Assembly (NCBI RefSeq): GCF_007993035.1
Contig: NZ_VOOS01000005.1
Span: forward strand, 62,001-126,000
DNA length: 64,000 bases
DNA from: Vicingus serpentipes
GTDB lineage: Bacteria; Bacteroidota; Bacteroidia; Flavobacteriales_E; Vicingaceae
Reading direction: 5' to 3'
Shown: positions 1 to 64,000 of the stretch, piece by piece
Layout: each line of letters begins with the position of its first letter
Position numbering within the stretch: position 1 is the stretch's first letter
Notes under the pieces: model-generated
Databases searched by the model: none
What the model was told of the DNA's origin: nothing
Seen by the model: only the letters and a program-made list of their open reading frames with translations
Translations under genes and position numbers: made by a program

Positions 1-1788
1 TTCATAATCAATCATCATTTCATGTTTTGGTTGTTTATTGGCAGGATTGTCAATAAAATCATTACGCACTGGCTCATGATTACCAACACTTACAGAAGCA
101 TAAGTTCTAACCTTATCACTCAATTGATAACTCAACCCACCTTTAGGATTAAAGAAAATAAAAGTAGTATCGATTGCTAAAACATTTTGATTGTTGTCAA
201 TTCCTTTTGTTGAATACTCAACTCTTCTTACCTGCATATCAGCAAAAACAGTCAGTTTTTCACCAACTAAATAATCTGCTTTTAAAAAAGAATTAAAATC
301 TTTTTTCTCACCTGTATTATCATAATAACGATCTCTGATGTTTGATCCATTAGCGTATTCCATCCAAACTAACTCTCCAAAGTGACCACCTTCATAAACG
401 TTATTTCCTCCACCCAAGGTTATTGCCAATTTAGTTGAAGTATATTTTAAATTATAAGTAGCTCCATAAAAATCGTTATCCAACCACCTTCTTCTAATTA
501 GATTAGTAGAAGTAATAATATCGCTCCCAATTACTAAATCAGGTAAATTATAATCAGCAAAATCATCTCCCTGCCTGAATTGCTCATAATATCCTCTCCC
601 ATAAGTATAATGCAATGCTGCATTAGCTGAAAATTTAGCATTAAACTGATGGGAGAAATGTAATTGAAAATGATCTTGAGCATAGTTATCTATTTCATTT
701 TCATATTCATAATAATTATATGTTCTTCCAGCATTTAATAAATTGTGTGTTTGTGAAGAGTCTAATCCATTATTTAATGCATGAGCTTCCATGTCCTCTT
801 TATTGCCAGTTATTCTGCTTTCTGGTGTTCCCCACCATGATTGGTAAGTTTTTTCTTTTCCTGCAAAATAGATTGCTTTTATAGCTGTCTTTTTACCATA
901 ATAACCTCCTGAAAAATAATAACTCTTTAAATCAGAAGTTGCTCTATCAATATAACCATCAGACTTTATGTAAGATGCTCTCCCATCAAAAGCCCAATGT
1001 CCATTAATTAATCCTGTACCTACTTTAGCTGTATACTTTTGGGTATTAAATGAGCCATAAGAAGTTGACAACTCACTATAAGCTTTCTCTTTTAATGTTG
1101 TTGTTTGCAAGTTTACAGAACCTCCAAAAGCACCAGCTCCATTTGTAGAAGAACCAACTCCTCTTTGTATTTGAATATTTTCAGTAGAAGAAGCTAAATC
1201 TGGCATGTTCACCCAATAAACTCCTTGTGATTCTGCATCATTTACTGGAATTCCATTTATCGTTACATTAATTCGAGTGGCATCTGAGCCTCTTAATCTA
1301 AAACCAGTATAACCAACTCCTGCTCCAGCATCACTTGTAGAAACCATTGATACAGAATTTTGAAGTAAGAATGGAATATCTTGCCCTAAATTATTTTTCT
1401 CCAACTCTTTTCCGGAGATGTTAGTATGAGCAATAGGTGAATTTTCACCAACTCTTGTTGCCGAAACAACTACTTGATCTAAATTTTGAGATGAATTTTT
1501 TAAATCAAAATTTACCTCTACATCTTTGTTTAATCCTTTAATCACAAAAGTTTGAGTAGAGTAGCCAACAAAACTAACTTCAAGCTTATAATCCCCTTCA
1601 GCGAGATTTTTTAACTCATAAAAACCATTGTTATCAGAAAAAATCCCTTTAAAGGTTTCTGAAATTCGAACTGTTGCACCAGGCACAGGATTCGACAACG
1701 AATCTTTAATTGTTCCTGAAATTGTGAACTGTGAAAAACAATTGACTGATAAGCCAGTTGCTAACGCCAAAAAAAATAACTTTTTCAT
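1..1788 (-). CDS. TonB-dependent outer-membrane receptor, probably for thiamine (partial, C-terminus cut by window edge)
   Basis: The open frame runs without a stop from an ATG at 1788 to base 1, so 596 residues are visible and the rest of the barrel lies outside. It starts with a signal peptide (KKLFFLALATGLSVNCFSQ). A carboxypeptidase-regulatory-like/CarbopepD_reg beta-sandwich follows (about residues 22-100), then a plug domain (about 115-220, with RGVGSSTNGAGAFGGSVN typical of TonB receptors) and the first strands of the beta-barrel. It would sit in the outer membrane and import a ligand using TonB energy. The TPP riboswitch directly upstream makes thiamine or a precursor the best-supported substrate; TonB receptors under THI-element control are established in Bacteroidota. 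The substrate is inferred from regulation, not from the protein itself. Confidence 0.9.
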   Translation of the reverse strand, partial: MKKLFFLALATGLSVNCFSQFTISGTIKDSLSNPVPGATVRISETFKGIFSDNNGFYELKNLAEGDYKLEVSFVGYSTQTFVIKGLNKDVEVNFDLKNSSQNLDQVVVSATRVGENSPIAHTNISGKELEKNNLGQDIPFLLQNSVSMVSTSDAGAGVGYTGFRLRGSDATRINVTINGIPVNDAESQGVYWVNMPDLASSTENIQIQRGVGSSTNGAGAFGGSVNLQTTTLKEKAYSELSTSYGSFNTQKYTAKVGTGLINGHWAFDGRASYIKSDGYIDRATSDLKSYYFSGGYYGKKTAIKAIYFAGKEKTYQSWWGTPESRITGNKEDMEAHALNNGLDSSQTHNLLNAGRTYNYYEYENEIDNYAQDHFQLHFSHQFNAKFSANAALHYTYGRGYYEQFRQGDDFADYNLPDLVIGSDIITSTNLIRRRWLDNDFYGATYNLKYTSTKLAITLGGGNNVYEGGHFGELVWMEYANGSNIRDRYYDNTGEKKDFNSFLKADYLVGEKLTVFADMQVRRVEYSTKGIDNNQNVLAIDTTFIFFNPKGGLSYQLSDKVRTYASVSVGNHEPVRNDFIDNPANKQPKHEMMIDYE

Positions 1789-1808
1789 TATTTAAATAAT
1801 TTTTGACG

Positions 1809-1833
1809 AACGATGTGGGGTAACACATTCGTT
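1809..1833 (-). promoter_or_regulatory. Leader hairpin between the TPP aptamer and the receptor start codon
   Basis: On the minus strand AACGaATGTG pairs with CACATCGTT (9 bp, one bulge) around the loop TTACCC, with a further C following. The loop resembles the 3' strand of aptamer helix P2 (TACCC) and is complementary to its 5' strand (GGGGT at 1942-1946). It could be part of the expression platform. This is an inference from complementarity only. Confidence 0.35.
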
Positions 1834-1856
1834 ATGTTAATAATATATTTTTAATT

Positions 1857-1952
1857 TACCTACGCCAGCATTATCTGGATCAGGTTTTTCTTTCTAATTA
1901 CATAGAAAGAATGGGTATAATCTCAGCCTGAAAAGTAAGGCACCCCATGAGA
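1857..1952 (-). ncRNA. TPP riboswitch (THI element) upstream of the TonB receptor
   Basis: Read on the minus strand, the order is GGGGTGCC, GGCTGAGA, TACCC, ACCTGATCCAGATAATG, CTGGCGTAGGT, which are the conserved aptamer blocks of the TPP riboswitch. P2 is GGGT/TACCC, P3 is GCCT/AGGC, P4 is ACCT/AGGT and P5 is CCAG/CTGG. An extra 8-bp stem (TTCTTTCT/AGAAAGAA, 1888-1911) sits between P2 and P4. P1 is not obvious. The aptamer ends about 70 nt before the receptor ATG at 1788 and no terminator is seen between them, so control is more likely at translation. Confidence 0.93.
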
Positions 1953-1957
1953 TGATG

Positions 1958-1965
1958 CAAAAGTA
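1958..1965 (-). promoter_or_regulatory. Flavobacterial -7 box (TACTTTTG) for the TonB-receptor transcript
   Basis: TACTTTTG on the minus strand fits the Bacteroidota consensus TAnnTTTG. It lies just before the TPP aptamer, placing the transcript start at about 1951. The same octamer precedes the second TPP riboswitch at 3437-3444. I see no good TTTG box at the usual spacing upstream, so the site rests on the -7 box and its position. Confidence 0.45.
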
Positions 1966-1969
1966 GAAT

Positions 1970-2485
1970 TTATATTGAACTCTCTATTATTTCTTTTGCT
2001 TTTTTTAATCGTGCATTAACATCTCCAGAAATAATATAATATGATAATTTGTGTTTTCCTAGTAGCTCAACATAATTTCCGAATAATCGTTTTCTATCTT
2101 CTATACTTGGATGCTCTCTTAAGGGGTCTTCTTCCCAAGGAATATCAATATCACACAACAAATAAATTTTATTATGAGGCTGATCTAAGTGTTCATTAAT
2201 CCAATCCACTTCTTTATTGTATTTTTCTTTAATCCAAACATAAAAAACCGTTAAGTCAGTGTCCAAAAACAACAATTCATTTTTCAAGATAGCTTCCTTT
2301 TCACTTTTTAATTGAATTTTAGCCATTTCAATTACATCTTCAAAAGTGTAATCTTCTCCTAATTTATTTAGATATTCACGAGCATATTCCTTTACCCAAG
2401 AGGTATTGTATTCTTGAGCTAGCATTTTTGTTAATGTCGATTTTCCAGTAGATTCTGGACCTGTTATTACGAATTGCTTAGCCAA
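1970..2485 (-). CDS. NadR-like P-loop ATPase/kinase of the thiamine uptake operon
   Basis: This 171-residue protein has a Walker A motif near the N-terminus (GPESTGKST) and resembles the C-terminal ribosylnicotinamide-kinase domain of NadR (AAA_28 family). It lacks the NadR nucleotidyltransferase and DNA-binding domains. It is the last gene of a three-gene minus-strand unit under a TPP riboswitch and overlaps the 3' end of the PnuC-family transporter gene by 8 nt. NadR kinase normally phosphorylates nicotinamide riboside imported by PnuC. The parallel suggests this protein phosphorylates thiamine imported by PnuT, trapping it in the cytoplasm. The fold is seen; the substrate is inferred from context. 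Confidence 0.75.
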   Translation of the reverse strand: MAKQFVITGPESTGKSTLTKMLAQEYNTSWVKEYAREYLNKLGEDYTFEDVIEMAKIQLKSEKEAILKNELLFLDTDLTVFYVWIKEKYNKEVDWINEHLDQPHNKIYLLCDIDIPWEEDPLREHPSIEDRKRLFGNYVELLGKHKLSYYIISGDVNARLKKAKEIIESSI

Positions 2486-3068
2486 CTTTAATTACTTTTA
2501 ATTTCTTCCATTCAAAATATCCATAAACAACAATAATGGTGTAAACCAACATTAATAGAGCATAAATATTTAAATCACGTGTAAAATAAAGGTAAACAGA
2601 AACACCATCTATCACAATCCAATAAAACCAATTTTCTATCCATTTTTTAGCCATTAAGTATGTTGCAATAAAACTAAAAATGGTAGTAAAGGAATCAATT
2701 AATGGTTTTTGAGCTTCTTTAAAAAAATAAACTAATCCAAAATACATTAAAAAAGAAAGCACTATACCAACACTTACAAGCTTAACATGTGTCATTATTT
2801 TTCGTTGATAAACTTCTTCTATAACTTCTTGTTTTTTCCAAACCATCCAACCATAAACTCCAGCAAACACATAATAAACAGACAGTAAGGCTTCAGCATA
2901 TAGCTTGGCATAAACTAAAAATAAATAGACACTTAGAAGCGAACCAATAATTCCAAAAATCCAACAAGAAATTTTATTCTTTGCCATCAAAACAGTGTAA
3001 AGCACACCAAAAATAACGGCTAAAATTTCTATTAATAAAGCAATATTATTAGATATCCAAAGCTCCAT
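2478..3068 (-). CDS. pnuT: PnuC-family transporter, probable thiamine importer PnuT
   Basis: A 196-residue integral membrane protein with six to seven hydrophobic helices and the PnuC-type core around residues 30-80 (WIFGIIGSLLSVYLF ... GVYGWMVWKK). PnuC homologues carry vitamin-like substrates by facilitated diffusion; TPP-regulated members in Bacteroidota are called PnuT and assigned to thiamine. The gene lies between the YkoF-like thiamine-binding protein (overlap about 20 nt) and the NadR-like kinase (overlap 8 nt), and the operon is led by a TPP riboswitch. That context favours thiamine over nicotinamide riboside. Confidence 0.85.
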   Translation of the reverse strand: MELWISNNIALLIEILAVIFGVLYTVLMAKNKISCWIFGIIGSLLSVYLFLVYAKLYAEALLSVYYVFAGVYGWMVWKKQEVIEEVYQRKIMTHVKLVSVGIVLSFLMYFGLVYFFKEAQKPLIDSFTTIFSFIATYLMAKKWIENWFYWIVIDGVSVYLYFTRDLNIYALLMLVYTIIVVYGYFEWKKLKVIKVG

Positions 3069-3297
3069 TCAACACTTTCATTACAAAAATTGCTTTACCA
3101 TATTTTTCAAAAGAATCTTTTATTTCTTTTTGAATAATATTCATTACCTCATCGTAATCTCCAACAATATGAGTGCTTGTTGCATTTGTTTTTACAGTAA
3201 TGTTTTCGTTTGCCTTAACTCTACATATAAAATCTAAAATAGGTGGTTCGTAATCTGCATTTAATGGATAGTTACTAATCTCTACAGTTGTTTTCAT
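3049..3297 (-). CDS. YkoF-like thiamine/hydroxymethylpyrimidine-binding protein
   Basis: This 82-residue single-domain protein (ISNYPLNADYEPPILDFI ... STHIVGDYDEVMNIIQKE) resembles one half of the ferredoxin-like YkoF family that binds thiamine or HMP. It has no signal peptide, so it is cytoplasmic. It is the first gene after the TPP riboswitch at 3361-3431 and its 3' end overlaps pnuT, which fits a ligand-binding accessory role in thiamine salvage. Bacillus YkoF has two such domains; this form is a single domain and would need to dimerise to build an equivalent site. Confidence 0.8.
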   Translation of the reverse strand: MKTTVEISNYPLNADYEPPILDFICRVKANENITVKTNATSTHIVGDYDEVMNIIQKEIKDSFEKYGKAIFVMKVLNGALDI

Positions 3298-3360
3298 TCT
3301 TCAGTTTTAAATTAAGATCAACTTTAGGAATCAACAAGAAAGAATCAACTTGCTCAGAAA

Positions 3361-3431
3361 CTTTTCCCTTCGGCTGAATTACCAACATCAGGTCAAAAGG
3401 GTATAATCTCAGTCTTATGACACCCCTAAAG
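3361..3431 (-). ncRNA. TPP riboswitch (THI element) upstream of the thiamine uptake operon
   Basis: On the minus strand the blocks are CTTTAGGGGTGTC, AGACTGAGATTATACCC, GACCTGATGTTGGTAATTC and CAGCCGAAGGGAAAAG, matching the TPP aptamer. P1 is CTTT (3428-3431) with AAAG (3361-3364); P2 is GGGT/TACCC. A second copy of the P1 3' strand, CCTAAAG at 3322-3328, could pair over 7 bp with CTTTAGG and may be part of a switch. The first codon of the YkoF-like gene is 64 nt downstream at 3297. Confidence 0.95.
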
Positions 3432-3436
3432 CTTTC

Positions 3437-3469
3437 CAAAAGTAAGTATAAAAAAAAAGGCTATACAAA
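3437..3469 (-). promoter_or_regulatory. Flavobacterial promoter of the thiamine operon
   Basis: TTTG at 3469-3466, a 21-bp spacer and TACTTTTG at 3444-3437 on the minus strand match the Bacteroidota promoter TTTG/TAnnTTTG. The predicted transcript start, about 6 nt further on, coincides with the first base of riboswitch helix P1 (3431). The TTTG element falls in the loop of the isocitrate dehydrogenase terminator. Confidence 0.6.
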
Positions 3470-3483
3470 TTGCATAGCCTTTT
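3448..3483 (-). terminator. Intrinsic terminator of the isocitrate dehydrogenase gene
   Basis: AAAAGGCTAT and ATAGCCTTTT (3455-3464 and 3474-3483) form a 10-bp stem around a 9-nt loop. On the minus strand it is followed by a run of T, about 20 nt after the stop codon of the gene at 3505. Confidence 0.85.
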
Positions 3484-3504
3484 AATTCAATTTATTAAAA
3501 TCTA

Positions 3505-5727
<2,223 letters not shown>

Positions 5728-5886
5728 TTATAGTGAAAATAATGTTCCGTAATTCGACTGCGAAGCTACTTATTTTAAGCCTTTTATTCAAGAGAATAAC
5801 AAGGTAAATTATAAGTATTTTATCTTATGTTTGCAGAGAGAAATTTCTCATTCAAAAAAAGAGTGAAAATTATTCACAATTATTTG

Positions 5887-5918
5887 TTTGAATATTAAAA
5901 TAAATTTTACGTAATTTG
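5887..5918 (+). promoter_or_regulatory. Probable promoter of rpmB
   Basis: TTTG at 5887-5890, then 21 bp, then TAATTTG at 5912-5918. The second box is one base shorter than TAnnTTTG. It is 28 nt before the rpmB ATG. Another TAnnTTTG match (TATGTTTG, 5826-5833) lacks a spaced upstream box. The rest of the 5716-5946 gap shows nothing I can name. Confidence 0.35.
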
Positions 5919-5946
5919 CACTCCTCAAAATTTAAAGAGATAAGAT

Positions 5947-6180
5947 ATGTCAAAAGTTTGTCAAATAACAGGAAAGAAAGTAATTACAGGTAATAATGTA
6001 TCTCACTCTAAGAGAAGAACAAAAAGAAAATTTTACCCAAACTTACAAACTAAAAAATTCTTTATTCCAGAAGAAGATAAGTGGATTACACTTAAAGTTT
6101 CTAATGCAGCATTAAGAACTATTGATAAAAATGGTATTACTGCTACTATGAAAGAAGCTAAAGCTAAAGGATTTTTATAA
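5947..6180 (+). CDS. rpmB: 50S ribosomal protein L28
   Basis: A 77-residue basic protein starting [20 protein letters not shown], the L28 signature, with [13 protein letters not shown] following. It is a component of the large ribosomal subunit. In many Bacteroidota rpmB is followed by rpmG and a DUF4295 gene; here it stands alone and is closed by a terminator 30 nt downstream, so the usual L28-L33 pair is split. Confidence 0.97.
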
Positions 6181-6209
6181 AATATTACAATAATTTTATT
6201 ATTGGTATA

Positions 6210-6243
6210 AACGTTGTTACATTAGTAGCAACGTTTTTTTTTT
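6210..6243 (+). terminator. Intrinsic terminator of rpmB
   Basis: AACGTTGTTAC pairs with GTAGCAACGTT (11 bp, one G-T) around a 4-nt loop and runs into ten T. It ends only 10 nt before the ATG of the next gene at 6254. Confidence 0.85.
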
Positions 6244-6253
6244 GCAATAAATC

Positions 6254-7684
6254 ATGGTTAAAAAATTAATTTTTATATCCCTTTGTTTCTTACTTACTTT
6301 TATCAGTAAAGCTCAAGAAAACACACTTGCTATTCAAACAGTTCCTGAATTAATAAACCTAGACTACGATACTGATTTATTAACTCCTAGTTTTTTCTCA
6401 AAAAATAGAAATGCTTTAAGACAATTAATGCCTGCAAACTCTGTTGCTGTATTTTTTGCAAACCCAATACGTAACCGTTCTAATGATGTAGATTATGAAT
6501 ATCATCAAGATCCTAACTTTTATTATCTAAGCGGATTAAGAGAACCACATGCTGTACTTTTAATTTTTAAAGAGCCTCAACAATTTGGGAACGGAACAAA
6601 AACTGATGAACTTTTGTTTTTACAAAAAAGAGATGCGAGTGATGAAGTATGGACAGGAAAAAGACAAGGAGTAGAAGGGGCCACAAAATTTCTAGGAATA
6701 AATATTGCCTTCACTGGCGAAGAGTTTAGTTCATTTGAAACAGAATTAGACTCATTTGATAAGATTTTAATTACTGAATTACCCGAAGATGTAAAAAATT
6801 TAGACCAAAAAGACGATCTCTATAATCTTATCGGTTCTTTTAAATTAAAAACAGAAAAATCTAATGCTAAAATTGACGATCAAGATTTAAAATACATGAT
6901 GGCTCAATTGCGTCAAATAAAATCTGACGAAGAAATTATATTGCTAAAAAAAGCAATAGAAATGACTTGTGATGCTCAAATTGAATTAATGAAAGCATTA
7001 AAACCGAATATGACAGAATATCAATCAGAAGCTATTGTTGAATATGTTTTCAAAAAAAATGGAGCTGAATACCCTGGTTTCCCTTCAATATTAGGTGGTG
7101 GTGAAAACTCTTGTATTCTACATTACACTTCAAACCGAAAACCACTTAATGGAAATGATATGTTGGTAAGCGATATTGGAGCTGAATACCATGGATACAC
7201 CGCTGATGTTACCAGAACACTACCAACAGATGGTATTTTCTCTGAAGAAGAAAAAATTATTTACAATATTGTTTATGAAGCTCAACAAGCGGGAATTACA
7301 CAATGTAAAGCTGGCAACAAGTTTTGGGACCCACATAATGCTGCAACAGAAATTATTTCTACAAAATTAATGGAGCTAGGAATAATTGACAAAGCCTACA
7401 AGGTTAGAGAATATTTTATGCACGGCACTTCTCACTATTTAGGATTGGATGTGCACGATGCTGGACTTTACACTCCTTTAGAAAAAGGAAACGTAATTAC
7501 TGTAGAGCCTGGAATTTATATTGCTGAAGGCAGTGATTGTGACCCAAAATGGTGGAACATTGGTGTAAGAATTGAGGATGACATTTTAATAACTGAAGGC
7601 GAACCGATTACTTTATCTGCTAAAGCTCCTCGTAAAATTGAAGAAATTGAAGCATTGATGAAAGAGGAAAGTAAGTTTGAGTAA
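6254..7684 (+). CDS. Xaa-Pro aminopeptidase (M24 family), secreted
   Basis: A 476-residue protein with an N-terminal signal peptide (KKLIFISLCFLLTFISKAQ), an aminopeptidase P N-terminal domain (about 40-190) and a pita-bread M24 metallopeptidase domain (about 215-465). Metal-ligand context is visible in SDIGAEYHGYTADVTRT, GTSHYLGLDVHDAG and TVEPGIYI. It would remove N-terminal residues preceding proline. The signal peptide points to the periplasm or outside, unlike cytoplasmic PepP of E. coli. Its TAA (7682-7684) abuts the stop codon of the convergent recQ with no spacer. Confidence 0.93.
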   Translation: MVKKLIFISLCFLLTFISKAQENTLAIQTVPELINLDYDTDLLTPSFFSKNRNALRQLMPANSVAVFFANPIRNRSNDVDYEYHQDPNFYYLSGLREPHAVLLIFKEPQQFGNGTKTDELLFLQKRDASDEVWTGKRQGVEGATKFLGINIAFTGEEFSSFETELDSFDKILITELPEDVKNLDQKDDLYNLIGSFKLKTEKSNAKIDDQDLKYMMAQLRQIKSDEEIILLKKAIEMTCDAQIELMKALKPNMTEYQSEAIVEYVFKKNGAEYPGFPSILGGGENSCILHYTSNRKPLNGNDMLVSDIGAEYHGYTADVTRTLPTDGIFSEEEKIIYNIVYEAQQAGITQCKAGNKFWDPHNAATEIISTKLMELGIIDKAYKVREYFMHGTSHYLGLDVHDAGLYTPLEKGNVITVEPGIYIAEGSDCDPKWWNIGVRIEDDILITEGEPITLSAKAPRKIEEIEALMKEESKFE

Positions 7685-9898
7685 CTAATTTGCAACCTCT
7701 GACATAAACTTAATACGCAACATACGCATTTCTTCTTCAGAGAAGGAATCTTCAAATTCATCTAAAGCTTCTTCTATATCATCTGTTTCAGCTTCCATAA
7801 AGTATTCAAAAACTTCTTCTTGGTCAGCTTCATCTATCAAATCATCTAAATAATAATTGATATTTACTTTTGTACCTGATTGAACAATCATTTCCATTTC
7901 ACTCAACACATCATCCATCTCAATTCCTTTTGCAGCGGCAATATCTTCTAAAGGCATTTTTCGGTCAATACTCTGCACAACAAAAACTTTTAATCCTGAT
8001 TTATTGACAACAGATTTTACCACCATATCTAATGGTCTCTCAATATCATTGTCTTCTACATATTTCGCAATAACCTCAATAAATTCATGACCAAATTTTT
8101 CTGCTTTTCCTTGTCCAACACCAGAAATGGCTGTCATCTCTTCCATTGTAATTGGATATCGAGTTGCCATATCTTCTAAAGAAGGGTCTTGAAAAAGAAC
8201 ATAAGGAGGAAATCCTTTTTCTTTAGCGATTGATTTTCTTAAGTCTTTTAAAATCTTAAACAACACTTCATCTGCAGCCCCTCCACCTTTTTGATGCACT
8301 ATATTTTCTCCATCGTCAACATCACTATAATCATGCGCTCTTACAATCATAAACGAATGCGGCGATTCAATAAAATCTTTCCCTTTCTTGCTAATTTTTA
8401 AAACACCATAATTTTCAATTTCTTTAATAATGAAACCTTCAATAATGCTTTGTCTAATTAGGGCATTCCAATAATTTTCGTCTTTATCTTCTCCTTCTTT
8501 CTGTTTTCCTAAGCCAAACATTTTATGTGTATCGTGTCCAAACGATTTTATATCTGAACTTCCTTTACCCGCAACAAAATTGGCAATATATTTTGCCTTA
8601 AACATTTCATTTAATCCTAAAATAGATTCTAACAACAACTTCACATCATCCTTACCTTCTAATTTTTCTTTAGGATTTGCGCAGTTATCACACATCCCCT
8701 TATCAGAACAATCGGTATCAGTATATTTCTCACCAAAATAGTGCAACAGTTGAATTCTTCTACACACAGCAGTTTCTGCATAAGAAACCATTTCGAAAAT
8801 AAGCTGCATTCCTATTTCCATTTCTGCAACTGGTTTCCCATGTAAAAACTTTTCTAACTTTTCAATGTCTTTGTAGCTATAAAAAGCAATACAATGCCCT
8901 TCTCCCCCATCTCTACCAGCCCTACCTGTTTCTTGGTAATAGCTTTCTAAACTTTTTGGTATATCATGATGTATAACAAAACGAACATCTGGTTTATCAA
9001 TACCCATTCCAAAGGCAATAGTTGCAACAATTACATCTACATCCTCCATTAAAAACATATCTTGATGTTTTGCCCTAGAAGCAGAATCTAAACCTGCATG
9101 ATAAGGCAATGCTTTTATTCCATTTACCTGTAAAAGTTCAGCAATTTCTTCAACTTTTTTACGACTTAAACAATAGATAATTCCACATTGTCCTTCGTGT
9201 TGTTTAATTGCTTTTATAATTTCTTTTTTAACATCTTTCTTAGGTCTAATCTCATACATTAAATTGTCTCGATTAAACGATGCTTTAAATACTTTAGCAT
9301 CAGTCATTCCTAAGTTTTTCTGAATATCTTCCTGAACTTTAGGTGTGGCTGTAGCTGTTAATGCTATAATTGGCACTCTGTCTATGGCTTCAATAATCGA
9401 CCTTAATCTTCTATATTCTGGCCTAAAATCATGCCCCCACTCTGAAATACAATGCGCTTCGTCAATTCCAAAAAAAGATATTTTAATACTTTTTAAAAAC
9501 TCAACATTTTCCTCTTTAGTTAACGACTCTGGTGCAACATATAATAATTTAGTAATACCATTAGTTACATCTTCTTTAACTTTTTTTGCTTCTGTTTTAT
9601 TTAAAGAAGAATTATAAAAGTGAGCAATACCATCTTCACTAGCAATACCACGAATAGCATCAACTTGATTTTTCATTAAAGCAATCAATGGTGAGACGAT
9701 GATTGCCGTCCCTTCACATATTAATGCTGGGAGTTGGTAACACATAGATTTTCCACCTCCTGTTGGCATTATTACGAAAGTATCATTACCTTCTAATAAA
9801 TTTAAGATTACTTTTTCTTGTTCACCTTTAAACTTATCGAAACCAAAATGTTTCTTTAAATAATCAGTAATTGGAGCTTCTAATGTTTGTATCGACAC
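7685..9898 (-). CDS. recQ: ATP-dependent DNA helicase RecQ
   Basis: From a GTG at 9898 this is 737 residues, the usual length in flavobacteria. The frame stays open to 10027, but the extra 43 residues are not RecQ-like and would overlap the divergent kdsD gene, so I prefer GTG. Motifs are Walker A (MPTGGGKSMC), DEAH (IDEAHCISEWGHDFR), a RecQ zinc site with four cysteines (CRRIQLLHYFGE ... CSDKGMCDNC), a winged helix, an HRDC domain (about 590-665) and an acidic tail. It unwinds DNA 3' to 5' in recombination and fork repair. Convergent with the aminopeptidase gene. Confidence 0.95.
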   Translation of the reverse strand: MSIQTLEAPITDYLKKHFGFDKFKGEQEKVILNLLEGNDTFVIMPTGGGKSMCYQLPALICEGTAIIVSPLIALMKNQVDAIRGIASEDGIAHFYNSSLNKTEAKKVKEDVTNGITKLLYVAPESLTKEENVEFLKSIKISFFGIDEAHCISEWGHDFRPEYRRLRSIIEAIDRVPIIALTATATPKVQEDIQKNLGMTDAKVFKASFNRDNLMYEIRPKKDVKKEIIKAIKQHEGQCGIIYCLSRKKVEEIAELLQVNGIKALPYHAGLDSASRAKHQDMFLMEDVDVIVATIAFGMGIDKPDVRFVIHHDIPKSLESYYQETGRAGRDGGEGHCIAFYSYKDIEKLEKFLHGKPVAEMEIGMQLIFEMVSYAETAVCRRIQLLHYFGEKYTDTDCSDKGMCDNCANPKEKLEGKDDVKLLLESILGLNEMFKAKYIANFVAGKGSSDIKSFGHDTHKMFGLGKQKEGEDKDENYWNALIRQSIIEGFIIKEIENYGVLKISKKGKDFIESPHSFMIVRAHDYSDVDDGENIVHQKGGGAADEVLFKILKDLRKSIAKEKGFPPYVLFQDPSLEDMATRYPITMEEMTAISGVGQGKAEKFGHEFIEVIAKYVEDNDIERPLDMVVKSVVNKSGLKVFVVQSIDRKMPLEDIAAAKGIEMDDVLSEMEMIVQSGTKVNINYYLDDLIDEADQEEVFEYFMEAETDDIEEALDEFEDSFSEEEMRMLRIKFMSEVAN

Positions 9899-9915
9899 TT
9901 GTTTTGGTATTTTAT

Positions 9916-9923
9916 TACATTTG
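9916..9923 (+). promoter_or_regulatory. Possible -7 box upstream of kdsD
   Basis: TACATTTG matches TAnnTTTG and lies 98 nt before the kdsD ATG, inside the short stretch between the preferred recQ start and kdsD. No well-spaced TTTG is present upstream. Confidence 0.25.
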
Positions 9924-10020
9924 CATATTAAAGATACAACATTTAATCGGTTTAAATTTAGATTTTTACTAAAAAAAGCACCATAATTTAGCCCAAATAT
10001 TATTTCTAAACTCTCAATGA

Positions 10021-10986
10021 ATGGCATTAGCTGATGAAATTAAAAAACATGCTGTAGAAGCATTAAAAATTGAAGCTCAATCAATTGAGAACTTAATTTC
10101 TTTTATTGATGATGATTTTACAAACGCCGTAGAATTAATTTTGAATTCGAAAGGTAGGGTTGTAATTACTGGAATAGGTAAAAGTGCAATTGTTGCTCAA
10201 AAAATTGTAGCGACATTAAACTCAACTGGTACTCCATCAATTTTTATGCATGCTGCAGATGCTATTCATGGCGACCTTGGAAATATTCAACAAGACGACG
10301 TTGTAATTTGTATTTCAAAAAGCGGAAATACTCCAGAAATAAAAGTTTTAGTTCCTCTAGTAAAAAGCTTTAACAATAAATTAATTGCTATTACTGGAAA
10401 TACAGAATCGGTTCTTGGAAAACAAGCTGACTATATATTAAATACTTACGTTGAAACCGAAGCTTGCCCAAATAATTTAGCCCCTACTAGCAGTACTACT
10501 GCTCAGATGGCAATGGGAGATGCTTTGGCTGTTTGCCTATTAAATCAACGTGGATTTACCAGTAAAGATTTTGCTAAGTATCACCCAGGTGGTTCTTTAG
10601 GGAAAAAATTATATTTACGTGTAGCCGATGTATTTATTAATAATGCTAAACCACAAGTTTCTGCTAACCAAAAATTATCTGAAGTAATCATAGAGATATC
10701 ATCAAAACGATTAGGAATAACTGCTGTGGTTGAAAACGAAACCTTACTCGGTGTTGTTACCGACGGCGATTTAAGAAGAATGTTAGAGAAAAACCAAGAT
10801 ATAACTACTTTAACAGCAAAAGATATTATGAGTGCCTCTCCAAAAACCATTAAACCTGATACTTTAGCTATTGAAGCTTTACACATTATGGAAAACAACA
10901 ACATTACTCAATTGCTAGTTGCTGAAAACAACATCTACCTTGGCGTAATCCACTTACATGATTTGCTTAAAGAAGGAATAATTTAA
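10021..10986 (+). CDS. kdsD: D-arabinose 5-phosphate isomerase (KpsF/GutQ family)
   Basis: A 321-residue protein with an N-terminal SIS sugar-isomerase domain (about 35-170, GIGKSAIVAQKIVATLNSTG and CISKSGNTPEI) and two C-terminal CBS domains (about 205-320). It interconverts ribulose 5-phosphate and arabinose 5-phosphate, the first step toward Kdo for lipopolysaccharide. It is divergent from recQ and convergent with rodA (3-nt gap). No Kdo-pathway genes are adjacent. Confidence 0.95.
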   Translation: MALADEIKKHAVEALKIEAQSIENLISFIDDDFTNAVELILNSKGRVVITGIGKSAIVAQKIVATLNSTGTPSIFMHAADAIHGDLGNIQQDDVVICISKSGNTPEIKVLVPLVKSFNNKLIAITGNTESVLGKQADYILNTYVETEACPNNLAPTSSTTAQMAMGDALAVCLLNQRGFTSKDFAKYHPGGSLGKKLYLRVADVFINNAKPQVSANQKLSEVIIEISSKRLGITAVVENETLLGVVTDGDLRRMLEKNQDITTLTAKDIMSASPKTIKPDTLAIEALHIMENNNITQLLVAENNIYLGVIHLHDLLKEGII

Positions 10987-10989
10987 ATC

Positions 10990-12294
10990 TTACCTCAAAA
11001 CATTTATTCGTTCGGCGTCAAGCTTTACAAAAATAAAAAGTAAGATGGTGAATGACCATAATGAAGACCCTCCATAACTAATAAATGGTAATGGGATCCC
11101 TATAACGGGAGCTAACCCAATTGTCATTCCTATATTGATTAAGAAGTGAAAAAATAGAATTGAGGCAACAGAATATCCATAAATTCTAGAAAAAATAGAA
11201 CGTTGTCGTTCTGCCAAAAAAAGCAACCTTAAAAACAAACCTAGATAAATACAAACCAAAATAAAAGTCCCAAAAAAGCCCCACTCTTCTCCAATTGTAC
11301 AGAAAATAAAATCGGTAGACTGCTCTGGTACGAAGTCAAACTTAGTTTGTGTTCCATCCAAAAACCCTTTACCAAAAAAACCTCCTGATCCAATAGCTAT
11401 TAGAGATTGATTTACATTGTAACCTGCTCCATGAGGATCAGATTCAATTCCTAATAATACATTAATTCTTTTTGATTGATGAGGCTCTAATACGTTTTCG
11501 AAAATATAATCGACACTATAAATTAAACCCACGGAAAGTATTAAAGCAGTTGAAACTACTAACCACATTTTCTTCACTTTTCGAGTATTGTAAATAATAA
11601 TTCCAGCAATAGCAGTTAAGACAAGCATCAATAATACATCACCACTTAAAACGATGTTTTCAAAGAAAGTGAAATCATTAATCCTTAATAATAAGGAGAG
11701 CACAAAAAGAAAAGCGGTATAAAGTCCAATTAAAAGAATATTACCAGACAAGCCCTCTCTGTAAAGCACAAAAACAAATGAAGCATAAACCAAAGTAGAA
11801 CCAGTATCGTTTTGCAATAAAATTAAAACAGCAGGAATTCCAATAATTATGGATGCAATGACCTTGGTTTTAATATCTTGCATTTTAATATTTAGGGTTG
11901 AAAGATATTTGGCAAGGGCTAATCCTGTGGCAAATTTGGCAAATTCAGAAGGTTGTATTGCAAAACTCCCAATTTTAAACCATGAACGAGCACCTTTAAT
12001 ATCTGAACCGACTAACAATACAGCAATTAACAGCAAGAGTATAACTCCATAAATTGGATAGGCAAAGGAGGTGAAAAATTGCCCTTCGAATAAAAGAATA
12101 ATAAATGCAACAACTAGTGCTAAACCTATCCACAATAGTTGCTTTCCATATCGTTGAGAAATATCAAAAATAGAATGGTGCTCTTCATTGTAAACAGCAG
12201 CATAAATATTAATCCAACCAATAAAAACTAACACTAAATAAATTAATATCGTAGGCCAATCTACATTTGCGAATATGTTTCGTTGATTTCTCAT
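10990..12294 (-). CDS. rodA: Rod-shape-determining peptidoglycan polymerase RodA
   Basis: A 434-residue SEDS-family membrane protein with about ten transmembrane helices. It carries the family motifs NDTGSTLVYASF, PEQSTDFIFCTIGEEWGFFG and IGIPLPFISYGGSS. RodA is the glycosyltransferase of the elongasome and works with PBP2. Its start overlaps the 3' end of mrdA by 4 nt, so it is the last gene of the mreBCD-mrdA-rodA unit. The segment between helices around residues 215-280 is longer than in E. coli RodA (370 residues). Confidence 0.96.
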   Translation of the reverse strand: MRNQRNIFANVDWPTILIYLVLVFIGWINIYAAVYNEEHHSIFDISQRYGKQLLWIGLALVVAFIILLFEGQFFTSFAYPIYGVILLLLIAVLLVGSDIKGARSWFKIGSFAIQPSEFAKFATGLALAKYLSTLNIKMQDIKTKVIASIIIGIPAVLILLQNDTGSTLVYASFVFVLYREGLSGNILLIGLYTAFLFVLSLLLRINDFTFFENIVLSGDVLLMLVLTAIAGIIIYNTRKVKKMWLVVSTALILSVGLIYSVDYIFENVLEPHQSKRINVLLGIESDPHGAGYNVNQSLIAIGSGGFFGKGFLDGTQTKFDFVPEQSTDFIFCTIGEEWGFFGTFILVCIYLGLFLRLLFLAERQRSIFSRIYGYSVASILFFHFLINIGMTIGLAPVIGIPLPFISYGGSSLWSFTILLFIFVKLDAERINVLR

Positions 12295-14114
12295 TTCTTT
12301 TGTACAACGTCCATTAAATTAGCTTCTAAAATTCTTTTTTCTTTCAAAGGATCGGCAATAGTATCATGTAAATATTTTTCCATCATTAAACTTGCAATTG
12401 GTGCAGCCCAGGTCCCACCAAATCCTGCATTTTCAATATATACAGCAATAGCAATTTTAGGGTTATTTTTAGGTGCAAATGCCATAAAAATAGAATGATC
12501 TTCACCGTGTGGATTTTGAGCAGTGCCTGTTTTTCCACAAACCTCAACACTATCAATTTTTGCTCTTCTTGCTGTTCCACCAGCTTCTTCAACTACTCGT
12601 TGCATACCATCTAAAATAGGATCAAAATATTTAGCATCTATTCCTACATCATTTTTAATCTTAAAAATAAAAGGGATAGTATCTTGACCTTTTACTTCTT
12701 TCATTAAATGGGGAGTATAATAATAACCTCTGTTCGCAATTATTGCTGATAAATTAGCCATTTGTAAAGGAATTACACCAATCTCACCTTGACCAATACT
12801 TAATGAGTAAATTGTACTAAACGCCCATCTTCCTTCTCCATACCACTTATTATAAAATTTAACATCAGGAATGTATCCACTTTTTATCGCTGGTAAATCT
12901 GTTTGTAATCTTAATCCAAGACCAAATTTTTTCACTTTTAAATTCCAATTAGCCAATCCTATCTCACTATCTTTAAAAATACTCTTCGATTTACCTTGCA
13001 TTAATATACGCTTAAACACACTGTAATAATAAGGATTACAAGACATTTTAACAGATGAAGAAACATTTGTTGCTGCTGGGTGATTGTGACAACCAACATA
13101 ACTTTTAATACAAGGAAATCCGGTATTTTCAGTAATAACTCCTTCCTGCATACCAATTAAAGCTTGTATAATTTTAAAAGTAGATCCTGGTGGATAACTT
13201 GCCATTAAAGCCCTATTAAACAAAGGCTTAACTTCATCATTCAATAAAATTGGGTAGTTTTTTTTCACATCCCTACCCACAAGTTTATTAGGATCATAAG
13301 CAGGAGCTGAAACAAGAGCTAAAATTTCACCTGTTTCAGGCTCTATTGCAACAATACTTCCTTTTTTATTTCCCATCAATAACTCACCATACTCTTGCAA
13401 TTCTGCATCTATTGTGGTAAATATAGTTTGTCCTGTAACAGCCATTGTATCAGACAACCCTCCATTAAAACTCCCTTTTTCGCGATTATGAACGTCAACT
13501 AAAATTCTTTTTACCCCTCTTTTACCTCTTAATAATTCTTCATAAGAAAGCTCAATTCCACTCTTCCCAATATAATCTCCAGATTTATAATATTTATTTC
13601 CCTCTATATCTGATTGATTAACCTCTCCAATATACCCTAGAATATGTGCTGCGCTTTTTCTTGGGTATTTTCTTAACGTTCTGGTTTGCACAAAAAAACC
13701 AGGATATTCATAGAGTTTTTCTTGAATTTTAGCATATTCCTCTGATGAAATTTCTTTTTCAAAAACAGATGGCTTGTACCTAGAATAATTCCTTGCTTTA
13801 GTATATTTCTGAATGAAATTTTCTTTCGAAACGCCTAAGAGTTCACAAAAAGCAATAGTATCCATTTCTTCTACTTGCTTTGGAATTACCATTAAATCAT
13901 AAGCCGCTTCATTATATACCAATAATAATCCGTTACGATCATATATTAATCCACGAGCAGGATATTGAACAATTTCCCTTAAAACATTGTGATCAGAATC
14001 TAACTTATACTTATCGTTTAATACTTGAACATTAAACAATCGTATTAAAAAAATAAATCCTATTACTAGGAAAATCAAACCAATTGTAAATTTTCTATTG
14101 GAAAGATTATTCAT
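12291..14114 (-). CDS. mrdA: Penicillin-binding protein 2 (elongasome transpeptidase)
   Basis: A 607-residue class B PBP. One N-terminal membrane anchor (about 9-27) is followed by the PBP dimerisation domain (about 50-220) and the transpeptidase domain. The catalytic SxxK is S311-T-F-K314, SxN is S358-C-N360, and the KTG box is in GKTGTAQNPHGEDHS. It cross-links peptidoglycan in the periplasm together with RodA. The gene overlaps mreD upstream and rodA downstream by 4 nt each, implying translational coupling. Confidence 0.96.
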   Translation of the reverse strand: MNNLSNRKFTIGLIFLVIGFIFLIRLFNVQVLNDKYKLDSDHNVLREIVQYPARGLIYDRNGLLLVYNEAAYDLMVIPKQVEEMDTIAFCELLGVSKENFIQKYTKARNYSRYKPSVFEKEISSEEYAKIQEKLYEYPGFFVQTRTLRKYPRKSAAHILGYIGEVNQSDIEGNKYYKSGDYIGKSGIELSYEELLRGKRGVKRILVDVHNREKGSFNGGLSDTMAVTGQTIFTTIDAELQEYGELLMGNKKGSIVAIEPETGEILALVSAPAYDPNKLVGRDVKKNYPILLNDEVKPLFNRALMASYPPGSTFKIIQALIGMQEGVITENTGFPCIKSYVGCHNHPAATNVSSSVKMSCNPYYYSVFKRILMQGKSKSIFKDSEIGLANWNLKVKKFGLGLRLQTDLPAIKSGYIPDVKFYNKWYGEGRWAFSTIYSLSIGQGEIGVIPLQMANLSAIIANRGYYYTPHLMKEVKGQDTIPFIFKIKNDVGIDAKYFDPILDGMQRVVEEAGGTARRAKIDSVEVCGKTGTAQNPHGEDHSIFMAFAPKNNPKIAIAVYIENAGFGGTWAAPIASLMMEKYLHDTIADPLKEKRILEANLMDVVQKK

Positions 14115-14629
14115 TTTCTTTTCCCCGATTTATAACTGAAAAGTTGAGTAATTAATATTAGAATTAATGTAAAAATTGAACTCATCAGGATTCTTCCTAA
14201 AGTAGAAAAGAAATGTGAAAAAGTAAATGATTCTATAAAAAACAAAAAGATATGATGCAAAAAAACCAAGATACCAGAATATATTAAAAACCAAGTCAAC
14301 CCCATGTATTGAATTTGAGGTTCAGTACCAAACTCATAACCTCCCCTTGGCTCAATCAATTTTAAAACATACTTTCTAGTAAAAGCCATAAATAAAGTGG
14401 CTGAAGTATGCATACCAAGTGTGCTAGTAAAAACATCTATCGAAACACCCAAAACAAAAGCAATTAACAACCCTAACCATGATGGCATTTCAAAAGGAAG
14501 TAACAGAATAAGCAACACATATAAATAAGGATTTATATACCCTCCAAAACCTATATTATTAAGAATTAACCCTTGAGTTAAAACCAATAATATAAAAATG
14601 ATTGTATATTTTATTATATCTCTAATCAT
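14111..14629 (-). CDS. mreD: Rod-shape-determining protein MreD
   Basis: A 172-residue protein made almost entirely of hydrophobic helices (about five), in the position and size expected for MreD, between mreC and mrdA with 4-nt overlaps on both sides. Sequence conservation of MreD is low, so the assignment rests on topology, length and gene order. Confidence 0.9.
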   Translation of the reverse strand: MIRDIIKYTIIFILLVLTQGLILNNIGFGGYINPYLYVLLILLLPFEMPSWLGLLIAFVLGVSIDVFTSTLGMHTSATLFMAFTRKYVLKLIEPRGGYEFGTEPQIQYMGLTWFLIYSGILVFLHHIFLFFIESFTFSHFFSTLGRILMSSIFTLILILITQLFSYKSGKRK

Positions 14630-15459
14630 CCCCCTTCAAGGTTTTTTGATTCAAGTAATTCTTTTTCTTCTTTCAATAAAGATCTAACTATATAAACGTG
14701 TGAAATATTTTTATAATCTTCCGAAAACTCAACTTTAATATTGTAAAAATTATTCCCTTCTGGCAAATCAAATTCTTTAACTGTACCTATCAATATATTT
14801 TCAGGAAATATTGAAGAAAAACCACTTGTAACAATAGTATCTCCAATAGCTAAATTTACATGATTAGGAATATCTTTTAAATCGGCAATTCTGTAATCAT
14901 TATTTCCCCAAACTAGAGACCCAAAGTAGCCTGATTTTTTTATTTTAGCGCTTAGTTTATTTTTTTCGTGTAAAACGGACATTACTGAACTAAAATGTTC
15001 CGACACATTTTTTACAATGCCGACTACACCTTTAGATGAAATCACACCCATTTCAGGTCTTATCCCATTAATACCACCTTTATCTAGGGTAATGTAATTT
15101 TGTCTTTTATTGGTTGAATTGTTAATAACCTTAGCCGAACTGTAAACGTAATTTTGAAGGTAAGTTGTATCGTTAATTTGAACAAGTCGTCCAAAAACTT
15201 TCATAAACGAAGATACATTTGTTGATTGCAATCTTGCATTTTGGTCTGCTAAAACTTGATTTTCTTCTTTTAAATGAAAATAATCATTAAAGTTATTTAC
15301 GGTAGCATAAAGGTTTCCTACCAAAAAATTAGATGAATTAAAAAACTTCGAATTTTGGTAATTATTATTTTGAATAAGCATTCCAAAAGCAACAACTTCA
15401 AGAACGACAAAAAGGAAAATAAATGAATTTTTGGTTAAAAACCGAAGTAAATTCCTCAT
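14626..15459 (-). CDS. mreC: Rod-shape-determining protein MreC
   Basis: A 277-residue protein with one N-terminal transmembrane helix (about 12-30), a short coiled-coil-prone stretch (about 55-80, FHLKEENQVLADQNARLQ) and a periplasmic beta-domain with NYITLDKGGINGIRPEMGVIS and GDTIVTSGFSSIFPENILIG, both typical of MreC. It bridges MreB in the cytoplasm to PBP2/RodA. It lies 24 nt after mreB and overlaps mreD by 4 nt. Confidence 0.95.
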   Translation of the reverse strand: MRNLLRFLTKNSFIFLFVVLEVVAFGMLIQNNNYQNSKFFNSSNFLVGNLYATVNNFNDYFHLKEENQVLADQNARLQSTNVSSFMKVFGRLVQINDTTYLQNYVYSSAKVINNSTNKRQNYITLDKGGINGIRPEMGVISSKGVVGIVKNVSEHFSSVMSVLHEKNKLSAKIKKSGYFGSLVWGNNDYRIADLKDIPNHVNLAIGDTIVTSGFSSIFPENILIGTVKEFDLPEGNNFYNIKVEFSEDYKNISHVYIVRSLLKEEKELLESKNLEGG

Positions 15460-15483
15460 TATAATTTAATTTGTTTTGATTAA

Positions 15484-16506
15484 TTACTTAATCAAGAAAG
15501 GTAATTTGCTTACATTCTTTAAAGCAATTCCTGTTCCACGAGCTACAGCTCTCAATGGGTCTTCTGCAATATGTACAGGTAATTTTGTTTTTAAAGAAAT
15601 ACGTTTATCCAGACCTCTTAACATTGAACCACCTCCTGCTAAATAAAGACCCGTTTTATAAATATCTGCTGATAATTCAGGAGGAGTCATTTCAAGAGCA
15701 CTTAAAACAGCCTCTTCTATTTTTGCAATAGATTTATCTAAAGCATGAGCTATTTCACTATATGAAACAGTAATTTCTTTAGGTGTTCCTGTCATTAAAT
15801 CTCTACCTTGAACTGCATAATCTTCAGGTGGGTTTTCTAATTCAGTTAAGGCTGAACCACATTCTATTTTAATTTGCTCTGCCGAACGTTCTCCAATCAA
15901 TAAATTATGCTGTCTTCTCATGTAGTCAACAATATCATTGGTAAAATCATCTCCTGCAACACGAATTGATTTATCACAAACAATACCTCCTAATGCAATT
16001 ACTGCAATTTCTGAAGTACCACCTCCTATATCAATAATCATATTTCCCATTGGCTCTAACACATCAATACCAATACCAATTGCTGCAGCCATAGGCTCAT
16101 GAATTAAATAAACTTCTTTTCCTCCTGCATGTTCTGCAGAATCTTTTACTGCACGTTTTTCAACTTCAGTAATTCCTGAAGGAATACAAATTACCATTTT
16201 TAATGATGGTGTAAACAACTGCTTTTTAGGGTTAATCATTTTAATCATCCCTCTAATCATATGCTCTGCAGCATCAAAATCTGCAATTACTCCATCTTTT
16301 AACGGTCTAATTGTTTTAATATCCTCATGAGTTTTACCATGCATTTGCATTGCTTTTTTTCCAACAGCAATAATTTTGCCTGACATCCTATCTTTTGCAA
16401 CAATTGAAGGTTCATCAACAACCACTTTATCATTATGTATGATAAGTGTATTTGCAGTACCAAGGTCAATGGCAATTTCTTGTGTTAAAAAGCTGAATAA
16501 TCCCAT
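15484..16506 (-). CDS. mreB: Rod-shape-determining actin homologue MreB
   Basis: A 340-residue actin-fold ATPase beginning GLFSFLTQEIAIDLGTANT, with phosphate-1 (DLGTANT), phosphate-2 (IDIGGGTSEIAV) and adenosine (LAGGGSMLRG) motifs. It forms membrane-bound filaments that organise wall synthesis. It is the first gene of the shape operon, 108 nt downstream of purH on the same strand. Confidence 0.98.
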   Translation of the reverse strand: MGLFSFLTQEIAIDLGTANTLIIHNDKVVVDEPSIVAKDRMSGKIIAVGKKAMQMHGKTHEDIKTIRPLKDGVIADFDAAEHMIRGMIKMINPKKQLFTPSLKMVICIPSGITEVEKRAVKDSAEHAGGKEVYLIHEPMAAAIGIGIDVLEPMGNMIIDIGGGTSEIAVIALGGIVCDKSIRVAGDDFTNDIVDYMRRQHNLLIGERSAEQIKIECGSALTELENPPEDYAVQGRDLMTGTPKEITVSYSEIAHALDKSIAKIEEAVLSALEMTPPELSADIYKTGLYLAGGGSMLRGLDKRISLKTKLPVHIAEDPLRAVARGTGIALKNVSKLPFLIK

Positions 16507-16614
16507 TCGTGAATATTATATAGTTTCGTTTATTAAGGTAATAAATTTATGATTAAAAAATGTACATCTACCTTTTAACTAAAGAAAAGATAAACAGCAT
16601 TTTGTTGATTACGT

Positions 16615-18141
16615 TTAATGTCTAAAATGTCTAATTCCTGTTGTTACCATTGCCATATCATTTGCATCACAATAATCAATTGATTCTTGATCCTTAATAG
16701 ACCCTCCAGGCTGAACAACAGCAGTAATTCCAGCTTCTTTTGCTAATGCTACACAATCTGGAAACGGGAAAAATGCATCAGAAGCCATTACAGCTCCTTT
16801 TAAATCAAAGCCAAATGCATTTGCTTTTACAACAGCTTGTTTAAGAGCATCAACTCTTGAAGTTTGACCAGTTCCACTAGAAATTAAGGTTTGATTTTTA
16901 GCAAAAACTATTGTGTTTGATTTCGTATGCTTCACTAATTTATTAGCAAACTCTAAATCTTTTATTTCTTGAGCTGTCGCTGTTTTTTTAGTAACTATAG
17001 TAAAATCATTTCCTCCAGCAGTTTTTAAATCTTTATCTTGTTCTAAGACACCATTTAAAATTGTTCTGAATTGTTTTTTAGCCAATTCAATTGGTTTTTG
17101 AACAAGAATCACTCTATTCTTTTTTCCTTTTAAAATTTCTAAAGCATCAGCATCATATCCAGGAGCAATTACCACTTCACAAAACAATTGGTGAATTTCT
17201 TCAGCAGTTGCTTTATCAATTTTCTGATTGCTAATTAATATTCCTCCAAAAGCAGAAACTGGATCTCCAGCTAGTGCATCTTTATAAGCATCCAACAAAT
17301 TTTCTCTTGTTGCTAAACCACAAGCATTATTGTGTTTTAAAATAGCAAATGTTGCATTATCTTTAGAGAATTCTGAAATCAGATTTACAGCAGCATCTAC
17401 ATCTAATAAGTTATTGTAAGAAAGTTCTTTTCCATGTAACTTGTCGAACATTTCATCTAAATCTCCATAAAAAACACCTTCTTGGTGAGGGTTTTCTCCA
17501 TATCGAAGAACTTGTGATTTCGTAATGCTTTGTTTGAAATATTTTTCTTCTTCGTTATTGAACCAATTAAAAATTGCCGTATCATAATGAGACGAAACAT
17601 TAAAAGCCAATTTTGCTAAATGTTTTCTATCTGCTAATTCTGTTACACCATTATTCTTTTGCAAAACAGAAAGTACATCTGCATATTGTTCTCTTGAAGA
17701 AACAATTACAACATCTTTAAAATTTTTAGCCGCAGCTCTAATCAAAGAAATTCCACCTATATCAATTTTTTCAATAATATCTTGTTCTGTTGCTCCAGAA
17801 GCTACTGTATCCTCAAAAGGATACAAATCAACAATTACTAAATCAATTTCTGGGATTTCATATTCTTCAAGTTGAGCAATATCTGAATCCAACTCTCTTC
17901 TACTTAAAATACCTCCAAAAACCTTTGGATGCAAAGTTTTTACTCTACCTCCCAAAATTGAAGGGTAAGAAGTTAAACTTTCAACTGGGGTAACTTCAAT
18001 ATTTAAATCTTCAATAAATTTTTGTGTCCCTCCGGTAGAAAATAATTTAACACCTTGCTTATTTAATTCTTGAATAATTGGCGCTAAGTTATCTTTATGA
18101 AAAACTGAAATTAATGCGTTTTTAATCTTCTTTTGACTCAT
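16615..18141 (-). CDS. purH: Bifunctional AICAR formyltransferase/IMP cyclohydrolase
   Basis: A 508-residue protein. The N-terminal MGS-like IMP cyclohydrolase domain occupies about residues 1-145 (LFSTGGTQKFIED, LGGRVKTLHPKVFGGIL). The AICAR transformylase domain follows (YGENPHQ, ILKHNNACGLA). It catalyses the last two steps of de novo purine synthesis. It precedes mreB on the same strand, a linkage common in Bacteroidota. Confidence 0.97.
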   Translation of the reverse strand: MSQKKIKNALISVFHKDNLAPIIQELNKQGVKLFSTGGTQKFIEDLNIEVTPVESLTSYPSILGGRVKTLHPKVFGGILSRRELDSDIAQLEEYEIPEIDLVIVDLYPFEDTVASGATEQDIIEKIDIGGISLIRAAAKNFKDVVIVSSREQYADVLSVLQKNNGVTELADRKHLAKLAFNVSSHYDTAIFNWFNNEEEKYFKQSITKSQVLRYGENPHQEGVFYGDLDEMFDKLHGKELSYNNLLDVDAAVNLISEFSKDNATFAILKHNNACGLATRENLLDAYKDALAGDPVSAFGGILISNQKIDKATAEEIHQLFCEVVIAPGYDADALEILKGKKNRVILVQKPIELAKKQFRTILNGVLEQDKDLKTAGGNDFTIVTKKTATAQEIKDLEFANKLVKHTKSNTIVFAKNQTLISSGTGQTSRVDALKQAVVKANAFGFDLKGAVMASDAFFPFPDCVALAKEAGITAVVQPGGSIKDQESIDYCDANDMAMVTTGIRHFRH

Positions 18142-18313
18142 TCTTAATGGTTTATGAGATTATTTATTTAAATTATTTTTTGAATTTTTGAAGATGCAAT
18201 TTTACTGCTTTTTAAACCCTTAACCAATTTGAAAAGCTGCAATTTCATACTTTGTTGATAAATGACCTGAATTGTTTATAAACACTCTCGATGAGTATTC
18301 TTTTTTGATTGAT

Positions 18314-18321
18314 TAATTTTG
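18314..18321 (+). promoter_or_regulatory. Possible -7 box upstream of the DUF4286 gene
   Basis: TAATTTTG matches TAnnTTTG, 18 nt before the ATG at 18340. No TTTG at the usual distance is evident. The remaining purH-DUF4286 gap (18142-18313) shows nothing else I can identify. Confidence 0.25.
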
Positions 18322-18339
18322 AAATAAAATTATACAACT

Positions 18340-18645
18340 ATGATTATCTATAACGTAACAGTAAATATTGAAAATGATGTACATGATGACTGGTTTAATT
18401 ACATGAAAACCACTCATATTCCTGAAGTAATGCAAACTGGTTTTTTCTTAGATCATAAAATTTGTAAAGTACTCAGCACGCAAGAAGATGAAACAGGGCA
18501 TACTTATGCTATTCAATATACTTGCGCAAAAATGGAAGACCTAGAAGAATACCAAGCAAAACACGCACCTGAATTACAAAAAGACCACATGAGTAGATTT
18601 GAAGGTAAATTTGTTTCGTTTAGAACTTTGTTGGAGGTGGTTTAG
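18340..18645 (+). CDS. DUF4286 family protein
   Basis: A 101-residue cytoplasmic protein (IIYNVTVNIENDVHDDWFNY ... HAPELQKDHMSRFEGKFVSF) matching the DUF4286 family, a small ferredoxin-like fold widespread in Bacteroidota with no established function. It has no signal peptide or membrane segment. It is a single-gene unit. Confidence 0.85.
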   Translation: MIIYNVTVNIENDVHDDWFNYMKTTHIPEVMQTGFFLDHKICKVLSTQEDETGHTYAIQYTCAKMEDLEEYQAKHAPELQKDHMSRFEGKFVSFRTLLEVV

Positions 18646-18656
18646 AAATGTCTCAG

Positions 18657-18809
18657 CTAGACATAATAATTAAATAAGTTGATTGTTAAAAGTACAACTC
18701 CAACTATCATATAAATTATTAACATCCAGACCATTGACTTCAAGTAAAATGGAAATTGATTTGGAAGTCTACTAATCCAAAAATTAAGATAAACAAATAA
18801 TTTTTTCAT
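18657..18809 (-). CDS. Small single-span membrane protein, 50 residues
   Basis: An ATG at 18809 opens a 50-codon frame closed by TAG at 18657. The predicted product begins KKLFVYLNFWISRLP, has a basic N-terminal half and one hydrophobic helix (about residues 28-46, SMVWMLIIYMIVGVVLL). The ATG lies 8 nt after the stop of the upstream lipoprotein gene on the same strand, the spacing of a translated operon member. I do not recognise the family; the layout resembles other short membrane proteins of Bacteroidota such as DUF6728, but I cannot confirm that. Confidence 0.55.
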   Translation of the reverse strand: MKKLFVYLNFWISRLPNQFPFYLKSMVWMLIIYMIVGVVLLTINLFNYYV

Positions 18810-18817
18810 CGAAAAAA

Positions 18818-19627
18818 CTAAATTGACTTATTAGTCAAATTAAAAACCCTCTCCCCAGAATCATTAAAAGGCCCATCAACTAAATTTCCATTGTTGTCTA
18901 TTAACTGAATACGAATAGTATTATCAAACTTAGACAAACCCTCGATTTGATAAGCTGCCCATTTCTCAATTATAAAATTAACTTCATTAATGGTCACTTT
19001 TACTTTATTTCCTGTTGCAGAAATTGATGTATTTACCAAATAAAAATCTAAAATAGGATTCTCAGTATTTTCTTGTGGCAAATGAAAAAACAAATGTGGC
19101 TGCTTCATGTTAAACAAACTTTCCATATCGCCAATTACCACATTCTTCAACACATTAGCCTTATTGGTTTTAACACTAATTTTATTGGGATAAGTTAAAA
19201 AGCTTAAAAACACATTATTTCCATACAAAAACTCCTTTTTAATTTGAGCTTTATCAAAATAATTTAAAGTAAAATTATTTTCGATAGTTGCAATATTATA
19301 ATCAGATATTCCATCAACCGAATAATCAAGTTCATTAACACCTTCTTTAAATTGTTTGGCATTTAACTTTAATGAAATTTCGCTTGCCGCCTCGGTTTTA
19401 AGTTCAGTTAATTTTATTCCATTTTTTTCTAAAACAACTATTTCTTCATCAGCAATAGGCTCTATAATTACAGCATCTTCTTGGTTAATTTTTGGAGCAT
19501 CAACTTTCACTAAAGTATCATTTGTTTTAGGTTCTTTCTCGCTAGTTTTTGTATCATTTCCACAAGAGAGAAATAAACCAAAAACTAAAAAACAAAGACT
19601 AAAAACTGAAAACTTCATTTTATTCAA
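18818..19627 (-). CDS. Lipoprotein of unknown function
   Basis: A 269-residue protein with a signal peptide ending in a lipobox (FGLFLSCGN), so probably an outer- or inner-membrane lipoprotein. A Thr/Lys/Glu-rich linker (about 25-60) is followed by a beta-rich domain ending IRIQLIDNNGNLVDGPFNDS. It overlaps the biotin carrier protein gene by 8 nt; a second ATG at 19618 is equally plausible as the start and would remove the overlap. I do not recognise the domain. Confidence 0.75.
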   Translation of the reverse strand: MNKMKFSVFSLCFLVFGLFLSCGNDTKTSEKEPKTNDTLVKVDAPKINQEDAVIIEPIADEEIVVLEKNGIKLTELKTEAASEISLKLNAKQFKEGVNELDYSVDGISDYNIATIENNFTLNYFDKAQIKKEFLYGNNVFLSFLTYPNKISVKTNKANVLKNVVIGDMESLFNMKQPHLFFHLPQENTENPILDFYLVNTSISATGNKVKVTINEVNFIIEKWAAYQIEGLSKFDNTIRIQLIDNNGNLVDGPFNDSGERVFNLTNKSI

Positions 19628-20132
19628 AATTTAACAATACTTGGTTTTTCTCAACTGCCTCTCCCTTTTTTGCCACTATGCTTTTTATCACTCCATCAGT
19701 TGGGGATTTTATCACATTTTCCATTTTCATAGCTTCTAAAATCAACAACGTATCTCCTTTAGCAACAGACTGGCCTACCTCAACATCAATTTCCAAAACT
19801 AACCCTGGCATTGGTGCTTTTAAATCAGAAACTTTTGCAGAAGCTAGATTATCCATACCTAAACTATGCAGCAATTCATCAAATTTGTCTTTAATTTGAT
19901 ATTTATATTTAATGCCATTTACCTTTAAAAAAACCTCTTTGGTTTCAGGTTTAAATTTCAACACTTCAATATTATATGACTTATTATCTTTTATTACATG
20001 AAAAGTTGTCTCATTTATTTGAGCTACATCCCAGCTAAACTTTTCACCATCAACAACTCCCGAATTGGTAGTTTTATCAAAAGCAACATTAAACTCCGTT
20101 TTATTTTCTGCTATAACTTTTAAATCGTCCAT
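19620..20132 (-). CDS. Biotin carboxyl carrier protein-like protein (acyl-CoA carboxylase biotinyl domain)
   Basis: A 170-residue protein. The C-terminal biotinyl/lipoyl domain (about 100-170) holds the biotinylation motif EAMKMEN with K136. The N-terminal half resembles the linker between biotin carboxylase and biotinyl domain in propionyl-CoA/acetyl-CoA carboxylase alpha subunits. The carboxylase and carboxyltransferase subunits are not nearby, so its partners are encoded elsewhere. It is the first gene of a unit with the lipoprotein and the 50-residue membrane protein. Confidence 0.88.
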   Translation of the reverse strand: MDDLKVIAENKTEFNVAFDKTTNSGVVDGEKFSWDVAQINETTFHVIKDNKSYNIEVLKFKPETKEVFLKVNGIKYKYQIKDKFDELLHSLGMDNLASAKVSDLKAPMPGLVLEIDVEVGQSVAKGDTLLILEAMKMENVIKSPTDGVIKSIVAKKGEAVEKNQVLLNFE

Positions 20133-20227
20133 TTGTAGTGTTTTTATTTACTTCAAAAATAACCATATTCATTAAAAATTAGAACTTTGATTTTTTATTT
20201 TGAAAAAGACTTAAGAATAATAGTAAA

Positions 20228-20992
20228 ATGGAATTGAATTATAAGCGAATAGGTTCTGGTGAATCCTTAATTATTTTACATGGTTTATTTGGTTCTCTTG
20301 ACAATTGGATGACTCTTGCCAAAATATTAAGTGAAGATTTTGAAGTTTTTATAGTAGACCAGCGAAATCATGGTCAATCTCCTCATAGCAATGAATTTAA
20401 TTATGACGCTATGGCTGATGATTTATATGAATTTATAAATACTCACCAAATAGTTGATCCAATAATTTTAGGTCACTCTATGGGAGGAAAAACAGCCATG
20501 CAGTTTGCAATGAATTACCCTACAAAACTTTCAAAACTAATTGTAGCTGACATCGCTCCAAAATCATATCCTGTTCATCATCGTGGTATTATTGATGGAT
20601 TATTAAGTTTAAATTTTGATGAAATAAAATCAAGAGGAGAAGCTGATACTATTTTAGCAGCAAGCATTGAAGAGCCTTCTACCCGTCAATTTTTATTGAA
20701 AAATTTGTACTGGATAGAAAAATCAAAATTAGCTTGGCGATTCAATTTACCTGTAATTAATAATAATATTGAAACTATTGGCGAAGGTTTACAAAACACA
20801 TCCGCTTTTGAGAAACCAACTCTCTTTATTCGAGGAGAATTGTCAAATTATATAGTTAATTCTGACTTCAAAAATATTCAAGAAATATTTCCAAATTCCT
20901 CAATTAAAACAATTAATAATTCTGGACACTGGGTTCATGCGGAAAAACCCGCAGAGTTTTTAACATTAGTTACTTCATTTTTATTACCTTAG
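20228..20992 (+). CDS. Alpha/beta-fold hydrolase, YbfF-like esterase
   Basis: A 254-residue cytoplasmic hydrolase with the oxyanion HGLFGS (about residue 18), nucleophile elbow GHSMGG (about 81) and catalytic His near the C-terminus (NNSGHWVHAEKP). YbfF-type enzymes cleave short acyl thioesters or esters; the substrate here is unknown. It is divergent from the biotin carrier gene. Confidence 0.88.
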   Translation: MELNYKRIGSGESLIILHGLFGSLDNWMTLAKILSEDFEVFIVDQRNHGQSPHSNEFNYDAMADDLYEFINTHQIVDPIILGHSMGGKTAMQFAMNYPTKLSKLIVADIAPKSYPVHHRGIIDGLLSLNFDEIKSRGEADTILAASIEEPSTRQFLLKNLYWIEKSKLAWRFNLPVINNNIETIGEGLQNTSAFEKPTLFIRGELSNYIVNSDFKNIQEIFPNSSIKTINNSGHWVHAEKPAEFLTLVTSFLLP

Positions 20993-21128
20993 TTGCGTTT
21001 ATTGCAACTAATAATCACATATATTCGTCAACTATAAGTAGTTAGGCTAAATATTGTCATTTAAAACAGTAACTTATTTGGTATTATTGCCGTAAACGCA
21101 ACATTGTTTAAAATTAACTTGCACATTA

Positions 21129-24100
21129 ATGAGTTTAAAAAAATACTTTCTTTTTATAATCGCAATTTTATTAGTTAACTTAGGTTTTGCGAACGATTTT
21201 TATTGGGTTGGGAATAGTGGAAATTGGAACGATGCATCACATTGGTCAGCATCTAGTGGAGGAAATGGAGGGATAGGTATACCTACTCAATCAGACAATG
21301 TAATTTTAGATGAAAACTCATTTAAAAAAAATGGAGAATTAACAATTAATGGTAACGTTTATTGTAATAGCTTCACTTCTTCAACTAAGAAAAACTTAAC
21401 TATTTCTGCTAACAATTCTGCTAGCCTTAAAATAGGAAAAGATTTTATCGTAAATGAAAAATTCAACAACAACTTTTTAGGGAGAATTATTTTCGTTAAC
21501 CCTACTCAAATTGCCGATATAAATGCTGGAGATTCTCAGTTTTATGGTGATATTGAATTTAATGGAGCCGGAACTTGGCACTTAAAAAGTAATTTATTTT
21601 TACAGGAAACTAATTCCTTAGTTTTTGAAGAAGGAACCCTTCTAGCCAACAATGTTACTATACTTACAGGCTCATTTGAAATTAATAAGAATAAAACCCA
21701 AAAATTAGAATTAATCAAGTCTAATTTTCATGCAGTAAACAAGTTCGATTTAAAAAATTCTACCACTTTTGATTTAGTTTCAACTAATTCAAACATATTC
21801 ATTAATAGACATGCTTCTAAAGCGAACATTAATACTTCAAGTTTAAACAAAAACTTATTTACATTTGGAGAAAGCACTGTAATGAAAACTTGTGGCGACA
21901 TGGGGTTAGCTGTTACGGCTACTGTTCTATCCGACTACAATTCCTTTGGTGTTTCATGTGATGGTGTTTGTGATGGTATTGCTTATGTTACTATTACTGG
22001 AGGTGTTGGCCCATTCGTAGTGAACTGGGTAGGATACGGAACACTTAATGACCCTGACACCTTACAAAACGCTTGTCAAGGTAACGTTGGGGTTGAAGTA
22101 ACCGATCAAGGTCAAAATCCACCTTTTGGAAGCCAATGTGCTGCTCAAATTTTAATTTCAAATCCTATTGAACTAACTCTAAATGTTATAGGCACAATAG
22201 ACCCAACATGTTTTGGAGATTGTGATGGAGGTATTGGAACTAGTATTAGCTTTGGTGTTCAACCTTATGATATTGCTTGGTCTGGCCCTGGAATTACCCC
22301 AGCCGATACAAACTCATCTATTTTAAACAAATGTAATGGTGCTTACGATCTGACTGTTATAGATGCTAATGGATGTCAAATTGATAGTACTTTTAACATC
22401 ACTGAACCTCCAAGGGTAACTTTTAATTTAGATAGTATAGGAATAAATTGCTTTGGAGATTGTTCTGGACAAGCACTGGCAACTAATGTCGCTGGAGGTA
22501 ATGGAACTCCTTATTCTTATCTTTGGGATGACCCTAGCGCTCAAGTTACTCCAACTGCAAGTAACCTTTGTGCTGGATTTGTTTCTGTTACCGTTACTGA
22601 TCCTCAGAACTGTTCTGCAACAGATAGTATTGAAATTATTGAACCTCTTCCTTTAACATTCAACTCTAGCTTCCAACCAGTATCTTGTGGCGGTCTTTGT
22701 GATGGATCTATTACATCTACAGTTACAGGAGGTGGTGTTGGACCTTATACTCACCATTGGAGTAATGGAACTATTGATGTTGGTGCCTCATCAACAATTG
22801 GTTCGTTATGCTTTGGGACATATACCGATTCAATTGTAGATGCAAATGGTTGTGATACTGTTTTTACTTTTACTATAATTGAACCTACTCCTTTAATTAC
22901 TTCTACAAATTTTAGTGATGTTAATTGTTTTAGTGCTTGCGATGGATTTGCTGTAACTAATACTTCTGGAGGTAATACTCCTTACAGTTATGTTTGGTCA
23001 TCAATTCCTGCTGGTCAAGTAAATACTGGACAAGGAACTGATTCAATTTCTGGCTTATGCCCTGGTCAATACATAGTTGACATCACTGATTTTAAAAATT
23101 GTACTGTTTCTGATACCGTTACAATTACAGAACCTGATTTACTTGTTGTAAACCCAAGTTCAACTGACATTTCCTGCCCTGGATTTTGTAATGGAACAGG
23201 AACTGCTGCACCAACAGGAGGAACAACGCCTTATACTTATAATTGGACAACAGTCCCTCCTCAAAATACACAAGGGGTTAATAGTTTATGTCCTGGTACA
23301 TATTTCATAACAGTTACTGATTCAAACTTATGTGTAAGCACAGATAGTATTGTAATTGTTGAACCTATACCAATGGTTCTAACTATGAATAGTACTGACA
23401 TGAGTTGTAATGGCGTATGTGATGGTACAGCAGATGTTGGAGTCGCTGGAGGAGTAACACCTTATACTTATGTATGGTCATCAGTTCCAGCTGGTCAAGT
23501 TACTACTGGGCAAGGTACTAATGCTATTTCAAATTTATGTGACGGAACTTATACCGTAACCGTTACCGACAGTAATAATTGTACTATTAATAATAATACA
23601 GTTGTTATTGAACCAAACCCTATTACTGTAAATTTAACAACTGTTGATCTATCTTGTAATGGAGTTTGTAATGGTTCTGCAAGTGTTTCTCCTAGTGGTG
23701 GTAATTCTCCATACACTGTATCTTGGAATGGAGGACCTTTTACTGCTGTAACATCAATTTCTGGATTGTGTGCAGGCCCACAAATTGTTGATGTTAGAGA
23801 TAATAACGGATGTATTGAAACTGTCAACTTTGATATTAATGAACCAACTTTACTAACAACAACTACATCAGGAACAGATTTACTTTGTAATAGCGTTTGC
23901 TCTGGAACTGCAAATACAGCTCCAATTGGTGGTACTGCTCCATATAATTATACATGGACTGGGCCTGGAGCTCCATTTACAAACACTCCTTCCCTTACCA
24001 ATTTATGTGCTGGCACTTACTACATTACAATTACTGATGATTCCTTATGTACTGTTTTAGATTCTATTATCATTACTGAACCTCTTCCAATAGACGCAAA

Positions 24101-27100
24101 CGCACAATCAACTGACATGAGTTGTAATGGTGTGTGTGATGGAACGGCTATTTCGTTGCCAATTGGAGGTACTGCTCCTTATAATTTTTCATGGTCTCCA
24201 GGCGGAGCTAACTCTCAATCCTTATCCAACTTATGTAATGGTCAATTCATTGTTACAGTTACAGACTTCAATAATTGTATAGATTTAGATACTGTTATTG
24301 TTGATAACCCTCCACTTTTAACAGTAAACGCAACTAGTATTAATGCAAGTTGTGGTGCTATCTGTGATGGTACAGCTTTAGCTACTCCAAATGGAGGGAC
24401 ATCACCATACTCATACCTATGGAGCAATTCTGACACAACACAATCATCTGGTAATTTATGTTCTGGATCATATGATGTAACTATTACTGATGCTGCAGGA
24501 TGTACAGCTAATGACAACGTTGTAATTGACAATTTAATTATAATTAACATTACTACTAATTCAATTGGAATAAGTTGTAACGGCTTATGTGACGGAGAAG
24601 CTACTGCTAACCCTTCTGGAGGAGCAACCCCATATCAGTTTAGCTGGAATACAGTGCCTGCACAAAACAATCAAACTGCAACAGGTCTTTGCCCCGGAAA
24701 TTATGAAGTTACAGTTACAGATTTAAATGGTTGTGCATCAACAGAAACTGTTAACATGCCTATTGACCCGTCAGTATTAGTTCCTAATGGAATAGCCACA
24801 AACGTTTCTTGTAATGGAGATTGTGATGGTACTTTGGCTTCGGCACCAACTGGTGGTGTACCTCCATATACTATTGTTTGGTCGGTTGCCGACACAAACA
24901 ATGTCTGCCCTGGAACTTATACCGTTACAGTTACAGACTTTAATAATTGTTCTCAAACCGATACTTTAAGAGTAAATGAACCAGATTCAATTAGTACTAA
25001 TCCCTCTATTTCACATGTAACTTGTAATGGAAATTGTAATGGAACTATTACTTTAAATGCAACTGGTGGGACAGGAACTTTATCATACCTATGGGCACAT
25101 GACAGTTCTACAAATCCAGACCTAACAGGTTTATGTGCGGGAAATTATTCCGTAACTATTACTGATTCAACAAATTGTTCAAGAGTTTTTGATTTTACTA
25201 TTACAGAACCTTCTGCTTTAACTGCGACCCCTTTAAGTACAGACGTTAGTTGTTTTGGGGGTAGCAATGGTACTGCTTCTGTTCTGGTAGGCGGAGGAAC
25301 AACTCCTTACACCTATTTTTGGTCTCCAGGAGGTCAAAACACTGATACTATATTTGGACTTTCACCTAACACCTATACTGTTACAATTACAGACAGTAAC
25401 AACTGTATTATCAATCAAAATGTTGTTGTTGATCAACCAAATCAACTACTTGCAAACCTAACAGGAACAACAATAGCATGTAATGGAAATTGTGATGGAA
25501 CAGCTATCGCAACTCCATCTGGCGGTACTTCCCCATACGATTACAACTGGACATTTAATGGAGCTTCAACTCCTTCTATTGGGCTACTATGCGTAGGAAC
25601 TTATACTGTTGAAATAACTGATGATAATGGCTGTACTGTTACTGACAGTTATGATGTAACTTCTCCTGCTATGTTAGCTGTAACTCTTGACAGCACTAAT
25701 ATAACATGTAATGGCAGCGATAATGGGACAGGTACAGTCACTCCAAATGGAGGAACTCCTCCATATACTTATCTTTGGGTTACAAGCAATCAAAACACTC
25801 CAACTGCAACTAATTTAACTCCTGGCATTCATACCGTTACAGTTACTGATTCTTTGGGCTGTTTCTTTACAGGTTCTATAAACATTCAAGAACCAGCAAT
25901 TATTAGCACAAATGAAACTGTAACTGACGCAAATTGTGGTTTTAATGATGGAGTTATTAGTACTAATCCTTCAGGGGGTACTCCTCCTTATACTCACTCA
26001 TGGTCAAGTGGGCAATCATCTCCTACAATAAGCAACTTAGGGGTAGGTTTTTACACAGATACAATTACAGATTTTAATGGATGTTCTGAAGTTTTCACTT
26101 TCGCAATAAGCAATCCAACTGGACCAACTGGAGTTACTGCCACAGTTAATGATGCTTCTTGTTTTGGCTCTTGTGATGGGAATGCAAATGTTATACCTAT
26201 TGGAGGTACTCCAACTTATGGATACTTATGGTCTGGAGGCGAAGTTGATTCTACAATAACTGGTCAGTGCGCTGGAACTTATAGTTTAACTATAACTGAC
26301 GCTTTAAATTGTGTATTAAACACCTTTGTAGTTATAGGAGAAGCTGACAGTATAACAGCAAACTTATTAACTACTAATACTAGCTGTAATTCATCTTGTG
26401 ATGGAACTGCAAGTGTCACTCCAAGTGGAGGAACTGCTCCTTATGATTATTTATGGTCTAATGGTTCTACAAGTTCTTCAGCTTCTGGATTATGTGCTGG
26501 ACCAGCTAGCGTAATTATTACAGACCATAATGGTTGTAGTAAAACAATAAACTTTGATATTACAAGTCCAAACACTATAGTATTAGCAACATCATTTACA
26601 GATGCTTTATGTAATGCTTCCTGCGATGGAACAGCAACAGCAATTGTTTCTGATGGAACTGCACCTTATAACTACTTATGGGATGATGGTTTATCACAAA
26701 CTACTCCAACAGCTACCGGATTATGTTCCGGAAATTACAATGTAATTGTTACTGATAATAATGGATGTTCTGCGAATGCTTCAGTATTTATAGACGAACC
26801 TTCTTTAATAAGCCCAAATGAAGTTATAACTGATGCGACTTGTGGTGCAAATGATGGAAGTGCAATCCTTACTCCATCAGGAGGAACTTCAGGTTATACT
26901 TATGTATGGAGTAATGGACCTACAACACCTAATGTAGGTGGTTTAAGCGCAGGCACTTACACAGTTGATATTACTGATGCCAACAACTGTACACAATCAT
27001 TCCCTATTGCAATTAGCAATGTAAATGGACCAACTATAAATACTACTCAAAATAATGCTTCATGTAATGGTGTTTGTGATGGAGATGCTAATGTTTCTAT

Positions 27101-30100
27101 AAATTCTGGAACTCCTAATTATGATATCTTATGGACTCCAGGTAACCAAACAACATCTTCAATAACTGGTTTATGTGCTGGTAATTACACTGTTGAAGTT
27201 ACAGACGGTTTAGGATGTATTACAACTCAACCTATAACAATTAGTGACAACACTTTAATTACATCAACTATCACAACTATAGATGCTACTTGTAATGGTT
27301 CTTGTAATGGTTCAGCATTAGTAGTTCCTTCAGGTGGAGTTCCTCCATACCAATACAATTGGAGTACTGGCCATACTACTAATGGTGTTGGAGGATTATG
27401 TGCTGGTAATTATTCCGTAACAATAACTGATGATCTAGGTTGTTCTATTACTGAAAATATTAATATCTCTGAATCTAGTTTATTAAATATAACTCCATCA
27501 GTTATTGACGCAAACTGTAATGGAGGGTGCGATGGTGAAGCATTAGTTAGTGTAACGGGCGGAACCGCTCCTTTCAACTATACTTGGTCGAATGGAGCAA
27601 GTACCCCTAATATTGTTGGGTTGTGTGCTGGTAATTATGATGTCATTGTTACTGATATTAATGGTTGTTTGGGTACTCGTTCTTTAACTGTTGGTCAAGG
27701 AACAGCGATTACAGCTACAATTACAAGTAATGATGCTACTTGTGGAATTTGTGATGGTGATGCCACAGTTTCTCCAGCTGGAGGATCAGGAGCTCCTTAT
27801 GATATTTTATGGTTGCCATCTGGACAAAACACTCCTAATGCAACAAACTTATGTCCAGGAGCATATAGCGTAGAAATAACAGATAATGTAGGTTGTTCAG
27901 AAACTGTAAACGTGTTGATAAGCAACCCAAATGGTCCTGATATTACTACCGAGGCAGATAGTGTTTCATGTTTTGGAACATGTGATGGAAATACTTGGAC
28001 AACTATAAATTCAGGTACTGCCCCATACATCTATCAATGGGATGATATATTATTACAATCAAATGATACCGCTAACAGCTTATGTGGAGGTTTATATAAT
28101 GTTGTCGTTCAAGATGCTAATGGTTGTATCTCTGTAGATTCTTCTAGAGTATTTGAGCCAGAAGAAATTTTAGCAAACATTACTTCTACACCTATAAACT
28201 GTATTGGAAATTCAGACGGAACTGCAACAGCAAATCCAACGGGTGGAATTGGAAATTATCAATATACATGGAATACTATACCTGTTCAAAATTCACAAAC
28301 AGCTACAGGCTTAGCAGTTGGAACTTATACCGTAACCATTACTGATGACAATAACTGTTCAATAATAGATAGTGTTACTATTACTTCTCCAACCTTAATA
28401 GATATAACAATTAGCGCAACAAGTGCAACTTGTAATGGAGATTGTGATGGGACAGCATTAGCTACGGCATCAGGGGGCAATCCTCCATACCTTTATACTT
28501 GGGATGATGCTTTAACTCAACAAAACTCATTAGCTGCAGGTTTATGCTCTAGTTTATATACAGTTACCGTTTCAGATAATAACGGCTGTACAGTAACAGA
28601 TACTGTTACGGTTCCTAATCCAACTACACTGTCGACTTCTTCAGTTCAGACTCCTGTTAATTGTTCTGGAAATTGCGATGGAACAATTACAACTAATCCA
28701 GTTGGTGGTGTAGCTCCTTACAATTTTGTATGGAGTGATGGCCAAACTTCACAAACAGCTACAGGATTATGTGCTGGAACTTACAATGTAGTAGTCATAG
28801 ATGCAAACAATTGTACAACTTCTGATACAATCATTTTAACTGATCCTTCAACTATAAATGATAGTACAACTATTAATGGACCTACTTGTGGTTTATGTGA
28901 TGGCGATGCAACAGCAAATCCAGTTGGAGGCGTTGGCCCTTATACCTATTTATGGGGAGATGGACAAACAACACAAACAGCTGTTGGGTTATGTGCTTCA
29001 ATCATTACTTTAGAAATTACAGACCAAGGTACTGGTTGTGTTTATAATTTTAATGTAATAGTAAATAATATTACCGGGCCAAACACAACAATAACTAGTA
29101 TAGATGAAACTTGTACATCTGCATGTAATGGTTCTGCAACTGTTAGTGCAAGTGGAGGTTTAGCTCCATATTCTTATACTTGGAATACATCTCCAGTACA
29201 AACAGATTCAACAGCAATTGGGTTATGTACAGGAAGCTACAATGTAACTATTGAAGATGCTCAAGGTTGTATCTCAATTGATACTGTTACAATTGGAACT
29301 AATGGATTGAATTTATCTATTACCAATGTAACACCTGAGAGTTGCTATGAAAACTGTGATGGTGAAGCGACTGTAGTTGTAGGTTCTGGAACTTCTCCAT
29401 TTGTTTATCAATGGACGCCTACAAGTCAATCAAACCCAACAGCAACTGGATTATGTGTTGGGACTTATCTTGTAACTGTTACGGATAATTTAATTTGTTC
29501 TGATTCTATTAGTACAAACATTACTGGACCAGACTCAATAAGTGTTTCTATTATTACAAATACACCTATTGGTTGTAACGGAGTTTGCGATGGACAAATT
29601 ACGGCTTCAGTAACTGGAGGTTCTTTACCTTATCAATATACTTGGGATAATGGAGAAACAACTCAAACCATTTCTAACTTATGTGCAGGAACTTACGTTG
29701 TAACGATAACTGATGCTAACGGTTGTACCAATTCAGCAACAGTAACTTTAACTGAACCTAATCCTATCGTGGCTAACGAAAGTTTAGTTCTTCCTTCATG
29801 TAATCAATGTAATGGAAGTATCAGTTTAGCTCCAAGTGGAGGAATTGGACCTTATTCGTTTGTTTGGTCTAATGGTCAAAGTACAAATCCAATTATTAAC
29901 TTATGTGCCGGTGCTTACACAGTAACAATAACAGATAATGCAACTGGATGTTCGACTATTGCTCCAATTGCTTTAAGCAATAGTAATGCACCTCAAACAA
30001 ATGTAACAGCAACACCAATTAGTTGTAATAATGTTTGCGATGGTGAATTAACATCTACTCCAACTGGAGGAACAGCTCCTTATAACTATTTATGGAATCC

Positions 30101-31409
30101 AACAGGACAAACAACTCCAACGGCAACTGGGCTATGTACTGGTATTTACACTTTAGAAGTAACTGATGATTTAGGTTGTATTGGTGTCTCAATAGATACT
30201 TTAGCAGAACCTCAAACTTTTACTGCTAACATTACTGCTGATGACATTTCATGTAACGGATTATGTGATGGGTGGGCAGTAGTAAATCCTATTGGAGGAA
30301 CTACTCCATATCAAACAGCAGTTTGGACTCCTGGCAGTATGGCAATAGATTCTATTACTAATTTATGTGCAGGTACTTATTTTGTATCTGTTGCAGATGC
30401 AAATGGATGTAATGCAATTGATAGTGTTACAATTTCAGAACCTACAGCAATAACTATTAGCTCTACTTCAGTAGATGTAACTTGTAGTGCTAATTGTGAT
30501 GGAAGTGCAAATGTTAATCCTTCGGGAGGAATTGGTCCTTACTTATATTCTTGGTCACCAGGTGGGCAAACTACAAGTAATCCAACAGATTTATGTTTAG
30601 GATTGAACACTGTAACAGTGACTGATCAAAACGGCTGTACAATGATAGACGTGATAACTACAGCTGCTACAGACACAATTGATGCACAAACAGAAGTAGA
30701 TTTTAATGCTTGTATTGGAGCTCCTTTCAACTTAAATGGAATTACTACAGGAAATGTAAATTCTGTTGAATGGTTTGCTATTCCAGGAATGATTTCTATT
30801 GGAACTTCTGACACTGTAATAGTTAACCCAACTACTACAGGAGCATTCCAATACGTATTTGAAGCAAGCGGTGCTTGTAATGATTTTGACACAATTACAG
30901 TAACTATAGAAGCTTTACCAATAATTGATGCGGGTCTTAATGTCACAATTATTGAAGAAACTAGTACTGTATTAAATGCAACTGGAGGAGTTACTTATAC
31001 TTGGTCTCCTTCTGCTGGATTAAGCGATTCTACAATTTCTAATCCAACAGCAACACCTCTAGTTACCACTACTTATTATGTAACAGGCACTAGCATTAAT
31101 GGTTGTATTGCAACAGATAGTGTAACGGTAACAGTTATTCCAACTATTCAATTCCCTGATGGTATCACACCAAACGGAGATGGTAAAAATGATACTTGGG
31201 TAATTGATTACATCGACCAATATCAAGATGCAGTTGTAGAAATTTATAATCGATGGGGTGAATTGTTATTCCACTCTGATGATTACCAAAACGATTGGGA
31301 TGGAACTTATAATGGAGAAAATTTACCTATTGGAACTTACTACTACATTATAGATTTAAAAGATGGTAAAACTGAAGCATTTACTGGTCCATTAACAGTA
31401 TTAAGATAA
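21129..31409 (+). CDS. Giant secreted adhesin with 38 SprB-type repeats and a gliding-motility-associated (CHU_C) C-terminal domain
   Basis: A 3426-residue protein with a signal peptide (about 1-21, ending LGFAN). An N-terminal region (about 22-270) begins FYWVGNSGNWNDASHW, a motif common at the start of large Bacteroidota surface proteins. Next come 38 tandem SprB repeats of about 75 residues with consensus CNGxCDG...GGTxPYxYxW...GLCAGxYxVTVTDxNGC, a PKD-like region (about 3180-3330), and a CHU_C/type B T9SS sorting domain (ITPNGDGKNDTW ... NRWGELLF ... NLPIGTYYYI). In Flavobacterium johnsoniae SprB is the mobile gliding adhesin moved on the cell surface after T9SS export. The repeats have almost no Lys/Arg and are Asp/Thr-rich. 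The next gene encodes a PorP/SprF protein, the usual partner of type B cargo. Whether this strain glides cannot be told from here. Confidence 0.95.
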   Translation: MSLKKYFLFIIAILLVNLGFANDFYWVGNSGNWNDASHWSASSGGNGGIGIPTQSDNVILDENSFKKNGELTINGNVYCNSFTSSTKKNLTISANNSASLKIGKDFIVNEKFNNNFLGRIIFVNPTQIADINAGDSQFYGDIEFNGAGTWHLKSNLFLQETNSLVFEEGTLLANNVTILTGSFEINKNKTQKLELIKSNFHAVNKFDLKNSTTFDLVSTNSNIFINRHASKANINTSSLNKNLFTFGESTVMKTCGDMGLAVTATVLSDYNSFGVSCDGVCDGIAYVTITGGVGPFVVNWVGYGTLNDPDTLQNACQGNVGVEVTDQGQNPPFGSQCAAQILISNPIELTLNVIGTIDPTCFGDCDGGIGTSISFGVQPYDIAWSGPGITPADTNSSILNKCNGAYDLTVIDANGCQIDSTFNITEPPRVTFNLDSIGINCFGDCSGQALATNVAGGNGTPYSYLWDDPSAQVTPTASNLCAGFVSVTVTDPQNCSATDSIEIIEPLPLTFNSSFQPVSCGGLCDGSITSTVTGGGVGPYTHHWSNGTIDVGASSTIGSLCFGTYTDSIVDANGCDTVFTFTIIEPTPLITSTNFSDVNCFSACDGFAVTNTSGGNTPYSYVWSSIPAGQVNTGQGTDSISGLCPGQYIVDITDFKNCTVSDTVTITEPDLLVVNPSSTDISCPGFCNGTGTAAPTGGTTPYTYNWTTVPPQNTQGVNSLCPGTYFITVTDSNLCVSTDSIVIVEPIPMVLTMNSTDMSCNGVCDGTADVGVAGGVTPYTYVWSSVPAGQVTTGQGTNAISNLCDGTYTVTVTDSNNCTINNNTVVIEPNPITVNLTTVDLSCNGVCNGSASVSPSGGNSPYTVSWNGGPFTAVTSISGLCAGPQIVDVRDNNGCIETVNFDINEPTLLTTTTSGTDLLCNSVCSGTANTAPIGGTAPYNYTWTGPGAPFTNTPSLTNLCAGTYYITITDDSLCTVLDSIIITEPLPIDANAQSTDMSCNGVCDGTAISLPIGGTAPYNFSWSPGGANSQSLSNLCNGQFIVTVTDFNNCIDLDTVIVDNPPLLTVNATSINASCGAICDGTALATPNGGTSPYSYLWSNSDTTQSSGNLCSGSYDVTITDAAGCTANDNVVIDNLIIINITTNSIGISCNGLCDGEATANPSGGATPYQFSWNTVPAQNNQTATGLCPGNYEVTVTDLNGCASTETVNMPIDPSVLVPNGIATNVSCNGDCDGTLASAPTGGVPPYTIVWSVADTNNVCPGTYTVTVTDFNNCSQTDTLRVNEPDSISTNPSISHVTCNGNCNGTITLNATGGTGTLSYLWAHDSSTNPDLTGLCAGNYSVTITDSTNCSRVFDFTITEPSALTATPLSTDVSCFGGSNGTASVLVGGGTTPYTYFWSPGGQNTDTIFGLSPNTYTVTITDSNNCIINQNVVVDQPNQLLANLTGTTIACNGNCDGTAIATPSGGTSPYDYNWTFNGASTPSIGLLCVGTYTVEITDDNGCTVTDSYDVTSPAMLAVTLDSTNITCNGSDNGTGTVTPNGGTPPYTYLWVTSNQNTPTATNLTPGIHTVTVTDSLGCFFTGSINIQEPAIISTNETVTDANCGFNDGVISTNPSGGTPPYTHSWSSGQSSPTISNLGVGFYTDTITDFNGCSEVFTFAISNPTGPTGVTATVNDASCFGSCDGNANVIPIGGTPTYGYLWSGGEVDSTITGQCAGTYSLTITDALNCVLNTFVVIGEADSITANLLTTNTSCNSSCDGTASVTPSGGTAPYDYLWSNGSTSSSASGLCAGPASVIITDHNGCSKTINFDITSPNTIVLATSFTDALCNASCDGTATAIVSDGTAPYNYLWDDGLSQTTPTATGLCSGNYNVIVTDNNGCSANASVFIDEPSLISPNEVITDATCGANDGSAILTPSGGTSGYTYVWSNGPTTPNVGGLSAGTYTVDITDANNCTQSFPIAISNVNGPTINTTQNNASCNGVCDGDANVSINSGTPNYDILWTPGNQTTSSITGLCAGNYTVEVTDGLGCITTQPITISDNTLITSTITTIDATCNGSCNGSALVVPSGGVPPYQYNWSTGHTTNGVGGLCAGNYSVTITDDLGCSITENINISESSLLNITPSVIDANCNGGCDGEALVSVTGGTAPFNYTWSNGASTPNIVGLCAGNYDVIVTDINGCLGTRSLTVGQGTAITATITSNDATCGICDGDATVSPAGGSGAPYDILWLPSGQNTPNATNLCPGAYSVEITDNVGCSETVNVLISNPNGPDITTEADSVSCFGTCDGNTWTTINSGTAPYIYQWDDILLQSNDTANSLCGGLYNVVVQDANGCISVDSSRVFEPEEILANITSTPINCIGNSDGTATANPTGGIGNYQYTWNTIPVQNSQTATGLAVGTYTVTITDDNNCSIIDSVTITSPTLIDITISATSATCNGDCDGTALATASGGNPPYLYTWDDALTQQNSLAAGLCSSLYTVTVSDNNGCTVTDTVTVPNPTTLSTSSVQTPVNCSGNCDGTITTNPVGGVAPYNFVWSDGQTSQTATGLCAGTYNVVVIDANNCTTSDTIILTDPSTINDSTTINGPTCGLCDGDATANPVGGVGPYTYLWGDGQTTQTAVGLCASIITLEITDQGTGCVYNFNVIVNNITGPNTTITSIDETCTSACNGSATVSASGGLAPYSYTWNTSPVQTDSTAIGLCTGSYNVTIEDAQGCISIDTVTIGTNGLNLSITNVTPESCYENCDGEATVVVGSGTSPFVYQWTPTSQSNPTATGLCVGTYLVTVTDNLICSDSISTNITGPDSISVSIITNTPIGCNGVCDGQITASVTGGSLPYQYTWDNGETTQTISNLCAGTYVVTITDANGCTNSATVTLTEPNPIVANESLVLPSCNQCNGSISLAPSGGIGPYSFVWSNGQSTNPIINLCAGAYTVTITDNATGCSTIAPIALSNSNAPQTNVTATPISCNNVCDGELTSTPTGGTAPYNYLWNPTGQTTPTATGLCTGIYTLEVTDDLGCIGVSIDTLAEPQTFTANITADDISCNGLCDGWAVVNPIGGTTPYQTAVWTPGSMAIDSITNLCAGTYFVSVADANGCNAIDSVTISEPTAITISSTSVDVTCSANCDGSANVNPSGGIGPYLYSWSPGGQTTSNPTDLCLGLNTVTVTDQNGCTMIDVITTAATDTIDAQTEVDFNACIGAPFNLNGITTGNVNSVEWFAIPGMISIGTSDTVIVNPTTTGAFQYVFEASGACNDFDTITVTIEALPIIDAGLNVTIIEETSTVLNATGGVTYTWSPSAGLSDSTISNPTATPLVTTTYYVTGTSINGCIATDSVTVTVIPTIQFPDGITPNGDGKNDTWVIDYIDQYQDAVVEIYNRWGELLFHSDDYQNDWDGTYNGENLPIGTYYYIIDLKDGKTEAFTGPLTVLR
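21945..30650 (+). repeat. In-frame tandem array of 38 SprB-repeat coding units
   Basis: Thirty-eight units of roughly 215-245 bp each encode a repeat starting at a Cys-x3-Cys-Asp-Gly motif. Units 18, 22, 26, 31 and 35 form a second type, with a shortened CGx(x)DG-like start and an end reading ISN.NGP instead of I.EP. That gives a higher-order period of four to five units (about 0.9-1.1 kb). Copies are diverged at DNA level, so the array is old rather than recently amplified. Confidence 0.9.
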
Positions 31410-31416
31410 TTTGAAC

Positions 31417-32340
31417 ATGAGAAAAATACTTTTAATATCATTTTTATTACTAAGTGGAGGATTGTTGTTTTCTCAACAACTTCCTCACTTTAGTCAATAT
31501 TATTTAAATGATTTTTTAATAAATCCGGCTATCGCTGGTACTCGCCCTTATTTTGAAGGTAAATCGGCACACCGATACCAATGGGAAGGAATTACAGATG
31601 CCCCTAGAACTTATACACTAAGTGCTCATGGGCCAACCAAAAATCAAAAAATGGGGTTGGGAGGTTATTTATTTACCGACAATGTTGGACCTACTAGAAG
31701 AACTGGCTTTAATTTAGCTTATGCCTACCACTTAAAAATAAATCAAAAATTAAACTTATCGTTAGGTTTATCTGCAGGTATTTTACAATTTATGATTGAT
31801 GGCTCTAAAATTACCTTACGTGAGGAAGATGACGACATCATTACGAATGGCGTGCAATCTACCTTAATACCAGATGCTGGTTTTGGTTTGTATTTATACC
31901 ACGAAAAATATTACTTCGGTTTTTCTGCACCACAACTATTAAACAATAAGATTAACTTTTTTGAAGATGGTAGAAACCCAACTGGAACTTTACCAAGTCA
32001 CTTTTTTGCAACAGCAGGTTATAACTTACAATTAAATGAGGATTTCACCTTGCAACCTTCTGTTTTTGTAAAATATGTAAAACCAGCACCTATTCAGTTT
32101 GAAGGAACATTAAAAGTATTATACAAAAACAAATTGTGGTTAGCGGGTACTTACCGTGATAAAGATGCAATAACAGCTTCGTTAGGATACTTAATAAACG
32201 ATAGTTTTACTGTTGCCTATGCTTATGATTTTACAACCACCAATCTAAGGAACTATAGCAATGGTACGCACGAGTTGTTAGTAGGTATTCGTTTTTACAG
32301 TTTTGCTCCTAAAAAAGATTCTGAAGCTTCTTTTGAGTAA
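31417..32340 (+). CDS. PorP/SprF family type IX secretion outer-membrane protein
   Basis: From the ATG at 31417 (a TTG two codons earlier is possible) this is 307 residues. It has a signal peptide ending LLFSQQ and the PorP/SprF signature FSQYYLNDFLINPAIAGT, followed by a 14-strand-type barrel. SprF-like proteins are needed for surface delivery of SprB-like cargo; the gene starts 8 nt after the adhesin stop codon, so the two form a cargo-partner pair. Confidence 0.93.
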   Translation: MRKILLISFLLLSGGLLFSQQLPHFSQYYLNDFLINPAIAGTRPYFEGKSAHRYQWEGITDAPRTYTLSAHGPTKNQKMGLGGYLFTDNVGPTRRTGFNLAYAYHLKINQKLNLSLGLSAGILQFMIDGSKITLREEDDDIITNGVQSTLIPDAGFGLYLYHEKYYFGFSAPQLLNNKINFFEDGRNPTGTLPSHFFATAGYNLQLNEDFTLQPSVFVKYVKPAPIQFEGTLKVLYKNKLWLAGTYRDKDAITASLGYLINDSFTVAYAYDFTTTNLRNYSNGTHELLVGIRFYSFAPKKDSEASFE

Positions 32341-32350
32341 ATCTATAGTG

Positions 32351-32378
32351 CGAATATGTACACTGGTGTACATATTCG
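32351..32378 (+). repeat. Perfect 13-bp inverted repeat with 2-nt loop
   Basis: CGAATATGTACAC and GTGTACATATTCG flank TG. It lies just after the SprF-like stop and 3 nt before GTTAGCACC, the left end of the putative cassette. There is no T-run on either strand, so it is a poor intrinsic terminator. It may be the remnant of an attC-like site or a transcript-end hairpin. Confidence 0.6.
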
Positions 32379-32382
32379 GATG

Positions 32383-32965
32383 TTAGCACCAATTAAAAGA
32401 AATGGAAATAATATTTAAACATACTTGGATAATGTTCATTGCAGTAACTATTGCAAACGGACTAATTCTAAAATATCGCTCAAAGAAATATATCCTTCAA
32501 AACCCTGAATTAAAAGAAGGCTATGACAAATATTTCAAGGGATGGATGATTTTCGGAAATATTCCTTGGGTTATTATGATGATTGGAAATCTGAGTGGAA
32601 TAACACAAAACACTTTTGAATACTTTAATCCAAAAGCTATGAATACAATGGTATTAATATTTCACTTTTCAATAATCGTGCTTTGGGTGCTAAGTGTGAG
32701 ATGGATTTATTTTAAAAATGGTGCTGAGTTTATTGAAACACATCCTGGACTATTTCAAAAATCGATTTTTAGTGGAAATACGAATTTGACTGCAAAACAG
32801 GTTAAGCTATTTTTTCCATTAATGCTTTTGGGAGGAATAGCAGGAATGATTATGATGTGGGTAATGGATATTCCAAGTCCACAGTTTTAAAAATAAAAAA
32901 AGGTGCTAACACTGTATATGAAATCATAGCCGCCTATCGGCAGGCTACGCTTCATATACTAAACG
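32383..32965 (+). mobile_element. Putative integron-type single-gene cassette (583 bp)
   Basis: The segment holds one gene (32402-32890) and ends in an attC-like palindrome. Its left end reads G^TTAGCACC (32382-32390) and its attC begins with GGTGCTAAC (32902-32910). If excised at G^TT on both sides, the circle would rejoin G(32965) to TTAGCACC, making a perfect 9-bp match between the two outer arms, as expected for an integron cassette. In the integrated state the right arm is GTTAACAAT and matches poorly. No integrase gene is in the window. Confidence 0.5.
32402..32890 (+). CDS. Integral membrane protein of unknown function (cassette gene)
   Basis: A 162-residue protein with four predicted transmembrane helices (about 6-22, 48-66, 83-102 and 133-156). 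No signal peptide or known motif is recognisable. It is enclosed by inverted 9-bp ends and an attC-like site, so it may be a cassette-borne accessory gene unrelated to its neighbours. Confidence 0.75.
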   Translation: MEIIFKHTWIMFIAVTIANGLILKYRSKKYILQNPELKEGYDKYFKGWMIFGNIPWVIMMIGNLSGITQNTFEYFNPKAMNTMVLIFHFSIIVLWVLSVRWIYFKNGAEFIETHPGLFQKSIFSGNTNLTAKQVKLFFPLMLLGGIAGMIMMWVMDIPSPQF

Positions 32966-32972
32966 TTAACAA
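32902..32972 (+). repeat. attC-like palindromic site
   Basis: The order is GGTGCTAAC, then GTATATGAA (32914-32922), TAGCC (32927-32931), a GCC/GGC-rich tip, GGCTA (32943-32947), TTCATATAC (32951-32959) and GTTAAC (32965-32970). The outer AAC/GTT triplets and imperfect inner arms resemble attC sites. The interior mismatches (ATCA versus CG-C) would leave extrahelical bases, as attC folding requires. Spacer lengths (3 and 5 nt) are not fully canonical. Confidence 0.5.
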
Positions 32973-32978
32973 TTCCTA

Positions 32979-33344
32979 ATGAACGAACAAGACCATTTTT
33001 ACCTTGATAAAGAAGAACCAAACAAGGGTTGTTTAATTACATTAAGAAACATCATTTTACAACAAGACGAAAACATTACTACTACTAAAAAATACGGCAT
33101 GCCTTGTTTTTGTTATAAAAATAAAATGTTTTGCTACTTATGGGTAGATAAAAAAACGAATGAACCCTATATACTATTTGTAGAGGGACAAAACATCAAT
33201 CATCCTAAGTTAGAAACTGGCATTCGCAACCGAATGAAGATACTTCGGGTAAACCCTAACAAAGACATTCCAATTGAAACAGTTACAAGCTTATTAAATA
33301 CTGCTCTAGATTTATACCGGAAAGGAGTAATAAAAGTGAGCTAA
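32979..33344 (+). CDS. DUF1801/YdhG-like domain protein
   Basis: A 121-residue cytoplasmic protein with KKYGMPCFCYKNKMFCYLWVDKKT, which resembles the DUF1801 (YdhG-like) fold; function unknown. It starts 9 nt after the attC-like GTTAAC, so it could be a second cassette, but no matching TTGTTAAC end is seen after its stop. It is convergent with the large barrel gene (4-nt gap). Confidence 0.75.
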   Translation: MNEQDHFYLDKEEPNKGCLITLRNIILQQDENITTTKKYGMPCFCYKNKMFCYLWVDKKTNEPYILFVEGQNINHPKLETGIRNRMKILRVNPNKDIPIETVTSLLNTALDLYRKGVIKVS

Positions 33345-33348
33345 TTTT

Positions 33349-36300
33349 TTAGAAAAACGCTCTTACCTGCACTCCTCCAATATGTATTATTTTAGCGTCA
33401 TTCGATTTTCGCCCATTATAATTTAAACTTAATTGCATATGTTTCGATAGATTTTGTTGAAACACCAATTCCCATGTGGTATTTGAACCTTGCTGCAAGC
33501 CTTCTAGCATTTCATAATTTAAGCTCTCGTTATTTATTATGCTCTTGTATTTATTTTCAATAAAATTAATACTAAACAAAAAACTTCCTTTTGATGCAAT
33601 ATTATATCGAAACTCGCCTCCTACTTTGTTTGCTTTTAATTCTTGCCCCCCTAAAAATTCATCATTGTATTTCTCTTTGTATTTATACAAAATCGTAATT
33701 CGAAATTTTACATTTGGTTGTATTACCAATTTGGGTTCCGCTTCATAATTTGTTAAATAGTAATTTTGATTGGTAAAAAATTGCGATTTATTGTTTTTTA
33801 CTCCATTAGCTAAGGTTGTATTAAAGGTTATTATTCGAGTCAAATTCCACCTAACTTTTAGCGTTCTAATAAAATATCTTCTCGACTCTTTTCCATTAGT
33901 TAACAAAGATTTATCTTGATTATCTTGATAAGTAAAGTCGGCACTCCAATTGGTATTTGTTCGATTAAAATAAATGGTATTTAAAAATCCTAAATTAAGG
34001 GTAACCAAACTACTATCATCTACACTTCCTATAAAAGGATTGTAATAATCTGTTTTATCAGATACTTTACGAGCTACTCTGTAATTAGTACGGTTTGAAA
34101 AACGCGACAAAAACTTTTTAACACCCTTGCCTGTTCCCCATTGTGTTTCCGGATTTAAAAACAACCCTTGATTAAAATCGTTGGTGTAAGTTCTTACGTA
34201 ATCGTTAGTTGGTGTAAATATTTTAATAAAATTAGCTTGATCCTGAAATGCCGCAACTTCAAATTCATTTAAATCATTAACTCCATTTCCATTTAAGTCT
34301 CCTAAATAGGCATGTGTACCTTGCCCTGGCTGAACCTCTGCATAAGAAAATTCTCTTTTTACCTCAAGCCCAGAGCCAACTTGATAATAAGTATTTAATG
34401 TAATTGCACTTTTTAGCAACTTCCCTACATATTCTAATCTTGATAAAACATTTTCATCAGGCTGAATTGCAGATAAAGTAGGCTCGAGAATTTCTAATTT
34501 ACGATAAGTAAACTTTGTTCTTAATATATGATTTTTGTTTTTCAACCAATCATACCCAATGGCAACATCTTCTGCTTTTGTAGTTGGTATTAGTTGATTA
34601 ATCAGCGGAACATTATCAGTTCGCTGCTGGTAGCTCAACGTGTATTTGTTAATAGAAGTATCCGCATTTTGTAAAAACGATTTCCAAACTAAAAACTGAT
34701 AACTATTTGCTTTTAAGGTATCTGATAAATTGACCAAAAATTTATTTTGCTCAAACTCTTCTTCTGCACCTAATACAAACCAACCTAAATTTTGAGTTAA
34801 TCTTAACTTATTTCTAAAAAACCTTGTGTTTTGTAATCCATCAGTATATAAAAAGCTACCACTACCAATAGCATTAAACCCATTTAGGTTATAATTAAAA
34901 TTCACATTATTTTTAACTCCTTTATATTCATTAATATTTTGTAAAACATCAATTTGATAAACTAGACTTGCTTTTTTTTCTTTTTCAATTCCTAAATGAA
35001 CTTGCCCTAAATGCTGGTCAGAAAACAAAGTTAAATTAGATGTGTTCCAATCTCGTTGAAATTCAATATTTCTGAACGGACCAAGAAAATTAAAATCCTT
35101 ATCAACAAATTCATAACCTCCACCAACAAGCATTTGCCAACCTTTTTCTTGAGTATTATCTATGCTAACTTTATTAATAGAGTTTACCTTAAAAGCATAA
35201 CCGATGTTATCTTCACCATCTAATGTAGAAAATGTGTTTTTATCATAATTTGATAATGCTCCTTCCCAACTAATAATTGATTTATCAGAAAACTTATACG
35301 ATCCACCCAAAGTGGTTACTTGTAATTTTTTAGGGCTAATCAATAAAATAACAGGTTCAAAATTTCCTTGAGGAATACCGCCAACAGGAGCAACCCACTC
35401 ATATACTTTTCCATTAGCTGAACTCTGTATTTGGACATAATTTCCATTATTAGCTCCTACTTGAGAAAAACCTAATTGATAAATTGCAGAATCAGGATTT
35501 GTTGAATACACAAAAACAGAATCATACCCTAAAGTATCTATCATTTGATAGAGTACTTTGTTTTCAGAAAATTCTACAGCAGTAAAATTTGGTACTACAG
35601 CTTTTTGCAAACTATCTCCAACATTAGCTAAAACTAACTTTTGCTCATTTGTTAAATCCTGTTGTAGAGGTTGGTCTTTTAAATCTTGTTCTGAATAAAT
35701 ATTGAAATCCAGTTTTAATTTTTCACTCTCATATTCAGTATTAAAATGATAAATCGTACGTGAATAATTCCTGTCCGAATATTCAAAAGTTACAACTATC
35801 CTTTTATCTTTTGTAATTAAAAAATTAGCTGTAAAAGTTATCTCAGAAGTATTGTAATCAATTACATAATCAAACTCATTACCTCTCTTTAATAATTGAC
35901 CATCAACAAAAACTTGTTCTGTACCAGATAGCACTACTATAAAAGTTTCGTTATCATTCCCTTTTAATCGATATGGCCCCTGATTCCCTTCTATTCCAAC
36001 AAACTGATTTCTTGCAAATTTTCCTTTTGCAATTGCTGCACTAATATAGGGTGTTAATATTCTGTTTTCATTTTTTTTACTTGGCTGTAACGCAATTTCA
36101 AAACTTCCTCCTTTTGCTTTCTTATTGTAATTTAAAAAATAACTCTTAGGTTGCTTCATAAAAAAATCTCCCGCAGTAAGCCTCCATTGATCATTAAATA
36201 ATTGAATAAAAACGTTGTCAAAATCTTGTAATTGTTGCGTGTTCCCTTCTGCTTGAATAGGTATATTTTCATCTGATATTGAGGCTAGAATGCTAATATC

Positions 36301-36807
36301 ATTGGTAACTTTTCCTGACAACTGAAGATTTAAGCTGGAATTTACGGCCAAATCTTGGTTATTTCCAAAAGTTACTCCACGAGAAATACTTCCACTTTTA
36401 TTTAATCCATTTAAATAAAAAACATCCTCAGTCGCTGGAACATACTCAAATAAAAATGGGTTTTTAGATACCGGATCATACCGTTCTATTTGACCTATTT
36501 TTTTATGTTCATAGGATGTTGAAAAGGAAACTGGTAAAACTCGATAAGAAATTTTAACCTTTTTATTTAAAATTGAAGGATTTTTAACACGTAAAATTGA
36601 TGCCCCATAATCTATTTCATAAAACGAATTATTAATTAAAACATCATCTAAATAAAGTAATTCAGACTGAGGAACAATTGCTAAACTATCTAAAAAAACT
36701 GAATCTGAAGATAAGGAAATAATAGCAACCTTAAAATTACTTAAAGATTGGGCTTCAATAAGATATGGTGATAAAAGAACAAATAATATGTAAATAAATT
36801 TCTTCAA
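33349..36807 (-). CDS. Large outer-membrane beta-barrel protein, conserved Bacteroidota type
   Basis: A 1152-residue protein with a signal peptide (KKFIYILFVLLSPYLIEAQ). The N-terminal half (about 20-370) is beta-rich, with SGKVTNDISILASISDENIP and GDFFMKQPKSYFLNYNKKAKG. This layout, together with the later alternation of short aromatic-ended strands up to a C-terminal Phe-Phe, recalls SprA-like translocon proteins, but at half their length. An EF-hand-like loop (DLNGNGVNDLNEFE, around residue 836) may bind calcium. I cannot assign a function. Confidence 0.75.
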   Translation of the reverse strand: MKKFIYILFVLLSPYLIEAQSLSNFKVAIISLSSDSVFLDSLAIVPQSELLYLDDVLINNSFYEIDYGASILRVKNPSILNKKVKISYRVLPVSFSTSYEHKKIGQIERYDPVSKNPFLFEYVPATEDVFYLNGLNKSGSISRGVTFGNNQDLAVNSSLNLQLSGKVTNDISILASISDENIPIQAEGNTQQLQDFDNVFIQLFNDQWRLTAGDFFMKQPKSYFLNYNKKAKGGSFEIALQPSKKNENRILTPYISAAIAKGKFARNQFVGIEGNQGPYRLKGNDNETFIVVLSGTEQVFVDGQLLKRGNEFDYVIDYNTSEITFTANFLITKDKRIVVTFEYSDRNYSRTIYHFNTEYESEKLKLDFNIYSEQDLKDQPLQQDLTNEQKLVLANVGDSLQKAVVPNFTAVEFSENKVLYQMIDTLGYDSVFVYSTNPDSAIYQLGFSQVGANNGNYVQIQSSANGKVYEWVAPVGGIPQGNFEPVILLISPKKLQVTTLGGSYKFSDKSIISWEGALSNYDKNTFSTLDGEDNIGYAFKVNSINKVSIDNTQEKGWQMLVGGGYEFVDKDFNFLGPFRNIEFQRDWNTSNLTLFSDQHLGQVHLGIEKEKKASLVYQIDVLQNINEYKGVKNNVNFNYNLNGFNAIGSGSFLYTDGLQNTRFFRNKLRLTQNLGWFVLGAEEEFEQNKFLVNLSDTLKANSYQFLVWKSFLQNADTSINKYTLSYQQRTDNVPLINQLIPTTKAEDVAIGYDWLKNKNHILRTKFTYRKLEILEPTLSAIQPDENVLSRLEYVGKLLKSAITLNTYYQVGSGLEVKREFSYAEVQPGQGTHAYLGDLNGNGVNDLNEFEVAAFQDQANFIKIFTPTNDYVRTYTNDFNQGLFLNPETQWGTGKGVKKFLSRFSNRTNYRVARKVSDKTDYYNPFIGSVDDSSLVTLNLGFLNTIYFNRTNTNWSADFTYQDNQDKSLLTNGKESRRYFIRTLKVRWNLTRIITFNTTLANGVKNNKSQFFTNQNYYLTNYEAEPKLVIQPNVKFRITILYKYKEKYNDEFLGGQELKANKVGGEFRYNIASKGSFLFSINFIENKYKSIINNESLNYEMLEGLQQGSNTTWELVFQQNLSKHMQLSLNYNGRKSNDAKIIHIGGVQVRAFF

Positions 36808-36988
36808 ATAATAAGGTTGAAACTCATAAAGTCGTTCATCTGTAAAAATACCATTTGTGGCCTTTAGAAAAGGTTATTAATAAACATTTTACTGGTTAAT
36901 ATAAAATTCTCAAAAATAGATAAACGCATTTCATCTAAAAAAAATTAGAGTTTATCTAAGTTTGTTTAAATTATTATAAGGTATTAAT

Positions 36989-36996
36989 TATATTTG
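36989..36996 (+). promoter_or_regulatory. -7 box upstream of the binding lipoprotein gene
   Basis: TATATTTG matches TAnnTTTG; a TTTG lies 24 bp upstream (36961-36964), slightly far. The implied transcript start is near 37003, after the out-of-place ATG at 36994, which supports translation from 37030. Confidence 0.4.
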
Positions 36997-37029
36997 TGTT
37001 TCTTTGAAAAGAAGTTTATATTAGACATT

Positions 37030-38766
37030 ATGAAAAAATTAATTTATTTATTGATAGGTGCTGCAGTAATTTTAACAAGTTGTGGCGGTAATGAGAACAC
37101 TAAAAAAGATGATGCTAAGGTAGCAAAAGGTAGTGTTAAATACGGTGGTGTTTTCAAATTAAACGAAACTGAAGACTTTCGAAGTTTATATCCTTTAAAC
37201 ATTACAGAGGTAGTTGCACATAGAATTACCAATCAAGTTTATCAAGGTTTATTAAAACTTAACCAAGAAGATTTGACTGTTCTACCATCTTTAGCTGAGA
37301 AATGGGAAATAAATGAAGATGCTACTACATTTACTTTTCATCTTAGAAAAGGCGTTAAATTTCATGATAATCAATGTTTTACTGATGGAAAAGGAAGAGA
37401 ACTTAATGCTAACGATGTAAAATATTGTTTTGAAAAAGCATGTGAAAGCTCTCCTGAAAATCAAATGTTCCCATTTTTTAAAGATAGACTTAAAGGAGCA
37501 AATGAGTATTATGAGTCAACAATTAATAAAACTCCTTTAGCTGGAGGTATAGAAGGCATAAAAGTAATAGATGATTACACTATTGAATTTAACTTAAACT
37601 ATTCATTTGCAGGATTTTTAAAAATACTTAGCCACCCTGCATGTTGGGTTTATCCAAAAGAAGCTTTTGATATGTATGGAATTGACATGAGAAAAAATTG
37701 TGTCGGAACAGGTCCTTTTAGAGTAAAAACTATAAAAGAATCAGAAACTGTTATTCTTGAAAGAAATCCTGATTACTGGGAAAATGATCAATATGGAAAC
37801 CAATTACCTTATCTAGATGGAATTAAATTTTCATTCATTAAAGAAAAGAAAGCTGAATTACTTGAATTTAGAAAAGGTAATTTAGATATGGTTTATCGTT
37901 TGCCTCTTGAAATGATAAAAGATGTTGTTGGTGAATTAGAAGATGCTAAAAAAGGCGGAAATAAGCCTTATGTAATGCAAGTTGTTCCTGCTATGAGTGT
38001 TGTTTATCTTGGTATGCAACATAAACTTCCTCCTTTTGACAATGTTGATGTTCGAAAAGCTTTTAACTATGCAATTGACAAAAATTCAATTGTAACATAT
38101 ACGTTACAAGGAGATGGAAGACCTGGAGTTCATGGATTTGTACCTCCTTTTAAAGGTTATGACTACGAAAGCATAGAAGGTTATGTCTTTAACCCTGAAA
38201 AAGCTAAAGAGCACTTTAAAAAGGCTGGGTATGAAAATGGTAAAGGATTCCCTGAAATTACATTACAAATTAACTCTGGTGGTGGAGATAGAAATGTTCA
38301 AATTGCAGAAGTTGTTCAAAAAATGTTAAGTGAAAATTTAGGTGTTAAAATTAATATTGAGCAGCTACAATTTCCTCAGCACTTAGACAACTTAGAGACA
38401 GGGAAAGCATTATTTTGGAGATCAGCATGGATAGCTGATTACCCAGATCCTGAAAACTTCTTAAGTTTACTATATGGTAAAAATGTACCTGAAGATATGT
38501 CTACAAATTCTTATTTAAATTCTGTTAGATATCAAAGTGAAGCATTTGACGCTAAATTTAATGAAGCTTTAAGAGAAGTTGACGAGGCAAAGCGTTACGA
38601 ATTGTACAAACAAGCTGATCAGATAGCAGTTGATGATGCAGCGACTTTACCTATTTTCTATGATGAAAATACACGTTTAATTCAAGTATATGTAAAGAAC
38701 TTCCCTTCAAATGCAATGGAATATAGAGACATGACTGCTGTATATTTTGATAAAGACGAAGAGTAA
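37030..38766 (+). CDS. ABC transporter substrate-binding lipoprotein, peptide/oligopeptide family 5
   Basis: From the ATG at 37030 the product is 578 residues, with a lipoprotein signal (LLIGAAVILTSCGG). An in-frame ATG at 36994 would add 12 residues that spoil the signal and overlap the promoter. The rest is a family-5 extracellular solute-binding protein (DppA/OppA-like): LAEKWEINEDATTFTFHLRK, VRKAFNYAIDKNSIV, WIADYPDPENFL. It would bind peptides or similar ligands outside the inner membrane. No permease or ATPase genes are nearby, so it is an orphan binding protein. A terminator follows. Confidence 0.93.
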   Translation: MKKLIYLLIGAAVILTSCGGNENTKKDDAKVAKGSVKYGGVFKLNETEDFRSLYPLNITEVVAHRITNQVYQGLLKLNQEDLTVLPSLAEKWEINEDATTFTFHLRKGVKFHDNQCFTDGKGRELNANDVKYCFEKACESSPENQMFPFFKDRLKGANEYYESTINKTPLAGGIEGIKVIDDYTIEFNLNYSFAGFLKILSHPACWVYPKEAFDMYGIDMRKNCVGTGPFRVKTIKESETVILERNPDYWENDQYGNQLPYLDGIKFSFIKEKKAELLEFRKGNLDMVYRLPLEMIKDVVGELEDAKKGGNKPYVMQVVPAMSVVYLGMQHKLPPFDNVDVRKAFNYAIDKNSIVTYTLQGDGRPGVHGFVPPFKGYDYESIEGYVFNPEKAKEHFKKAGYENGKGFPEITLQINSGGGDRNVQIAEVVQKMLSENLGVKINIEQLQFPQHLDNLETGKALFWRSAWIADYPDPENFLSLLYGKNVPEDMSTNSYLNSVRYQSEAFDAKFNEALREVDEAKRYELYKQADQIAVDDAATLPIFYDENTRLIQVYVKNFPSNAMEYRDMTAVYFDKDEE

Positions 38767-38786
38767 TTAAACATTATATAGTTAAT

Positions 38787-38819
38787 AAAAAAGCATCTTA
38801 AAATTTAAGATGCTTTTTT
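38787..38819 (+). terminator. Intrinsic terminator after the binding lipoprotein gene
   Basis: GCATCTTA (38793-38800) pairs with TAAGATGC (38806-38813), extended by an A-run/T-run, with a six-T tail. Confidence 0.85.
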
Positions 38820-38853
38820 ATTTATAGTTCTTTGTACTTCTAATAAAACTTCA

Positions 38854-39792
38854 TTGAACAAGTTAATCACTATATCCATTCTATTTATTTGCTTTAGTTT
38901 AAGCTCTTTTGGTCAAATATTAGACCTTAATAAACCTCTTTTTAGTGACGAACCATTTTTCAACACAAACTTTATTCGCCTGAATAAAATAAAATCAATC
39001 AAAGGCTCTCGATCTACAAAAAAAGTAAAAGATATTATCAGAACTAAAGGACTCGATTTTTATTACGAGTTTAATGCTGTTGGAAATTTAACCATGCAGA
39101 TTTCCACTTTCCATGATGCTAGACTTAGAAAAGACACTAATGTGATTAATTATTATTATGATACTAATAACAATTTAGAATTGATTCGTAAAAATGATAC
39201 TTATGGGTATTATTCACATGAGTTTTCTTATGATAAATTAGGAGGAATAAACAAACAAACATATTGTAGGGAAGAAAATTTATGTGAAGCGAAAAATTAT
39301 TTCCAATTAGGCAATCGCTATATAATCAAAAGTGATAGTTTTTCCTATCAAAAACTTAGTGATAAACAAATTCAAAAGACCTTTTATAACAATTATAAAA
39401 AACCATATAAAGAGCAAATTGACTATTACAATGAGCTAGGATATTTAAGTGAAAAATATACCAAGTTTTTAATTGGAAATAAAAAACATAAAACCACTTA
39501 TAAATATGATGAAAAAGGACGCATCATTGAGGTAATAACAAATGAAGACTTAAGCACTTCTAACACAAAAACCGAAAAATATTATTATGATGATTTTGAT
39601 AATGTTTTAGAAATAAAGATTTATGAAAATGAAACATATAAAATATCTAAACAGTTTTTATACGACAAAACAACATTTCTCTTAACTGCACAACTAATTC
39701 AAGAAGTAGAAACTGAATTTATAAAAATTATTCAGTATCAGTACACATTTTTTAATGGAGAATCAACTAATCTATCTTTAGAAGATAATTAA
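38854..39792 (+). CDS. Secreted protein with YD-like sequence
   Basis: A 312-residue protein starting at TTG, which gives a good signal peptide (NKLITISILFICFSLSSFGQ); no ATG fits better. The mature part contains repeated short units such as DFYYEFNAVGNL, NYYYDTNNNLELI, TTYKYDEKGRIIEV and KYYYDDFDNVLEI, resembling YD/RHS-type repeats as in many Bacteroidota secreted proteins. Function unknown. Its TAA (39790-39792) overlaps the stop codon of the convergent DUF420 gene. Confidence 0.8.
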   Translation: MNKLITISILFICFSLSSFGQILDLNKPLFSDEPFFNTNFIRLNKIKSIKGSRSTKKVKDIIRTKGLDFYYEFNAVGNLTMQISTFHDARLRKDTNVINYYYDTNNNLELIRKNDTYGYYSHEFSYDKLGGINKQTYCREENLCEAKNYFQLGNRYIIKSDSFSYQKLSDKQIQKTFYNNYKKPYKEQIDYYNELGYLSEKYTKFLIGNKKHKTTYKYDEKGRIIEVITNEDLSTSNTKTEKYYYDDFDNVLEIKIYENETYKISKQFLYDKTTFLLTAQLIQEVETEFIKIIQYQYTFFNGESTNLSLEDN

Positions 39793-40304
39793 TAATAAGG
39801 GGAAATCATTAAATATACTACCACCCCACTAACAGCAACATAAAGCCATAAAGGAAAAGTAATTTTTGCAATCCTTTTATGTTTATCAAATTGATTTGAC
39901 AACGTTTTAACATAAGTAATTAATACTAATGGTATAATTGCAATTGATAAAATAATATGAGAAATTAGTATAAAGTAATAAAGGTACTTTATACTTCCTT
40001 CACCTCCAAATGGAGTAGGATCTGATGTCATATGATAGGCAACATACATCAACAGAAACAAAATTGACAAAATTAAAGATGCCTTCATTAATCGTTCATG
40101 AAGAATACGATTTCCATTTTTAATTGCAACTACTGCTAAAAGAAGAAAAATTGCAGTTAAGCCATTTGTTGAAGCATAAATAGGAGGTAGAAAACTAAGT
40201 GGTTCAACATTAGGCAATCTAACACCAAATAAAGTAGCAACAGCTATTGGTAATATTATAGAAATAGATGTGATTAGTTTATTATAAGAGGCTTCCGTTT
40301 TCAT
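39789..40304 (-). CDS. DUF420 family membrane protein
   Basis: A 171-residue membrane protein with about five helices and the DUF420 feature HERLMKASLILSILFLLMYV with YHMTSDPTPFGGEG. DUF420 proteins (CtaM-like) sit in cytochrome oxidase assembly clusters. Here it lies 2 nt downstream of cyoE, which supports a role in heme-copper oxidase maturation. Confidence 0.88.
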   Translation of the reverse strand: MKTEASYNKLITSISIILPIAVATLFGVRLPNVEPLSFLPPIYASTNGLTAIFLLLAVVAIKNGNRILHERLMKASLILSILFLLMYVAYHMTSDPTPFGGEGSIKYLYYFILISHIILSIAIIPLVLITYVKTLSNQFDKHKRIAKITFPLWLYVAVSGVVVYLMISPYY

Positions 40305-40306
40305 TG

Positions 40307-41197
40307 TTAAACTTTATCTGCCAAAATAAATAAAAGAGAAAAAATCAAATACACATAAGACATCAACATTACTCTTAATGCATATTTATCATCTTGAGTT
40401 TGCATTAACTTAAATGCTGGAAAAACCATTAAACAAGACAGTAAGAACAAACCAACTGTAGCAATTCTTCCAGTTACATTAAAATATTCAGGCAAATAAC
40501 TAGAAAGCATTAATAATAAACTGCTAATAAAAATAATAACAGCGCTAGTTTTATTCTTCTTATCATAAGGCAACATTTTAAACCCGGCTTTTTGATACTG
40601 CCCATGCAAACGCCAAGCGATGGCCCAAAAATGAGGAAATTGCCATAAAAACTGGATAGCAAACAACATACCTGCCTCAAAGCCAAAACTACCAGTTGAT
40701 GCTACCAACCCCAACATTGGAGGGATTGCTCCGGGAAAAGCACCAACAAAAACTGCATAAGGAGAAATTCTTTTTAGAGGAGTGTAAATTGCAGCATACA
40801 TAAAAATAGCCAATAAGCCTAGCACACCACTTAGTGGATTTAAGGCAATCCATAAAACAGTAATTCCAATAATTCCTGACAAAAAAGCAAAAACAATTAC
40901 CTCATTTACATTTAATTTATTTTGAGGCAGAGGTCTACCCTCTGTTCTTGTCATAAGTTTATCATGATTACGTTCAATAATTTGATTAAACGTATTAGCA
41001 GAACCAGTAACTAAAAAGCCACCTATTACTAAACTTATAATTTCTGAAAGATTATATGTTGCAGCTCCTATAAAATAACCAAAAACTGCTGAAATCACTA
41101 CAAAAACAGTAATCTTAAGTTTTAAAATTTGAGCATAGCATTTCAATTTTTCCATTAAGCTAATTGCTACTATACTTTCTGTTTTTACTTGATTCAT
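40307..41197 (-). CDS. cyoE: Protoheme IX farnesyltransferase (heme O synthase)
   Basis: A 296-residue UbiA-family protein with about eight to nine transmembrane helices and the prenyl-diphosphate motif NQIIERNHDKLMTRTEGRPL. It adds farnesyl to heme B to give heme O for terminal oxidases. It forms a two-gene unit with the DUF420 gene; the oxidase subunit genes usually found beside it are not here. Divergent from secA. Confidence 0.95.
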   Translation of the reverse strand: MNQVKTESIVAISLMEKLKCYAQILKLKITVFVVISAVFGYFIGAATYNLSEIISLVIGGFLVTGSANTFNQIIERNHDKLMTRTEGRPLPQNKLNVNEVIVFAFLSGIIGITVLWIALNPLSGVLGLLAIFMYAAIYTPLKRISPYAVFVGAFPGAIPPMLGLVASTGSFGFEAGMLFAIQFLWQFPHFWAIAWRLHGQYQKAGFKMLPYDKKNKTSAVIIFISSLLLMLSSYLPEYFNVTGRIATVGLFLLSCLMVFPAFKLMQTQDDKYALRVMLMSYVYLIFSLLFILADKV

Positions 41198-41303
41198 ATA
41201 AATTTAACGAGCCACAAATATAAATAATTGAGCGCATAATCAAAAATGTAAATAATCAATACTGTTTTTTTATTTCAACCTTCAAAGTTCTTAGTTAATT
41301 AAC

Positions 41304-41338
41304 TACATTTGTCGGTTATACAAGTCAAATTGTCCGAC
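41304..41338 (+). promoter_or_regulatory. Possible -7 box and leader hairpin upstream of secA
   Basis: TACATTTG (41304-41311) matches TAnnTTTG. It is followed by GTCGG/CCGAC (41311-41315, 41334-41338) and ACAA/TTGT, a hairpin with a 4-nt one-sided bulge. No clear TTTG lies upstream at the usual spacing. The role of the hairpin is unknown. Confidence 0.3.
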
Positions 41339-41397
41339 TAGTAAAAATGGTAAAATTTTTGACTTTGTAGCGATTCATTTATAAACAAATATTTAAG

Positions 41398-44300
41398 ATG
41401 GCTGGAGCAGGATTATTAAATAAAGTTCTAAAAACTTTTTTAGGAAGCAAAACCGATAGAGATTTAAAAGAATTATCACCTATAATAGAGCAAACTAATG
41501 CAGTTTACACTCAACTTAATTCATTGTCTAATGATGAATTAAGAGCTAAAACAAATTCTTTTAAATCAAAAATAAAAGAATATACAAAAGAAACCGAAGA
41601 TAAAATTGCAGCGTTAAAAACTAAAATTGACGAAGACAATAATCTTTCCATTCATGATAAAGAAAACATCTACAATGAAATAGATGAACTAGACAAAAAA
41701 GTTCTTGAACAAATTGAAGAAGTTTTACTAGAAATTCAAGCTGAAGCCTTTGCTGTTATAAAAGAAACATCAAGAAGATTTGCAGAAAATAAAACCATAG
41801 AGGTTACCGCAACCCAAATGGATAGAGATATTGCTGCACAAAGAGATAGCGTTGAGATTAATGGTGATAAAGCAATTTATCATAATTCATGGCTAGCAGC
41901 TGGAACAGAAGTCACATGGGCTATGGTTCATTACGATGTTCAATTAATTGGCGGTAGTGTGTTACACCAAGGAAAAGTTGCTGAAATGCAAACTGGTGAA
42001 GGTAAAACTTTAGTTGGTACATTACCCGTATATTTAAATGCTCTTGCTGAAAGAGGGATTCACTTGGTAACAGTAAATAATTATCTAGCAAAAAGGGATT
42101 CTGAATGGATGGCTCCAATTTTTGAATTCCATGGAATGACTGTTGACTGTATTGATAAGCATGAACCTAATTCGCCAGAAAGAAGAAAAGCATATTTAGC
42201 AGATATTACTTATGGTACAAATAACGAATTTGGATTTGATTATTTAAGAGATAATATGGCTCGCTCGCCAGAAGATTTGGTTCAACGGAAACATCATTAT
42301 GCAATTGTAGATGAAGTAGATTCTGTTTTAATTGATGATGCACGTACACCTTTAATTATTTCTGGTCCAACTCCTAAAGGAGACAAACATGAGTTTCATG
42401 AATTAAAACCTAGAGTTGAAAAATTAGTAGCTGAACAAAAGAAATTTGCTACTGAAGCATTAAGTGAAGCTAAAAAATTATTATCTCCATTAAGTAATGG
42501 AGAAAAAATAAGTAAAGAAGATCAAGAAAAAGGTGGCTTAGCTCTATTAAGAGCACATAGAGCATTCCCAAAAAACAAAGCTTTAATTAAGTTTTTAAGT
42601 GAGCAAGGAATTAAAGCCATGCTCCAAAAAACTGAGAATTACTACATGCAAGACCAAAACAAAGAAATGCCTAAGGCAGATGAACCTTTGTTTTTTGTGG
42701 TGGATGAAAAAAGTAACTCAGTAGAATTATCAGAAAAAGGTATTGACTTAATTACTGGAGCAGGAGAAGATCCAAAATTCTTTGTCATGCCTGATATTGG
42801 TTCTGAAGTTGCAGAGATAGAAAAATCTAATACTTCAGAAGCTGAAAAACTTGCTGAAAAAGATAGAGTTATACAAGATTACTCAGTAAAAGCAGAAAGA
42901 ATCCATACTATTAACCAATTATTGAAAGCATATGCAATGTTTGAGATTGATGTTGAGTATGTTGTAATGGACAATAAAGTAAAAATTGTTGACGAACAAA
43001 CTGGCCGTATTATGGATGGCCGTCGTTATTCTGATGGATTACACCAAGCTATTGAAGCTAAAGAAAATGTGAAAGTTGAAGCTGCTACGCAAACTTATGC
43101 AACTGTAACTTTACAAAATTATTTTAGAATGTACCATAAACTTTCGGGAATGACTGGTACTGCGGAAACTGAATCACAGGAGCTTTGGGATATCTATAAA
43201 TTAGATGTAGTTATTATTCCAACTAACAGACCTATAGCCAGAGATGATAGACAAGATTTGGTTTACAAAACTAAAAGAGAAAAATATACAGCAGTAATTG
43301 ATGAAATTGTAACATTAGTAAATCAAAAAAGACCCGTATTGGTAGGTACTACTTCTGTTGAAATTTCTGAGTTATTAGGAAGAATGCTTAAAATGAAAGG
43401 CATTAACCACAATGTATTAAATGCAAAACTACACCAACGTGAAGCTGAAGTGGTTGCCGGAGCAGGTCAACCAGGAGCTGTAACAATTGCAACAAATATG
43501 GCTGGTCGTGGTACCGATATTAAATTAGGAGAGGGTGTAAAAGAAGCTGGAGGTTTAGCAATTATTGGTACTGAACGCCACGATTCTCGTAGAGTTGACA
43601 GGCAATTAAGAGGTCGTGCTGGTCGTCAAGGAGACCCAGGTTCATCTCAATTTTTTGTTTCGTTAGAAGATGATTTAATGCGTTTATTTAATTCAGAGCG
43701 TATCATTAAATTAATGGATAGAATGGGCCTTGAGGAAGGTGAAGTTATCCAGCATTCAATGGTTACTAAATCAATCGAAAGAGCACAGAAAAAAGTAGAA
43801 GAAAATAACTTTGGTATTCGTAAGCGATTATTAGAGTACGATGATATTATGAACTCGCAACGTGAGGTTGTTTACACTAAACGTAGAAATGCTTTACATG
43901 GAGAACGTCTTGGGGTTGAAATATCAAACATGATTTATGATGTTTGTGAAGACATTGTAAATGATGCTCAAGATCATGGTGATTTCGAAACCTATAAAAT
44001 TGATTTAATTCGTTTATTATCTATTCAAAATCCTTTCCAAGAAAAAGAATTTTTTGAAGGAAATGCAATAGAATTAGTTGAAGAATTACATGATTTAGCA
44101 TTAACTCACTATCACAAAAAATCTGAGTTAATTGCTCAAATGGCATTCCCTGTTATTAAGGATGTTTATGAAAATCAAGGAGCTCACTACGAAAACATTT
44201 TAGTGCCAATTACAGATGGTCAAAAAGTTTTAAATGTATCAACTCCTCTCGAAAAAACTTACCAAAACGAATGCAAAGAGTTAATAAAATCTACAGAAAA

Positions 44301-44745
44301 AAATGTGATTTTAGCGATGATTGATGAGGATTGGAAAGAACACTTACGTGAGATGGATGAATTAAAGCAATCGGTACAAAGTGCAGTTTACGAGCAAAAA
44401 GACCCATTACTGATTTACAAATTTGAGGCATTTAAATTATTTAATTCTTCGTTATTAAAAATAAATAAAGAAGTAGCTAGTTTCTTAATGAAATGTAGCT
44501 TACCTCAGCCAAAAGAAGGTGCTCCAGAAATTGAAACAAAAGAAGCGCAAGCTCCACAAAAAAGTGAAGTAAGTAATCTTCAAACTAGCAGACCGGATAA
44601 TTATGCTGCTCCTCAACAACAAGGACAACCTCAACAAGCAGAAAAACCAAAAGCCCAACCTGTAAGAGTTGAGAAAAAAGTAGGTAGAAATGATTTGTGC
44701 CCTTGTGGAAGTGGTAAAAAATTTAAACAATGTCACGGAAAATAA
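41398..44745 (+). CDS. secA: Preprotein translocase motor ATPase SecA
   Basis: A 1115-residue protein, longer than E. coli SecA (901), as is usual in Bacteroidota because of insertions around residues 340-500. Walker A is [14 protein letters not shown] is [21 protein letters not shown], and motif VI lies in [18 protein letters not shown] proline/glutamine-rich linker precedes the C-terminal zinc-binding SEC-C motif ([15 protein letters not shown]). It drives export through SecYEG, the first step for all the T9SS cargo in this window. Single gene with its own terminator. Confidence 0.98.
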
Positions 44746-44764
44746 ATTAAACGATAAGTATATT

Positions 44765-44793
44765 AAAGGGCTATGAAATTCATAGCCCTTTTT
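44765..44793 (+). terminator. Intrinsic terminator of secA
   Basis: AAAGGGCTATGAA pairs with TTCATAGCCCTTT (13 bp, minimal loop) followed by more T. It contains the first possible ATG (44773) of the next gene. Confidence 0.9.
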
Positions 44794-46014
44794 ATTGCTT
44801 TTATATTTTTATATTTGAACACTAAAACTCTAGTTATTACTTTCTTTAAACAGATATCACTTTTCTTTCTTTTCTTAATTGTTGTTTGTAGCTCCTTTGG
44901 ACAATCAAAATACTTTTTAGAAACCGAATTAATGGGCGGGAAAATAGTCCCTAACTATTCTGTTAATTTCCCAAAATCAACTCTTCAAACTGCATTTGCT
45001 ATTAATTTAGGCTCTTTTAATACGGACACTTCAAGTTGGGCAAGATATTACAATTTTCCCGAAACAGGTTTAGCTTTTTTTGGGTCCAACCTAGGTAATA
45101 ATAAAATTTACGGTAATCAGTTTAGCTTATCACCCTATATACAGTTTAAGTTAAAAAATAAAAAAAATCCTTTTTACATAAAATTAGCCATTGGAGCTTC
45201 TTACTTTACTACTCATTTTGACAGTATTAGTAATACAGACAACGTTGCTATTGGCTCTGGTTTCACTTGGGGGTTTCAGGCTTTTTTATATAAAACCATT
45301 TACCATAATAATGGGTTACATCTTCGTTTCGGAGGAGGATATTCTCATGCTTCAAACGGACACACACAGCTCCCTAATTTTGGATTAAATTCAGGACTAT
45401 TAAGTTTAGCTGCTCAATTTTACAATCCTAAAAAAGAACCTAAGAATCTCCTTTCTGTTTCAAAACAAAAATCAAAATCCATCTTCATTAATTTTAGACA
45501 AGGGATAGGGTTTCATGAATTAGGCGGAACTGCAGAACCTATCGGAGGTACAAAAAGAGAAGTTTACACTTCAGCTCTATCTTTAGGAATCATATTTAAT
45601 AAACACTTAAAAGTGAGAACTGGGTTTGCTTATCGTTATTATGAACAGTACAATAATTATATCGTAACAACTCAAAACGCTGATTATATTTCAGCCCCAA
45701 AAATTAATTCTTCTAACATCTATTTTTTTATTGGCTCAGAGTTTTTAATGGGGCACATTGGATTAGATGTAATGGGAGGTTTAAACTTATATAAGCCGTT
45801 TTATAAAGAATTTAATACCGTATATGAGAAAAATGAAGGGCCAACTTATTATTTAAAAAAACTATTTGCTTCGCGAATGGGTTTGAATCTGTATCTAATT
45901 AATACAAATAAACTTCCTCAACACAACTTTTTTATTGGCACACATATAAATGCAAATTTTGGTCAAGCAGACTTTACGGAATTTAACATAGGTTATCATT
46001 TTCAATTAAATTAA
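44773..46014 (+). CDS. Acyloxyacyl hydrolase-like outer-membrane protein (PagL-related)
   Basis: Up to 413 residues. The ATG at 44773 lies inside the secA terminator; a TTG at 44815 gives a more normal signal peptide (NTKTLVITFFKQISLFFLF ... SSFGQ) and may be the real start (399 residues). The mature part is a beta-barrel with GGGYSHASNGHTQLPNFGLN, which resembles the His-x-Ser active-site strand of PagL lipid A 3-O-deacylases. The second half (GIGFHELGGTAEPIGG onward) matches the longer form seen in Bacteroidota. It may remove acyl chains from lipid A in the outer membrane; the activity is inferred from the motif. Confidence 0.78.
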   Translation: MKFIALFIAFIFLYLNTKTLVITFFKQISLFFLFLIVVCSSFGQSKYFLETELMGGKIVPNYSVNFPKSTLQTAFAINLGSFNTDTSSWARYYNFPETGLAFFGSNLGNNKIYGNQFSLSPYIQFKLKNKKNPFYIKLAIGASYFTTHFDSISNTDNVAIGSGFTWGFQAFLYKTIYHNNGLHLRFGGGYSHASNGHTQLPNFGLNSGLLSLAAQFYNPKKEPKNLLSVSKQKSKSIFINFRQGIGFHELGGTAEPIGGTKREVYTSALSLGIIFNKHLKVRTGFAYRYYEQYNNYIVTTQNADYISAPKINSSNIYFFIGSEFLMGHIGLDVMGGLNLYKPFYKEFNTVYEKNEGPTYYLKKLFASRMGLNLYLINTNKLPQHNFFIGTHINANFGQADFTEFNIGYHFQLN

Positions 46015-46139
46015 ACATAACTGTTTTTATTGTTAAATTCTCAACAATCCAAGGGTGTGGGAAATTAAAATTTATTTATTAAAACTTATTTAGTAATTTT
46101 AATACTCTTTTAATTTACACTAACTAAACTAAAATAAGT

Positions 46140-49100
46140 ATGAGAAAAATTGCTTTGGCAGTCGGCTTACTGATAAGTAGCTTTGGGTTTGCCCAAACGT
46201 ATGATTCCAATTTTTTGGATGGTAGCATCTTGTTTCAACTCAAGAAAAATGTTCAAACAGCTGAAACATTAAAAGATAAACCTGAATCATTGGTTAAAAA
46301 TGAAAATATTGGTGATTACCCTGTATTAAGAAATGCTCTTAAAGCGTTCTCAATTTCAGACTTTAATCGTCCAGTTTATCACACAGGAAAAGATGAATTA
46401 CAAAAAATTTATCGTTTAAAATTTAGCAATTACGCTGAAATTGATGAAATCATAAAAAAGTTAAGTCAATTAGAGGATGTAGAATATGCTGAAAAAGAAC
46501 CTATTTATAAGTTAAACTTCGTACCTAATGACCCTTTATATAATGGTACTGGAAAATGGTATCATGATTTAGTTGGTTCTGAAGCTGCATGGGATATTAG
46601 CCAAGGTAGTAACTCAATAAAAATTGCAATTGTTGATAATGCAGTATATGCTGATCACGTTGATTTGACAACATATAAGCAATGGGATATTGCTGACAAT
46701 GATGCTGATGCTACTCCTCCTGCTGGTGGAGGTTGGGCTCATGGAACTCACTGTGCTGGCTTAGCAACTGCCGATATTAATAATTCTATTGGTGTTGCTT
46801 CTTTAGGTGCAAATTGCGAATTAATTGGAGTTAAAGCAACTCCAGATAACGCTCCAAGTGGTGATGCAATATATTATGGATTTGAGGGTGTTGCATGGGC
46901 TTGTGCTAATGAAGCCAATGTTGTTAGCATGTCTTATGGAGGTACAGGTAACAGTACTGCTATGCAAAACTTAATTAATTCTTATCCTGAAGTGGTTTTC
47001 TTAGCTGCTGCTGGAAATGATGGGAATACAGTTTTACAATATCCAGGAGCATATGACAATGTTATTTGTGTTGGATCTGTTAATGGAAATAATTCACCTT
47101 CAAGTTTTACAAATTATAATGGTGCTACTTCTTTTGTTGATATTGCTGCACCAGGTGGAGGTGCTGGTTCAAATAGCTTTGGCGGCTTAAACAGTACATA
47201 CTATAGTGGTTCTACAGGAAATTATGCTGCGATATCAGGTACTTCTATGGCAACACCATTTGCTGCTGGGCTAGTTGGTTCTATGCTAAGCATTAACCCA
47301 ACTTTAACACCTACTCAAATAGAGAACTGTTTAAAAACAACTGGAGTACCAACTGGCGGCACAAGAGATATTGGACCAAGAATTGACGCTGCTGCTGCTC
47401 TAGCTTGTGTTGCTGCAACTGTTACAGGTGATCCTTTAGTTCAATTTATTGGAGCTCCAACATCAATTTATGAAGGGCAAACTGTAACATTTACAGACCA
47501 ATCTATCGATGGCGGAAACACTATTACAGATTGGCAATGGTCATTCCCTGGAGGAACTCCTTCAAGTTTTAATGGTCAGACACCACCAGCTATTACTTAT
47601 TCTACGGCAGGGGTTTATACCGTTGAATTAACAGTAACCAACACACAAAGTGCAGCTACAAAAACAAGAACAGACTATATTAATGTTAGCCTTGAACCTT
47701 ATGGTGCTTGGATTATACAAAACTCTGGATTTACAAATGCAAGTACAGGAATTGGACACATGGATGTAGTTGATATAAATACCGTATGGGCTATTGGTCA
47801 AGATGGTACTGGTGGTGGTGCTAACTACCAAGAAATGACTAAAACAACTGATGGAGGAAATAACTGGAGCGTTCAAACAATTGACATTGGTGATCCTAAC
47901 TTAGGTATTTCTATGGTTTCTGCAATAGATGACATGAATGCATGGTTGGTTGCTTATCCTCAAGCTGCTGGACAAACAGGCGGAATATGGAAAACTACAG
48001 ATGGAGGAGCAAATTGGACAAGACAAAATAGTGCTTCTTATAATAATGCTTCATCTTTTAGTAATGTTGTTCATTTTTGGGACGCTAACAATGGGTTTTG
48101 CCAAGGAGATCCAATTAATGGAGAATACGAAAACTATACAACCACTGATGGTGGTGCTACATGGAATCTTGTAAATGGAGCAAACATTCCGAATCCAACA
48201 GCTGGAGAGTATGGTTATGTTAGAGACATTGAAGTAGTTGGAGACACTGTTTGGTATGGAACAAATACTGGGAGACTTTATCACTCTACAGATAGAGGAT
48301 ATACATGGAATGTGTACCAAACTCCTGTAACTGATATGGGTGGTTCAAATTACTCATTTAAAGACGGTTATACTGGAGTTTTAACTACTGGTGGTGTTGT
48401 ATATAAAACTACAGACGCTGGAGCTAACTGGACTCAATTAACTACTACAGGATCAGTGTTTGAAAGTGGGTTGTGTTATATTGAAGGCACAGAAGTGATA
48501 TTTACAACTGGTACACAAGGTTCTTCTTATAGTGAGGATGGTGGAACTACATGGAATATTATTGATACTGACCAACATACTGTTTGTGAATTTGTCAATC
48601 CAACTGTTGGTTGGTCAGGTTATTTTACTGTAAGTTCTGTTGAACATGGTATCTGGAAATGGAATAGTTTAAACACAAACTTAACTGCAGATTTTAACGC
48701 TTCTCCTTTAATTGCTTGTGTTGGTGATACTATTCAGTTTACAGATTTAACTACTGGAGGAACTCTTACTGATTGGAACTGGCAATTTTTCGGAGGGACT
48801 GCACTAGATGCAACCGTTCAAAATCCTCAAGTTTATTATTCTGCTCCAGGAAGTTACAGTGTTCAACTTACTGTTGGAGATGCTGGTGGCCAAACAACAG
48901 TATCTAAAGGTGCATTTATTACAATTGTTGCTGCTCCTGCTAAACCACTTGTTGTTGGCGGACCTGCTACTGTATGTCAAGATTCTCTTGCTAGTTATGG
49001 TTGTCCTTCAGTTCCAGATGTATTCTATGTATGGCAATTACCAGCAGATTGGTTAGGCACTAGTACTACTCAAAACATTACTGCTACGGTCGGTACAATG

Positions 49101-49439
49101 TCTGGAACAGTTGGTGTTGCAGCATCTAATGTTTGTGGAGTAAGTGCATTTAAAACTAAAGCTGTAACCGTAGATGTATGTAGTACAGTAGGAATTAATG
49201 AAGTTGAAAATGGTGTTTTAAATGTATATCCGAACCCAGCTTCAACTGCATTAAATATTTCTGTTGATAACAAGCTTCTTAATAACTCAATTAATGTTAT
49301 TGATGTATTAGGTAACATAGTTTATACTAATTCAATCAATTCAAATATTGAAACAATTAACATTTCTAATTTATCTAAAGGAATGTACTTTGTTAAAATT
49401 GAAGGAATAGATAATCCTATCAAATTTATTAAAGAATAA
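46140..49439 (+). CDS. T9SS-secreted subtilisin-family serine protease with PKD and Asp-box domains
   Basis: A 1099-residue protein: signal peptide (about 1-19), inhibitor-like propeptide (to about 130) and S8 catalytic domain (about 140-425), with Asp166, His201 (HGTHCAG), Asn293 and Ser369 (GTSMATP) in place. A PKD domain (about 435-515) comes next, then a beta-propeller-like region with six Asp-box motifs (TTDGGNNW, TTDGGANW, TTDGGATW, STDRGYTW, TTDAGANW, SEDGGTTW), a second PKD (about 860-935), and a type A T9SS sorting domain (VYPNPASTALNIS ... KGMYFVKIE). It is exported by Sec, then T9SS, and probably digests proteins outside the cell. Single-gene unit. Confidence 0.95.
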   Translation: MRKIALAVGLLISSFGFAQTYDSNFLDGSILFQLKKNVQTAETLKDKPESLVKNENIGDYPVLRNALKAFSISDFNRPVYHTGKDELQKIYRLKFSNYAEIDEIIKKLSQLEDVEYAEKEPIYKLNFVPNDPLYNGTGKWYHDLVGSEAAWDISQGSNSIKIAIVDNAVYADHVDLTTYKQWDIADNDADATPPAGGGWAHGTHCAGLATADINNSIGVASLGANCELIGVKATPDNAPSGDAIYYGFEGVAWACANEANVVSMSYGGTGNSTAMQNLINSYPEVVFLAAAGNDGNTVLQYPGAYDNVICVGSVNGNNSPSSFTNYNGATSFVDIAAPGGGAGSNSFGGLNSTYYSGSTGNYAAISGTSMATPFAAGLVGSMLSINPTLTPTQIENCLKTTGVPTGGTRDIGPRIDAAAALACVAATVTGDPLVQFIGAPTSIYEGQTVTFTDQSIDGGNTITDWQWSFPGGTPSSFNGQTPPAITYSTAGVYTVELTVTNTQSAATKTRTDYINVSLEPYGAWIIQNSGFTNASTGIGHMDVVDINTVWAIGQDGTGGGANYQEMTKTTDGGNNWSVQTIDIGDPNLGISMVSAIDDMNAWLVAYPQAAGQTGGIWKTTDGGANWTRQNSASYNNASSFSNVVHFWDANNGFCQGDPINGEYENYTTTDGGATWNLVNGANIPNPTAGEYGYVRDIEVVGDTVWYGTNTGRLYHSTDRGYTWNVYQTPVTDMGGSNYSFKDGYTGVLTTGGVVYKTTDAGANWTQLTTTGSVFESGLCYIEGTEVIFTTGTQGSSYSEDGGTTWNIIDTDQHTVCEFVNPTVGWSGYFTVSSVEHGIWKWNSLNTNLTADFNASPLIACVGDTIQFTDLTTGGTLTDWNWQFFGGTALDATVQNPQVYYSAPGSYSVQLTVGDAGGQTTVSKGAFITIVAAPAKPLVVGGPATVCQDSLASYGCPSVPDVFYVWQLPADWLGTSTTQNITATVGTMSGTVGVAASNVCGVSAFKTKAVTVDVCSTVGINEVENGVLNVYPNPASTALNISVDNKLLNNSINVIDVLGNIVYTNSINSNIETINISNLSKGMYFVKIEGIDNPIKFIKE

Positions 49440-49458
49440 TTTTGTTAGAATACTAACA

Positions 49459-49494
49459 CAAAAAAGGGCTTTGAAATATTCAAAGCCCTTTTTT
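49459..49494 (+). terminator. Terminator between the protease gene and yifB, usable on both strands
   Basis: AAAAAGGGCTTTGAA pairs with TTCAAAGCCCTTTTT (15 bp) around a short loop, with A- and T-runs on either side. It serves two convergent genes. Confidence 0.88.
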
Positions 49495-49522
49495 ATTTAT
49501 AAAGAAATAATGTTTTTGTACT

Positions 49523-51070
49523 TTAACCAGCCCACCCTTCTCTGTCTAGACTTCTATATTGAATAGCTTCAGCTACATGGTTTGTTTTAATCTGTTCAGA
49601 AAAATCTAGGTCAGCAATAGTTCTACTTACTTTTAAAATTCTATCATAAGCTCTTGCAGATAAACCTAATTTATCCATTGCTTTTTTTAATAAGCCTTGA
49701 GCTTTTTCATCAATAACACAAATTTCTCTTAATTGTTTAGCATTCATTTGTGCATTTGAATGCACCCCTTTATTTTTAGAAAATCTTTCCTCTTGAAGTT
49801 CTCTTGCTTTTATAACTCTGTCCCTAATTTGATTACTACTTTCACTATTAGAGACCTCGACCTTTGAGCTTAATTCATTAAATGATACAGGAGTAACCTC
49901 AACATGTAAATCAATTCTATCTAATAGTGGTCCTGAAATTTTACTTAAATATTTTTGTACTACACCAGGCGAACAAACACAGTCTTTCTCTGGGTGATTA
50001 TAATATCCACACGGACATGGATTCATAGAGGCAACCAGCATAAAACTTGCAGGATAGTCAACAGTAAATTTTGCCCTAGAAATAGAAACTCTTCTATCTT
50101 CCAAAGGTTGTCTTAACACCTCAAGAACTGTTCGTTTAAATTCAGGTAATTCATCTAAAAAAAGTACTCCGTTGTGTGCTAAAGAAATTTCACCAGGTTG
50201 AGGAAATCCACCTCCTCCAACTAAAGCAACATCAGAAATGGTGTGGTGTGGCGATCGAAATGGCCTTACACTAATTAAAGAGGTTTCTTTTGCTAACTTA
50301 CCTCCTACTGAATGAATTTTTGTTGTTTCTAGTGCCTCATTTAAGGATAGCGGAGGTAATATTGTAGGTAATCGTTTTGCAAGCATTGTTTTACCTGCTC
50401 CAGGAGGTCCTATTAAAATTACATTGTGCCCTCCAGCCGCAGCTATTTCCAAGGCCCTTTTAATATTCTCTTGGCCTTTAACGTCTAAAAAGTCAAAATC
50501 TACACTGTTTAAGTTTTCATAAAACTCTTTTCGGGTATCAATTTCTGTTGCTTCAAGTTTTTTATCACCGTTAAAAAACTCAATAACTTCTTTAATATTA
50601 TCAACACCATAAACTTCAATGTCGTTAACAATTGCAGCTTCTCTTGCGTTAGCTTTAGGCAAAATAAACCCTTTAAAACCTTCTTTTCTAGCTTGAATAG
50701 CTATTGGTAAAGCACCTTTAATTGACTGTAAGCTTCCATCTAATGAAAGTTCTCCCATTATTAAGTATTCGCCAACTCTATCATCTTTTATTTGTCCTGA
50801 AGCTGCTAATATTCCGATAGCAATAGTTAAGTCGTAGGCAGATCCTTCTTTTCTGATATCTGCTGGTGCCATGTTAACTACTGTTTTTTTACCAGGCATT
50901 TTATATCCTACATTTTTCAGTGCTGATTCTATTCTTTGTTGACTTTCTTTAACAGCATTATCTGGTAGTCCTACCATAAAAAATTTCATGCCACGATCAA
51001 CATTTACTTCAACAGTAATTGTTATCGCATCAACGCCAACAACAGCACTACCAAAAGTTTTAACTAGCAT
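49523..51070 (-). CDS. YifB/ComM family Mg-chelatase-like AAA+ ATPase
   Basis: A 515-residue protein with an N-terminal Lon-like ChlI domain (about 1-170), an AAA+ Mg-chelatase domain with Walker A GPPGAGKT (about 220) and the FLDELPEF Walker B, a cysteine cluster ([17 protein letters not shown]), and a C-terminal helical domain. ComM is a helicase that aids branch migration during natural transformation; other family members have unknown roles. Its start directly abuts the stop codon of gmhA. Confidence 0.93.
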
Positions 51071-51646
51071 TTACTGTAATTTTTCTTCTATATAATGTAT
51101 TAATGAATGGATTACTTTGATGTGTATTTCTTGAACTCTATCAGAGTATTGAGAGTGTGGAGCTCTAATTTCAACATCACACATTTCAGATAACTTACCT
51201 CCATCTTTTCCAGTCAACGCAATAACTTTTATGCCCTTTTGCTTAGCTACTTCAACTGCTCTTAATACATTCTTTGAGTTTCCACTAGTACTTATTGCCA
51301 ACAACACATCTCCTGGATTTCCAACTGCTGAAACATATCTTGAAAAAATCTCATCAAATCCATAATCATTACCCACACAAGAAATATGAGATGGATCTGA
51401 AATTGAAATTGCAGCTAAAGGTTGCCTATTCTCTCTAAATCTTCCTGTTAATTCCTCTGCAAAATGCATTGCATCACACATAGAACCTCCATTTCCACAA
51501 GAAATTACTTTTTTACTTTTTAAAAATGAATCTACCATCAAATCTCCAGCTTCAACAATTTTAGTTAAGTTATTTTCATCAGTCAAAAATTGGTCTAAAA
51601 TTTGTTTAGCTTCTATAAAATTGTTTTTTATTAACTTTAAACTCAT
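51071..51646 (-). CDS. gmhA: Sedoheptulose 7-phosphate isomerase (phosphoheptose isomerase)
   Basis: A 191-residue SIS-domain protein with [20 protein letters not shown] and [20 protein letters not shown], the GmhA signatures. It makes D-glycero-D-manno-heptose 7-phosphate for the lipopolysaccharide inner core. No other heptose genes are nearby; it is cotranscribed with yifB. Confidence 0.94.
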
Positions 51647-51749
51647 TATAAATAGGATATTTTACGATTATAACACATTTTTTAATTATCAAATTTAGAT
51701 AATAAATAAAGTATTTCTATTTTTATATCCACTTTTAAGAATTACACTT

Positions 51750-52196
51750 ATGAAAAAATTATTACTAAGCTTACTTACTTTAATTACAATAAGTACTTTA
51801 AAAGCTCAAACAGAAGACGACAGTCAAATTACTTGTTATCAAAAATATGCTGAAGTTTTTGAAAAAAGAGGAGCGGAAGATGTTGATGATGGAACTTACA
51901 ATGATGTTATAATTACTTTTAGAAAAGGTAGTATGGCAGATTGTTTTATGGGAAAAGTAACTGTTAAAGGCGGCGCAATTGATCCCAACGAAATGTATTT
52001 ACGATTTGTAGATGATGAGTATGAAAAAGTAGACCGTAAGTATAGATACCCTGATCAAGTTGTAAAGATTATTAATGGTATGAGTAGAACTATGGTAACT
52101 GTAGATGACGAATTAATCGATGTTTTATTTACCAAAAAAATTAAACCTAAGAAAAAATCCTACGTTAGAGCTTCAGATCCTGACTTTGATTTTTAA
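51750..52196 (+). CDS. Secreted protein of unknown function
   Basis: A 148-residue protein with a signal peptide (KKLLLSLLTLITISTLKAQ) and a mature domain of about 128 residues with two cysteines (ITCYQKYAEVFEKRGAEDVD, ADCFMGKV) that could form a disulfide. I do not recognise the family. It is a single gene, divergent from gmhA and convergent with kbl across a shared terminator. Confidence 0.75.
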   Translation: MKKLLLSLLTLITISTLKAQTEDDSQITCYQKYAEVFEKRGAEDVDDGTYNDVIITFRKGSMADCFMGKVTVKGGAIDPNEMYLRFVDDEYEKVDRKYRYPDQVVKIINGMSRTMVTVDDELIDVLFTKKIKPKKKSYVRASDPDFDF

Positions 52197-52212
52197 CAAA
52201 AATATATCCTAA

Positions 52213-52250
52213 AATAATAAAGGCGAGCCAACTGGTTCGCCTTTATTATT
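52213..52250 (+). terminator. Long-stem terminator between two convergent genes, usable on both strands
   Basis: AATAATAAAGGCGAGCC pairs with GGTTCGCCTTTATTATT (17 bp with one G-T) around a 4-nt loop. Confidence 0.85.
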
Positions 52251-52264
52251 ATCACTGTTTCTAA

Positions 52265-53455
52265 TTATTTTATAACTCCCAATTCTTTAGCAATTTTTTC
52301 AAAAGCATTAATTGCTTTATCTAAATGGGCTTTAGTATGAGCTGCAGAAATTTGAACTCTAATACGTGCTAAATCTTTCGGCACAACTGGATAAAAGAAT
52401 CCAACAGCGTAAATTCCTTCTTCTAGTAATTTATCTGCAAATACTTGAGCTAATTTTGCATCATACAACATTACCGGAACTATAGCTGAATCTCCATTTC
52501 TAAACTCCAATCCAATTCTTCTCAAACCATCTTTAAAATAATTCGTATTCGATTCTAAAGTATCTCTTAACTCAGTTGTTGTACTTAAAAGGTCAAATAC
52601 TTCAATTGATGCTCCTACAATTGAAGGTGATAATGAATTTGAAAACAAATATGGTCTGGAGCGTTGGCGTAACATATCAATCACCTCTTTCTTACCTGAA
52701 GTAAAACCACCCATTGCTCCACCCAGAGCCTTTCCTAAAGTAGAGGTAATAATATCTACCCTCCCCATTACATTGTTATGCTCGTGTGTTCCTCTTCCCG
52801 TTTTACCAATAAACCCTGTAGCATGACAATCATCAACCATAACCATCGCATCATATTTTTCAGCTAAATCGCAAATTTGATCTAACTTAGCAACATATCC
52901 ATCCATAGAAAACACGCCGTCTGTTACAATAATTCTGTTACGCTGAGCTTGAGCAGCTTTTAATTGTTCTTCCAAGTCAGCCATATCACTATTTTTATAA
53001 CGGTAACGAGCAGCTTTACATAATCTAACACCATCAATTATAGAGGCGTGATTTAATTCATCAGAAATAATAGCATCATCAGCACCAAATAATGGCTCAA
53101 AAACTCCTCCATTAGCATCAAATGCAGCTGCATAGAGAATAGTATCTTCCATACCTAAAAAATCAGAAATCTTTTTTTCCAATGTTTTATGAATATCTTG
53201 AGTTCCACAAATAAATCTAACCGAAGACATTCCATATCCATGAGTATCAAGTGCTTTTTTAGCTCCTTCTATTACTTTTGGATGAGAAGATAAACCCAAA
53301 TAATTATTCGCACACATTATTACCACGTCATCACCTGTGTTAACTTTAACTTCAGCACCCATAGGTGTAGTAATAATTCGTTCTTTTTTATATAGACCAG
53401 CATCTTCTATGTTCTTTAATTCTTTCTGTAAATCTGATTGTAATTTGCCGTACAT
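52265..53455 (-). CDS. kbl: Glycine C-acetyltransferase (2-amino-3-ketobutyrate CoA ligase)
   Basis: From the ATG at 53455 the product is 396 residues, like E. coli Kbl (398); an ATG at 53494 would add 13 unrelated residues. It is a fold-type I PLP enzyme with the Lys motif [14 protein letters not shown] and the alpha-oxoamine synthase features [10 protein letters not shown] and [10 protein letters not shown]. It converts 2-amino-3-ketobutyrate and CoA to glycine and acetyl-CoA in threonine breakdown. No threonine dehydrogenase gene is adjacent. Confidence 0.95.
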
Positions 53456-53622
53456 AATATTTGTTTTTAGAAAAAACGAATTTACTACTTTCAACGAAAG
53501 TATTTATAAAGTTTGTTTACTTAAATAGATAAGTTAACGACAAAAAAATATCATCTAGCTAAAATAAGTTACTTACATCCGATTTTTTACGATATTGTAA
53601 TCCTTAAAAAAAGGTTAAACAA

Positions 53623-54078
53623 ATGTTAACTGAATTTATCACTACTTTCTTAATTAGCATATCTCCTTTAGGAGAAGCTAGGGCAGGTATTCCCTATGGA
53701 GTTATGAATAACCTTCCTGTTGGCTGGGCTTTTTTAGTGGGATGGATTGCAAACATTTTAGTTTTTCCTCTTTTTTTTAAAGGCATTAGTTTCTCAAATA
53801 AAACTTTATGGAAGAGTCGTACTTATAAAAAAGGTGCTGTTTACTTATCGAAAAGAGCTAAAAAGAAAACTAAAAGTAGTATTGATAAATATGGTTTATG
53901 GGGATTAATGGTTTTTGTAATGATTCCTCTTCCAATTACTGGAGCATATATCGGAACATTAGCAGCCTATATTCTTGGCATGGATTATAAAAAAGCATTT
54001 TTGGCTGTAACAATTGGTGTTACAATATCAAGCATAATAATAGCTGGAGGAATGTATCTTGGAACTTCTCTTAAATAA
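53623..54078 (+). CDS. Small multidrug export family membrane protein (COG2426)
   Basis: A 151-residue protein with about four transmembrane helices and the family N-terminus SPLGEARAGIPYGV, plus MIPLPITGAYIGTLAAYILG. This matches the Sm_multidrug_ex/COG2426 family, remotely related to DedA-like transporters. The transported substrate is unknown. Single gene. Confidence 0.85.
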   Translation: MLTEFITTFLISISPLGEARAGIPYGVMNNLPVGWAFLVGWIANILVFPLFFKGISFSNKTLWKSRTYKKGAVYLSKRAKKKTKSSIDKYGLWGLMVFVMIPLPITGAYIGTLAAYILGMDYKKAFLAVTIGVTISSIIIAGGMYLGTSLK

Positions 54079-54108
54079 AAAAAGCTCCATTTTAAATGGA
54101 GCTTTTTT
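54077..54108 (+). terminator. Terminator between the export protein gene and gdhA, usable on both strands
   Basis: AAAAAAGCTCCATTT pairs with AAATGGAGCTTTTTT around a tiny loop, lying between two convergent stop codons. Confidence 0.88.
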
Positions 54109-54129
54109 ATATCTAAGTAATTATTTGAA

Positions 54130-55485
<1,356 letters not shown>

Positions 55486-55517
55486 TTATTTAAATTGTAT
55501 GTAATTTATTATCAAGA

Positions 55518-55525
55518 CAAATGTA
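55518..55525 (-). promoter_or_regulatory. Possible -7 box upstream of gdhA
   Basis: TACATTTG on the minus strand, 39-46 nt before the gdhA ATG, fits TAnnTTTG; no TTTG is found at the usual spacing. Confidence 0.3.
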
Positions 55526-55619
55526 ACTTTTTTTCGAGTTTTCACATTTTTTTTTGTCAAAAAATGACGACTTATATTTTTATAGGAATTTCATGTTTTC
55601 AACTGAATATAAAATAAGT

Positions 55620-55652
55620 TTTGCTTTTGTATTTTATTTTTATCTACATTTG
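55620..55652 (+). promoter_or_regulatory. Flavobacterial promoter of the trp operon
   Basis: TTTG (55620-55623), a 21-bp spacer and TACATTTG (55645-55652) give a full match to the Bacteroidota consensus. The expected transcript start is about 55658, just before the leader-peptide ATG at 55662. Confidence 0.65.
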
Positions 55653-55661
55653 TAATCGATT

Positions 55662-55724
55662 ATGGGAATGACAAAAAATACAAATTGGTGGTGGTTCAGT
55701 TTAAACTCAATAAACGTGAACTAA
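55662..55724 (+). CDS. trpL: trp leader peptide
   Basis: A 20-codon frame ATG GGA ATG ... TGG TGG TGG TTC ... TAA encodes MGMTKNTN-WWW-FSLNSINVN. The three consecutive Trp codons (55686-55694) make it a sensor of charged tRNA-Trp. A second ATG at 55668 would give 18 residues. It sits between a strong promoter and a terminator hairpin, directly before trpE. Confidence 0.88.
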   Translation: MGMTKNTNWWWFSLNSINVN

Positions 55725-55778
55725 AAACCTCTATATAAGAAATTTAAAAAAGGCTTAACTCACGTTAAGCCTTTTTTT
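55686..55778 (+). promoter_or_regulatory. Ribosome-mediated trp attenuator (competing hairpins)
   Basis: Segment 1 (GGTTCAGTTTA, 55693-55703) pairs with segment 2 (TAAACgTGAACT, 55711-55722), about 11 bp with one bulge; its 5' edge overlaps the last Trp codon. Segment 2 (AACGTGA, 55713-55719) can instead pair with TCACGTT (55760-55766) inside the terminator. A ribosome stalled on the Trp codons would cover segment 1, free segment 2, form the antiterminator and let transcription enter trpE. With ample Trp, hairpin 1:2 and the terminator form. Confidence 0.85.
55746..55778 (+). terminator. Attenuator terminator of the trp operon
   Basis: GGCTTAAC (55752-55759) pairs with GTTAAGCC (55764-55771) around TCAC, extended by an A-run against a seven-T run. 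It lies 18 nt before the trpE ATG, so it must be read through for operon expression. Confidence 0.92.
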
Positions 55779-55795
55779 ATATCAAAAAATTTAAA

Positions 55796-57172
55796 ATGAA
55801 TATTACTACAAATACGACAACTTTTTTAGCTGACACTATTACTCCTGTTGGTTTACACCTTAATTTAAGAGATAAATTTTATAATAGTTTTTTACTAGAA
55901 AGTTCTGACTATCATAGCAATGAAAATGCTTTGTCGTTTATCTGTTTAGCACCTCTCGCAACTTTTAAAGTAGAAAGCAATTCCATTCAAATTAGCGGTT
56001 TAGGTCTTGACAAAAATGCAACTATTATACAAGGGAGCGATGTAACTTTAGGATTACAACAATTCATCAATCAATTTCCAGTAAAAGAAAAAACTATTAA
56101 TGGCATTTTTGGTTATACTGCTTATGACGCAATTCAATACTTTGAAAAAATAAATATTAAAAAAAATAAAAAGGAGAATGCAATTCCTATTATAAACTAT
56201 AGCTTCTATAAATACATTATTCAAATCAATCATTTTAAAAATGAATTAACGATAATAGAAAATCTAGTTGATGATGAAATTAGTGAAATTGACAAAATTG
56301 AAAAGCTAGTGAAAACAACATCACACCCTCAATATAATTTTAAATTGGAAGGCGAACAACATTCTAACTTAACCGATGATGATTTTAAAGAAATGGTTAA
56401 GAAAGGAAAGTTTCATTGTCAACGAGGCGATGTTTTTCAAATAGTGCTTTCTCGTCAGTTTCTACAAAAATTTAAAGGCGATGAATTTAATGTATATCGA
56501 GCTCTTCGTTCAGTAAATCCATCACCATATTTATTTTATTTCGATTTTGGAGATTATAAGTTATTTGGATCTTCACCTGAAGCACAAATAAAAGTTGAAA
56601 ATGGAAAAGCAACTATTAACCCTATAGCAGGAACATTTAAAAGAACTGGTAACGATATTGAAGATAGAGAATTAGCAGAAAAGTTAGCAGCAGATCCTAA
56701 AGAAACAGCCGAACATAATATGCTGGTAGATTTAGCAAGAAACGATTTGAGTAAACACGGAAAAAATGTAAGAGTAAAAACTTATAAAGAAGTTCAGTTT
56801 TATAGCCATGTAATACATTTAGTCTCTGAGGTAACAGCTGATATTAATCAAAAAGAATCAGTACAATTATTTGCCGATACTTTTCCTGCAGGCACATTAA
56901 GTGGAGCTCCAAAGTATAAAGCATTAAAGCTAATTGAAGAGTATGAAAATACAAACAGAGGTTTTTATGGGGGTGCAATTGGCTATTTCGGTTTTGATGG
57001 AAGTGTGAATCATGCAATTACTATTCGAAGTTTTTTAAGTAAAAAAAATACACTTTACAGTCAAGCTGGAGCAGGTGTTGTTATTAAATCTAACGAAGAA
57101 AGTGAGATGCAAGAAGTGAAAAATAAATTAGGAGCTTTACAACAAGCATTAAAATTAGCAGAACAGTTATGA
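55796..57172 (+). CDS. trpE: Anthranilate synthase component I
   Basis: A 458-residue chorismate-utilising enzyme. The N-terminal region keeps the Trp-binding LLESSD motif (about residues 33-38), so feedback inhibition by tryptophan is likely. The C-terminal domain shows FQIVLSRQF, PIAGTFKRTG and FPAGTLSGAPK. It makes anthranilate from chorismate with ammonia from TrpG. It is the first structural gene of the operon and overlaps trpG by 4 nt. Confidence 0.96.
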   Translation: MNITTNTTTFLADTITPVGLHLNLRDKFYNSFLLESSDYHSNENALSFICLAPLATFKVESNSIQISGLGLDKNATIIQGSDVTLGLQQFINQFPVKEKTINGIFGYTAYDAIQYFEKINIKKNKKENAIPIINYSFYKYIIQINHFKNELTIIENLVDDEISEIDKIEKLVKTTSHPQYNFKLEGEQHSNLTDDDFKEMVKKGKFHCQRGDVFQIVLSRQFLQKFKGDEFNVYRALRSVNPSPYLFYFDFGDYKLFGSSPEAQIKVENGKATINPIAGTFKRTGNDIEDRELAEKLAADPKETAEHNMLVDLARNDLSKHGKNVRVKTYKEVQFYSHVIHLVSEVTADINQKESVQLFADTFPAGTLSGAPKYKALKLIEEYENTNRGFYGGAIGYFGFDGSVNHAITIRSFLSKKNTLYSQAGAGVVIKSNEESEMQEVKNKLGALQQALKLAEQL

Positions 57173-57741
57173 AAAAGATATTAGTTTTAGATAATTACGA
57201 TTCATTTACGTACAATTTGGTTCATTATATTGAAGCAAATGGAAAATATGAAGTTGATGTTTTTAGAAACGATGAGATTTCTATCGAACAAGTTAACAAT
57301 TACGAAACAATTGTTTTATCACCAGGCCCAGGATTACCAAGTGAAGCAGGTATTTTAAAAGATTTAATTAAAACTTATGCTCCAACTAAAAAAATACTAG
57401 GAGTTTGTTTAGGAATGCAAGCTATTGGTGAAGTTTATGGTGGTAATTTAGAAAATTTAGATACGGTTTATCACGGTGTTGCTACTAATTTAACAGTAAC
57501 AGATCATTCAGATTTAATCTATAAAAATTTACCACAAAACTTCAATGTGGGGAGATATCATAGCTGGGTAATATCAAGAGAAAAATTCCCCGAAGTGTTA
57601 AATATTACTGCTATTGAGGAAAACAATCAGATTATGTCTTTAAAACATAAAGACTATAATCTTTATGGCGTTCAATATCATCCAGAATCGATATTAACTG
57701 AGAATGGAAAAGAAATCATAAATAACTTTTTAGCAATCTGA
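57169..57741 (+). CDS. trpG: Anthranilate synthase component II (glutamine amidotransferase)
   Basis: A 190-residue class I glutamine amidotransferase with nucleophile Cys80 (GVCLGMQAIGE) and the catalytic QYHPES near the C-terminus. It supplies ammonia to TrpE. A homologous PabA role is possible, but its place between trpE and trpD fixes the main job. Its TGA overlaps the trpD ATG (TGATG). Confidence 0.96.
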   Translation: MKKILVLDNYDSFTYNLVHYIEANGKYEVDVFRNDEISIEQVNNYETIVLSPGPGLPSEAGILKDLIKTYAPTKKILGVCLGMQAIGEVYGGNLENLDTVYHGVATNLTVTDHSDLIYKNLPQNFNVGRYHSWVISREKFPEVLNITAIEENNQIMSLKHKDYNLYGVQYHPESILTENGKEIINNFLAI

Positions 57742-58727
57742 TGAAAGTAATTTTAAATCAATTATTCGAACAACAAAAATTATCTGAGCAACAAGCTTAC
57801 GATGTATTAACAAAGATTGGAAATGGAGCTTACAATTCATCTCAAGTAGCTTCTTTTTTGACTGTTTTTTTAATGCGAAACATTTCTGTTGACGAGCTTA
57901 AAGGTTTTCAAAAAGCCCTTTTAGACTTGTGCTTAAAAATAGATTTATGTGAGTTTAATACAATAGATTTATGTGGAACTGGTGGAGATGGAAAAAATAC
58001 ATTTAATATCTCTACTATTTCCTCTTTTGTAGTTGCAGGAGCTGGTTATAAAGTTGCTAAACATGGAAACTATGGTGTTTCTTCCAATTGTGGTTCATCA
58101 AACGTGCTGGAGTATTTAGGATATAAATTTACCAATGATGAATCTAAATTAAAGAAGCAATTAGATATCGCTAATTTTTGTATGATGCATGCTCCATTAT
58201 TCCATCCTGCAATGAAAAACGTTGGTCCAATTAGAGCTGAGCTAGGAGTAAAAACTTTCTTTAATATGCTTGGTCCAATCGTTAATCCTTCCTTTCCTAA
58301 AAATCAAATGGTTGGAGTTTTTAATTTAGAATTAGCTAGAATTTATAATTACCTGCTACAAGATTCTACTAAGAATTTTAAGGTGGTACACAGTTTAGAT
58401 GGATATGATGAAATATCACTGACAAGCAAGTTTAAATTGATTTCAAATAATGGAGACTATTTAATTTCTCCTAAAGAAATTGGTTTTGATCAATTAAATC
58501 AAGCTTCCATTTATGGTGGAGAAACTATACAAGAAGCAGCTAAAATATTTATTGATGTACTAGAAAATAAAGGAACTAAAGCTCAACAAAATGTTGTTAT
58601 TGCGAATTCTGCTTTTGCGATTCAATGTTTTGAACCAACTAAGTCTTATGATGAATGTAAGGGCTTAGCAATAGCTTCTTTAGAAGCTGGTAATGCAATA
58701 AAATGCCTTAAGGCGGTAATTAATTAA
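57741..58727 (+). CDS. trpD: Anthranilate phosphoribosyltransferase
   Basis: A 328-residue protein with the phosphoribosyl-binding motif LCGTGGDGKNTFNIST, KHGNYGVSSNCGSSN, and RAELGVKTFFNMLGPIVNP. It joins anthranilate to PRPP. It is unfused from TrpG, unlike in E. coli. trpC follows after 9 nt. Confidence 0.97.
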   Translation: MKVILNQLFEQQKLSEQQAYDVLTKIGNGAYNSSQVASFLTVFLMRNISVDELKGFQKALLDLCLKIDLCEFNTIDLCGTGGDGKNTFNISTISSFVVAGAGYKVAKHGNYGVSSNCGSSNVLEYLGYKFTNDESKLKKQLDIANFCMMHAPLFHPAMKNVGPIRAELGVKTFFNMLGPIVNPSFPKNQMVGVFNLELARIYNYLLQDSTKNFKVVHSLDGYDEISLTSKFKLISNNGDYLISPKEIGFDQLNQASIYGGETIQEAAKIFIDVLENKGTKAQQNVVIANSAFAIQCFEPTKSYDECKGLAIASLEAGNAIKCLKAVIN

Positions 58728-58736
58728 ACAAGAAAA

Positions 58737-59540
58737 ATGACAATATTAGACGAAATAATTGCCTTCAAAAGAAAAGAAATTGAACAAAGGGCATCAACTC
58801 ATCCAATAAAATTATTGGAACAAAGTATTTATTTTAATTCCGATTGTGTGTCCTTAAAAAAATACATTTTAAGAGATGATAAATCTGGAATTATTGCGGA
58901 GTTTAAACGCAAATCTCCTTCAAAAGGAAATATTAACGCTTATGCTGATGTAGAAAAAGTAACCATTGGTTATATGCAAGCTGGCGCTTCTGCTTTATCA
59001 GTTTTAACCGACAATCATTTTTTTGGTGGAAAGAATAGCGATTTAATTACTGCCCGTAAATTTAATTTTTGTCCTATTTTAAGAAAAGATTTTACTATTT
59101 CAGAATACCAAATTATTGAAGCAAAATCTATCGGTGCAGATGCTATTTTATTAATAGCAGCTGTATTGACTAAAGAAGAAATAACCCGGTTTTCAAAGCT
59201 AGCTTTTCAACTTGGAATGGAAATTTTATTGGAAATTCACACCCAAGAAGAATTAGATAAATACATTCCTGAAATAAGCTTAGTGGGTATTAATAATCGA
59301 AACCTTAAAACCTTTGAAGTAGATTATGAAAACTCTATCCGACTAGCAAATCAATTACCTGAAAACACAGTTAAAATCGCAGAAAGCGGAATTAATAATC
59401 CAAAAAAAATTATGGATTTAAAAGCTCATGGTTTTGATGGTTTTTTGATTGGCGAAAATTTCATGAAAACTGCCGAACCAGAAATAACAGCCAAAAAATT
59501 TATTGAACAAATAAACCTAACTCGAAATGTTATTGCTTAA
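58737..59540 (+). CDS. trpC: Indole-3-glycerol phosphate synthase
   Basis: A 267-residue TIM-barrel enzyme with IIAEFKRKSPSKGNI (catalytic Lys region), ILRKDFTI and LVGINNRNLKTFEVD. It closes the indole ring of the pathway intermediate. It is a separate protein from TrpF, whose gene it overlaps by 14 nt. Confidence 0.97.
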   Translation: MTILDEIIAFKRKEIEQRASTHPIKLLEQSIYFNSDCVSLKKYILRDDKSGIIAEFKRKSPSKGNINAYADVEKVTIGYMQAGASALSVLTDNHFFGGKNSDLITARKFNFCPILRKDFTISEYQIIEAKSIGADAILLIAAVLTKEEITRFSKLAFQLGMEILLEIHTQEELDKYIPEISLVGINNRNLKTFEVDYENSIRLANQLPENTVKIAESGINNPKKIMDLKAHGFDGFLIGENFMKTAEPEITAKKFIEQINLTRNVIA

Positions 59541-60141
59541 AGTGTGCGGGATGAAAGACAATTCTAATATAGCTGAGTTAATTCAACTCCAGCCAGACTT
59601 TATTGGCTTTATTTTTCATGAAAAATCTCCACGAAATGTTGTTGATCATATTGAAGTTAATTTCCCTTCCAACATAAAAAAAGTAGGTGTTTTTGTAAAT
59701 GAAAGCGAAGAATTTATTCATTCAAAAATTATAAGTTTCAAACTTAATAGTGCTCAACTTCATGGAAATGAATCACCTGAATTTTGCCAAAAAATAAAGG
59801 ATTTGGGTGTTGATATTATTAAAGCATTTAACATTCATCCTGAGTTCGATTTTAAACAATTAAAAGCTTATGAACCTTATTGTGACTATTTTTTATTCGA
59901 TGCGTTTGGAAAAAAAGCTGGAGGAAATGGAATAGTTTTTAACTGGGAGTTATTAAATCAATATTCAGAAAACATTCCTTTTTTATTGAGCGGAGGAATA
60001 GATGAAACAATGGTTGATCAAATTAAAATATTTAAGCACTCTCAATTTGTAGGAATTGACATTAACAGCAAATTTGAAACAGCTAATTGTTATAAAAATA
60101 TAACTAACATAAAATTATTTAAAGATGAATTATTCAGTTGA
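59527..60141 (+). CDS. trpF: Phosphoribosylanthranilate isomerase
   Basis: A 204-residue TIM-barrel protein beginning [10 protein letters not shown] (catalytic Cys) with [13 protein letters not shown] near the C-terminus and [13 protein letters not shown] (catalytic Asp). It overlaps trpC by 14 nt and trpB by 17 nt. Confidence 0.96.
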
Positions 60142-61309
60142 TAAGGATGGATTTTATGGAGATTTTGGTGGTGCATTTATACCTGAAATGCTTTACCTTA
60201 ATGTTAAAAAATTAAAGGATTGTTATTTAGACATTATTGAATCTAAAGAATTTAAAGATGAATATAAATCACTTTTAAAAGATTATGTTGGAAGACCAAC
60301 TCCACTTTATTATGCAAAGCGATTATCCGAAAAATACAATTCCAATATTTACCTAAAACGTGAAGACTTAAATCATACGGGAGCACATAAAGTAAACAAT
60401 ACTGTTGGTCAAATTTTATTGGCAAAAAAAATGGGTAAAACCAGAATAATAGCAGAAACAGGAGCTGGCCAACATGGCGTTGCAACCGCTACAGTTTGTG
60501 CATTAATGGATATGCCTTGTATAGTTTACATGGGAGAAATTGACATTAAACGACAAGCACCAAATGTGGCAAGAATGAAAATGTTAGGAGCCGAAGTTAG
60601 GGCTGCAAAATCAGGTAGTAAAACATTAAAAGATGCAACAAACGAAGCTATTCGTGATTGGATAGCAAATCCAAAAGACACTTATTATTTGATTGGTTCT
60701 GTTGTTGGGCCACACCCATATCCAGATATGGTGGCTAGGTTTCAGTCAATAATTTCTGAAGAAATGCAATTCCAGTTGAAAGAAAAAACGGGTAGAAATT
60801 ACCCCGACAAAGTAATTGCATGTGTTGGTGGAGGAAGTAATGCTGCTGGTGCTTTTTATCACTTTTTAGACAATGAAAAAGTTGAACTAATTGCAGTTGA
60901 AGCTGATGGCTTAGGAGTTTTAACTGGAGAGACAGCTGCAACCACACAAATTGGGACTGAAGGAATAATACATGGAAGTAAAACTTTATTAATGCAAAAC
61001 TCAGAAGGACAAATAACAGAACCTTATTCTATTTCAGCTGGATTGGATTATCCTGGCGTAGGTCCTTTACATGCACATTTATTTAAAAGTGGAAGAGGCA
61101 CTTTTTTAGGCGCGACTGATAAAGAAGCTTTAGAGGCAGCATTTGAGTTAACTAAATTAGAAGGAATTATTCCAGCACTGGAATCCTCCCACGCATTGGC
61201 TGTGTTAAACAAATTAGATTTAAAACCTAACGAAAATGTAGTTATTAACCTTTCTGGAAGGGGAGATAAAGACATGGAAACTTACATGAAAATAATGGAC
61301 AATGAGTAA
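60125..61309 (+). CDS. trpB: Tryptophan synthase beta chain
   Basis: A 394-residue PLP enzyme with the Schiff-base Lys89 in NHTGAHKVN, the phosphate loop [10 protein letters not shown], and [10 protein letters not shown] at the C-terminus. It condenses indole with serine. Length and motifs are those of TrpB1, the form that pairs with TrpA. Confidence 0.98.
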
Positions 61310-62072
61310 CAGATTAGAAAATACATTTAAAGAAAAACAGAACATTTTAAATGTCTATATAACGGCTGGATTCCCATGTTTAAATGATACCGTTGATATT
61401 GTTAAAGAATTAGTTAGCAGTGGTGTAGACATGGTCGAAATAGGGATGCCTTTTTCTGACCCTTTAGCAGATGGCCCAACAATACAATATAGTAGTGAGA
61501 TTGCTATTGAAAATGGAATTACATTAGAATTGATTTTTAAACAAGTTGAAGAAATTAGAAGATCTGTTCAAATTCCAATTATTTTGATGGGTTATTACAA
61601 TCAAATGCTTCAATATGGAGTTGAACAATTTGTAAAAAAAGCAACTCAAGTGGGAGTTGATGGCTTAATCATTCCAGATATGCCCTTAAATATTTATCAG
61701 CAAGAATATAAAAAGCTATTTGAAAAATATGATATAAAAATGAGCTTTTTGATAACTCCACAAACAGCTGATGAGCGAATTATAGAAATTGCTAAAGAGA
61801 GCTCTGCTTTTTTATATGTTGTTTCTTCTTATGCAATTACTGGGGGTAAATCAGAGATTCAAAATTATCAAACAGAATATTTTAAAAAAATAGCCGCTTT
61901 AAATATTACTACTCCAAAACTAATTGGCTTTGGAATTAGCAATGCAGAAACTTTTGAACAGGCTTGTACATATGCAGATGGAGCCATTATTGGAAGTGCC
62001 TTTATTAAAGCGTTAACTGACAGTGAAAATATAAAAGAAACTATTAAACAATTTATTACTTCAATAAAATGA
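61302..62072 (+). CDS. trpA: Tryptophan synthase alpha chain
   Basis: A 256-residue TIM-barrel protein with the catalytic Glu in [15 protein letters not shown] and catalytic Asp in [10 protein letters not shown]. It releases indole from indole-3-glycerol phosphate and passes it to TrpB. Overlaps trpB by 8 nt and the DAHP synthase gene by 4 nt. Confidence 0.97.
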
Positions 62073-63070
62073 TAATTCAATTATCCGATACTATTACCTC
62101 ATTGCAAAAAGATGCATTACTAAATTCTTTAAGCGGCCTAAATATTAAATCTAATGAGGTTAAAACACAATTTAAAAACTATATCATTGGTATTCCAAAA
62201 GTTGATTTTGACATAAGAACAATCGGAAATCTAGATGGAATAGAAGATATTCATCGTGTTTCTGATGCTTATAAATTAGTATCTAAAAAATGGAAAATCA
62301 ACAGAACAATAATTGATTTAGGAGATGATGTAACTATAGGAGGAAATGAGTTAGCAATAATGGCTGGTCCTTGCTCTATAGAAAATGAAGCTCAAATTGA
62401 AAATACTGTTCAACACCTATTAAAAAACAATATTAAAATAATGCGCGGTGGAGTTTATAAGCCTCGTAGTTCTCCTTATGCTTTTAGAGGCTTAGGAATG
62501 GATGGATTAAAATTATTTTATAAACATTGTAAAGAAAATGGTATTAAAGTAATTACTGAAGTAATGCAAGTCTCTCAAGTTGAAGAAATGTTAGATTATG
62601 TAGATGTCTTTCAAGTTGGAGCAAGAAACTCTCAAAATTTTAACTTATTAGATGTATTAGGCGAAGTAGACAAGCCCGTTTTAATAAAAAGAGGAATGTC
62701 AGGCACCATTGAAGAATTGTTAGCATCGGCTGAGTATGTTTTTTCAAATGGTAATGAAAAACTATTATTGTGCGAAAGAGGAATTCGAACTTATGAAAAT
62801 GCCTACAGAAACACATTAGATTTAAATGCCATTCCTATTTTAAAAGAGAAAAGCCATTTACCTGTAATTGTTGATCCTTCTCATGGTATTGGATTAAGAC
62901 AACATGTAGCAACTATGGCTTTGGCAGGAGTTGTTGCTGGTGCCGATGGAATTATTATAGAGGTTCATGAACAACCAGAAAATGCATTTAGCGATGGTCA
63001 ACAAACCTTATATTATGAACAAGCAGAAGAATTATATAGAAAAGCTAAAGTTTTATTTCAAAATATTTAA
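62069..63070 (+). CDS. aroF: 3-deoxy-7-phosphoheptulonate (DAHP) synthase, type I-beta
   Basis: A 333-residue enzyme with an N-terminal ferredoxin-like regulatory domain (about 1-65) like that of Thermotoga DAHP synthase. The catalytic barrel carries MAGPCSIEN, KPRSSPYAFRGLG and VDPSHGIG. There is no fused chorismate mutase. It starts the shikimate pathway from PEP and erythrose 4-phosphate. As the last gene of the trp operon, with a 4-nt overlap to trpA, its supply of precursor is placed under tryptophan attenuation. Confidence 0.93.
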   Translation: MIIQLSDTITSLQKDALLNSLSGLNIKSNEVKTQFKNYIIGIPKVDFDIRTIGNLDGIEDIHRVSDAYKLVSKKWKINRTIIDLGDDVTIGGNELAIMAGPCSIENEAQIENTVQHLLKNNIKIMRGGVYKPRSSPYAFRGLGMDGLKLFYKHCKENGIKVITEVMQVSQVEEMLDYVDVFQVGARNSQNFNLLDVLGEVDKPVLIKRGMSGTIEELLASAEYVFSNGNEKLLLCERGIRTYENAYRNTLDLNAIPILKEKSHLPVIVDPSHGIGLRQHVATMALAGVVAGADGIIIEVHEQPENAFSDGQQTLYYEQAEELYRKAKVLFQNI

Positions 63071-63072
63071 TA

Positions 63073-63104
63073 AAAAAAGGGCTTGCAGTTTGCAAGCCCT
63101 TTAA
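63073..63104 (-). terminator. Terminator between the trp operon and the DUF4397 gene, better on the minus strand
   Basis: AAAGGGCTTGCA pairs with TGCAAGCCCTTT. On the minus strand seven T follow the stem; on the plus strand only three, so it is canonical for the minus-strand gene and weaker for the trp operon. Confidence 0.8.
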
Positions 63105-63124
63105 CAGTTATCAATAACCTACCT

Positions 63125-64000
63125 TTACTGTTTAATTAACTGTATTGTTTTTATATCTTCAATGTTATTAATGAAAGTTACATTATAATAACCGTTAGAT
63201 AAATTTTGAATATTTAATTGGTTATCATTAACACTATAATTATTAGATTGAATCAATCTACCTGAAACATCTGTTATAGAAATATTGTAATTATTTAAAT
63301 TAATTCCTTTAATATTAACTAATCCATTTGTTGGGTTTGGGAAATAATCAATACTTACATTTTCAATTTCATTAATTGAAGTTGGGAATACTGGAGGTAA
63401 AGGGATTAATGCACCTCCTGTTGGTAATGCAACATATAATCCAAATGCTTCTCCATTACTATTGTTTGCCGGATTTAAAAACCCTGATGCTACAACTACT
63501 AATGCTGCTCCATCTAAACTTAATGTTGATAATGGTGCTGAATACGTTGCAACTGTTACTGCTCCTGTTTCATCTCTTACTTCTAATGTATAATCTGCCG
63601 TTGGTAACTCTAAGTAACCTGTACTATTAAATTCTCCGTATGACATATCATCTACAATTATTCCAGCTCCTACTCCTGTTTCATAAACATCTACTGTTGG
63701 TGCGTCTGTAGCTCCGTGGTGTACCAATACATCAGTATTATTTGGGTTTGTTGCTGACTCTCTTCCCATTCCATAAACTGCTAAACCAAATGGCTGAGCT
63801 GGCGAATAGCCTGTTGAACTTACAATTCCATCTGCAACCACTACATAAGTTTCGTTTGTAGTTAATACTACAGGAAAGTTTGCAACAGTATCTAATACAG
63901 AACTACTTGATCCTGGTGCAATTCCTACATTTAATGTTACTCCAGCTGGAACATATTCAAAAGCAGTAGCTGCTCTAAATGGAACATCGTTATGAAGTAA
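63125..64000 (-). CDS. DUF4397-domain protein with T9SS sorting domain (partial, N-terminus cut by window edge)
   Basis: The frame is open from the window end; 291 residues are visible, so the gene starts beyond 64000 (the GTG at 63841 is inside a conserved stretch and not a start). One DUF4397 unit is visible at the edge (HNDVPFRAATAFEYVPAGV ... VANFPVVLTTNETYVVVADG) and a second begins LVHHGATDAPTVDVYE. A type A T9SS C-terminal domain ends the protein (IDYFPNPTNGLVNIKG ... LSNGYYNVTF). It is a secreted or surface protein of unknown function. Confidence 0.88.
   Translation of the reverse strand, partial: LLHNDVPFRAATAFEYVPAGVTLNVGIAPGSSSSVLDTVANFPVVLTTNETYVVVADGIVSSTGYSPAQPFGLAVYGMGRESATNPNNTDVLVHHGATDAPTVDVYETGVGAGIIVDDMSYGEFNSTGYLELPTADYTLEVRDETGAVTVATYSAPLSTLSLDGAALVVVASGFLNPANNSNGEAFGLYVALPTGGALIPLPPVFPTSINEIENVSIDYFPNPTNGLVNIKGINLNNYNISITDVSGRLIQSNNYSVNDNQLNIQNLSNGYYNVTFINNIEDIKTIQLIKQ

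Follow-up and report, generated by a model that had tools for sequence, protein, structure and literature searches.

The SprB-repeat protein encoded in the window (the whole stretch of 64,000 nucleotides that was analysed) very probably forms a surface filament, exported by the type IX secretion system (T9SS), of about 40 Ig-like domains that are held by two kinds of disulfide bond. One would lie inside a domain, between the second and third of the four cysteine positions of the repeat (C2–C3), and the other would join neighbouring domains, from C1 of one repeat to C4 of the next (C1(i)–C4(i+1)). The original prediction had placed two bonds, C2–C3 and C1–C4, within the same repeat; we found that the C2–C3 half of that reading is strongly supported and that the C1–C4 half is not. 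The distinction was drawn from cysteine covariation across adjacent repeats, which can separate intra-domain from inter-domain bonds, and the resulting staple scheme predicts bonds one by one for the whole family from sequence alone. In the portion of the open-access literature that was searched, no earlier disulfide assignment was found for SprB repeats, in agreement with the original prediction, and none was found for inter-domain disulfides in bacterial Ig chains.

The repeat protein and its cysteines

The protein is encoded by a single open frame and contains 147 cysteines (Table 1). Its membership of the SprB repeat family (PF13573) is indicated by a profile match of 691 bits against a curated cut-off of 28, in 24 significant stretches, together with 38 tandem Ig-like repeats. 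A C-terminal CHU_C domain, an adjoining PorP/SprF gene and the presence of SprA in the genome identify it as a T9SS substrate. The repeat family, CHU_C and an adjoining PorP/SprF are common to this protein and to the SprB family that includes the gliding adhesin of Flavobacterium johnsoniae, whereas the window protein has an optional C2–C3 pair in 33 of its 38 repeats. In gliding SprF, twin cysteines bond to GldK, linking SprF to the track (PMC12635249). The PorP/SprF adjoining the window protein differs in having no cysteine, so that this mode of attachment is not expected here, and the twin-cysteine SprF that marks the gliding adhesin SprB proper is lacking next to this gene. Within the window, an open frame for 1152 aa on the minus strand (33349–36807) gave no Pfam match at E 0.001.

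Table 1. Positions of the protein, its domains and selected cysteines in the window
Feature	Position	Strand	Basis or remark
SprB-repeat surface protein, 3426 aa	21129..31409	+	single ORF; PF13573 SprB E 1e-213; PF13585 CHU_C E 2e-26
Cys255, 22 residues ahead of C1 of repeat 1	21891..21893	+	proposed partner of C4 of repeat 1 (Cys337); bookkeeping
38 Ig-like SprB repeats, mean period ~77 aa	21912..30689	+	repeat alignment; AlphaFold2 of repeat 24 and of repeats 16-18
Repeat 15, without C2 and C3	25206..25433	+	repeat alignment
Repeat 17, without C2 and C3	25662..25889	+	repeat alignment
Repeat 18, without C2 and C3	25890..26114	+	repeat alignment
Repeat 22, without C2 and C3	26796..27017	+	repeat alignment
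Repeat 28, without C2 and C3	28155..28385	+	both present here in 7/7 collinear relatives
Domain 39, C1-like Cys3195 and C4-like Cys3250	30690..30932 (approximate)	+	C1 and C4 pattern in 8/8 arrays
Domain 40, C4-like Cys3326 only, no C1	30933..31139 (approximate)	+	pattern in 8/8 arrays
CHU_C type IX secretion signal domain, cysteine-free	31149..31397	+	PF13585, residues 3341-3423
PorP/SprF outer-membrane partner protein, cysteine-free	31411..32340	+	PF11751 E 1e-82; translation without C

The repeat alignment of the window protein agreed with the inventory on which the original prediction had been based. Its limits for the 38 repeats, 21945–30650, were off by no more than about a dozen bases, the first C1 being at 21957 and the last C4 at 30638. 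All 38 repeats have C1 and C4, as had been stated; 33 have C2 and C3 as well, repeats 15, 17, 18, 22 and 28 have neither of the two, and no repeat has just one (33/0/0/5 for both, C2 only, C3 only and neither; Fisher P = 2e-6). The openings and C3 contexts quoted for these five repeats were correct, and the C-x2-C opening reported for three repeats was found in repeats 26, 31 and 35. In addition, a superperiod of four or five repeats was seen at window repeats 18, 22, 26, 31 and 35 and their successors; repeats with the C-x2 opening are followed by repeats with an NGP-like linker start, in line with the A17–B4 coupling described below.

Probable pairing of cysteines within and between repeats

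To avoid selecting for cysteines, the repeat profile was built with the four cysteine columns masked. In other genomes this profile gave C2/C3 counts of 276/8/7/1029 (both, C2 only, C3 only, neither). An extended set, consisting of the other genomes and 48 named contigs, contained 2,050 distinct SprB repeats and gave 363/19/6/1662. The original prediction had called for such a family-wide tabulation of the pair, and in this set all but 25 of the 2,050 distinct repeats were concordant. Where C1 and C4 were also present (1,877 repeats) the counts were 351/7/6/1513, with 13 discordant repeats. Five of these have C3 only and carry a substitute cysteine in the loop that follows the tryptophan strand. 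Another five have C2 only and contain a shifted pair (L148, L152, L168, L170 and L182), in which the cysteine on the C2 side lies three residues further on and that on the C3 side three residues further back, as on an antiparallel ladder (shifted-pair table 5/1/0/2044). The remaining three, in L051, L119 and L179, are real exceptions.

MI-APC ranked C2–C3 as the top intra-repeat pair (z 17.8), on a strand B/E ladder with an index sum peak of 73. Furthermore, when the window protein was compared with its collinear relatives, 14 repeat positions had both cysteines in some arrays and neither in others, without any C2-only state, and the pair is therefore not one inherited subtype. Family covariation, MI-APC and joint switching strongly support the predicted assignment of C2–C3 as an optional bond within the Ig-like domain, in accordance with the dispensable disulfide originally proposed. 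Because most SprB repeats elsewhere lack both cysteines, the bond would be an optional addition, of which this protein has unusually many, and not a default that is occasionally lost. It is extremely unlikely that four-cysteine repeats bond C1–C2 and C3–C4 and re-pair as C1–C4 once C2 and C3 are lost: C1 and C2 do lie only 3–4 positions apart within a repeat, and C1 and C4 would be available to each other once C2 and C3 had both gone, but the +3/−3 register shift of C2 and C3 is that of an antiparallel ladder, C3 keeps a substitute loop partner where C2 is absent, and neither C1–C2 nor C3–C4 is positively coupled, C1 being coupled instead to C4 of the next repeat.

This last coupling was counted in adjacent-repeat tables comprising 1,757 adjacent pairs from 146 ORFs; the hypothesis arose from a list of the repeats without C1 or without C4, and the same data were then counted. 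C1(i) and C4(i+1) gave 1686/5/35/31 (both, C1 only, C4 only, neither), with 31 joint absences against 1.35 expected (OR 299, P = 6e-43). In the reverse direction, C4(i) and C1(i+1), the OR was 3, and C1 and C4 of the same repeat were independent in this set (OR 1.0, P = 0.72). Four of the five pairs with C1 present and C4 absent have a cysteine just past the aligned end, and a tolerant placement changed the table to 1700/1/28/28; the strict table is the fairer of the two, because the tolerant placement was defined after the exceptions were known. Under tolerant placement, C4(i+1) was still there in 28 of the 56 pairs in which C1(i) was missing (cases occur in L036, L141, L159, L161 and L187), and since C4 is thus kept about half the time, an unpaired C4 appears to be tolerated. 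The joint absences come from 18 ORFs, some of them close relatives, and the count-based P values overstate independence because tandem repeats share history.

Shared history also offers an explanation of its own, namely that common descent of tandem repeats alone makes cysteine states covary. Neighbours do resemble one another in C2/C3 status (C2(i) with C3(i+1), OR 34), and the arrays contain superperiods of four or five repeats. However, we consider this highly unlikely, since common descent hardly accounts for so strong a coupling of C1(i) to C4(i+1) beside the much weaker ratios in the reverse direction and within a repeat, or for joint C2/C3 switches at 14 positions between collinear relatives. 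Permutation within ORFs, which controls for array composition, yielded on average 7.0 joint absences of C1(i) and C4(i+1) and never more than 16 in 20,000 permutations, against the 31 observed. In plain MI-APC, C1(i)–C4(i+1) ranked seventh among inter-repeat pairs, and those ahead of it reflect the shared composition of neighbours. When the reverse direction was subtracted it ranked first (z 11.3), followed by A17–B4 and A17–B2, which are interface pairs of the residue beside C1 with the start of the next repeat.

Structure prediction gave a confident Ig-like model of repeat 24 (AlphaFold2, pLDDT 95.4) and a model of repeats 16–18, two of which lack C2–C3, with pLDDT 94.3 and pTM 0.65. In the strand order of the repeat 24 model, C1 comes after strand A and C4 before strand G. 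Judging from this order, C1 and C4 of one domain should lie at its opposite poles, and C1 should meet C4 of the next domain across the junction. The essential C1–C4 disulfide within one repeat that had been proposed beside C2–C3 is very unlikely. Both cysteines occur in every window repeat, and repeats usually have an even number of cysteines (2 or 4), as that scheme would have it, but across the family the loss of C1(i) is unrelated to that of C4(i) and goes with that of C4(i+1), permutation within ORFs yielded fewer joint absences of C1 and C4 of the same repeat than expected (9 against 15.6), and the predicted poles are opposite. The covariation strongly supports C1(i) and C4(i+1), in neighbouring domains, as the probable bond partners.

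Array ends and the number of proposed bonds

The ends of arrays tend to follow the C1(i)–C4(i+1) rule. C1 was missing in 51/379 repeats without a detected C-side neighbour, against 66/1838 otherwise, and C4 was missing in 45/379 repeats without a detected N-side neighbour, against 36/1838. When the ends were inspected by eye, the first repeat just after the signal peptide was often found to lack C4 (L046, L063, L105, L140 and L149). In L162 the first repeat keeps C4 and a cysteine lies just upstream of the repeat; L145 is an exception, its array beginning just after the signal peptide with a first repeat that keeps C4. Cys255 of the window protein has a counterpart at the same place in the relatives L107 and L115, and the CHU_C domain, at the other end, is cysteine-free in 8/8 arrays compared.

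These assignments allowed the cysteines of the window protein to be accounted for. The proposed bonds would be Cys255 with C4 of repeat 1, 37 staples between successive repeats, Cys3119 (C1 of repeat 38) with Cys3250 in domain 39, Cys3195 with Cys3326, and 33 C2–C3 bonds. These 73 proposed bonds take up 146 of the 147 cysteines, and the one left over is Cys79 in the N-terminal region. The expectation of more than 70 cross-links thus survives with the corrected pairing. The spacing from C4(i) to C1(i+1) is 24–26 residues, and exactly 25 in 33/37 cases, whereas the spacing from C1 to C4 within a repeat varies from 46 to 60.

Further cysteines were seen outside this scheme. Domain 39 of L101, L102, L107, L110, L114 and L115 has a further cysteine pair, of the ICYVY/VCITY type, that is wholly absent in the window. 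In the L153 array, and also in L167, extra covarying cysteines occur in strands A and G (both present in 39 cases, one alone in 7 and 18, neither in 1986) and are likely to form an additional bond, most of the 39 coming from one array.

A proposed double cable and related structures

We infer that the cysteines are oxidized, that the pairs are bonded and that the bonds have a mechanical role. C2–C3 would be optional and would tie the beginning of strand B to the end of strand E within a domain. The other bond would run from C1 of domain i, behind strand A, to C4 of domain i+1, ahead of strand G, and would staple the neighbours together. A shortcut path could then run from C4(i) through 25 residues to C1(i+1), across the disulfide to C4(i+2), and onward. 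Odd and even segments would in this way form two interleaved covalent cables. At 0.36 nm per residue, a cable has a computed contour of ~9.6 nm for every two domains, whereas the unfolded chain without staples would measure ~55 nm. The length of two folded Ig domains is ~8 nm, and because the cable comes close to it, the filament should be nearly inextensible under load. SprB-type filaments are described as very long adhesins (about 200 nm) for whose movement substantial force is needed (PMC12635249); inter-domain staples, if true, would explain the resistance of so long a chain to unfolding. For Bacteroidota as a whole, the chances seem to us evenly balanced that SprB-repeat filaments are double covalent cables, with C1(i)–C4(i+1) staples, domains tuned by C2–C3, and force transmitted almost without extension.

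The pairing could also be right with the staples serving chiefly to protect against proteolysis or to space the domains, and not to bear load, which we regard as possible but rather unlikely. Extracellular repeats generally meet proteases, and with the cysteine-free PorP/SprF of the window the twin-cysteine link to the track (PMC12635249) is not expected. On the other hand, the stapled segments keep a near-constant length of 25 residues, in contrast to the variable remainder of the domain, as would suit load-bearing cables, although a constant segment could also follow from packing.

Enzymes that might introduce the bonds were sought by profile search. VKOR, DsbB and Thioredoxin_4 had no match in the 99.9% complete genome in the search for these three families, DSBA gave a sub-threshold fragment match only, and VKOR was present in 1/46 family genomes. 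Flavobacterium johnsoniae does form SprF–GldK and PorG–GldK disulfides (PMC12635249).

Structural comparison of repeats 16–18 gave as the best three-domain match among solved chains 9FLW, from GhpA, the grappling hook protein A of Aureispira (Z 11.3, rmsd 5.3 over 217 residues). Other GhpA fragments (9FLP, 9FLS, 9FLU, 9FLV, 9FLX and 9G8B) also rank high; their Z of 8.3–9.1 is tied with that of unrelated Ig chains, at lower rmsd. These other fragments align to repeats 16–18 at 5–7 Å, whereas unrelated three-domain Ig chains mostly need 7–16 Å. GhpA repeats have a cysteine at the C4 position, the sequence similarity being weak (profile E 3e-4) and the alignment spanning the C4 side only. The solved GhpA structures may already show the inter-domain staple, which would lower the novelty of the scheme and confirm its mechanism. 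PKD and other Ig-like bacterial domains (ColG PKD, PrtV PKD1) share the same general fold by AlphaFold2 and VIA-align, with Z about 7, a value common for Ig-like folds in general. Matches to the three-repeat model in BFVD were predicted phage and giant-virus proteins annotated as 'SprB repeat' or carrying a Por sorting domain.

Follow-up and report, generated by a model that had tools for sequence, protein, structure and literature searches.

The 64-kb stretch of the Vicingus serpentipes genome analysed here, called the window, contains a single-gene insertion just after sprF, with ends that resemble those of an integron cassette. The question it raises is whether the gene is a cassette, and if so, which recombination system could have placed it there. 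Sequence comparison makes it likely that the gene belongs to an integron-like system of the Bacteroidota, in which a recombinase would excise the cassette as a circle and join its folded strand to a receptor at G^TT.

The Window Cassette and Its Ends

The putative cassette is 583 bp long and spans positions 32383 to 32965 on the + strand, its limits being set by analogy with a second receptor family, described below, in which the G^TT point is seen. On the left is the core GTTAGCACC (32382 to 32390, +), presumably cut between 32382 and 32383 at G^TT. The gene itself (32402 to 32890, +) is predicted to encode a 162-aa membrane protein of unknown family, with hydrophobic peaks. On the right is an attC-like site made up of R'', a hairpin and R' (32899 to 32976, +), which scores 58.1 bits against R1, a covariance model of which this site is itself a training row. 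The outer arm R'', GGTGCTAAC (32902 to 32910, +), is the complement of the left core. It is followed by the stem arms L'', GTATATGAA (32914 to 32922, +), and L', TTCATATAC (32951 to 32959, +), the letters of both having been checked, and by the right core GTTAAC (32965 to 32970, +), in which the cassette's G would be followed by the start of the original target sequence. An Rfam search of 32000 to 33400, at E values up to 1, matched no family.

Together the two ends of the cassette form a perfect 10-nt inverted repeat. With DNA parameters, the bottom strand of the rejoined circle's site folds, with an outer arm of 10 bp, at -22.7 kcal/mol, vs -20.1 for the top strand, and the integrated site folds at -15.5 kcal/mol on the bottom strand vs -13.5 on the top. 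The 64-kb window contains 53 GTT-anchored 9-bp inverted pairs spaced 200 to 3000 nt apart, and an AAC-stem-GTT hairpin follows just one of them, the pair that bounds this cassette. A sequence-only reading of this DNA had given coordinates and letters for the cassette ends which were correct on re-check. It had also described 9-bp paired arms in the circular form (one base shorter than the arm found here), had called the structure hard to get by chance, and had suggested looking for an attC-like fold of the bottom strand. The pairing and the rarity are both borne out, and the fold was found, slightly better on the bottom strand than on the top. A cassette with integron-type ends is strongly supported. 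What that reading overlooked is a palindrome just left of the cassette, at 32350 to 32379.

R1 was built from 25 training sites, the window site included, and within the window it finds just this one site. The search for further sites of the same shape, also suggested by the sequence-only reading, was fruitful: R1 finds four in the organism's own genome under strict filters. Sites are present in 31 of 69 relatives, own genome counted. When genomes were sampled evenly across the phylum, an R1 site at E 0.001 turned up in 21 of 148, a total that again includes the own genome.

The Locus and the Relatives of the Cassette Gene

Two other genomes of the genus, G001 and G003, have sprF directly beside an outer-membrane gene, and the cassette, the palindrome and a 121-aa gene are absent from them together. 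The own genome is about 1 kb longer there, the extra sequence being the palindrome, the cassette and a DUF1801 gene, and alignment of the flanks gives no exact empty site for this cassette. The DUF1801 gene (121 aa, window positions 32979 to 33344) has no cassette end of its own that could be seen. On the other side, a 3426-aa repeat-rich surface protein is encoded at 21129 to 31409, just before the PorP/SprF gene (type IX secretion).

The cassette protein has no match in Pfam or NCBIfam, and its gene was found neither in the 59 other relatives searched (0 of 59) nor in viral contigs. Relatives with 83-86% identity occur in distant records: a Flavobacteriaceae MAG, a Persicobacter MAG and a contig labelled Spirochaetaceae, which is perhaps misbinned. 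The gene is also on pPP2 (NZ_AP025294.1, 404 kb), a plasmid of Persicobacter psychrovividus, at 85.8%; pPP2 carries two matches, one of which was fetched. Cassette ends are present in four of the seven gene copies examined (the window, L045, L046 and L227). In L045 and L227, the pPP2 copy, the gene has the same ends and is inside an array. The arms of L046 are GTTGGCACC and TGTGCCAAC, which means that both sides have changed together. The other three copies, L044 (85%), L047 and L048, are without cassette ends, which counts against the gene being always a cassette.

Two Families of Receptors

The overlooked palindrome is a putative attI-type receptor, GCGAATATGTACACTGGTGTACATATTCGG (32350 to 32379, +), which stands just after the sprF stop and is followed by AT and then G^TT. 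It has 13 perfect pairs around a 2-nt loop, is the only such palindrome in the window, and is the same element as the one after the genome's own integrase gene (GCGAATA..TATTCGG). At that recombinase locus the stop codon is followed by a perfect palindrome and G^TT, and then by a single gene with its matching arm and a site that scores 39.9 bits; the insertion point in the window closely resembles this attI. The palindrome pattern has seven copies in the own genome and none in three genomes of the same genus, and it is specific, with 7 matches vs 0 in the control. A different pattern, ATTCGGATGTTAAYAA with 2 mismatches, was rejected, being no commoner than its reversed control.

A model site follows four of the seven palindrome copies (L207, L209, L211 and L213), the copy in L208 looks empty, and those in L210 and L212 (C2:537612 and C3:71275) have no cassette end. 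By eye, the flank beyond the empty-looking copy (L208, 1501 to 1600) resembles the flank beyond the cassette of the own recombinase (L074, 8440 to 8540). Upstream of the L209 copy, 22 residues at 1423 to 1488 resemble the tail of the recombinase (E 0.005), a hint that a recombinase-attI junction was the source from which the receptors were copied; this tail is the one recombinase remnant found beside the receptors. A palindrome with GTT near the stop codon accompanies 9 of 21 recombinases (L100 weakly) vs 8 of 275 other ORFs, p 1.2e-7, in a test of stricter palindrome geometry that was set up after the result of a looser one. The looser test, of the strength of hairpins behind recombinases, had not reached significance (p 0.065).

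Two other R1 cassettes of the own genome sit in copies of a different repeat, about 90 nt long. Eleven copies of it were read, of which seven are interrupted, three intact and one (L204) degenerate. The seven interruptions lie near the same G^TT point, and the right half of the repeat resumes after 674-1385 bp. The inserts have 8/8 arms in six of seven cases, the exception being L205 (not full arms), and in six of seven the right junction carries a model site, the exception being L206. These filled and empty copies within one genome are the best evidence for insertion at G^TT. The four sites that R1 finds in the own genome under strict filters are all at receptors, one of them (L135) at a variant palindrome; further cassettes there were found by inspecting receptors and do not make an independent count. 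The ~90-nt repeat is dispersed (L198-L206, L134 and L136) and ends in the receptor point. It contains promoter-like TTGAC and TA..TTCG motifs, and it may drive the inserted cassettes.

Arrays, Arm Pairing and the Folded Strand

Across 24.5 kb of pPP2, R1 places all of its 29 sites on the + strand, which the 21 annotated genes of the array share without exception. Of 28 comparisons between consecutive sites, 19 give arms with at least 6 contiguous pairs. Among 21 consecutive site pairs from the fetched arrays, a set which retains some zero pairs from false sites of the site finder, the mean arm is 3.81 contiguous bases vs 0.98 with shuffled partners, and 0 of 20,000 shuffles are as high. Such pairing within the cassette is the modularity expected of circularising units. 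The canonical R' core consensus, GTTRRRY, fits 2 of the 29 pPP2 sites, and the fourth base of R' is a purine in all 29. L081 (G021:C14), with a recombinase, a palindromic attI and at least 10 cassettes within 19 kb, is a good reference locus. In a genome of the same genus, a site with the arm GGTGCTAAC lies behind a gene pair (L076, 9003 to 11094), presumably RloB and an AAA ATPase.

The mismatches in the stems indicate which strand folds. In 28 distinct stems, A.C on the gene strand occurs 67 times vs 29 for G.T and 12 for others, and by site the A.C excess is 23 vs 1, with 4 ties, in a count that scores ungapped stems only and retains a few false sites, e.g. L075:1114. The 19 distinct stems of pPP2, none of them training rows, give 55 A.C vs 8 G.T and 20 others (p 1e-9), and an A.C excess at 16 sites vs 2, with one tie. 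Since A.C on the gene strand is a G.T wobble on the other strand, it is apparently the bottom strand that folds. Most stems of the 28-stem set have their mismatches at two places five bases apart. Most run ungapped for 17-24 bp by a method that scored ungapped stems only; the stem of the window site contains a bulge and is slightly unlike them.

The Candidate Recombinase

A tyrosine recombinase of 382 aa is encoded in the own genome, at approximately C1:541,190-542,340; it scores 228.3 bits against NF040815 (NCBIfam cut-off 220) and 194.7 against the integron-integrase model TIGR02249 (cut-off 265). Its counterparts in G001 (224.3) and G003 (226.6) are over the NF040815 cut-off, and those in G012 (216.4) and G021 (210.0) are below it. 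No genome among 100 relatives passes the cut-off of TIGR02249. As a marker this model is uninformative, with sub-cut-off matches in 99 of the 100 relatives and in 14 of 14 control genomes. The 31+11-residue insert of IntI1 is absent from all seven aligned Bacteroidota recombinases (the own and six others, the L056 array being unchecked), and residues 179-243 of IntI4 align opposite about 23 residues in the candidate recombinase. In an unrooted tree of 34 proteins, four IntI rows fall on one side of a 100/100 branch, apart from 25 Bacteroidota rows. The predicted fold (pLDDT 81, pTM 0.56) is nearest to XerA (5hxy) and to Vibrio cholerae VchIntIA (2a3v). The sequence-only reading placed the cassette away from any integrase, which is right locally; elsewhere in the genome there is this array-type recombinase with its own attI and cassette. 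The IntI-like integrase that it proposed to search for exists in the form of an IntI/XerA-like protein, below the TIGR02249 cut-off and without the IntI insert.

The recombinase also has an N-terminal extension of ~105 residues, for which there is no Pfam family over the cut-off and no solved structure found by sequence. By predicted fold, its best matches are XPB (Z 6.4) and HARP (Z 4.2), all with Z < 8, and this likeness is a lead only.

R1 was run on 23 recombinase loci, and 14 of these contain sites, 46 in total; every one is on the strand of the recombinase and 45 are downstream of it, many of these sites being training rows. The other nine loci are without a site, and for six of the nine less than 4.4 kb of sequence was fetched. 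The recombinase family is broad and has plasmid recombinases among its members, for which we know of no cassettes. The link between recombinase and sites is inferred from proximity and co-distribution only.

Proposed Mechanism and Competing Explanations

Some cassettes form arrays on one strand, downstream of a tyrosine recombinase of ~380 aa, and others stand alone at receptor sites. As we picture it, the recombinase would excise a cassette as a circle, whose joined junction would read GGTGCTAAC..G^TTAGCACC, would bind the folded bottom strand of the hairpin site, and would join that site at G^TT to a receptor, either the palindromic attI behind the integrase gene or an attI-like copy, of which several are dispersed in the genome. 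The window cassette would have entered such a palindrome copy, the one beside sprF. Strand choice may rest on the two fixed-place G.T wobbles in the stem, not on extrahelical bases, and this would fit a recombinase without the helix that docks extrahelical bases. That recombination takes place, which strand it uses and what this recombinase does in it are all inferred from sequence.

One competing explanation is that chance palindromes or terminators flank a transferred gene, and the left palindrome does lie right behind a stop codon, as a terminator would. This is scarcely credible when the hairpin accompanies a single one of the window's arm pairs, when seven palindrome copies are present here and none in three same-genus genomes, when the same gene with the same ends is found in another genus, and when copies of the receptor repeat are interrupted at the same point. 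A transposon, or a single-strand transposase (IS200/IS605-like) with hairpin ends, could have moved the gene, with a hairpin adjoining the passenger gene and insertion beside palindromes. We consider it very improbable, because the ends vary between cassettes yet pair within each, different genes are lined up in head-to-tail arrays, and one point in the repeat is used for insertion.

The gene might instead be an ordinary canonical cassette, transferred from a classical IntI integron, in which case the local Bacteroidota recombinases would be irrelevant. The architecture is that of an integron (G^TT, paired arms, hairpin, bottom-strand bias), but the relatives have no protein over the IntI cut-off, the sites depart from the GTTRRRY consensus, all 46 sites share the strand of a recombinase that has no IntI insert, and the palindromic receptors sit behind that I2-less recombinase. 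Rare canonical integrons occur in Bacteroidetes (in the portion consulted of PMC9024848), and cassettes are known to enter attG sites outside integrons (cited in an excerpt of PMC12444791); on balance this origin is still quite unlikely. A small but real probability attaches to a double-strand, Xer-type exchange between palindromic sites, in which the hairpin would not be the substrate and the cassette nature would be unchanged. The recombinase is XerA-like and without I2, and several receptors are strong palindromes. Against this, double-strand exchange normally requires an identical overlap and the partners have only G^TT in common, and the mostly bottom-strand wobbles at two fixed places are hard to explain without a folded strand. 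Xer recombinases do serve other integrating elements (from part of the text of PMC7790495).

Relation to Known Systems

The system that we favour, a recombinase acting on a folded cassette strand, is like the IntI integrons (class 1, Vibrio) in its G^TT-bounded cassettes, its cassette-specific complementary outer arms, its hairpin site, the sequence signature of bottom-strand folding, and its same-strand arrays behind a tyrosine recombinase and receptor site. It is unlike them in that the recombinase has no I2 insert and has the N-terminal extension of ~105 aa, R' is GTTR without RRY, the L stems mostly have two wobbles at fixed spacing, and a palindrome of some 20-30 nt behind the recombinase stop codon forms the attI. 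The absent IntI insert and the poor fit to GTTRRRY suggest an integron-like working in which two features that define the canonical family are lacking. The name integron cassette, given by the sequence-only reading, thus holds for the ends; in the strict sense it does not, on the same two counts and with no relative over the integrase model cut-off.

Like CALINs and single attC sites, these cassettes lie away from an integrase, but those of the own genome sit behind recognisable receptors, either the attI-like palindrome or the second repeat. As at attG sites (Loot et al. 2024), cassettes enter the genome outside an integron; attG sites are broadly spread over many loci (according to the part of PMC12444791 consulted), whereas the receptors here are two repeat families of near-identical copies. 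The own recombinase resembles the XerA / TnpF-type recombinases, being over the NF040815 cut-off and nearest to XerA in fold, but these were not found described as serving cassette arrays in the literature searched.

For Bacteroidetes, the relevant portion of the IntegronFinder 2.0 paper reports nothing beyond In0 earlier and a single complete integron, that of Salinibacter ruber (PMC9024848), and Bacteroidota are not among the 11 taxon attC models in the portion seen of PMC8352920. No description of the present system was found among the listed open PubMed Central papers; only rare Bacteroidota integrons were found in the literature, which is not proof of absence in print. The work on archaeal integrons uses the IntI-specific domain as a filter, as stated in a section of PMC9668308, and since integron finders need this domain, a cassette economy of the Bacteroidota could be missed.

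That such a system is Bacteroidota-wide, with an I2-less recombinase that acts on folded bottom strands by reading two G.T wobbles, perhaps with help from an XPB/HARP-type N-terminal region, and with many dispersed attI-like outposts holding single cassettes at many loci, has in our judgement about an even chance of being right. In the portion consulted of PMC7790495, the I2 helix docks extrahelical bases, Xer proteins are without I2, and the helix is held to be the innovation enabling integron integrases to work on single-stranded sites. If our reading is true, an I2-less recombinase serving hairpin cassettes would allow a direct test of that idea, and the dispersed receptors would be a new layout, in which cassettes are placed round the chromosome instead of in one array.
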